A DNA stretch of 32,309 nucleotides, from NCBI GenBank assembly GCA_012799455.1, contig JAAZLE010000022.1, positions 1 through 32,309 on the forward strand, written 5' to 3'. The notes under the pieces are model-generated. The model made no database searches. It was not told the DNA's origin and worked only from the letters and a program-made list of their open reading frames with translations. A program made the translations under genes and the position numbers. This DNA comes from Clostridiales bacterium. GTDB lineage: Bacteria > Bacillota > Clostridia > Christensenellales > DTU072. This document shows positions 1-32,309 of the stretch, one piece after another; the first letter of the stretch is position 1; every line of letters starts with the position of its first letter.

Positions 1-599
1 ATAGTTGTAAGACTATCTGGGAGTGATATCTCAGTTAAACTCGTGCACCCATAAAAAGCAGAGTCACCAATAGTGGTAATACCCTCAGGGAGAGCCACTC
101 TTGAGAGTTTCGGACAGTTATAAAAAATTCCAAGCCTTAATGTATCAACATTTTCCGATATGTTTACGGTCTCAAGGTTTGGACATTGCTGAAAAGCGTA
201 TTCGCCAATCCACGAAATAGAATTGGCCATAGTAACCGATTTTAACACCGGATGCAATGAAACCCCGCTATCTGGAATAAATTTCATACCATCAGATAAG
301 ACTAGTTCTTCTAAATCTTTCGCATCATCAAAAATACCAGCTTTAAAAGAAACAACAGGCTTACCTTCACACATAGATGGAACTACTATTCTTGTCTCTT
401 TTTTACAAGAACCTACTCCAACTACCGTATATCCTTCTCCATCCTCGTTAAGAGCAAACTAAAGACCCTCGCTCTCTACGATATCTCCACCTTCATCTTT
501 AGGTTTAGGACTGCAAGAAATTCTTGGCAAAAAACATGCACTTAAAACCGTACTGACTAGTAGAACAAATACTAAACAAAATAAAATTGCCTTTCCCAT
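1..599 (-). pseudogene. BspA-like leucine-rich-repeat lipoprotein, interrupted by in-frame TAG (3' end outside window)
   Basis: Reading leftward from ATG 599 gives a lipoprotein signal peptide (MGKAILF..., lipobox LSAC, Cys22) and a short linker, then TAG at codon 47 (459-461). The same frame continues open to the window edge. It encodes the BspA-type leader strand (LNEDGEGYTVVG...) and then LRR_5 repeats (IGEYAF..CPNLETV, LSRVALPEGITTIGDSAF). Proteins of this family are surface-anchored and often bind host or matrix ligands. A good SD (CGGAGAA) precedes the ATG and an extended -10 lies upstream, so expression signals are intact. The stop sits where relatives usually have a charged residue (GL-x-F), so a GAG or AAG to TAG change is the simplest reading. 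No convincing internal restart was seen. A base-calling error cannot be excluded. Confidence 0.8.
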
Positions 600-610
600 A
601 ATGTTCTCCG

Positions 611-636
611 CATAACTTACTGAAACTCAAGTTATG
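611..636 (-). promoter_or_regulatory. Leader hairpin of the BspA-like gene
   Basis: An inverted repeat CATAACTT / AAGTTATG (611-618 and 629-636, 10-nt loop) lies just upstream of the SD of the lipoprotein gene, inside the predicted transcript. It has no T tract, so it is not a terminator. It could be an operator or an mRNA-stabilising stem. Confidence 0.4.
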
Positions 637-674
637 TAACAGATTAGATGTTAGGAATCTTATATATTAGTTTG

Positions 675-683
675 ATTATATCA
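675..683 (-). promoter_or_regulatory. Extended -10 promoter of the BspA-like gene
   Basis: On the minus strand TGA-TATAAT gives a perfect -10 at 675-680 with the TGn extension. No good -35 is present, which fits an extended -10 promoter. It lies about 75 nt upstream of the ATG at 599. Confidence 0.6.
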
Positions 684-738
684 CATTATTGGTGTATGTT
701 TTGCGAAAATCTTACGAAACACTTTATACATCAAAACC

Positions 739-761
739 AGCGCTACGCTAAATGTAGCACT
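739..761 (-). terminator. Possible terminator of the pth-dsrE end
   Basis: An 8-bp stem with one G-U pair (739-746 with 754-761, 7-nt loop) lies about 30 nt past the stop of the DsrE-like gene. The T tract on the minus side is short (GGTTTTG), so termination may be inefficient. Confidence 0.45.
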
Positions 762-792
762 TTAAAAATGGATTCTAAAATATGCTGTCTTT

Positions 793-1131
793 TTAAAAAA
801 CTAAAACTTCGTATCCTTTTTCAACATACGGCCTGACGCCAGCATGGTTAAACATATCAGAAATTAGTGGTAGTCCAAGCTTTTTAATCTCTTCTTCAAC
901 CCCAAGAGTCCTTGAACACGCTAAACATACTCCATCAACTAGTCCTTTATCAAGTGCTTTTTTGTATAATGGATTTTTTTCAGCATATAGTACGGGTGGT
1001 AATGTTACCGACTTTCCTTCAAAAACAATTTTTACCTCATGTCCTTTTTCGTTTAAATCCAAAGCATTTAAAAGGGCATGTATAAAACACATCTTTTCAC
1101 CGTTCATTGCATAAATTAAAAACTTTTTCAT
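793..1131 (-). CDS. DsrE-family small protein
   Basis: This 112-aa soluble protein has a typical DsrE/DsrF-like fold pattern: start strand KKFLIYAMNGEKM, amphipathic helix, EVKIVFEGKSV strand, and a cysteine-containing segment (GVCLACSRTLGV, about residues 67-78). Relatives are predicted sulfur-carrier or sulfur-relay-like proteins. The Cys-x-x-Cys pair (CLAC) is the likely functional centre. It starts 30 nt after pth and is probably co-transcribed with it. The substrate is unknown. It could equally be a stand-alone DsrE protein of unknown role, as most clostridial members are. Confidence 0.75.
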   Translation of the reverse strand: MKKFLIYAMNGEKMCFIHALLNALDLNEKGHEVKIVFEGKSVTLPPVLYAEKNPLYKKALDKGLVDGVCLACSRTLGVEEEIKKLGLPLISDMFNHAGVRPYVEKGYEVLVF

Positions 1132-1161
1132 ACCTTTTCTCCTTTGCTTATATTGCGTTTA

Positions 1162-1761
1162 TTATTCTTTATCTTCCTCAGCAGAAACCTCTTCTGTTTT
1201 TCCAATCTTGCTCGTTTCTCTCATTAATTTGTTAAAGTCTTTCCTGTAAATGTATTGCTGTAATAACTTTGCTAGCTTTTCAATACTTTCATCGAATTTT
1301 TCCTTTTCTTCTTCTTTTATGTCTGCAAGTACAAAGTCTTTTAAAACCCTGTCGTTTTTACCAATGCCTACCCGTATCCTTTTAAAGTTCTGGTTTTGTA
1401 TGTGTTCGATTATATTTTTCATACCATTGTGTGTACCAGCGCTTCCGTTGACTCTAGCTCTGACAGTATATTTTTCAATATCAATGTCGTCAAAAACAAC
1501 TATAATTTCTGACACGTCTGCTTGGTGTTTTTTCATTAAGCATTTAACCGCCTCGCCTGAAAGATTCATAAATGTTTGTGGTTTAGCTAAAACAACCTTT
1601 TCACCCTTGATTGAAAAAGATGCGACAAGAGAATTACACTCCCTTTTTTTGATGTCTTTTTTTAATATCTCGGCTAGCTTATCCAAAACCATAAACCCCA
1701 TATTATGGTATGTGTTTGCATACTCTTCTGTGGGATTACCAAGACCTATAATTAATATCAT
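1162..1761 (-). CDS. pth: Peptidyl-tRNA hydrolase
   Basis: Hydrolyses the ester bond of peptidyl-tRNAs released from stalled ribosomes and so recycles tRNA in the cytoplasm. The 199-aa protein has the family signatures: GLGNPTEEYANTYHN at the N terminus with Asn10 and catalytic His19, KPQTFMNLSGEAV with Asn66, and VVFDDIDI with Asp91-92 followed by GSAGTHNGMKNI (Asn112). Length is slightly above the usual 185-195 aa because of an acidic tail (EEVSAEEDKE). A 175-bp gap holding an extended -10 separates it from tadA upstream, so it may have its own promoter. The DsrE-like gene follows. Confidence 0.97.
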   Translation of the reverse strand: MILIIGLGNPTEEYANTYHNMGFMVLDKLAEILKKDIKKRECNSLVASFSIKGEKVVLAKPQTFMNLSGEAVKCLMKKHQADVSEIIVVFDDIDIEKYTVRARVNGSAGTHNGMKNIIEHIQNQNFKRIRVGIGKNDRVLKDFVLADIKEEEKEKFDESIEKLAKLLQQYIYRKDFNKLMRETSKIGKTEEVSAEEDKE

Positions 1762-1936
1762 ATTTCACCAACTAACCTATACTAGTTTTAATTTTGTACT
1801 ACCTAAATAATATATCATGCAAACACGCATTCTTTCCACTATCAATTCCCTGCACGGTATCTTTGTCACAGTTCCAAGAATGGGTATATTACCATAAACT
1901 CAATAAATACAATTGTGGAGAGCCGCTATTTGCGTG
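1762..1936. other. Noncoding gap between tadA and pth
   Basis: No gene was found. It holds a minus-strand extended -10 (TGA-TATATT, -10 at 1809-1814) suited to pth, and a 7-bp inverted repeat CATTCTT/AAGAATG (1828-1834 and 1876-1882). The position next to tadA is where Bacillota often carry the SRP RNA, but the conserved SRP core and GGAA loop are absent. Confidence 0.5.
1809..1817 (-). promoter_or_regulatory. Possible extended -10 promoter of pth
   Basis: TGA-TATATT on the minus strand, about 50 nt upstream of the pth ATG. No clear -35. It matches the extended -10 style of other promoters in the window. Confidence 0.4.
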
Positions 1937-2392
1937 CTACTTCTTTTGTCGCTTCCCTTTAAAAAAATCTGATAGTATTTGACCACACTCTTTTTCAAGA
2001 ACACCATTTTCAAATTCGATGTTATGGTTAAAAAGCCCAGGTGCCAGCAAGTTGACAACACTGCCCGCACAGCCGCTTTTAGGATCCATAGTTCCAACAT
2101 ATAGTTTCCTAATTCTAGAGTTAATCATTCCACCAACACACATTGCACAAGGCTCTAAGGTTACATACATATCGCAATCCTCAAGCCACCAAGAGCCCAA
2201 TTCTTTTGCTGCTTTTGATAAACACACCATCTCCGCATGCTTAGTAGCATCCTTATGTTTTTCTTTTTCATTATGAGCTCTAGCTATAATTTTATCATCC
2301 TTTACAATAACAGCGCCAACAGGGACTTCATCTAAGTCCCTTCCTTTTAGTGCTTCTTTTATTGCCTCTTGCATGAACTCTTCTTTACTCAT
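1937..2392 (-). CDS. tadA: tRNA-specific adenosine deaminase TadA
   Basis: Zinc-dependent deaminase that converts A34 of tRNA-Arg(ACG) to inosine, needed to read CGN codons. The 151-aa protein carries the cytidine/deoxycytidylate deaminase zinc motifs: HAE (His52, catalytic Glu54) and PCAMC (Cys82, Cys85). Residues DEVPVGAVIVKDDKIIARAHNE match the conserved N-terminal core. The lysine/arginine-rich tail (FFKGKRQKK) is common in TadA and may contact tRNA. It lies 64 nt after rlmH, same strand, so co-transcription is likely. Confidence 0.96.
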   Translation of the reverse strand: MSKEEFMQEAIKEALKGRDLDEVPVGAVIVKDDKIIARAHNEKEKHKDATKHAEMVCLSKAAKELGSWWLEDCDMYVTLEPCAMCVGGMINSRIRKLYVGTMDPKSGCAGSVVNLLAPGLFNHNIEFENGVLEKECGQILSDFFKGKRQKK

Positions 2393-2456
2393 TTTCTCTA
2401 TTTCTCCAGTTTTTACACCAGACCTACAACAGTAATTATTTTGATTTTAATTATAC

Positions 2457-2918
2457 TTATTTATGGTAGTTTTCTTTATTCATAATTGTGCCTGCTCTAT
2501 ATATTTGCTCCATTAGTATTAACCTTACCATTTGGTGAGGATATGTTACTTTCCCAAATGATATTATTTTGTCCGCAGACCCTTTTACTTGATCTGACAC
2601 CCCGTGAGACCCTCCGATTATGAAGGTTATCTCAGATGTCCCTTTAATAGCATAGTCTTCAATAAATGAGCTTATTTCTTCGCTAGAAACCATATCTCCT
2701 TGAATATCTAAAAGCACTATTTTCCCTCTAGTTTTACTTAATATTGCTTCTCCTTCTTGTGCTTTTATTACTTCGATATTTTTGGAACTAGAGTATTCGT
2801 TTACCTCTATGATGCTCAGATTATAATATCTTTGCATCCTTTTAGAGTACTCTGAAATAGCATCCTTCCAGTACTTTTCCTTTAGTTTTCCTACTGCTAC
2901 AATATTAATCCGTATCAC
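2457..2918 (-). CDS. rlmH: 23S rRNA (pseudouridine1915-N3)-methyltransferase RlmH
   Basis: SPOUT-class methyltransferase that methylates pseudouridine 1915 in helix 69 of 23S rRNA on the assembled ribosome. The 153-aa length fits the family (about 155-160). Visible signatures are VAVGKLKEKYW near the start, the SAM-binding knot segment FIIGGSHGVSD (100-109), FGKVTYPHQMVRLILMEQIYRA, and the invariant C-terminal YHK. The start is GTG at 2918, chosen because AAGGA lies 7 nt upstream. It keeps the common Bacillota proximity to walJ, but two CPBP protease genes sit between them. Confidence 0.96.
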   Translation of the reverse strand: MIRINIVAVGKLKEKYWKDAISEYSKRMQRYYNLSIIEVNEYSSSKNIEVIKAQEGEAILSKTRGKIVLLDIQGDMVSSEEISSFIEDYAIKGTSEITFIIGGSHGVSDQVKGSADKIISFGKVTYPHQMVRLILMEQIYRAGTIMNKENYHK

Positions 2919-3002
2919 AAATTTTTCCTTGCTTTTTAGTATAGTTGTTTGCTAATAACGTGTTTAACTTTAATCTTTTTAATTTGCTTCTTAAAAAATG
3001 GC

Positions 3003-4178
3003 TTACGGCCTAAACCTAAATACGAATGTTAAAATAGTAAATATTCCCGCACCTACTAGGGCTATTAACACGGGGAGATACTCCGTCTGTAGCATTACCG
3101 CCTTAACACCACCATTTTTAACAGCATTTTTAAAGTGCAGTTGTTTTGCTTTTTGTACCGCCTGCACTATTTCTAAAGTAATTTGTTTTTTCTCTTCTTC
3201 TGTTAAAACCTCTGGCCCATATACTTCCAATAATTCCCTAGCTTGCGAAGGAGCTGGTGTGATGCGGATTGTTGCAACCCCAGCACCTGGCCCATCAATT
3301 TCTTCTCTTTTAGGCCTTGCCTGAACCTTAAACTGTCTTAATAAAAACCCTAGGATAAGCGCAGCACCTACAATAGCTATTAAAAAGTTTATACTGCTAC
3401 TATACATCGAGCTTTCTAAAGAACTAATAAACCTACTAAACCCATCCGTTTTTTGTTCGGCATAATTGGTTATAGTAACTAAAAAGTTATTCATAAAGTG
3501 AATTATCATAGCTGGCACTATGCTTCCTGACTTGACTGCTACAAATGTTAAAATAAGTCCTGCTACTGCAGCTGGCATAAGTTGTGGAACATTTTGGTGC
3601 AACACGCCGAAACTAAGACCTATGAGGATTATTTTAAACCTATCTGTTTTGTCTCTAAAGATGCTAAGTAAAAGTCCTCTATCTGAAATCTCTTCAAAGA
3701 TTGCTGGAAGCATACAAGTAGTAATAATTTCCATAACTAGTATCTCTGGCGTTCTATATAAGACGCCCACAGGATTCGGATACTGATATCCTATTGCAGT
3801 TAAGAAGTTATACCAAAGTCCCGATACTCCCGAATTGACTATATACATGCAGATGCCGATGATAAATGCCATAGCATATACATTAGGCGATAGTTTTACA
3901 TTGAGTTTAAAGTCATGAATTAGTTCTTGATTACTCCCTTTTATCATTATTTTATATAACCCAAGAGGAACTATGCCCATAACCCCTACCTGCATAGCAA
4001 ATGAGAAAACCCAAGAACTAACATTATCCGACATAACCAAGTTTGCAAAGATTGCTCTCAAAACCATAAGACCAATAACGGTTATGGCAAAAATTATAGA
4101 TAGTCTAAATGTGCGCTTCCCATTTTCTATAGGTAATTGTTCATTATTTTGGTTTTTTCTTGCTTTTAATGTTTTCAT
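3003..4178 (-). CDS. CPBP-family intramembrane metalloprotease (Abi/Rce1-like), copy A
   Basis: This 391-aa polytopic membrane protein has all CPBP (CAAX protease and bacteriocin-processing) motifs: EExxxR as FEEISDR (Glu162, Glu163, Arg167), FxxxH (Phe190, His194) and HxxxN (His227, Asn231). Together these form the metal-binding active site in the membrane. About eight hydrophobic segments are visible. Before the last one lies an unusual hydrophilic stretch of about 85 residues (after QARPKREEID), probably cytosolic. Family roles include prenyl-protein processing, bacteriocin immunity and lipid-linked functions. The substrate here is unknown. It lies 102 nt downstream of paralogue B and upstream of rlmH. 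Confidence 0.9.
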   Translation of the reverse strand: MKTLKARKNQNNEQLPIENGKRTFRLSIIFAITVIGLMVLRAIFANLVMSDNVSSWVFSFAMQVGVMGIVPLGLYKIMIKGSNQELIHDFKLNVKLSPNVYAMAFIIGICMYIVNSGVSGLWYNFLTAIGYQYPNPVGVLYRTPEILVMEIITTCMLPAIFEEISDRGLLLSIFRDKTDRFKIILIGLSFGVLHQNVPQLMPAAVAGLILTFVAVKSGSIVPAMIIHFMNNFLVTITNYAEQKTDGFSRFISSLESSMYSSSINFLIAIVGAALILGFLLRQFKVQARPKREEIDGPGAGVATIRITPAPSQARELLEVYGPEVLTEEEKKQITLEIVQAVQKAKQLHFKNAVKNGGVKAVMLQTEYLPVLIALVGAGIFTILTFVFRFRP

Positions 4179-4280
4179 CTTTCTCTATCTGAATTAACTT
4201 TATGTAGTTTTGCGTATTAATACATGCGCGTTTTTCTATAATACAACATTACTGATTATTTTAAAAGTTATTACTTAATC

Positions 4281-5381
4281 TTATTCAAAAAAGTCTATGG
4301 GCATATTAGCGACAACTGATGTTACAACCATACTAATTATCATAATTAAGGTGCAAAATAAACATATTGCTAAGATGCTTATATCTACTAGTTTACTAGG
4401 CTTTTTCTTTAAGTTATCTAGAGCTTTATCTATTATCTTATCTTCTTCAGCAGGATCTTCTTTGTTAGTTCCAGTATATAAAACTTCTTTGTATCCGCTA
4501 TCAAGACCATATATTTGCGATAATTTCTCTTCTGTTTGTAGTAAGTCTTGTCTATCAGATTCTTTAGATTTCTTTTCTTCAGCTGCTTTTTCCGCATCTT
4601 TTTCACTCAGCCTTCTGAACAAGATTAAACATCCAACAAGAACTACAAAACCAACAACCATCATTATCACCATCGTAATAATTGATGTTTTACTCATATC
4701 TGCAAGAGAACTATACCATTCACTTAAAATTAGAAGTACTCCTATTATGTTATTGGTCATGTGAATAGCTATCGCGTACCAGATATTATCTGTTTTTAAT
4801 ACAATGTAAGCAAGCAATGCTCCAACTATAAACTGATGAACAAGTTGTGCTACATTCATATGAGCAAGCGCAAAAACTGTTGCATTTACTAAAACAGCAT
4901 ATACCATTCCACGGTTTTTTATAGCTGACAGCACAACCCCTCTAAAGTATATTTCCTCAACTATCGGAGGCACTATCCCAATTAAAATAATTGCTCCAAT
5001 AAAAACACCTGCATTCTTTGTTAAATCGGGGAAAGGTACATTAAGTTCAATATTTAGTGATTCCATTAAGACAGCAAACCCGCTCAACAGCAAAGTGTTT
5101 TGCGCAAGTAATGCTACTGCTATAATTGGCATAAGCGCTAAAATCAACCAATTAATTTTTCTCTTTTTAATTGGTACTGCATCAAAAAAATCTAACCTTT
5201 GCATTTGGACTATAAATAAAACTGCAATAGCAAGCGCTAGCTGAGAAAATCCATAATTTAGTAAAACTGCAAGTTCTTTATTCTGCAAAAATATAGTGAC
5301 AAGCGAAAACAAAGTTGCTAATATCGTCTGCACTATAAATATAAAAAGCACATGTTTAGTTTCTATTTTTTTTCGCTCCAT
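4281..5381 (-). CDS. CPBP-family intramembrane metalloprotease, copy B
   Basis: This 366-aa polytopic membrane protein is a paralogue of the next gene downstream. The motifs are intact: VEEIYFRG (Glu142, Glu143, Arg147), FALAH (Phe170, His174) and HMTNN (His207, Asn211). It too has a long charged segment between the last two membrane spans (KDAEKAAEEKKSKESD..., about residues 260-330), so this layout is shared by both copies. SD AAGGAG sits 7 nt before the ATG. It lies 41 nt after walJ. In Bacillus the walJ-rlmH interval carries the HtrC serine protease; here it carries the two CPBP proteases. Substrate unknown. Confidence 0.9.
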   Translation of the reverse strand: MERKKIETKHVLFIFIVQTILATLFSLVTIFLQNKELAVLLNYGFSQLALAIAVLFIVQMQRLDFFDAVPIKKRKINWLILALMPIIAVALLAQNTLLLSGFAVLMESLNIELNVPFPDLTKNAGVFIGAIILIGIVPPIVEEIYFRGVVLSAIKNRGMVYAVLVNATVFALAHMNVAQLVHQFIVGALLAYIVLKTDNIWYAIAIHMTNNIIGVLLILSEWYSSLADMSKTSIITMVIMMVVGFVVLVGCLILFRRLSEKDAEKAAEEKKSKESDRQDLLQTEEKLSQIYGLDSGYKEVLYTGTNKEDPAEEDKIIDKALDNLKKKPSKLVDISILAICLFCTLIMIISMVVTSVVANMPIDFFE

Positions 5382-5422
5382 TTGATGTCTCCTTATAGAT
5401 TAGTTGTTTTTAACTTGTTGGT

Positions 5423-6214
5423 TTAATAGCATTTTGAAAGCACTGTGGCAGTTACAGTATGCTGAACTGCTATACAAGCCATATAGTCTTTCCCTTCTTC
5501 TGCGCCTGCCTTTTTCATAACATTATCAAGCGCTTCTCTTGCCTTTGTTATAGTGTTATTGTTTTCACTTAAGTGTCCTAAAATAAACTGTTTAGGTCCC
5601 GATTCTATTATTTCCAAAATAGCCTTTGAGCAGCTGCTGTTTGACAAATGCCCTGTATCAGAGGCAATTCTCCTTTTTAAAAACACAGGATATGGACCAT
5701 TTTTAAGCATAGTTTCATCATAGTTGCTTTCAATCATTATAAGGTCCGAATCTTTAGCGAGAGCCTTTATTTCTAGTGTCATATGTCCTAAATCTGTTGC
5801 ATATAAAGCCTTAGAGTTTTTGTCTGCAAAGGCATACCCTACAGGATCTACCGCATCATGCGGAATCCTAAAAGGCAACACATCAATCCCTCCAATATTA
5901 AACCCTCTCATATCCACAACGCGACCATTAACAGGACCAATGGATCTATCAATTTCAACAAGTGTTTTTTGCGTTGCATATATTGGAATATTGCACATCT
6001 TAGAAAGCGTATGTACACATTTCACATGGTCGGTATGCTCATGAGTAATAATTACAGCCTCAATTTCCTCTGGCTTAACATCTACTAAAGCTAGTTTTTC
6101 AGTAATGCCTTTATAGCTAAAACCACAGTCAATCAAAAACTTATGTCTTTCGTTAGACACCAAAATAGAATTACCTTTACTACCGCTCCCAAGTGGGGTA
6201 AATGAAATTGCCAT
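5423..6214 (-). CDS. walJ: MBL-fold metallohydrolase, WalJ/YycJ family
   Basis: This 263-aa metallo-beta-lactamase-fold protein has the WalJ/YycJ N terminus (FTPLGSGSKGNSILV), the metal motif THEHTDH (His58, His60, Asp62, His63) and a later H-A-V and GHLS pair (DTGHLSNSSC, ILGHLSENNN) supplying further ligands. In Bacillota WalJ is linked to the WalKR cell-wall system and proposed to coordinate division with replication. Related proteins are 5'-3' DNA exonuclease-like. The walRK genes are not in this window. Start ATG 6214 is preceded by AAGGG. It lies 52 nt after the DUF2156 gene. Confidence 0.9.
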   Translation of the reverse strand: MAISFTPLGSGSKGNSILVSNERHKFLIDCGFSYKGITEKLALVDVKPEEIEAVIITHEHTDHVKCVHTLSKMCNIPIYATQKTLVEIDRSIGPVNGRVVDMRGFNIGGIDVLPFRIPHDAVDPVGYAFADKNSKALYATDLGHMTLEIKALAKDSDLIMIESNYDETMLKNGPYPVFLKRRIASDTGHLSNSSCSKAILEIIESGPKQFILGHLSENNNTITKAREALDNVMKKAGAEEGKDYMACIAVQHTVTATVLSKCY

Positions 6215-6266
6215 GTATTTCCCTTATATAATTGAAGTGTATAATTATCCCAGTTATTCCTTTGAA

Positions 6267-7256
6267 TTACTTTTGTTTTTTCTGTTTCTTCTTTTTGTTT
6301 TTCTCGCACTCCGGACAATCACAACAACAGACACCATCTTTTGCTAATGCAGTGTATAAATTTGCCATGGCGACAGGTCTATAATCTCGCTTCGCTTTTC
6401 TAAGCCCTTTTATACCTAAATCTTCTTGTTTATTTATATATCTGACCTCTTCACTATCAAAGTGTGCTTTGCAGTATAGATTATCAATCATTGCATAAAT
6501 TCCACGATATTCAGTATTCCCTTTTTGAAAATATATACCACCAATTCCGTTTGGTAAAATTTCTCCCGCTACAAATCCTTGAATTTTACCGTCTATTAAG
6601 AGCACGTCTGCTTTAACGTTAAAATACTCATAGTCATCTAAAATTCTATTTATTGCAACTATCTCTAATTCCGAGTTATTGTCAATAAACTCTTTTTTCT
6701 TTTCTTTAATGTCTGCTTCTGCTATTTTAGCTTCTCTATCTTCTTTATTTAAATTAAATAAGTCAATAATTCCTTGTCTGTCTTCATCGCTTCCATTGTA
6801 TGGTCTATATTCATAGTTATACTTAAATCCGTTAATAAAATTCCTCTTGCCGTGGAACTTTTTACCCCTTAATGTTATTAAGTCTTCGGGGCTATAAAGA
6901 TATTCACTTCTTGACTCAAAAAGCTCTACCTCATACCCGCGTTCCTTTAAAATCTCTGCTTGCCACTCGCTTACTTGAACTATGAATTTTACGCCCTGGT
7001 TTTCTAAATAGCAAATCCCCTTTATAAAATCTTCTTTTCGTCTAACAAGCGGAGATATTATAACTCTTTTATTTCTTTTACAATCATAAGAAATAATTAA
7101 AAAGTCATCATCTACGTGTATACAGACATCCCTTGTATCTGGCCATGCAAATAGTGTGGTTTTTGAAAAAATTGTCTCATCATGAATTCCCGACTTTAAA
7201 AAGTCATAAATTAAATCGCCGTGTTTTTTAGTTAATAGTTCGCCTTTTTGTGCCAT
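6267..7256 (-). CDS. DUF2156 / LPG-synthase-C-like GNAT-fold protein with Cys-rich, Lys-rich tail
   Basis: This 329-aa soluble protein carries the family hallmark EYLYSPEDLITLRGKKFHGK at about residues 119-138 and a second acyltransferase-like domain (residues 200-300, GGIYFQKGN..., IKGLRKAKRDYRP). The fold is that of the catalytic half of lysylphosphatidylglycerol synthases, but without their membrane domain, so the substrate is unknown. The C terminus adds CCCDCPEC (310-317) followed by a lysine-rich tail. The ATG at 7256 is the only in-frame start here (a stop lies just upstream). Its SD is 25 nt away, with a small hairpin between. It is probably the first gene of the walJ operon. Confidence 0.85.
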   Translation of the reverse strand: MAQKGELLTKKHGDLIYDFLKSGIHDETIFSKTTLFAWPDTRDVCIHVDDDFLIISYDCKRNKRVIISPLVRRKEDFIKGICYLENQGVKFIVQVSEWQAEILKERGYEVELFESRSEYLYSPEDLITLRGKKFHGKRNFINGFKYNYEYRPYNGSDEDRQGIIDLFNLNKEDREAKIAEADIKEKKKEFIDNNSELEIVAINRILDDYEYFNVKADVLLIDGKIQGFVAGEILPNGIGGIYFQKGNTEYRGIYAMIDNLYCKAHFDSEEVRYINKQEDLGIKGLRKAKRDYRPVAMANLYTALAKDGVCCCDCPECEKNKKKKQKKQK

Positions 7257-7263
7257 TTTTTAC

Positions 7264-7287
7264 AGGTATTACTACCTATCTCCTCCT
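7264..7287 (-). promoter_or_regulatory. SD plus hairpin between SD and start codon of the DUF2156 gene
   Basis: Reading the minus strand, AGGAGG (7282-7287) is followed by AGGTA-GTAA-TACCT (7264-7277), a 5-bp stem with a GNRA-type loop, then GTAAAAA and ATG. Folding the stem out shortens the SD-to-start distance from 25 to about 11 nt, close to a working spacing. Confidence 0.5.
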
Positions 7288-7323
7288 ATATTTGGTTTAT
7301 CGTATTTATTATTTATCTAAACC

Positions 7324-8178
7324 TTATTTATCGTTAGATATTTGCTTTGTAATATCGCCTATCAACCTACCTAAATCTATTGCATTTTTAGATGTTACAA
7401 CTGGTTTTCCTGTTTTTTCTTCAATGGATGCTTTTGCATCTTTTGCTACACTACCACCTGCTTGGGCTGCTGATCTGTTTTCTTCTAAACCTTCTGGATG
7501 TTTTGCATCAATGATATCTTTTGTAGCAGTTTCTGCGAGCATGTTTAAAACAAGCTCCGTAGTAGACATATTATCTCTCAAACTTTCTTTTGTTAGACCT
7601 TTGAAAGTTTTGTATTTCTTTGTAGTCATACCGCTCCAAGCTTTAGTTATCTCATCCGTTAAAATTGCATACTCAAGCCCTTCTTTTACTCCATGGTCTT
7701 GCCAAGCATCGGTCAATTCTCTTCTTACGGATATTGCTTGTAGGCGCTGATTTATCCATTCTCTCGAATATCCCTTCTCTAGATATGTTCTTAACGCTCT
7801 ATCAATAGTGAGTTCCGGGTCCATGATTTCATCGATTCTTTCTTGCCCCACTTCCGCAAGCCACATCTTAAACGGCTCTGCTTTAGGAGAGGGGATTGAT
7901 TGGATTATTCGGAAAATGCCCTGCATATCTGCCACATCTGTAACATATTTTTTACCATCTCTCGATTCTAATTTCAGTTGTACGATTTTTCCGTACAACT
8001 GAAATGCACCTTCTTCATTTTTTAGTTTTTTCTTAAGATCACTCCAGTATCTGCGTGGATTTGAGCTTTCTGTAAGAATACCAACAACATCAACAACGGA
8101 AAAGTACCATTCTTCTTTTTCCTCATCCCATTTAGTTCTTATTTGTTTTCCATCAAATAATTTAATTTCGTTTTTCAC
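7324..8178 (-). CDS. Bro-N domain / DinD-like protein
   Basis: The 284-aa protein starts with a Bro-N (phage antirepressor-like) domain, about residues 1-110 (WYFSVVDVVGILTESSNPRRYWSDLKKKL). The conserved second half (ELTDAWQDHGVKEGLEYAIL, then LRDNMSTTELVLNMLAE) resembles DinD-type DNA-damage-inducible proteins. E. coli DinD is SOS-induced and acts on RecA filaments. That role is not shown for this branch, and relatives are usually labelled BRO-family protein. The start is GTG at 8178, supported by AAGGAG 9 nt upstream. It has its own promoter overlapped by an inverted repeat and no phage genes around it. Confidence 0.8.
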   Translation of the reverse strand: MKNEIKLFDGKQIRTKWDEEKEEWYFSVVDVVGILTESSNPRRYWSDLKKKLKNEEGAFQLYGKIVQLKLESRDGKKYVTDVADMQGIFRIIQSIPSPKAEPFKMWLAEVGQERIDEIMDPELTIDRALRTYLEKGYSREWINQRLQAISVRRELTDAWQDHGVKEGLEYAILTDEITKAWSGMTTKKYKTFKGLTKESLRDNMSTTELVLNMLAETATKDIIDAKHPEGLEENRSAAQAGGSVAKDAKASIEEKTGKPVVTSKNAIDLGRLIGDITKQISNDK

Positions 8179-8271
8179 GATACTAGTCTCCTTAAGGCAG
8201 TATTGTGGATATGGTTTTTAGATTTAATAACCAACAAACTGCAATGACCTATGTTGTATGCTCTTTTAAAT

Positions 8272-8310
8272 GTACTATTGTATTTTAGTACTTATACCAA
8301 ATTTTGTCAC
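8272..8310 (-). promoter_or_regulatory. Promoter with overlapping operator-like inverted repeat for the Bro-N/DinD-like gene
   Basis: Minus strand GTGACA (8305-8310), 17-bp spacer, TAAAAT (8282-8287). A perfect inverted repeat GTACTA-N8-TAGTAC (8272-8277 and 8286-8291) overlaps the -10. A bound regulator would block RNA polymerase. It resembles no Bacillus-type LexA box that I know (CGAAC-N4-GTTCG), so the regulator is open. Confidence 0.65.
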
Positions 8311-8359
8311 CTGTATGAATCTTTCGCGTTTAATATTAGTCTATTGCTAACAATGGTTT

Positions 8360-8902
8360 CTAGTATGTAAATAGTGGTATTGTTGCTAAATATTTAATAT
8401 CTTTTCTATCTGCAGCGGCTCCTTCTGCAAGCACAAAAGCCTTGTATGCAATAGTACCACCTGCAAGCTTTACTAGCTGCTCTAACCCTACTAAGCTACC
8501 GCCTGTAGAAATAACGTCATCAACTATGGCTACCTTTTTCCCTTTAAGCAAGGTTGCATCTTTTTCTGATAAATATAATTTTTGAACTTCTTCGGTTGTT
8601 ATTGATTTAACTTCTGCTTCGAGACCATCTTGCATATATAATTTCTTACTTTTTCTAGCAACTGCGTAGCGGGCGTGGTTTAAATTTCTTGCAACACAAT
8701 GAGCTAGTTGCAACCCTTTACTTTCTGCTGTCAAAACAACCTCTGCATCTGGAATAATTTTCGCGATGCATTTAGCACAATGTTCTGTTAGTTCTTGCTC
8801 TCCATGTAAATTAAAAAACGCTATAGATAACCCTTCTGCAATTTCCATAATGGGTAACGCAACCTTTTTCCCACCAATATTTACAACATACTCTTTTTGC
8901 AT
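8360..8902 (-). CDS. apt: Phosphoribosyltransferase, adenine phosphoribosyltransferase-like
   Basis: This 180-aa type I phosphoribosyltransferase has the PRPP-binding loop VAIVDDVISTGGS (124-136) and an upstream Apt-type segment VVLTAESKGLQLAHCVA (55-71). It should salvage a purine base, most likely adenine, with PRPP to give the mononucleotide. The N-terminal part (EYVVNIGGKKVALPIMEI) differs from canonical Apt, so xanthine or another base is possible. A strong SD (AGGAGGAG) precedes ATG 8902. It lies 95 nt after the Dabb gene with a small hairpin between. Confidence 0.8.
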   Translation of the reverse strand: MQKEYVVNIGGKKVALPIMEIAEGLSIAFFNLHGEQELTEHCAKCIAKIIPDAEVVLTAESKGLQLAHCVARNLNHARYAVARKSKKLYMQDGLEAEVKSITTEEVQKLYLSEKDATLLKGKKVAIVDDVISTGGSLVGLEQLVKLAGGTIAYKAFVLAEGAAADRKDIKYLATIPLFTY

Positions 8903-8942
8903 ACTCTCCTCCTATTTGCTTCCTTACTAACAAAACTAAACG

Positions 8943-8960
8943 CTCATGTTTTTGCATGAG
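8943..8960 (-). terminator. Small hairpin between the Dabb and apt-like genes
   Basis: A perfect 6-bp stem CTCATG-N6-CATGAG followed on the minus strand by CGTTTAGTTTTG. The T tract is broken, so it may be a weak terminator or a processing site. Confidence 0.35.
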
Positions 8961-8997
8961 TCCATTCTGTAAAATCTTTTCTTATTAAATAAACTTA

Positions 8998-9288
8998 TTA
9001 AAACTCCGAGTCTACCGATGCACTTTCCTTCATAACAGAATGCATATGTTTTTTGACTACATCTACGTGGTATTTATCTACTTGATAATCAGCGAGCGCT
9101 TGTCTATCTTTTAGTGTTACGCTAAGAAAAAAATCAAACGATCTAGGACTTCCTAAAAAATCTTCCCCACATTCCATATCTATTACTTGCGGAACTTTTC
9201 CCTTCATAGAATATAAAACTTCCTTGGTCTTTTTAACAATCTCATCTGTTCTTTCATGAAATTTGTAAATTACTATATGTCTAATCAT
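8998..9288 (-). CDS. Dabb-family (stress-responsive alpha/beta barrel) protein
   Basis: A 96-aa protein with the Dabb pattern: MIRHIVIYKF at the start, a KEVLYSMKGKVPQVIDMECGEDF middle, a strand near FDFFLSVTLKDRQAL and DYQVDKYHVDVVKKHM at the end. Dabb proteins are dimeric ferredoxin-like barrels. Some are stress-induced and some are cyclases or oxygenases, and the role here is unknown. SD AGGTGGAG sits right before the ATG. It is 25 nt downstream of the protease gene, so the two are probably co-transcribed. Confidence 0.85.
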   Translation of the reverse strand: MIRHIVIYKFHERTDEIVKKTKEVLYSMKGKVPQVIDMECGEDFLGSPRSFDFFLSVTLKDRQALADYQVDKYHVDVVKKHMHSVMKESASVDSEF

Positions 9289-9313
9289 CTCTCCACCTCT
9301 TTATTATATTACG

Positions 9314-10768
9314 TTAGCTACTTATATAAACGTATGTGTTCAAAAATTCAATTACTCTACTAGCAGGAACTGCGTAAAACTCCCTCTCGCCACCCGCATA
9401 ATTTACACCAACAACCTGACCATTTGGATTTATTAGCGCACTACCGCTAGAGCCACGATTAATAAATGCACTATGTTCAATGACATCAAATTTTACATTA
9501 GAGTCAGCTGGACTTGAATCGGATAAATCTATTTTTTTATAAGCTGAAACACTTCCAAATGCAATGCGGTTAGATTGCCCTTCGGGAGCACTTACAGAAA
9601 TAACATCTTCTCCGAGGTATGGATTTGCAGCAATGGGAAGAGGCGTTACTTCCGTGTTATTGGATTTAAAATACACGCACGCCAAATCATAAGCAGGGTC
9701 GATTGCAGGACCAAGCTTGCCTTGTCCTTCAAATATGTATCCCGTATAAATATTACCTTTGTAATCCTCAACCGTTATGTCTTGGTAACTATATCCATCC
9801 TTTTTGCGAGCTACGTGACAATTGGTTAATATGAAATAATGCCCATTTTCCGAATGGAAGCAAAACCCTGAACCTTGGCTTGTTGAAGACCCACTTCCAA
9901 AAAACGATCTATTAAAACTTTCGTTGTATATCTTTACAACTGACTTCATATATGTTGCGCCAATCTCATTAGTCACTTTAGCTGCATCTAGTTTATATCC
10001 CGCATATAAATTAGTATCACTTTTAACAACTTGTGCAAAGTCATAACGTTTTGTCAAAGCCTCATCGGCATACCATGCTATAAAATCATAATTTTCTCTA
10101 ACTGGATCATCTGGGGTAGAAAATGTTTTATTATTCTCAACGTACAGTATTTTATTCTTGTTCCCGTTGTTATACACTAGCTTAACTATATGTGTGTTGG
10201 CTGGTCTTGGAGTATCGGGATACTCGTCCCCTGGATCTTGTGATGGATTATAAGTGCCCCCACTGCTTGATGGATTAGATGGTTGAGAACCAGTTGAATC
10301 TTCTGGGTCTTCATAAGATAAGCCATACCAAACAACTAATGTTGAATCTACATCTATTTGAGCATATTGCTTCTCGCTAAAAAATATTCTTTGCTTTATT
10401 GTTTCGTTAGCAGCAACTTCTTCGTCATATGTTTGCTCAAACGTAAATTTCTTTTCATCTTTTGAGTTGTAGAAATCTATTTTCAGGCTATATTGAATTA
10501 AAGACAACTTACATGAGCTCGATACATCTACAGCATGAGACATTTCGGGATCTGTAGCTCCCTGTACAGCTCCACCTATAACTGAAGTTTTTGTAAAGCA
10601 TGAATTTGTAACGTAATAGGTTGGCTCATCATTTCTACCAAGCTCCATTAGTAACCATGCACAAGACGATGTTGTAAGTAAAATTACTAACACCAAAATA
10701 ATACAAGTAAAGTAAATTAATGCCTTACTTGCAAATATTTTATTTGTTCTTTTATTGTTAGCTTGCAT
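9314..10768 (-). CDS. Membrane-anchored trypsin-like (S1) serine protease with InlB-type repeat
   Basis: A 484-aa protein. Residues 15-36 form one membrane anchor (no proper lipobox). Residues 45-150 are an extracytoplasmic domain of unknown fold, then comes a Ser/Pro/Gly linker (158-190). A Listeria-Bacteroides (InlB B-type) repeat follows at about 195-258 (VKLVYNNGNKNKI, FIAWYADEALTKRYDF). The C-terminal protease domain (265-480) keeps the triad: ILTNCHVA (His318), DLACVYF (Asp361) and GSSGSAL (Ser441). No PDZ domain is present, unlike HtrA. It should act outside the cell, tethered to the membrane. The protein may cleave surface or host proteins, but the target is unknown. Confidence 0.85.
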   Translation of the reverse strand: MQANNKRTNKIFASKALIYFTCIILVLVILLTTSSCAWLLMELGRNDEPTYYVTNSCFTKTSVIGGAVQGATDPEMSHAVDVSSSCKLSLIQYSLKIDFYNSKDEKKFTFEQTYDEEVAANETIKQRIFFSEKQYAQIDVDSTLVVWYGLSYEDPEDSTGSQPSNPSSSGGTYNPSQDPGDEYPDTPRPANTHIVKLVYNNGNKNKILYVENNKTFSTPDDPVRENYDFIAWYADEALTKRYDFAQVVKSDTNLYAGYKLDAAKVTNEIGATYMKSVVKIYNESFNRSFFGSGSSTSQGSGFCFHSENGHYFILTNCHVARKKDGYSYQDITVEDYKGNIYTGYIFEGQGKLGPAIDPAYDLACVYFKSNNTEVTPLPIAANPYLGEDVISVSAPEGQSNRIAFGSVSAYKKIDLSDSSPADSNVKFDVIEHSAFINRGSSGSALINPNGQVVGVNYAGGEREFYAVPASRVIEFLNTYVYISS

Positions 10769-10806
10769 TTTTACTTACGCTCTACTCCTATTATGCTCAC
10801 TACTTA

Positions 10807-10812
10807 ATTATA
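10807..10812 (-). promoter_or_regulatory. Possible -10 of the serine protease gene
   Basis: TATAAT on the minus strand about 40 nt upstream of the protease ATG, with a poor -35. An AGGAG follows 16 nt before the ATG, a long spacing. Confidence 0.4.
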
Positions 10813-10856
10813 AGTTTAAACTATGTACTTTAAGTGTATATTATTTAAACATTTAA

Positions 10857-12488
10857 TTACTCAAACACATCCGCATCAACGCTTGCTTTTACACCTAGCA
10901 ATGTTCTTTCTGCTTCTGTACGTTCTTTATGTGTGTAACCAACAAGCAAGTCTGTTAATTCAAACTTCTCTTTTTTATCTTCAGCACTCATCCCTTCTAG
11001 GCCAACTTCTTTTTCCAAATCAACTAACCTTCTTATACGCATAAGTTTATTATTGTCAACTTTATACATAAACGATGCAAGCAAAGCTATCGAAATCAAA
11101 ATAGCAATGCTTATTCCCATTGATAAACGAATTGCAAGCAATACACCTTCTGATTGTACTTGGTTTACAGCCTCGCCAGTTATTTCATTAACAATTGCTG
11201 GTAAATATCCTGCGCCTTCTAAAACCCAGCTTACCGTGGCCACACCAAGAGCACCGGCCACCTTACGAACAAGTGTCATGGTCCCTGAATATGCCCCAGC
11301 TGGTTTATAGCCTAGTTTTAATTCGGCTACATCAACTGTATCTGGGAATATTATCCACGGCATCATTTGCGCCCCACCAAAACCAAACCCCATAATTGCA
11401 GCTGCAATAGGCACTAGTATTGGAGGAGTCCATGATGGGTTCATAACGGCTAGTAAAACGCCTCCGATAATATATGCAGGAAGTCCCATCCTAAACGCAA
11501 ATTGTTTGGACTTTTTGTCCATCATTATTCTAACAACCGGGAATGCTATTACCGCGGTTACCATAAGTGGTGCTACTACGAATAATGAACTAAATTTCAT
11601 ACCAAATAGTTCCACCCCTGCCCAAACATCAGTTGCATAATAAACTGCTAAAGCACTTATTATATCCATACACATAAATGCACTTGCGTACATAGTTAAG
11701 TGCCATCTGAAACTCTTGTTTTGAAGAGGTAAAATGTATTGTTTAACATCAAATTTTTGTTTTGGCGTATCTACTGGTACCGTAACTCTTTCTTTAACAA
11801 AAGCTCCTGTTATCATTAATCCGCCACCAAAAAGACCACCAAAAACTAAAAACATTATTAGCCAGAAAGTAATATCATTTATTTTACCCTTTTCAAGAGA
11901 TTCAATTGCAAGAAGTGGGAATAAATATGCAAGCCCTGCTGCAACAGCAGAGAATACCAATTTCACCGTATTTGCGTTATTTCTCTCTCTAAAACTCCTG
12001 GATATATCACTTGCCATCGAGCAATACGGCACCTGTGTTATTGTACTTGCAGTGTTGTATAGAATATACATTATTACCATATATGCAGCTTTGCCAGATG
12101 GATTAGATATAAACCTATTAACTGGCATAAATATTAATACAAATGCTGCAAATAAAATGATTCCGCCAAAAAACATGTATGGTTTTCTTCTACCCCATTT
12201 GCTTCTTGTATTATCTGAAATATTTCCCATTAATGGGTCGGTGATTGCATCCCAGATTTTAGAAACCATCATAATAGCTCCAGCTACTGCCACACTAATT
12301 CCGAGCGAGCCTGTCATATACCTAAGCAAAACGCACGACATTAGCGCAACACCGCCTCCATCCATCAGCGCGCCTGCTCCGTATGCTAATTTTTCTTTAA
12401 ATGGAATTTTATCCTCTGGTTTAATCTCTTCTATCTCAAGAGGCGTTTCATCCAAAGCTACTTCATTATTTTTAATCTCGTCCATCAT
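10857..12488 (-). CDS. GPH-family sugar:cation symporter (MFS), copy 1
   Basis: A 543-aa, 12-span transporter of the glycoside-pentoside-hexuronide:cation family. Family marks are visible: WDAITDPLMGNISDNTRSKWG (about 79-99, the DP and SDxTR..WGRRKPY loop) and IIFPDTVDVAELKLG in the second half. It imports a glycoside, pentose or hexuronide with Na+ or H+. The substrate cannot be read from sequence. AAGGAG precedes two adjacent ATGs, and the second (12485) has better spacing. The C-terminal hydrophilic tail (about 60 aa) is shared with its neighbour. It lies 28 nt downstream of copy 2 and is clearly a tandem duplicate. Confidence 0.9.
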   Translation of the reverse strand: MMDEIKNNEVALDETPLEIEEIKPEDKIPFKEKLAYGAGALMDGGGVALMSCVLLRYMTGSLGISVAVAGAIMMVSKIWDAITDPLMGNISDNTRSKWGRRKPYMFFGGIILFAAFVLIFMPVNRFISNPSGKAAYMVIMYILYNTASTITQVPYCSMASDISRSFRERNNANTVKLVFSAVAAGLAYLFPLLAIESLEKGKINDITFWLIMFLVFGGLFGGGLMITGAFVKERVTVPVDTPKQKFDVKQYILPLQNKSFRWHLTMYASAFMCMDIISALAVYYATDVWAGVELFGMKFSSLFVVAPLMVTAVIAFPVVRIMMDKKSKQFAFRMGLPAYIIGGVLLAVMNPSWTPPILVPIAAAIMGFGFGGAQMMPWIIFPDTVDVAELKLGYKPAGAYSGTMTLVRKVAGALGVATVSWVLEGAGYLPAIVNEITGEAVNQVQSEGVLLAIRLSMGISIAILISIALLASFMYKVDNNKLMRIRRLVDLEKEVGLEGMSAEDKKEKFELTDLLVGYTHKERTEAERTLLGVKASVDADVFE

Positions 12489-12516
12489 TTCTCCTTATAT
12501 TTTACGAGGGGTTATA

Positions 12517-14148
12517 TTACTTCTCTTTTTTATCCTCTATTTTTAGCACACTACTATCTTCTACCTTTTTGGTTTTCTTCTTAAAGCTTGGTATTGGTGG
12601 TAGATTTAATACGAATTTTTTCCCTGCAAGCGTATTTATTAAATGTTCTTTCTCAGCAAGCTCCTCTGCCGTTAGTGTGTCATTTTCGCCATTTCTAGCT
12701 TTTTCGTTGAAATATCTGACTCTATTTAATTTTGAATCATCAATCTTATATTTTGTCGCGGCTATAAATGCTGTAATTATCAGTACTGCCACGCTTATAC
12801 CCATTATTAAACGTATCGTTAATAAAACCGTGTCCGACTGAACAACTCTTACTTCTGGCGTGCTTTCAACATAGCCTACACCTGATAAAATCCATCCTAC
12901 CATTCCAATGCCTAGTGCGCTTGCAAATTTTCTTATGAATGTCATAGCTCCAGAAAACGCACCTGTTGGTCTATAACCAAGTTTAAGTTCAGCAACATCA
13001 ATAGTGTCCGGGAATATTATCCACGGCATGGTTTGAGCACCAGAAAATCCTATTCCCATGATAAATGTTGTTATAACTACCATCCAAGGCTTTGCCCAAG
13101 ATGGATCCATTACCGCTAGCATAACCCCACCAAATAAATAGAAGGGGAGTCCAGCTTTAAATGCTGTTTGCTTATTTTTCTTAAGCATAATTTTTCTTAT
13201 TACCGGAAATGCTGCAACGGCAGACACCATAAGTGGCGCAACTATGAATACTGATGTAAAATTCATACCAAACAGTGTTGCGCCTCTCCACACATCAAGT
13301 GCGTAATATATGGCAAGGGCGCTTACCATATCAAGGCACATAAACGCAGCGGCGTACATAATTAAGTGCAATACAAAGCTTTTAACTTTAAGTGGCACTA
13401 AATATTCCTTAAAACTAAATTTTCTTTTAGGCTCATCGGGCGCAACTGTAACACGCTCTTTAACTCCTATTGCGGTTATTATGAGTCCCGCTCCAAAAAC
13501 GACTCCGAATATCATTATCAGAAGCCAAAATCCAATGTCATTTATTTTACCAGCAAGGAAGTTTTCTAACAAAAGAAGTGGTCCTACATATGCAAGAAGT
13601 GCAGCAAGAGAAGAGCCTATTAATTTTACCGTATTAGCCTTATTCCTTTCCGAAAAACTAGGCGAGATTTCACTAGATAACGAAGAATATGGAACTTGTG
13701 TAAATGTTGAGCAAGTACAGTAAAACATATAAAAAATCACAACATACGCTATTCTCGAACCAACACTCATAAAACTTTCAAATCGATTAATTGGTAAGAA
13801 TAATAAGCACGTTGCCAGCATAATGAAGAAACCACCAATAAACATATATGGTTTTCTTCTACCCCACTTGCCTCTTGTATTATCGGAAATATTTCCCATT
13901 AACGGGTCAGTAATTGCATCCCAAAACTTTGAAAGCATTACGATACTAGATGCTACAAATGCTGGAATGGCCAGACCATCTGTCATATATTTAAGCATTA
14001 CGCAGGCAAGTAGCGCACCACCACCGCCATCCATAATCGCCCCACCACCGTAAGCTAAAAGTTCTTTTTTAGGTATTCTATCTTCTGGTCTTATAACCTC
14101 TTCAAGCAGTCCTTGATTTAATGCGGCTTTCTTATCCTTAGCTTTCAT
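12517..14148 (-). CDS. GPH-family sugar:cation symporter (MFS), copy 2
   Basis: Paralogue of the next gene downstream, also 543 aa when started at ATG 14148, which follows GGAGGGGGA. An ATG 27 nt further up lies before this SD and is not used here. The same family loops are present (FWDAITDPLMGNISDNTRGK and IIFPDTIDVAELKLG). Both copies begin with a short acidic cytosolic stretch and end with a charged tail. Divergence along the whole length shows an old duplication, possibly with two substrates. It has its own candidate promoter upstream (TTGTAT-17-TATTAT). Confidence 0.9.
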   Translation of the reverse strand: MKAKDKKAALNQGLLEEVIRPEDRIPKKELLAYGGGAIMDGGGGALLACVMLKYMTDGLAIPAFVASSIVMLSKFWDAITDPLMGNISDNTRGKWGRRKPYMFIGGFFIMLATCLLFLPINRFESFMSVGSRIAYVVIFYMFYCTCSTFTQVPYSSLSSEISPSFSERNKANTVKLIGSSLAALLAYVGPLLLLENFLAGKINDIGFWLLIMIFGVVFGAGLIITAIGVKERVTVAPDEPKRKFSFKEYLVPLKVKSFVLHLIMYAAAFMCLDMVSALAIYYALDVWRGATLFGMNFTSVFIVAPLMVSAVAAFPVIRKIMLKKNKQTAFKAGLPFYLFGGVMLAVMDPSWAKPWMVVITTFIMGIGFSGAQTMPWIIFPDTIDVAELKLGYRPTGAFSGAMTFIRKFASALGIGMVGWILSGVGYVESTPEVRVVQSDTVLLTIRLIMGISVAVLIITAFIAATKYKIDDSKLNRVRYFNEKARNGENDTLTAEELAEKEHLINTLAGKKFVLNLPPIPSFKKKTKKVEDSSVLKIEDKKEK

Positions 14149-14183
14149 TCCCCCTCCAAAATCACATAAAATCAACTATTCTT

Positions 14184-14212
14184 ATAATATAATAAAATAA
14201 TACAGAATACAA
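14184..14212 (-). promoter_or_regulatory. Candidate promoter of the GPH pair
   Basis: Minus strand TTGTAT (14207-14212), 17-bp spacer, TATTAT (14184-14189). It lies about 35 nt upstream of ATG 14148. The surrounding DNA is very AT-rich, so the match is less specific than it looks. Confidence 0.45.
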
Positions 14213-14227
14213 ATTATAATAGAAATG

Positions 14228-14258
14228 AACGCAACCATATTTGCCTTACGGTTGCATT
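14228..14258 (-). terminator. Hairpin, likely terminator of the VOC-FAD-PIG-L unit
   Basis: A 9-bp stem with one G-U pair (core GCAACC/GGTTGC, 14231-14236 and 14250-14255) and a 13-nt loop. On the minus strand it is followed by a T-rich but interrupted stretch. It separates the PIG-L side from the GPH promoter. Confidence 0.5.
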
Positions 14259-14264
14259 CTTTGA

Positions 14265-14444
14265 TTTTTCGCATGTTTTTGATGAAATCGTGCTTATTAT
14301 AAGTTAAAAGGCTTGCGCTACTTTGTCTTTTCGGATTTTTTTGATTAGGCGCCTCGTAATAAGTTCGAAATATTATGACACTTGCCTTTTCGTATGTTTT
14401 TTATTAAACCACACGTTGTAAGTTAAGATACTTACTATTTTACC
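14265..14444. repeat. Degenerate tandem repeat, three units of about 60 bp
   Basis: Units start at 14265, 14327 and 14386 (spacing 62 and 59 bp), and the first bases of a fourth (CTTTTC) begin at 14444 inside the PIG-L gene. Each starts [CT]TTTTCG, has a T-rich run near GATG/GATT/TATT, and contains TAAGTT about 35 bp in. On the minus strand the shared pattern is AACTTA...AAAAACAT-CGAAAA. The last unit overlaps the PIG-L stop. No open frame runs through all units. I recognise no known element. Confidence 0.6.
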
Positions 14445-15214
14445 TTTTCCGCAAAGCAGTGCATGCGAGAATTAGGAACTACCCTAAGTTCTTCAGCCCT
14501 ACCTTTAAACCTCCAAAATCCTGCTCTAAGTGCTCGGAATCTAATATATGCACTTATCATTTTCATTTGATCCATGTTGTCTACTACTTTAAATTGAGAA
14601 GGGAATTGCTGTAATGCTTTTATTTGAGTTTCGACATCTTGCTTTTTCACTTTGTATCTGACATTGGGAATTTCTGTATAGTAGTATGCAAGCGCTTTTG
14701 CAGCATAAGCTTCCAAGCCAAACTTATCTTTTGGCACTCCCGCAATACCACTGAACATAAATGCAGTGGATGTAGCTCTGCCCACTTTTAAATGGTCAGA
14801 ATGGCACTCAGTCTTTAATAACGGATCTGGTGTAAAAACAACATCCGCTTTAAACTCAACTATTTCTTTTAATATATCATTTTTAATATCTGTTTCCGAA
14901 TAATCTCCACCATCATCATATGTTAAAAAAATAACTTTTTTTGCACCGATAATTTCAGCACTTTTAAGAGTTTCTTGCTTTCTTATTTCAATTAATTCCT
15001 CTTTATCATAGTCAGCAGTATCAGAACCATATCTTCCGTCAGTAACAATTAAAAACTCAACTTCCTTTCCCATTCGACAAAGCTTAGCAGCAGTTGCGCC
15101 CACACCAACTTCAATATCATCTGGGTGAGGACCCACAAAAAGATATCTTTGAAAACTATCTAAATCAGGCATCGGTGCAGCAACTTTAATAAGGGCTTTT
15201 GTAAAAATTCTCAT
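14435..15214 (-). CDS. PIG-L (LmbE-like) family deacetylase
   Basis: A 259-aa zinc-dependent hydrolase with the PIG-L metal motifs: GPHPDDIEVGVG (His30, Asp32, Asp33) and HSDH (His138, His141). The family removes acetyl groups from N-acetylglucosaminyl conjugates (GlcNAc-PI, mycothiol and bacillithiol precursors, antibiotics). The substrate here is unknown. SD GTAGGAGA precedes ATG 15214. The gene ends in TAG. It lies 65 nt after the FAD oxidoreductase, so both likely belong to one transcript with the VOC gene. Confidence 0.88.
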   Translation of the reverse strand: MRIFTKALIKVAAPMPDLDSFQRYLFVGPHPDDIEVGVGATAAKLCRMGKEVEFLIVTDGRYGSDTADYDKEELIEIRKQETLKSAEIIGAKKVIFLTYDDGGDYSETDIKNDILKEIVEFKADVVFTPDPLLKTECHSDHLKVGRATSTAFMFSGIAGVPKDKFGLEAYAAKALAYYYTEIPNVRYKVKKQDVETQIKALQQFPSQFKVVDNMDQMKMISAYIRFRALRAGFWRFKGRAEELRVVPNSRMHCFAEKVK

Positions 15215-15279
15215 AACTTTCTCCTACGTATGACTTCGTTGACTATAAAAAATAATTTATCGTTTGGGTATCTATTATA

Positions 15280-16575
15280 TTATTTTTGGAATATCTTTTC
15301 TGCTTTTTCCTTCCATTTTCGGAATTTGTTAACATCGTAACTTACTGGAGGATTAGACCATAACTTTTGGGCTTTTCCTTGTTTCGATAGAGTTTTTGCG
15401 AGTCTTAACAGTGCACTGATATTTGATAGCCCGCGCATGGCTCTTTTGACAATCTGGCCAAAGCCCATCTTAACAACGCCACCCTCAGCAGCAGCCTGCA
15501 TATCTTCCTTTGCCACGATTTGTTTATTAACAAAAAAGCCTAGTACACTAGCAGACTCCGTTAGTAACCAGCACTTTAAAACATCTATTGCGGCATGCGA
15601 TGCCCCGAACAGTTTATTTACTCTTTCTTGATATGGATATAGCTTTTCTTCGGTATATATGCCATCACTTTCTTCGATGACCTTTGCTAGAATTCTTCCT
15701 GCCCTCATTGAGGAGGCAATCCCCGAACCTAGCATTGGAATAGTCATACAAGCGCTGTCGCCTAGTGCAACATAACCATTTGCAAACATCTTTTCTAGCG
15801 GTCTTCTTACAGGAATTCTGCAAACAGCTGATGATAACAGTTCGTTTGATAAAACCGCATTTACCTCTTTTAAATGCTCTAAAGATACGTTTAATTCAGA
15901 TTTTGTCAGTTTCCCCGCATTACCTATTAAAATATCTACGTGATCACCTTTATCCAAAGCCCAAGAAATGCCTGGTCTGCCTAGATGGCGTAAGTATGCT
16001 TTATTTGTAAACTCTTCTTTTTTAGCATCTGTTTTTTTATAAAACCCTCTATATACATTAAAAACATCTTCGTCTTTAATCTTTTGAAGCACGCCAAACT
16101 CATCAGGCAAATTACTTCTAACCACAGAGTCAACCCCACAGCAGTCAACTATCAAGTCTCCGTATATATCGCCCTTATTAGTTTTTACACCAACAACCTT
16201 ACCATCTTTGCAAATAACACTTTTTACAGCATTCCCATATTGAATTTCAGCTTCTTTAAGTTCTCCAATAAGCCATGCTGAAAGATCTCTGCGATGTATA
16301 GAAATATCTTTTTTCTCGTCAGGAATAGTCAGCCCTATTATCTCATCTACTTCCGGGAATAAAAAGGCCCAGTCCTGTTTCGGGTAATGCTTTATTTTTG
16401 TTAAATCAATATTAAATTCGGGAACAATTCCACACTCTACATCATCGTACCAATCAAAAGAAAGTGCAGCTAATGTGTTCTTTTCTAATATAACAACCTC
16501 GTGACCTTTTTCTTCTAACTCTTTGGCTAAAACCAGCCCCCCGATTCCTGCACCTGCAATAACTATTTTACTCAT
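15280..16575 (-). CDS. FAD-dependent oxidoreductase, geranylgeranyl-reductase-like
   Basis: A 431-aa flavoprotein with an N-terminal Rossmann FAD site (IAGAGIGGLVLAKELEEKG, 6-24, and VVILEK), the second FAD motif GYVALGDSACMTIPMLGSG (277-295) and a GGR-like C-terminal helical region. Relatives reduce isoprenoid double bonds or hydroxylate aromatic substrates. The pattern fits the group 1 flavin monooxygenase / geranylgeranyl reductase superfamily, and the exact reaction cannot be told. No membrane span is clear. GGAGGGC precedes ATG 16575. It lies 59 nt after the VOC gene and 65 nt before the PIG-L gene. Confidence 0.8.
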   Translation of the reverse strand: MSKIVIAGAGIGGLVLAKELEEKGHEVVILEKNTLAALSFDWYDDVECGIVPEFNIDLTKIKHYPKQDWAFLFPEVDEIIGLTIPDEKKDISIHRRDLSAWLIGELKEAEIQYGNAVKSVICKDGKVVGVKTNKGDIYGDLIVDCCGVDSVVRSNLPDEFGVLQKIKDEDVFNVYRGFYKKTDAKKEEFTNKAYLRHLGRPGISWALDKGDHVDILIGNAGKLTKSELNVSLEHLKEVNAVLSNELLSSAVCRIPVRRPLEKMFANGYVALGDSACMTIPMLGSGIASSMRAGRILAKVIEESDGIYTEEKLYPYQERVNKLFGASHAAIDVLKCWLLTESASVLGFFVNKQIVAKEDMQAAAEGGVVKMGFGQIVKRAMRGLSNISALLRLAKTLSKQGKAQKLWSNPPVSYDVNKFRKWKEKAEKIFQK

Positions 16576-16634
16576 AAGCCCTCCATAAATAACCTTTAAC
16601 CACTATAAATCAGTAGCTTTATAAGGTTAACTTA

Positions 16635-17159
16635 TTATTTAATTCTCGTGTAACTTTTAGATATCCTTCCAAAAAGTTGCGCTTCTGCTATTAAATCTCC
16701 TTTTGGAATCCCTCCAGCAGTTGTGGTATTAACTAGTTCTATAAGTCCACCAAAACCACCACCTGATAAATATGCAAAGCTCACGTTTGCCGTACCTGCC
16801 TTATATGTACCGTGTTGAACAACCTTCATTCCATCTTGTTCAAGCGAAATTATAGCTCTTTCTAGATTTCTCACATTGTACATAATATGATGAAAATCGC
16901 CTTCTGGATTCCTCTCAAGTATTTCGGAGTAAGCGTTCCTTGAGCCTCGTGTTTGTATGAGTTCTATTTTTGTAAACCCTTTTCCTCCTACAATTATACG
17001 CAAGTCAGAATCAACCTTTTTACCTTCATAAAGCATCTCAAGGTCGTCTATATTAATTTCATACCATTTTTTGATTCCAAAAATTTCACTGAAGCGATCC
17101 ATTGCGGCATCCGCATCTTTAACAACTATTCCAACATGTCCAATCTTTTTAAGTTTCAT
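16635..17159 (-). CDS. VOC-superfamily (glyoxalase / methylmalonyl-CoA epimerase-like) protein
   Basis: A 174-aa protein with two beta-alpha-beta-beta-beta modules. Likely metal ligands are His8 (KIGHVGIVV), Glu66 (KIELIQ), His90 (GDFHHIMYNV) and Glu141 (GLIELV), as in glyoxalase I and methylmalonyl-CoA epimerase. The length is above the roughly 135 aa of a plain epimerase, with an extra C-terminal stretch. I chose ATG 17159 because AGAGG lies 6 nt upstream; a GTG two codons earlier abuts the SD. First gene of the VOC-FAD-PIG-L transcript. Substrate unknown. Confidence 0.82.
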   Translation of the reverse strand: MKLKKIGHVGIVVKDADAAMDRFSEIFGIKKWYEINIDDLEMLYEGKKVDSDLRIIVGGKGFTKIELIQTRGSRNAYSEILERNPEGDFHHIMYNVRNLERAIISLEQDGMKVVQHGTYKAGTANVSFAYLSGGGFGGLIELVNTTTAGGIPKGDLIAEAQLFGRISKSYTRIK

Positions 17160-17205
17160 TTTCACCCTCTACAATGTTATTTTGTTGAACTTACAACTTA
17201 CTGAA

Positions 17206-17234
17206 ATTATATCATTTTAAGTATTGATAGTAAA
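17206..17234 (-). promoter_or_regulatory. Promoter of the VOC-FAD-PIG-L unit
   Basis: Minus strand TTTACT (17229-17234), 17-bp spacer, extended TGA-TATAAT (-10 at 17206-17211). It lies about 50 nt upstream of ATG 17159. Confidence 0.65.
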
Positions 17235-17300
17235 TATATAGGCATTTGTAGCATAGCCTACTTTTACTTTTTATTTTACTTTACTCTATCGTATGCCTTG

Positions 17301-17330
17301 TTGTCTTAACTAGATTAAAAATGCTATCCT
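17301..17330 (+). promoter_or_regulatory. Weak candidate promoter of the tyrosine phosphatase gene
   Basis: TTGTCT, 18-bp spacer, TATCCT on the plus strand, about 98 nt upstream of ATG 17428. It is the best match in the divergent region, but only moderate. Confidence 0.35.
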
Positions 17331-17427
17331 ATACATACTTTTATTCGCACTGTTTAGCAGAAAAGCAATAAGCTTTAAAAAGGTCGGTTATGTGCTGATT
17401 AAAGTGTATAAGACTTGGAGGAAAAGT

Positions 17428-18171
17428 ATGAGAACGCTATTTAACTTTAGAGATTTAGGTGGAATTGTTGCAGAAGATGGTCGGAAGGTCAAAAAAGGTC
17501 TGCTTTTTAGAAGTGGCAACTGGGATAACACCACCGAAGAAGATATTGAATTTTTAAAGTCACTAAATATCAAAAACGTGTTTGACTATAGGGACAATGA
17601 AGAAGTCCCCAGCACCGCACCATATGATAAAGCTGGCGTTAAGTATAACCATTACCCCACTGCTTCTCGTACTGAAAAACTGTTAAAGTTACAAAAAGCT
17701 GGTCTTTTGAAAAAAATCAGAGCTACTATCACCTATGAAGACATGGCCATAACATATGCAAACCTTCCTTTCGACAATCCCGGATACGAAGCCATGGTTG
17801 AAGCCATAAAAACTAAAGACGTCCCTTTGTTACAACATTGCTTTGCAGGAAAAGATAGAGCAGGTGTCGGTGTCGCAATTGCCCTTATGGTTCTTGGTGT
17901 TTCCAGAGAAGAAATCATGAAAGATTATCTTGCAAGTAAAGAATATGAAAAGGAATTTTTATTTCTGCCGATGCGCTGGCTCCCAGCCTGGATACGGAAA
18001 ATAGCTTTAAAACGCGGCGAAGTTCTTTTCACTGTTGACCCAATGCTATTAAATGCCACATTTGATGCAATAGATGCAAAATATGGTGATACAAATACTT
18101 TCCTGAAAGAAGAATATGGTCTAAACCCTGAAGATTTAACCGAAATTAGAGACTATTATCTAGAAAACTAA
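17428..18171 (+). CDS. Tyrosine-protein phosphatase (HCxxGKDR type)
   Basis: A 247-aa protein of the Y_phosphatase3 group. It starts FNFRDLGGI and has the P-loop HCFAGKDRAGVG (His137, nucleophile Cys138, Lys142, Asp143, Arg144). In related bacterial enzymes such as LipA and MptpB this loop acts on phosphotyrosine and phosphoinositides. There is no signal peptide, so it should be cytosolic unless exported another way. ATG 17428 is chosen because TTGGAGG lies 7 nt upstream; the 12 codons before it have no SD. It is transcribed divergently from the VOC unit. Confidence 0.9.
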   Translation: MRTLFNFRDLGGIVAEDGRKVKKGLLFRSGNWDNTTEEDIEFLKSLNIKNVFDYRDNEEVPSTAPYDKAGVKYNHYPTASRTEKLLKLQKAGLLKKIRATITYEDMAITYANLPFDNPGYEAMVEAIKTKDVPLLQHCFAGKDRAGVGVAIALMVLGVSREEIMKDYLASKEYEKEFLFLPMRWLPAWIRKIALKRGEVLFTVDPMLLNATFDAIDAKYGDTNTFLKEEYGLNPEDLTEIRDYYLEN

Positions 18172-18434
18172 CTTAAAAAAGCATATTCCCAAATACTATA
18201 TATTTACCATATTTTCTTTATTCTAATCGCATATTTTGAAAATTTTTGAAAAATATTTTTATGCAATTATTTGCATATTGATTTTAATATATGAAATAAT
18301 CTTGCATATTTAAGAGTTTTTATACATTTTGACTAAAAAATCCACTGCGTTAGAATGCGTTAAAAAATCAAATATTGACAAGGGTACGCTTAAATGCTAA
18401 ACTTTAATAAAGTAAATAAAGGAGGAGAAAGCTA
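18172..18434. other. AT-rich spacer between the phosphatase and the 77-aa protein gene
   Basis: No gene seen. The sequence is extremely AT-rich with A and T runs and several GCATAT/TGCA steps, likely curved DNA. Its right end holds a direct repeat TGCGTTA (18346-18352 and 18356-18362, 10-bp phase) just before a near-consensus promoter. Confidence 0.6.
18375..18403 (+). promoter_or_regulatory. Strong promoter of the 77-aa / 120-aa gene pair
   Basis: TTGACA (18375-18380), 17-bp spacer, TAAACT (18398-18403), followed by AAAGGAGGAG before ATG 18435. Curved AT-rich DNA upstream may act as an UP element. Confidence 0.8.
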
Positions 18435-18668
18435 ATGAAATCTTTTATTAGCGCTATGGACAAGCTACCAAAGATAGTCAAGATTATTCTTGCACTGCCT
18501 TTCTTAGACATAGTATGGGTTGTATACCGTTTGATTAAGAGCATTTCAAAGAAGAATACACTTGGTATTGTTCTTGCTATATTGCTACTAATATTTGGTA
18601 TTCCTTTCCTATGGCTAATCGATATCATAACCATTATTATTAGTGACAAAGTTCTTTGGTTAGATTAG
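18435..18668 (+). CDS. Small two-span membrane protein, function unknown
   Basis: A 77-aa protein with an amphipathic start (MKSFISAMDKLPKIVKI), a first hydrophobic span (about 15-34), a basic loop (IKSISKKN) and a second longer hydrophobic stretch (about 42-70) ending WLIDIITIIISDK. Reality is supported by a near-perfect SD and a consensus promoter. It resembles anonymous clostridial small membrane proteins I have seen before, but I cannot name a family. It ends in TAG and lies 84 nt before the 120-aa gene, with which it shares a strong promoter and terminator. Confidence 0.85.
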   Translation: MKSFISAMDKLPKIVKIILALPFLDIVWVVYRLIKSISKKNTLGIVLAILLLIFGIPFLWLIDIITIIISDKVLWLD

Positions 18669-18712
18669 TAGTATGAAATCAACTTGCCTAAATAACAGGC
18701 ATTATTAAATCT

Positions 18713-18726
18713 TAGCGAAAGCTAAA
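18713..18726 (+). promoter_or_regulatory. GAAA-capped hairpin and A tract in the leader of the 120-aa gene
   Basis: TTAGC-GAAA-GCTAA forms a 5-bp stem with a GNRA loop, then an A-rich run and AGGAGG before the next gene. A shorter stem TGCCT/AGGCA lies just upstream. These may stabilise or separate the 3' part of the transcript and help strong translation. Confidence 0.4.
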
Positions 18727-18752
18727 CAAAAAAAAAAGGAGGATTAAAAATC

Positions 18753-19115
18753 ATGGCAGAATTAAACATTCAAGGCACAAGCCGTACATTTGAAGAAAAA
18801 CTAGCAGCACTAGATGCAGACAAGAAGGCAGCATTTGAGCAAATTCAAGCAGCCCTTCTCGCAAAGAAAGGTGTAAAAGAGAGAGTAAGCAAAAAGTATC
18901 TAACTTTCAACCGTGGAAGAGAACAAATTGCAAGAATCAGCATCATCTCAACAAGCCTACGCGTACACTTAGCAGTAGATCTAGACGAGTACAAAGAGCA
19001 AACTTGGATGAAAGACTATTCAGGCAAAGTTGCTTATGAAAGAGTACCAGGAATGGTCAGAGTCTCTTCACCACTAGCAGTAAGAAGAATTCTAGCAATT
19101 ATAGAAAAACTATAA
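18753..19115 (+). CDS. Conserved 120-aa soluble protein, function unknown
   Basis: A 120-aa, Ala/Lys-rich, charged protein. An N-terminal helical half (FEEKLAALDADKKAAFEQIQ) is followed by a conserved-looking core (KGVKERVSKKYLTFNRGREQ, RISIISTSLRVHLAVDLDEY, YERVPGMVRVSSPLAVRRIL). The core resembles a small domain that recurs in clostridial proteins of unknown function (pattern KGVKSRISxKxxSFRxGRxQIAKI...LYLALDPxEY); this is from memory and unverified. AAGGAGG, the A-rich leader and a strong terminator suggest high expression. Partner of the membrane protein upstream. Confidence 0.8.
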   Translation: MAELNIQGTSRTFEEKLAALDADKKAAFEQIQAALLAKKGVKERVSKKYLTFNRGREQIARISIISTSLRVHLAVDLDEYKEQTWMKDYSGKVAYERVPGMVRVSSPLAVRRILAIIEKL

Positions 19116-19143
19116 TTTAAAATTTCTTAAACTGAAGTAAAAG

Positions 19144-19167
19144 AGCCACCCAAGCGGTGGCTTTTTT
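19144..19167 (+). terminator. Rho-independent terminator of the 120-aa gene
   Basis: Perfect 7-bp stem AGCCACC/GGTGGCT with loop CAAGC, followed by T6. It lies 28 nt after the stop. The loop and 3' arm recur near 21008 without the 5' arm. Confidence 0.92.
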
Positions 19168-19173
19168 GTTATA
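19151..19173 (+). repeat. 23-bp direct repeat, left copy
   Basis: Begins CAAGCGGTGGC, then T6 and GTTATA. Identical over 23 bp to 21008-21030. Similarity continues (ATTTGC) after an 11-nt insertion in the right copy. Forms the loop and 3' arm of the terminator here. Confidence 0.85.
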
Positions 19174-19336
19174 TTTGCAGTTGATTTTCGATATTTTAGC
19201 TATTTTCGCTATCGCCCTGCACTACTTAAGATTAAACTTTCACACTTATTTATATTGTTTCTAATTAGAATCTTCAGCCTTATATAGTAATTTTATATAC
19301 AAAACTGTTTTTATTTATTACTGTATAATACTTGGT

Positions 19337-20413
19337 TTATGTTGAAATAGCATATTTTGTTCTTAATACATTATATTTCCAATCATCGTAACGTATAAAT
19401 CCATCTTTTTGTAATCTTCCTAAAACAATACTTGGATCTCGGTCAATTCTATTTGCAAATTCTTTTATTTTTACTATAGAAAAATCATTTGCCTCAACAA
19501 ACCGAGTATACTCAGCTTGAGGAATTAAAGAGTTTTCTGCATATAAATTTGCTTTTTCTTCCACTGCGCCTGATTCATTTTCAAAAGAGATGCCGAAATC
19601 TCTATTTATTATGTGCCCTATTTCATGGAATAATGTAAACCAAAAAGAATCTGAGTTATTATTTCTATCATTGACCATAAGCATTATATGATCCCCCAGT
19701 TTCTTTGTAGCACCATTAATTTTTGACCCCGGTATGTTGGGCAATACAATTAAATCAACACCCGATTCCTTAAACGCCTTCTTAATCAATCCATAAAATT
19801 CATTATGTTTTTTAGTCAACGATAAAGCATAGTCGACTGACTGTAAAAACTTGTTTTTATCGTACTTAGGAAAATCTTTTTTTGTCAACGATAAATTTGT
19901 TGCTATTTGAACCATAATATTTGCACGAACAATACTAGCTTCGGACTGTTCTAATGCAGGTCGTCTAAAATTAACATACATATCTGTATTTTTAAAAACA
20001 GTCAAAGACGAAACATGCAAAAACTCTCTAACATTTTTAATCTGCTCATCGGTTTTTTGGGGGATGTCTGGTAAGCCAAAATTATCTCTAAAATATGAAT
20101 ATTTGATATATTTAAACACTTCTTTTTCTGCATCTAATTCCTTTTCGCGATTAAACCTAACAATTAAACTATCATACTCTGTCTGTAAATTTAACCAGTA
20201 TTGAACAGATGTACCAATCAGTCGAGATAATTTATTTGCGATATCTACTGAAATACTTTGGCCTCCCCTAACTATATAGCTAATATTTTTAGGAGTGGTT
20301 CCAAGTCTATTTGCAAAATCTTCCTGTGTTAAACCAAGTTCGTCAATGTATTCCTTTATGTAATAGCCTGGATGAAATGCAATTTTATTTCCAAATTCTA
20401 CATAATTACTCAT
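19337..20413 (-). CDS. HigA-like antitoxin: HTH fused to ImmA/IrrE metallopeptidase
   Basis: A 358-aa protein. Residues 10-80 form a HigA/XRE-type HTH (HPGYYIKEYIDELGLTQEDF, ISYIVRGGQSIS). The C-terminal half holds an ImmA/IrrE-type zinc peptidase with HEIGH (His263, Glu264, His267) and a downstream VEEKANLYAENSL helix giving the third ligand. Such proteins repress their TA operon and neutralise a RelE/HigB-type toxin. ATG 20413 lies inside the last codons of the frame-corrected toxin gene (8-bp overlap), so the two are translationally coupled; GAGGTG is 10 nt upstream. The gene appears intact although its toxin is not. Confidence 0.85.
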   Translation of the reverse strand: MSNYVEFGNKIAFHPGYYIKEYIDELGLTQEDFANRLGTTPKNISYIVRGGQSISVDIANKLSRLIGTSVQYWLNLQTEYDSLIVRFNREKELDAEKEVFKYIKYSYFRDNFGLPDIPQKTDEQIKNVREFLHVSSLTVFKNTDMYVNFRRPALEQSEASIVRANIMVQIATNLSLTKKDFPKYDKNKFLQSVDYALSLTKKHNEFYGLIKKAFKESGVDLIVLPNIPGSKINGATKKLGDHIMLMVNDRNNNSDSFWFTLFHEIGHIINRDFGISFENESGAVEEKANLYAENSLIPQAEYTRFVEANDFSIVKIKEFANRIDRDPSIVLGRLQKDGFIRYDDWKYNVLRTKYAIST

Positions 20414-20779
20414 AATGTTCACTCACCTCTTTTATTTCAACAATTCTAACATTCATAGCAATCTCATCAATATTACAAGGAACAAATGGTTGTTCGTTCT
20501 CATCTAATGGTTCCAAAATTATTCTCCATTTTTCTCGAATTGTTTTAACGTCAATTGCGAAAAACCATCAAAATTTTTTCCTTTTCCCTTATTAATCAAC
20601 TTATGAAAGCGCATTTGTTTCTGCACAATGATATCCTTTATATTTTCCGCTTGATTTAGCGCATTTATTCTCGAAAGCAAAGAAATCGCCAACGCTTTTT
20701 GACCACCAAAAAACTTCATAGCTTTCTTCAAATCATTGCAAATTTCTTTAACTTTAGCATCTTTGTATATAACTCTCAA
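20406..20779 (-). pseudogene. HigB-like (RelE/ParE superfamily) toxin, frameshifted
   Basis: Read from TTG 20779 (AGAGGT 7-8 nt upstream) the frame gives a HigB-type N terminus (VIYKDAKVKEICNDLKKAMK, LLSRINALNQAENIKDI, MRFHKL). After residue 73 (KNFDGF) it runs into 13 unrelated residues and TAA at 20519. Shifting the frame by one base at a T5 run restores FAIDVKTIREKWRIILEPLD, NEQPFVPCNIDEIA and VRIVEIKEVSEHYE, ending at 20406 and overlapping the antitoxin start. The corrected toxin would be 124 aa, the normal family size. HigB-type toxins are ribosome-dependent mRNA nucleases. Loss of one T, a phase-variable tract, -1 slippage or a base-call error could each explain it. Confidence 0.88.
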
Positions 20780-20802
20780 GAAAGAACCTCTTGCAAAACA
20801 TT

Positions 20803-20853
20803 AGATTACCCATCAGGTAATCTGATTATATCCTGTTATAATAAAGTTGTCAA
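20803..20853 (-). promoter_or_regulatory. Consensus promoter and operator of the toxin-antitoxin operon
   Basis: Minus strand TTGACA (20848-20853), exactly 17 bp, TATAAT (20825-20830): a perfect consensus. Just downstream is a perfect inverted repeat AGATTACC-N5-GGTAATCT (20803-20810 and 20816-20823) covering the likely transcription start. This is the usual layout for repression by the HTH antitoxin. Confidence 0.88.
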
Positions 20854-21007
20854 TAGCAATTATCTCTATCATGAAAAATAAAATACAATGTAGACTATTC
20901 ACGTTAAATATAATTTATAAACTCTTATCTAAATGTATAAAATATTCTGGTAAGTTAAATAACTAACTAATGAGTTTTATTTTCATAAAAACCCTTGTTA
21001 AAGTCTT

Positions 21008-21030
21008 CAAGCGGTGGCTTTTTTGTTATA
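21008..21030 (+). repeat. 23-bp direct repeat, right copy
   Basis: Exact copy of 19151-19173. The 5' arm of the terminator hairpin is missing, so it cannot act as a terminator. A 10-bp palindrome ATAGCGCTAT (21028-21037) overlaps its end and is absent from the left copy. Confidence 0.85.
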
Positions 21031-21062
21031 GCGCTATTATATTTGCGACTATATGATTTCTA

Positions 21063-22352
21063 TTAAATGACAGTTTTATCTAGCAGGAAATCTATTATAT
21101 TGATATGCAATATACCATCGTTATCATACCATCTTTTTCCAACATCTCTACGTATTATTATTTTAGGAAATGAGTCTTGGATTAGAGAAAAAGGCCTTTT
21201 TTCAATGTGTTGTTTTTCTTCATTATCAATAATATATGTAGATTGTATATACACCTTTTTCCCTCCCAAGGTGGCGACAAAGTCAATTTCTCTTGGCAGC
21301 CTTACAGAATTAGCATTATTGTTTACTACCCTTTCATGTACCACCCCAACATCGACTGAAAAACCCCTAATGATTAGTTCGTTATAGATGATATTTTCCA
21401 TAATATGAGTGATTTCTTGTTGCCTAAATCCAAGTCGCGCATTTCTTAATCCAATATCTTCTGCATAATATTTATTAGGAAAATCAAAGTACGACTTCCC
21501 TTTTACATCATATCTTTTACTTTCAGAAAATAAAAATGCATCTTGTAAATGTGTTATATATGCTCTTATTGTGTTTGAAGATACGTCTGTATTTAATTTG
21601 GATTTTAGTGTATTACGAAGTTTATTAGGATTAGTTAAAGAACCTATAGACGAACAAAGCAAATCTATAATATGTTCTAAAACATCTTGCCTTTCAATTT
21701 TTCTTCTTTCAACAATATCTTTTATGTATACTTCGCTAAATAGCGATTTTAAATAATGCATTTTTGCGGCATCATTAGGTCTAGAAATAATGAGTGGCAT
21801 ACCGCCATAAACTGAGTAGTCATTAAAAGCTACTAAAGAGTCTCCCCCAACAGCAGAAAAATATTCCGAAAAGCTCAGCGGATGTACTCTTATCTCGCTA
21901 GCACGCCCTCTAAATTGCGTCAAAATATCTGATGATAATAACTTTGAGTTGCTCCCAGTAACATAAATATCTAAATTGGCTATGCTATTTAGATCATTTA
22001 ATGCATCATAAAACGAAATTTTAGCACCGTCTGGATTATATGGATTAGCGACAACATCACTCATTTGAATTTCATCTATGAATAAATAGAAAGGCTTATC
22101 TTTTTTAGACACAATGCCTCTTACATAAGAAGCTAATTCCAAAGGATTTCTGTACTTTATGTCTTTTGCTAAATCTAGTTCAATTGAAATAATTTGGTCT
22201 TCTGTGATACCGCTTGCCAGTAAATGATTTCGATAAATTTTATTTAGCAAATAAGATTTACCAGAACGCCTAAGACCAGTTATAACTTTAACTAATCCAT
22301 CAAATTTATATGCAATTAGTTGATTTAAATAATAATCTCTTTTTATTTCCAT
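21063..22352 (-). CDS. AAA-family ATPase with DUF4143 C-terminal domain (AAA_14), type 1
   Basis: A 429-aa protein. Walker A GLRRSGKS (26-33), Walker B YLFIDEIQ (89-96), a sensor-like YVTGSNSKLL segment, then a winged-helix/DUF4143 part with a nuclease-like C-terminal core (REIDFVA..GKKVYIQSTY). This large family is common in gut bacteria and archaea, usually single, with no agreed function; nuclease or TA-like roles have been suggested. I chose ATG 22352 (EIKRDYYLNQL, the normal family start). An ATG 78 nt upstream falls on the predicted -35. Convergent with nothing; it ends 33 nt right of the 23-bp repeat. Confidence 0.85.
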   Translation of the reverse strand: MEIKRDYYLNQLIAYKFDGLVKVITGLRRSGKSYLLNKIYRNHLLASGITEDQIISIELDLAKDIKYRNPLELASYVRGIVSKKDKPFYLFIDEIQMSDVVANPYNPDGAKISFYDALNDLNSIANLDIYVTGSNSKLLSSDILTQFRGRASEIRVHPLSFSEYFSAVGGDSLVAFNDYSVYGGMPLIISRPNDAAKMHYLKSLFSEVYIKDIVERRKIERQDVLEHIIDLLCSSIGSLTNPNKLRNTLKSKLNTDVSSNTIRAYITHLQDAFLFSESKRYDVKGKSYFDFPNKYYAEDIGLRNARLGFRQQEITHIMENIIYNELIIRGFSVDVGVVHERVVNNNANSVRLPREIDFVATLGGKKVYIQSTYIIDNEEKQHIEKRPFSLIQDSFPKIIIRRDVGKRWYDNDGILHINIIDFLLDKTVI

Positions 22353-22374
22353 CTCGCCACCGCTTTGAACATTT

Positions 22375-22430
22375 GAGCCCAAATGGGCTCTACTTTTCAT
22401 TATAATACCATAATTACCAGGGTATATCAA
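22375..22430 (-). promoter_or_regulatory. Promoter and leader palindrome of the type 1 ATPase gene
   Basis: Minus strand TTGATA (22425-22430), 17-bp spacer, TATTAT (22402-22407). About 12 bp after the -10 begins the perfect palindrome GAGCCCA-AA-TGGGCTC (22375-22390), in the first transcribed bases. It may be an operator or a 5' stabilising stem. Confidence 0.6.
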
Positions 22431-22604
22431 TATTTTATGTTTTTATTTTGATTGAGAAAAGCTAGCATTATTATGTGATATATCTACCTTATCATTAGTT
22501 GTAATATGAAAAGCTCTAAAACCAATTATATTTTTCACTTTATCCTTAAGAAGCGTCGTCACAAACAGAATACTTTCGTGAATGATAATAAATATATTTT
22601 TTGA

Positions 22605-22610
22605 TATAAT
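22605..22610 (+). promoter_or_regulatory. Extended -10 promoter of the GH127-like gene
   Basis: TGA-TATAAT with a poor -35, about 30 nt upstream of ATG 22640. AGAGGA supplies the SD. Confidence 0.6.
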
Positions 22611-22639
22611 CAATTTATAAAAAGAATAATAGAGGATTT

Positions 22640-24544
22640 ATGTTAGATTCTAAGTTCAAAAAAATCCCATTAGGAAATATCGAGCCCAAAGGTTGGCTTA
22701 AGAGACAGCTGGAAGTACAAGGAGATGGACTTTCGGGAAATGTCATGGATTTGTTTCGAGACTTATCTAAAAAGTCAGCATGGCTTGGCGGAAACGGAGA
22801 AAGCTGGGAAAGAGGACCATACTATGTCGATGGATTAATGCCCCTTGCGTTCCTACTAAAAGACGATAAACTACTCCAGCTGACCTATCTTTGGATTGAT
22901 TCGATTTTAGACTCGCAAGATGCAGAAGGTTTTTTCGGGCCTAAAAAAAATAAAGACTGGTGGCCAAGAATGGTTGTCACCAAAATGCTACCAGATTACT
23001 TTGAAGCATCTAATGATGAGAGGGTTATTCCATTTTTGACAAAATACTATCATTATATGAATAAAAACATTGAGGAAAGACCCTTATTTAGCTGGGCAGC
23101 CGTAAGAGCTTGCGAAGAGCTAATTGGAATTAAGTGGCTATATGAAAAAACAAAGTTAGAAGAATTAAAAGAACTTGCTAGCAAGATTCTTAAATATCGT
23201 TTTGACTGGGTAGGTGAATTTGCTAATTTACGCTGGCCCGAAGCATCCAAAAACTATTATTCATCTAATAAATTTAATATCAAAAAAGTTCTCTTTTATG
23301 CCCCTGACTTTATTAGAAACATTCTAGGCATAAAAGAAAGGAAAAAAGAAAAGACTGAAAAGAGAGAACAGAATTTATTTAATCAGTTCTATCACGCTAC
23401 TCATGGAGTAAATATTGCAATGGCTCTGAAGTATCCAGCATATGAAGCACTCTTTACGAATGAAAACAATAAAATGAGCATTGCTAAAAACGGATTTAAT
23501 AAAATCATGAGTAAAAACGGAACTGCAATATCTTTGTTTACCTGCGATGAGCATTTAAGTGGAGTCGAAGCATTCCAAGGAACGGAGCTGTGCACTGTTG
23601 CAGAAAGTATGTTTAGCGCAGAGAAAAACTATGAAATAACTGGAGATAGGTTCTGGGCTGATCTTCTTGAAAAATGGGCATATAATGCATTCCCTGCAAC
23701 TTTTACTCCTGACATGTGCTCTCATCAATATGTCCAACAAACAAATCAGATTTCTGCAACTACCGCTAAAAGAACATGGTATGACGCATACAACAAAGCA
23801 AATATCTATGGCCTTAAACCCAATTATGCATGCTGCCTTTCAAACATGCATCAAGGCTTTCCAAAGTTTGTAGAGCACATAGCATTTACAAAAGATAATA
23901 CTTTAATTTTAGTCGCCCCACTCGCCTCTCAGATAAATACAGTTCTTAACGATGAGGAAGTATCTCTATCTATTGACTCTGAATACCCCTTCCGAAACAG
24001 TGCGACAATTAAAGTAAATAAAGGAAATTTTAACATACTTATCCAACGCCCAGAATTTGTAACAAGCATACGTGTAAATAGCAAAGACTTCTTTGATGAT
24101 GAGATATTGCTCCACGTATCTGCTAATGAAGAATATAAAATAGAATATAACTTCAAATTAAGAACAAAAAGAAATCCTGACTCATCAATATCTGTTTTCT
24201 ATGGTCCTTTATTAATGGCATTACCAATAAAAGAGAATATAAAAATGGGCGCATCAAGGTTTTCAAATAGAGAGATGAAGCCCGCTTCGGAATGGAGATA
24301 TGGGATTAAATCAGATCTTTCTGACGCAATAATTAAAACTATGGACAGTTCATCAAAGCTGCCTTTTGGAACTCCTAACATTGCAGTCGAGGTCACCGGA
24401 AAGAGAGTTGAATGGAAAGTTAAAAACAATCAATGCGACAGAGTCAGCTTAGTAAAAGACAATAATAACGAATATGAAAGATTAGTGCTTGTCCCTTACG
24501 GAACTACAAATTTACGGATTTCACAACTCCCCGAAGTGCATTAA
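22640..24544 (+). CDS. GH127/DUF1680-like glycoside hydrolase (predicted beta-L-arabinofuranosidase family)
   Basis: A 634-aa protein with an (alpha/alpha)6-barrel N-terminal two-thirds (WLKRQLEVQGDGLSGN, WERGPYYVDGLMPLAF) and a beta-sandwich C terminus. The metal/nucleophile set of GH127 is present: Glu316 and Cys318 (GTELCTVAE) and adjacent Cys398-Cys399 (NYACCLSNMHQG). Their spacing matches HypBA1 (Glu338, Cys340, Cys417, Cys418), where one Cys is the nucleophile. No signal peptide, so it should work on imported oligosaccharides. No transporter or sugar gene is adjacent; it sits between two ATPase genes. Its substrate may be arabinofuranose or another sugar. Confidence 0.87.
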   Translation: MLDSKFKKIPLGNIEPKGWLKRQLEVQGDGLSGNVMDLFRDLSKKSAWLGGNGESWERGPYYVDGLMPLAFLLKDDKLLQLTYLWIDSILDSQDAEGFFGPKKNKDWWPRMVVTKMLPDYFEASNDERVIPFLTKYYHYMNKNIEERPLFSWAAVRACEELIGIKWLYEKTKLEELKELASKILKYRFDWVGEFANLRWPEASKNYYSSNKFNIKKVLFYAPDFIRNILGIKERKKEKTEKREQNLFNQFYHATHGVNIAMALKYPAYEALFTNENNKMSIAKNGFNKIMSKNGTAISLFTCDEHLSGVEAFQGTELCTVAESMFSAEKNYEITGDRFWADLLEKWAYNAFPATFTPDMCSHQYVQQTNQISATTAKRTWYDAYNKANIYGLKPNYACCLSNMHQGFPKFVEHIAFTKDNTLILVAPLASQINTVLNDEEVSLSIDSEYPFRNSATIKVNKGNFNILIQRPEFVTSIRVNSKDFFDDEILLHVSANEEYKIEYNFKLRTKRNPDSSISVFYGPLLMALPIKENIKMGASRFSNREMKPASEWRYGIKSDLSDAIIKTMDSSSKLPFGTPNIAVEVTGKRVEWKVKNNQCDRVSLVKDNNNEYERLVLVPYGTTNLRISQLPEVH

Positions 24545-25761
24545 ATGTATGAGATAGGAATGATGTAATCATTTAAACCTATTTTCCTTTTTTCTTGGTA
24601 TGTACAAATAATTCCACCTGACCCTCGTTTTACATCACCTAAATTATCTAGTACTGAAAAGTTTGATATATCTCTACTACTGGGATTAGCTGTCTTTTTA
24701 ATCTCTATTGGATGTAGTATGCCATTTGTTTCTATTATTAAATCAACTTCACGCTTATCTTTATCCCTATAATAATATAATGGAGCATTGGTGATTCCTG
24801 CATTAAAATAACTCTTTAGTATTTCACTAATTACAAATGTTTCAAAAAAAGCCCCTGCCATTGCTCCTCTTTCCAAGGTTTCTGGGGTTGACCATCTTGT
24901 CAAATGTGCAGCTAGCCCAGTATTTAAAAAATATAACTTTGGAGTTTTAATCGCTCTCTTAGTGACATTATTAAAATATGGTTGTAATAAATAAACAATA
25001 CCAGATGCTTCAAGTACTGAAAGCCAACTCTTAATTGTTGGAGCACTAACACCCACATCTCTAGCAATATCGTTATAGTTAAGCATTTGTCCTGTCCTTG
25101 CAGCGACTACAGTCATAAACCTAACAAAATCACTAAGATTGCCTACTTGTGTTAAATCTCTTACATCTCTTTGAATATACGTACTTAAATAACTTTCATA
25201 GAAAAGTTCTATATCTTTTTCGCTATCTTCTAGTGCTGGCATATGCCCTTTATATACGCGTTTAAATATCTCATTATAACCAATATCTACGACATATTTA
25301 CTTCTCTCAGAAATATATTCCTCTGTCGGAACAAATGGTTTATGGTAGCCGACACCGTGAACCTCTCTGAGCGAAAGCCCTTGTAAACTAATAATTCCTA
25401 CTCGACCAGCCATGCTTTCTGTAACTTTTTTCATTAAATGAAATGACTGTGAGCCAGTCAGATAAAAAAGTCCTGTTTTTCCACTCCTGTCAGCTATCAT
25501 TTTTATGTATGGAAAAAGCTCTGGAGCATATTGGACCTCGTCAACAATAAGAGGTGTTGAATGTTTTTGAAAAAAATTACCAGGCTCTTCTTTTGCTATC
25601 ATAAGAGCAACTGGATCATCGAAAGAAATATACTCCAAATCGCCAAGCAAGTTTTTTAAAAGCGTTGTTTTACCAACTTGTCTAGGCCCCGTTATTAACA
25701 CGGCTGAAAACATTTTTGATGCCTTTTTCACAACATCTTCTACATGCCTCTTTATATACAT
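24541..25761 (-). CDS. AAA-family ATPase with DUF4143 domain, type 2
   Basis: A 406-aa protein with Walker A GPRQVGKT (25-32), Walker B LIVDEVQ (71-77), FYLTGSQSF sensor segment, a winged-helix (DIARDVGVSAPTIKSWLSVL) and a PD-(D/E)xK-like end (YYYRDKDKREVDLII and HPIEIKK). This is the common bacterial AAA_14-DUF4143 type, clearly different from the type 1 gene nearby. Role unknown. Its TAA overlaps the TAA of the convergent glycosidase gene in the tetramer TTAA. The upstream promoter carries an inverted repeat that suggests specific regulation. SD is weak (GAGGG at long spacing). Confidence 0.87.
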   Translation of the reverse strand: MYIKRHVEDVVKKASKMFSAVLITGPRQVGKTTLLKNLLGDLEYISFDDPVALMIAKEEPGNFFQKHSTPLIVDEVQYAPELFPYIKMIADRSGKTGLFYLTGSQSFHLMKKVTESMAGRVGIISLQGLSLREVHGVGYHKPFVPTEEYISERSKYVVDIGYNEIFKRVYKGHMPALEDSEKDIELFYESYLSTYIQRDVRDLTQVGNLSDFVRFMTVVAARTGQMLNYNDIARDVGVSAPTIKSWLSVLEASGIVYLLQPYFNNVTKRAIKTPKLYFLNTGLAAHLTRWSTPETLERGAMAGAFFETFVISEILKSYFNAGITNAPLYYYRDKDKREVDLIIETNGILHPIEIKKTANPSSRDISNFSVLDNLGDVKRGSGGIICTYQEKRKIGLNDYIIPISYI

Positions 25762-25776
25762 AAAACTACCGACCCT

Positions 25777-25828
25777 CGACTAAATCAAAGTGTAATTTTA
25801 TTTTAGTCGAAAAGTTCGCCTTTGTCAA
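25777..25828 (-). promoter_or_regulatory. Promoter with inverted repeat for the type 2 ATPase gene
   Basis: Minus strand TTGACA (25823-25828), exactly 17 bp, TAAAAT (25800-25805). A perfect inverted repeat CGACTAAA-N17-TTTAGTCG (25802-25809 and 25777-25784) has one arm on the -10 and the other about 20 bp downstream. The arm spacing puts both on one DNA face, fitting repression by a dimer or pair of dimers. Confidence 0.72.
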
Positions 25829-25863
25829 GACCTCGCGTAAGACAACTCCGCTAGTTGATGCAC

Positions 25864-25889
25864 AGAAAAACAGCACGTCATCACGTGCT
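25864..25889 (-). terminator. Terminator after fhs
   Basis: Perfect 7-bp stem AGCACGT/ACGTGCT with a 4-nt loop (25872-25889). On the minus strand it is followed by GTTTTTCTG. It lies about 50 nt past the fhs stop. The plus side also has T residues, so it may work both ways. Confidence 0.75.
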
Positions 25890-25937
25890 TGTTTTCCATA
25901 AAATTTTGTTAATTAGTTAAAATTCTGGTTGTTTTAT

Positions 25938-27584
25938 TTAAAACAATCCTTCTATGTTTCTATTTTCATCGATGGTCATTTTAATGGCTGCTGGCTCTTT
26001 AGAAAGTCCTGGCATTAACATAATCGCGCCGCATACCGCTACTATGAACTCTGCCCCACCCCTGATTTTTAGCTCTTTAACTTCTAAAGCAAAACCTTCA
26101 GGCCTACCGAGTAATTTCGCATCAGCAGACAGTGAGTATTGTGTTTTTGCTACACAAACTGGGAACTTACTGTATTTTCCACTTTTTTCTATATGCCTTA
26201 GATCTTCTTTTGCCTTGTCGCTTAGAACCACACTTCCTGCACCATAAATTTCACTAGCTATTTTTTCTAATTTTTCTATAACACTTAAATTTTCGGAATA
26301 TAAGAAGTTAAAAGTCTTTTTATTTTCACAAGCTTTTATTACTTCTTTTGCTAACTCTTCACAACCTGCGCCACCTTTTGCCCAAGCTTCTGCAACAACT
26401 GCCGTTGCGCCAAACTTTTCAGCAGCTTTTTTAATTATATCTAGTTCTTTTTCAGTGTCGGTTGTAAACCTGTTAATAGCAATTACTGGAGTTATGCCAA
26501 ACTTTTGAACGTTTTCAATATGCTTTTCTAAGTTACATAGACCTGCTTTAAGTCCCTCAATATTTTCACTATTTATATTTTCTCTTGCAACGCCGCCATT
26601 ATACTTTAACGCCCTTGCTGTAGTCACTATAACAACTGCCGAAGGAGTTAAGTTAGACTTTCTACATTTAATATCCATAAACTTTTCAGCGCCTAAATCA
26701 GCACCAAACCCTGCCTCTGTTACGGTATAATCAGCTAGTGTCATAGCAGTTTTTGTTGCAATAACTGTATTGCATCCATGAGCAATATTTGCAAAAGGAC
26801 CGCCATGAATTAGTGCTGGTGTTCCACCGAGTGTTTGGACCATATTAGGATACAAAGCATCAGACAAAAGTATAGTCATTGCATTTTCTGCTTTTAGTTC
26901 TCTAGCATATACCTCACCGCCAGACTTGTTGTATCCAACAACAATGTTCCCAAGCCTTCTCTTTAAATCCTTTAAGTTGGTTGCTAAACAAAATATTGAC
27001 ATAACTTCACTTGCAGCTGTTATATCAAATCCATCCATTCTTGGCACTCCATTCTTCTCGCCCAATGCTACTTCTATTTGCCTTAGTGCCCTATCGTTCA
27101 TATCCATACATCTCCTCCAGATAACCTCCTCTATTTCCAAGGCGTTTCCTTGCATAATGTGGTTATCTATTAGTGCAGAAAGCAGATTATTTGCAGCCGT
27201 TACAGCATGTAAGTCTCCATTAAAGTGAAGGTTAATATCTGCCATTGGTACTACTTGTGAATATCCACCACCTGCTGCTCCACCTTTAATCCCAAATACA
27301 GGACCGAGCGATGGCTCTCTCAAAGCTAAACAGGTTTTTTTACCAACTCTGGATAACCCATCCGCTAGACCTATGGAAATAGTAGTTTTGCCTTCGCCAT
27401 ATGGGGTTGGATTTGTCGCAGTTACTAGTATTAATTCACTTTTAGGATTTTCATCGTATTTAGTAGTTATTTTTGCCCTATATTTTCCGTATGGTTCAAT
27501 ATTTTCTTTATCTACGCCAAGAGTTTTAGCTATCTCTTCAATTGGTTTCGTCTGATGTTTTGCTGCAATTTCTAAATCTGTCAT
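25938..27584 (-). CDS. fhs: Formate-tetrahydrofolate ligase
   Basis: Makes 10-formyl-THF from formate, THF and ATP; central to one-carbon metabolism and the methyl branch of acetogenesis. The 548-aa length is normal (about 555). Visible signatures are the ATP-binding TATNPTPYGEGKTTISIGLA (55-74), LREPSLGPVFGIKGGAAGGG, TPALIHGGPFANIAHGCN and the C-terminal VVAVCGAIMLMPGLSKEPAA-like end. ATG 27584 has GAGGG 5 nt upstream, and a nested hairpin lies 8 nt before that SD. No other folate gene is in the window, so the pathway cannot be judged from here. Confidence 0.97.
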   Translation of the reverse strand: MTDLEIAAKHQTKPIEEIAKTLGVDKENIEPYGKYRAKITTKYDENPKSELILVTATNPTPYGEGKTTISIGLADGLSRVGKKTCLALREPSLGPVFGIKGGAAGGGYSQVVPMADINLHFNGDLHAVTAANNLLSALIDNHIMQGNALEIEEVIWRRCMDMNDRALRQIEVALGEKNGVPRMDGFDITAASEVMSIFCLATNLKDLKRRLGNIVVGYNKSGGEVYARELKAENAMTILLSDALYPNMVQTLGGTPALIHGGPFANIAHGCNTVIATKTAMTLADYTVTEAGFGADLGAEKFMDIKCRKSNLTPSAVVIVTTARALKYNGGVARENINSENIEGLKAGLCNLEKHIENVQKFGITPVIAINRFTTDTEKELDIIKKAAEKFGATAVVAEAWAKGGAGCEELAKEVIKACENKKTFNFLYSENLSVIEKLEKIASEIYGAGSVVLSDKAKEDLRHIEKSGKYSKFPVCVAKTQYSLSADAKLLGRPEGFALEVKELKIRGGAEFIVAVCGAIMLMPGLSKEPAAIKMTIDENRNIEGLF

Positions 27585-27601
27585 TTTATCCCTCGTATAA
27601 T

Positions 27602-27643
27602 AATGTTGTTTGAGTTTAACCAGAGTAAATGGTTAGCAACATT
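27602..27643 (-). promoter_or_regulatory. Nested stem-loop in the fhs leader
   Basis: Outer arms AATGTTG/CAACATT (27602-27608 and 27637-27643) enclose TAACC/GGTTA (27617-27621 and 27631-27635). The element ends 8 nt from the fhs SD, so folding could affect translation. It does not match the THF or ZTP riboswitch consensus that I know. Confidence 0.45.
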
Positions 27644-27681
27644 AGTTGTATACATTCATTTATTCCATTTTATGCTTGACT

Positions 27682-27687
27682 ATTATA
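27682..27687 (-). promoter_or_regulatory. Possible -10 of fhs
   Basis: TATAAT on the minus strand about 98 nt upstream of the fhs ATG. No good -35. It would give a leader of about 90 nt containing the nested stem-loop. Confidence 0.35.
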
Positions 27688-27834
27688 TAGTTAGCTCCGT
27701 ACTAGTATTTTGAATGTTTTATTGACAACTTATAGCGCATTAATTACACGCTCGCTTTAATTATGCAAAATTAACGCAAAAATGTAAATGCTAAAACGTT
27801 ATATTTAAATGCAAGTGATATACTAAAAAGATAT

Positions 27835-28401
27835 TTACCATTTTATTCCTAGTTCATTTCTAACATCAACACGAATTCTAATCTCGTTTCTTGTAAAAGT
27901 AATAGAATATTTCCCCTTTGTCGCCGTGCGGTAAAACTCATACTTTTCAGTGATTTCCCATCCTTCTTTTTTCATAATCGTTTCAAAATCCGCACAAGAA
28001 CTTTTTAATGAAAAGCCATAAAGTTCTATTTCTGGATCGGTAATATGTATATAAGTAATATGTTTTTCCTTGTTCATATAATCAGGATATGGAGTTATAG
28101 TGTAAATAACACAATGTTCGGGATCAACTTGTTTGCCGTTTTCATCAATAGTTGGCGCGTATTCCATACCATAATAGTATGAGGCTGGGCTTTTAGTGTA
28201 TACATGTTTTTGTGTATGCGACGAAAAATCAACATTATCAACATTTTCTGCAATCCAAAACTCAAGATTAGTTTCAGGTCGAGCCAAAGTACTAGTCCTT
28301 AGCACAGGTGGAAGCCAGTCATTTGGTTTGTCGCATGCTGTAAACACTAAAAGTATTGGTACAATTAAAAAAATAAACAATAAAGCTAAGACTTTTTTCA
28401 T
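27835..28401 (-). CDS. Small lipoprotein of unknown function
   Basis: A 188-aa protein with a lipoprotein signal peptide (MKKVLALLFIFLIVPILLVF, then TAC with Cys23). The mature part is about 165 aa with alternating strands (HVYTKSPASYYYGMEYAPT, KYSITFTRNEIRIRVDVRNE), probably an all-beta or mixed fold facing outside the membrane. No domain recognised. SD GGGAGG is 7 nt before the ATG. It has its own extended -10 promoter and is divergent from the oxaloacetate decarboxylase operon. Confidence 0.85.
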   Translation of the reverse strand: MKKVLALLFIFLIVPILLVFTACDKPNDWLPPVLRTSTLARPETNLEFWIAENVDNVDFSSHTQKHVYTKSPASYYYGMEYAPTIDENGKQVDPEHCVIYTITPYPDYMNKEKHITYIHITDPEIELYGFSLKSSCADFETIMKKEGWEITEKYEFYRTATKGKYSITFTRNEIRIRVDVRNELGIKW

Positions 28402-28503
28402 TTAAAGCCTCCCAAATACTTTAAACAATCCTCTAAAAGACATAACACGTTCAGCTAATATATTTGCTCCTCTCATTAGCCAAACAGTTACTAGTGCTTA
28501 AAT

Positions 28504-28512
28504 ATTATATCA
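28504..28512 (-). promoter_or_regulatory. Extended -10 promoter of the small lipoprotein gene
   Basis: Minus strand TGA-TATAAT (-10 at 28504-28509), about 100 nt upstream of ATG 28401. The -35 is poor. Confidence 0.55.
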
Positions 28513-28638
28513 TATTACCTACCTAGACAGTTATGGTTTGAAGTTTATGAAACCTTAAGTCTTATTGCCTTTCCAATTCTATGGTCTTATATACTAAAAA
28601 ACACCGGTTAAAATTGGCGATTTTATACCCTTCTCATA

Positions 28639-28667
28639 TTGAGTTATTTTACTAAATATGTTATATT
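28639..28667 (+). promoter_or_regulatory. Promoter of the oxaloacetate decarboxylase operon
   Basis: TTGAGT (28639-28644), 17-bp spacer, TATATT (28662-28667), about 30 nt upstream of ATG 28699. Confidence 0.55.
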
Positions 28668-28698
28668 TTTTGTAATGTTTGTTTTCAAGGGGGATGCT

Positions 28699-30081
28699 AT
28701 GAAAAAGGTTTTATTTACCGAAACTGTTTTACGCGATGCTAACCAATCTTTAATCGCAACTAGACTTAAATACGATGACTTTGCCGCAGCTTTACCAATA
28801 ATGGATAAGGCCGGATATTACTCAGTTGAATGCTGGGGTGGTGCTACTTTTGATAGTTGCCTTAGATTTTTAGGTGAGGATCCATGGGAAAGACTTAGTA
28901 AAATTAAGGCTAGTATGCCAAACACAAAACTACAAATGCTACTACGTGGACAAAATATACTAGGATACAAACACTATCCAGATGATGTTGTACGTAAGTT
29001 TGTAGAAAAAGCTGTCGAGCATGGTATTAGCATTGTGCGTATATTCGATGCTCTAAATGATATTAGAAACATAGAAGTAGCAATGGATGAGACCATTAAA
29101 CGTGGCGCTATCGCATCTGCTGCTATCTCATATACAACTAGCCCCGTTCATACCATTAAAGCTTTTGCAAAGATGTCCAAAACCTTTAAAAAGATGGGAG
29201 CTCATACTATTTGTATTAAAGATATGGCTGGAGTCATTAGTCCACAAGAGACATATGATTTAGTCTCTGCAATAAAGGATGCAGTTGACCTTCCAGTCGT
29301 ATTGCATACCCACTGCACAACCGGCCTTGCATTTATGTCATGTCTGAAAGCCGTAGAAGCTGGTGCAGATGTTATTGACACTGCAACATCTTGTTTTTCT
29401 GGTGGAACTTCTCAGCCCGCTACAGAGACGCTACAATATGCGCTTTCTCAAATGGGATATGATACAGGGTTAGATCCAAAAGTTTTAACCGAAGTAAATG
29501 CCTACTTTAAGCCACTCAGAGACTGCTTCTTAGAGTCTGGACTTTTAGATCCTCTAGTAATGGCAACAGATACTCAGGCACTTGAGTATAAAATACCAGG
29601 TGGTATGTTATCTAACCTTATTTCACAATTAAAAGCTCAAAATGCAATGGATAGACTTCCTGAAGTTTTAGAAGAAACACCTAGAGTTAGAGAAGACTTT
29701 GGATACCCACCACTAGTAACTCCTATGAGCCAGATGGTCGGTGTTCAAGCAACAACTAATGTGCTACAAGGTGAAAGATATAAGACAATTGGAAAAGAAG
29801 CTGTTGCATATTGTAAAGGTGAATATGGAACTCCCCCAGCGCCGATTGCAGACTTTTTAATTAAAAAAGCACTTGGTGATGAAAAACCAATTGAAGGCAG
29901 ATTTGCAGACACTATGGAACCCTTGTTTGAAAAAACCAAGGAAGAACTAAAAGGGATTGCAAAAAATGATGAAGATGTTCTTTCATACATCTCCTTCCCT
30001 TCAGTTGCAGAGAAGTTCTTTAAAGAACGTAAGGAAAAAGAAGAGCGCAAAACTAGATATACCATTGAGGTTATTGAATAA
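28699..30081 (+). CDS. oadA: Oxaloacetate decarboxylase alpha subunit, carboxyltransferase part
   Basis: Transfers the carboxyl group of oxaloacetate to biotin, releasing pruvate's enol form as pyruvate. The 460-aa protein is an HMGL-like TIM barrel plus PYC/OADA domain. Visible are FTETVLRDANQS (Asp13), the lysine/metal site CIKDMAG (Lys174) and HTHC (His203, His205). It lacks a biotinyl domain, which is encoded separately two genes downstream. The start is ATG 28699 because AAGGGGGA lies just upstream; 20 codons before it have no SD. The 5S subunit of transcarboxylase and PycB are close relatives, but the Na+-pump neighbours favour OadA. Confidence 0.93.
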   Translation: MKKVLFTETVLRDANQSLIATRLKYDDFAAALPIMDKAGYYSVECWGGATFDSCLRFLGEDPWERLSKIKASMPNTKLQMLLRGQNILGYKHYPDDVVRKFVEKAVEHGISIVRIFDALNDIRNIEVAMDETIKRGAIASAAISYTTSPVHTIKAFAKMSKTFKKMGAHTICIKDMAGVISPQETYDLVSAIKDAVDLPVVLHTHCTTGLAFMSCLKAVEAGADVIDTATSCFSGGTSQPATETLQYALSQMGYDTGLDPKVLTEVNAYFKPLRDCFLESGLLDPLVMATDTQALEYKIPGGMLSNLISQLKAQNAMDRLPEVLEETPRVREDFGYPPLVTPMSQMVGVQATTNVLQGERYKTIGKEAVAYCKGEYGTPPAPIADFLIKKALGDEKPIEGRFADTMEPLFEKTKEELKGIAKNDEDVLSYISFPSVAEKFFKERKEKEERKTRYTIEVIE

Positions 30082-30114
30082 CCATTGATTTAAATTAATT
30101 TTTTGGAGGGATTT

Positions 30115-30486
30115 ATGTTTCTTGCAGCAGTAGAAGGAACTAAAGTTACGATAGGTGAAGCGTTTGGACTCGCTGGAGTTTCCATTGCAATCATTATGGC
30201 AATACTCTCACTAATTATGGGGCTAATTTATTTAATGGCCTTTATACTTAAACAAGTTGATAAGTTTGAGGCCAAACAAAAAGCAAAAAAAGGAGTAGTT
30301 GCGACAGAAGCTACTGAAACATCTAAAGAATTTGCAAGTGGTAGTGCTGGCGATGTTAAACTGTTTGATGTCCCAGATAGAGATGCCGCTATGATAATGG
30401 CAATAGTTGCAGACAAATCAGGCAAGCCAATCAATGAAATTAGATTTATATCCATAAAGGATGTAACAAACAAAAAAGAAGAATAA
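30115..30486 (+). CDS. oadG: Oxaloacetate decarboxylase gamma subunit (OadG-like)
   Basis: A 123-aa protein with a single membrane span (about residues 16-40, SIAIIMAILSLIMGLIYLMA), a charged linker (KFEAKQKAKKG) and a conserved tail (DRDAAMIMAIVADKSGKPIN, IRFISIKDV). It anchors the soluble alpha subunit to the beta subunit in the pump complex. ATG 30115 is chosen because GGAGGG precedes it by 4 nt; a TTG 12 nt upstream overlaps that SD. Confidence 0.88.
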   Translation: MFLAAVEGTKVTIGEAFGLAGVSIAIIMAILSLIMGLIYLMAFILKQVDKFEAKQKAKKGVVATEATETSKEFASGSAGDVKLFDVPDRDAAMIMAIVADKSGKPINEIRFISIKDVTNKKEE

Positions 30487-30531
30487 TACTTTAGTTATAA
30501 CTTACATACATAACACCGTGGAGGTTTAATT

Positions 30532-30930
30532 ATGAAATACAAAATCACGCTTAATAACAGAACTTATGAAGTCGAAGTGGAGTTTGGCGAGGCTATGATT
30601 GTCGATGAATATGAAGCATTAGCGCCAGTCAAAACCGCCCCCGTTCAGCAAACCGCACCTGCGGCTACGTGCGCAGTACAGGCTCCAGCTCAATCATCTT
30701 CAGCACCCCAAACTGGCGAAGGGTTGGTTAATGCTCCTATCCCCGGAACGGTGCTAAAGATAGATAAACAAATTGGCGCAACCGTAAAGGCTGGCGACAT
30801 TATTATGATTATAGAAGCAATGAAAATGGAAAATGAAATAGTTGCTCCAATCGCAGGCACTCTTACTGATATATATGTCAATAAAGGTGTTATTGTTGAA
30901 ACTGGTGCAGCACTATTTAAGATTTCATAA
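30532..30930 (+). CDS. Biotin carboxyl carrier protein of the decarboxylase
   Basis: A 132-aa protein: short N-terminal domain (KYKITLNNRTYEVEVEFGE), Ala/Pro/Gln-rich flexible linker (about 31-60) and a biotinyl domain with EAMKMEN (biotin on Lys98). It shuttles CO2 from OadA to the membrane beta subunit. Equivalent to GcdC/MmdC-type carriers. The linker is typical of swinging-arm carriers. TGGAGG SD, 45 nt after oadG. Confidence 0.94.
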   Translation: MKYKITLNNRTYEVEVEFGEAMIVDEYEALAPVKTAPVQQTAPAATCAVQAPAQSSSAPQTGEGLVNAPIPGTVLKIDKQIGATVKAGDIIMIIEAMKMENEIVAPIAGTLTDIYVNKGVIVETGAALFKIS

Positions 30931-30948
30931 AAGGTTAAGGAGAAAATT

Positions 30949-32124
30949 ATGATTAAGGATGCTTTTACAGGGTTATTTAATAGTTCTGGCTGGGCACAAG
31001 CAGGCTGGCAAAACTATGTTATGATTGCGCTTGCCTTTTTCTTCTTGTACCTTGCTATTGCGAAAAAATTTGAACCTTTACTTCTAGTCGGAATTGCGTT
31101 TGGGATGCTTCTTTCAAACCTTCCAATTGATCCGACATCCTCCCCTATTTATACACCAGAACTCTGGTCAGGACAAACTGTTGATTACCAAAAGGTCTTC
31201 TCTCAAGGCGGACTATTAGACATGTTATATGTTGGTGTCAAGACGGGCGTTTATCCCTGCATAATCTTTATGGGTGTTGGCGCAATGTCTGACTTTGGAC
31301 CTCTTCTTTCTAACCCTAAATCGTTACTACTTGGAGCGGCCGCACAACTTGGAATCTTCACAGCATTTATTTTGGCAATAGTTTTAGGTTTCTCAGGACA
31401 AGAAGCAGCTTCCATTGCCATCATCGGCGGAGCAGATGGTCCTACTGCTATCTGGTTAACAAAAGAGCTAGCTCCACATATCTTAGGACCTATTGTCATA
31501 GCTGCATATTCATATATGGCACTCATCCCTATGATTCAGCCTCCAATTATGAAAGCACTGACAACTAAGAAAGAACGCATGGTAGAAATGAAGCCTACAA
31601 GAGTTGTTTCTCAAAGAGAAAAGATTCTATTCCCCATTGTGTCTGCAACCTTTATTTGCCTCATTCTCCCATCCGTAACACCATTGGTTGGCAGTTTAAT
31701 GTTCGGAAACTTACTAAAAGAATGTAAAGTGACAGAAAGATTAAACGATACCGTGCAAAACGCATTTATGAATATCGTTACAATCTGCCTAGGACTATCA
31801 GTTGGTGCAACCACTCACTGGGCAAGCTTTTTAACAGTAAATACCATTAAAATTGTAGCTCTTGGACTATTTGCATTTGCATTTTCAACCGTTGGCGGCG
31901 TTTTGATGGGCAAACTAATGTATATTGCTACTAAAGGAAAAATCAATCCACTCATTGGTTCTGCTGGTGTTTCTGCGGTACCCATGGCAGCTAGGGTATC
32001 ACATAAAGTAGGACTTGAGTACAATCCTAAAAACTACTTACTAATGCATGCTATGGGACCAAATATTGCAGGAGTTATAGGCTCAGCAGTTGCTGCTGGT
32101 ATTTTGATGTCAGTGTTTGGATAA
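30949..32124 (+). CDS. oadB: Oxaloacetate decarboxylase beta subunit, Na+ pump
   Basis: Decarboxylates carboxybiotin and exports Na+ using the released energy. The 391-aa, multi-span membrane protein carries the key motif IIGGADGPTAIW (Asp163 equivalent of the Na+-binding Asp203 in Klebsiella), GAMSDFGPLLSNPK, and the second half GLSVGATTHWASFL and GSAGVSAVPMAARV. The N-terminal TGLFNSSGWAQAGWQ is typical of clostridial members. AAGGAG SD, 18 nt after the carrier gene; last gene of the operon before a strong terminator. Confidence 0.96.
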   Translation: MIKDAFTGLFNSSGWAQAGWQNYVMIALAFFFLYLAIAKKFEPLLLVGIAFGMLLSNLPIDPTSSPIYTPELWSGQTVDYQKVFSQGGLLDMLYVGVKTGVYPCIIFMGVGAMSDFGPLLSNPKSLLLGAAAQLGIFTAFILAIVLGFSGQEAASIAIIGGADGPTAIWLTKELAPHILGPIVIAAYSYMALIPMIQPPIMKALTTKKERMVEMKPTRVVSQREKILFPIVSATFICLILPSVTPLVGSLMFGNLLKECKVTERLNDTVQNAFMNIVTICLGLSVGATTHWASFLTVNTIKIVALGLFAFAFSTVGGVLMGKLMYIATKGKINPLIGSAGVSAVPMAARVSHKVGLEYNPKNYLLMHAMGPNIAGVIGSAVAAGILMSVFG

Positions 32125-32153
32125 ATTATCGTTCTTTTACTACAAACAAAAAG

Positions 32154-32193
32154 GGGCTGTTAAGAAACTAAAAAATTCCTAACAGCTCTTTTT
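32154..32193 (+). terminator. Terminator of the oxaloacetate decarboxylase operon
   Basis: About 13-bp stem with one mismatch and one G-U pair (32154-32166 with 32176-32188), 9-nt A-rich loop, then T5. A5 before the stem suggests it can also stop transcripts from the right. Confidence 0.88.
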
Positions 32194-32309
32194 ACACCTT
32201 AAAACCCACTGGATGCTATGTAAAATGGTAAAATTCGGTTGAAAAAGGTCTTCATTTAACTTAGTAATCTTGTCTATGGCGTTAGTAGCTAAAAGTTTTT
32301 ACGCAACAT
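32194..32309. other. Right edge of window, nothing recognised
   Basis: No open frame, RNA motif or hairpin was supported in the last 116 bp. Confidence 0.5.

Follow-up and report, generated by a model that had tools for sequence, protein, structure and literature searches.

A toxin-antitoxin operon bracketed by a duplicated terminator half in a Clostridiales genome

The window analysed here, a stretch of 32,309 nucleotides from a Clostridiales bacterium, carries a small toxin-antitoxin (TA) operon between two convergent genes. On the left is a DUF5655-like gene (18753-19115, plus strand; Pfam DUF5655 E 2e-4, just below the cut-off), which has 71% identical orthologues in both congeners and whose terminator is the putative insertion target. 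On the right is an AAA/DUF4143 ATPase gene (PADLOC PDC-S01; 21063-22430, minus strand), whose stop lies 33 bp beyond the right-hand copy of the repeat described below.

The operon is encoded on the minus strand in the order promoter, inverted repeat, toxin and antitoxin. The promoter, TTGACA-17-TATAAT (20825-20853), matches the consensus at 12 of 12 positions. Downstream of it is an inverted repeat, AGATTACCTGATGGGTAATCT (20803-20823, minus strand), which is likely the HigA operator; similar repeats are seen by eye ahead of the toxin in genomes G498, G686 and G486. The HigB-like toxin gene (20406-20779, minus strand) precedes the antitoxin gene in the same operon. It has no Pfam match and resembles the toxin of G019 weakly. 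Its frame shifts in a run of Ts (20560-20564), leaving the C-terminal part in another frame, while the homologues in G498, G686 and G486, its three closest relatives, are each read in a single uninterrupted frame that runs into the start of the antitoxin. Judged by these relatives, the toxin gene here is therefore either broken or wrongly assembled. This corrects the earlier note on this DNA: the toxin reading frame between the repeat copies is not intact.

The antitoxin gene (19337-20413, minus strand) encodes a protein of 359-361 aa in which a HigA-type HTH is joined to an M78 (ImmA/IrrE-like) peptidase domain, with matches to HTH_3 and Peptidase_M78. Its start was placed where, in relatives, it overlaps the toxin stop; the open reading frame list opens at 20422. 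The protein matches the HigA model TIGR02607 (E 1.9e-19) and, over residues 22-340, the PADLOC model PD-Lambda-2_B (E 3e-24). No third gene is found in 19174-21007, an interval occupied only by the antitoxin, part of the toxin and frames that overlap them. By its predicted products, the operon is of the HigB/HigA-M78-peptidase kind, corresponds to the A/B part of PD-lambda-2 and is phage-defence-like. PD-lambda-2 of E. coli is an anti-phage TA system of three components (PMC9519451): a toxin resembling HigB, a fusion of HigA with a peptidase, and a further component, C. The operon described here likewise places a HigB-like toxin gene ahead of one whose product joins a HigA-like HTH to a peptidase at the C-terminus. 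It differs in that C, which the E. coli system requires for defence, is missing between the repeats and in that the toxin frame is broken; any role in defence is putative here.

On both sides of the whole operon, promoter included, stands an exact direct 23-mer, CAAGCGGTGGCTTTTTTGTTATA, with copies in the same orientation at 19151-19173 and 21008-21030. These coordinates confirm the bracketing that the earlier note had reported. An exact search of the whole genome (a 1.62-Mb assembly, 94%-complete) returns these two copies and no others, and the core of the 23-mer, at up to one mismatch, is found in the same two places only. We also surveyed repeats in a 519-kb sample of this genome, namely the window and 40 further stretches. 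Within this sample the 23-mer is the sole non-coding exact direct repeat of at least 17 bp whose copies are more than 400 bp apart; the remaining repeats lie inside coding, largely paralogous, genes. When the 800-bp flanks of the operon are shuffled, the longest match is 8-12 bp, compared with 23 bp in the real flanks. A chance origin of the repeat is excluded. The presence of just two copies in the genome also excludes that the repeat is a common genomic terminator, an outcome that had been named as refuting an insertion. Across the order, 10 of 396 genomes match the 23-mer at up to three mismatches, this one included, and the other nine are near matches unrelated in context.

The two copies differ in what precedes them. 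The left copy (plus strand) forms part of a complete intrinsic terminator (19144-19168, plus strand; the terminator scan flagged the reverse strand) with a 7-bp stem, the 5-nt loop CAAGC and a T6 tract. The 5' arm of this hairpin, AGCCACC (19144-19150), lies outside the repeat, which starts at loop nucleotide 1 and comprises the loop CAAGC, the 3' arm GGTGGCT, the T tract and GTTATA. The start of the repeat therefore coincides exactly with the border between stem and loop, and its 3' end lies just past the T tract. The right copy (plus strand) has GTTAAAGTCTT where the 5' arm would be. The folding energy of the left hairpin is -18 kcal/mol (z = -4.3), whereas the right copy folds no better than its shuffles (z = +0.3), in agreement with the description of a complete hairpin on one side and a terminator half without its 5' arm on the other. 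We accordingly refer to the left copy as a candidate regenerated att half and to the right one as a putatively displaced 3' half. No RNA family or tRNA was found at the repeat site.

Removal of 19174-21030 leaves the DUF5655 stop, about 28 bp, one terminator, 33 bp and the AAA stop, i.e. a normal convergent gene pair with one common terminator and ordinary spacing. The arrangement is real and non-random, and a single insertion of a TA/defence operon of known kind into an unusual target explains it well. Our leading reading, tentative and at somewhat under an even chance, is that the operon was inserted site-specifically into the terminator, with regeneration of the target, probably by a tyrosine recombinase that is now absent. 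In such an event the HigB/HigA-M78 operon would have entered the terminator that separates the convergent DUF5655 and AAA/DUF4143 genes; the uninterrupted target would have read GAGCCACC-CAAGCGGTGGCTTTTTTGTTATA-GCGCTATTATATTTGC. Each side of the insert would have been left with the 23 bp that start at loop nucleotide 1 and end shortly beyond the T tract. The copy brought by the element would restore the hairpin beside the DUF5655 gene on the left, and the 3' half that the host had before the insertion would be pushed to the far end on the right. The crossover would likely be that of a tyrosine recombinase acting in the loop, with the hairpin arms serving, by analogy, as inverted core sites. 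With this recombinase encoded elsewhere or lost, the cassette would now be an immobile remnant.

A close parallel to this scheme is offered by islands in tRNA and tmRNA genes. In tDNA islands, island sequence restores the gene, a displaced fragment marks the far end and crossovers in the anticodon loop are common (PMC4383910). The present locus similarly has a regenerated target and a displaced 3' fragment as its endpoints, and the repeated block starts in a hairpin loop. It differs in its target, an intrinsic terminator, in its insert of 1.86 kb and in the lack of an integrase. Islander also discards, by its length filter, any candidate shorter than 2 kb, which counts against reading this 1.86-kb cassette as an island.

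As the earlier note had stated, no recombinase is encoded among the open reading frames between the repeats. It had added that the cassette may have been moved in trans; no plausible trans-acting integrase was found. The two tyrosine recombinases of the genome are both on other contigs. One, in the gene order mutS-mutL-miaA-...-xer-lexA, resembles a housekeeping Xer and was rejected as the mover, as was the other, which is HsdS-linked: the gene for this 266-aa protein adjoins a divergent gene for a type I HsdS (L054, G000:C44 about 105 kb), which suggests a specificity-switching invertase. A second element with the att-like sequence of the repeat was also not found. Cargo lying between two att-like repeats without a recombinase of its own recalls the CIMEs, attL/attR-bracketed remnants of integrative elements, but no helper element with a matching att sequence was found here. 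Integron cassettes, too, are small units of one gene each that a recombinase mobilises in trans, and TA cassettes are common in integrons; at this locus, however, no attC RYYYAAC/GTTRRRY boxes are seen by eye around either copy, and there is no array and no IntI.

The ends of the cassette bear on two other explanations. The non-coding left end (19174-19336) has no inverted repeat in common with the right end. Insertion by a DDE transposase with a 23-bp target-site duplication would account for the exact direct repeats flanking the cassette, but DDE transposons and MITEs differ from this cassette in having terminal inverted repeats, no transposase is present, and 23 bp exceeds the usual lengths of such duplications; we regard this explanation as highly improbable. 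Alternatively, foreign TA DNA may have been caught at a staggered break or template switch in the terminator, with fill-in duplicating the 23 bp, as a one-off event that required no dedicated machinery. Such a repair with templated duplication would account for the observed sequence as well. The lack of both a recombinase and inverted repeats at the cassette ends is in keeping with such an illegitimate insertion, as are the lack of a second example in about 735 kb and of flanking repeats at 14 other TA loci (see below), and terminator hairpins are known to be fragile or prone to slippage. A random break need not, however, have placed the start of the repeat precisely where stem and loop meet, and 23 exact bases are long for a fill-in. 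We consider this origin unlikely, while giving it real weight.

The sequence following each copy was examined as well. TTATATTTGC follows on directly from the left copy and is found again 11 bp beyond the right one (window 21031-21045), a pattern that slippage between TTATA repeats on one side would give; the chance of such a recurrence is about 0.002 for that 10-mer. This is what would be expected if a longer stretch of the terminator region, or of the gene end, had been duplicated long ago and had then decayed, with the TA genes placed between the copies later. Anchored alignments of the flanks outside the 23 bp do not clearly exceed the null on either side, and an exact identity that ends sharply does not fit gradual decay, so that an older duplication appears improbable.

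The TA genes themselves have foreign relatives. Homologues of the antitoxin at any significant level occur in 4 of 40 genomes of the family, and at E <= 1e-30 in 3 of 396 genomes of the order. The closest antitoxins, in G498 (60%), G686 (59%) and G486 (54%), belong to other families of the class, whereas the nearest identity within its own family is 32% and within its own order 36%, which supports horizontal acquisition of the operon. DNA similarity to these three genomes is confined to the operon genes and never reaches the window repeats. From these comparisons the operon moves horizontally, yet the repeat is peculiar to this locus. Separately, the human gut phage NatCom_20922 carries a HigA-M78-like gene (L081, 4007-5062; 31% identity) between its terminase and portal genes, with no annotated toxin adjoining; it is possibly an anti-defence gene or an orphan antitoxin.

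The DNA of the cassette region has no match in plasmids, and its right end matches nothing in the 40 family genomes beyond the repeat itself. The exact 23-mer is absent from viral contigs, two of which match a relaxed pattern of it. These searches bear on a Campbell-type event, in which RecA would have used the shared 23 bp to integrate a circle from a related strain, carrying the TA genes and the same terminator half. The resulting arrangement would be identical to that observed, and a shared length of 23 bp comes close to the least that RecA can recombine. The donor circle would, however, already have had to carry the species-specific terminator half, and neither the viral contigs nor the plasmids offer such a donor: the former lack the 23-mer and the latter have no DNA match to the cassette region. 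Such a route is, in our estimation, decidedly improbable.

Returning to insertion into the terminator, we compared the site with that of the two congeners. Both lack the TA operon: the upstream neighbour and the DUF5655 gene are kept and are followed directly by a pycB-like gene, which in the window starts at 28639. About 9.5 kb of the window (19174-28638) is thus absent from both congeners at the corresponding place, including the TA genes, two AAA/DUF4143 (PADLOC PDC-S01) genes, a GH127-like gene, fhs and a lipoprotein-like gene. The fhs gene is the only one in this genome and is single-copy and elsewhere in the congeners, so that part of the difference is a rearrangement. The interval from DUF5655 to pycB has the look of a variable hotspot. 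A 12-mer, GTGGCTTTTTTG, shared upstream of pycB in the congeners, was rejected, its chance being about 5%.

The congener terminator at the DUF5655 end has a different sequence, ACCCGGCAAAACCTGCCGGGT, and the window has further inserted genes; because of this, no base-exact empty site was found in the congeners. They prove the absence of the insert and not a base-exact empty site. The earlier note's proposal of an insertion into the terminator with duplication of the target is supported by the unique repeat, the foreign TA genes, their absence in congeners and the normal gene pair left after removal. Relatives carrying both copies without the TA genes, which would have spoken against it, were not found among the genomes searched.

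The earlier note had gone further, in proposing a mobile-cassette type that targets terminators and a search for other cassettes ending in terminator halves. We drew 37 strict terminators from about 735 kb, made up of 519 kb of this genome and 217 kb of the congener G001. Of the 37, that of the window alone is accompanied by another 3' half within its own stretch. At 14 other TA loci, from G019, G040, six plasmids and six genomes of the class (including G498, G686 and G486), there are no flanking direct repeats of at least 13 bp. The search thus returned no other such cassette in either sample. With the cassette's right end also absent from the 40 family genomes and no plausible integrase acting in trans, the proposed type is unsupported. 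Among the abstracts listed, none was recognised as dealing with terminator-targeted TA cassettes. We therefore give very little credence to the idea that recombinase-less TA/defence cassettes as a class use terminator hairpins as attachment sites, with a crossover in the loop, one side regenerated, the 3' half displaced and the integrase acting in trans; at present the locus stands as one well-marked insertion of an operon of known kind. If the site-specific reading is true, terminators would be targets much like tRNA genes, being symmetric, gene-terminal and repaired on insertion, so that no gene would be damaged by the entry of a defence cassette. It would also suggest an Islander-style genome scan in which terminators replace tDNAs.

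Two further observations concern the metagenome-assembled genome of congener G001. At L095 (G001:C66, 406-4049) there is an integron-like array that begins with the C-terminus of an integrase and continues with cassettes encoding a 642-aa protein and a kinase-like 354-aa protein; an attC-like repeat (50 nt, 96% identical) follows each cassette, in contrast to the window locus. This array may be contamination. In addition, the motif ATATGGAAAAAAATAGGGAAA occurs in 10 exact copies, in G001 only, some of them near tyrosine recombinases, with locations at L092 (G001:C45), L093 (G001:C162) and G001:C78. Some of these contigs look archaeal and are thus possibly contaminating.
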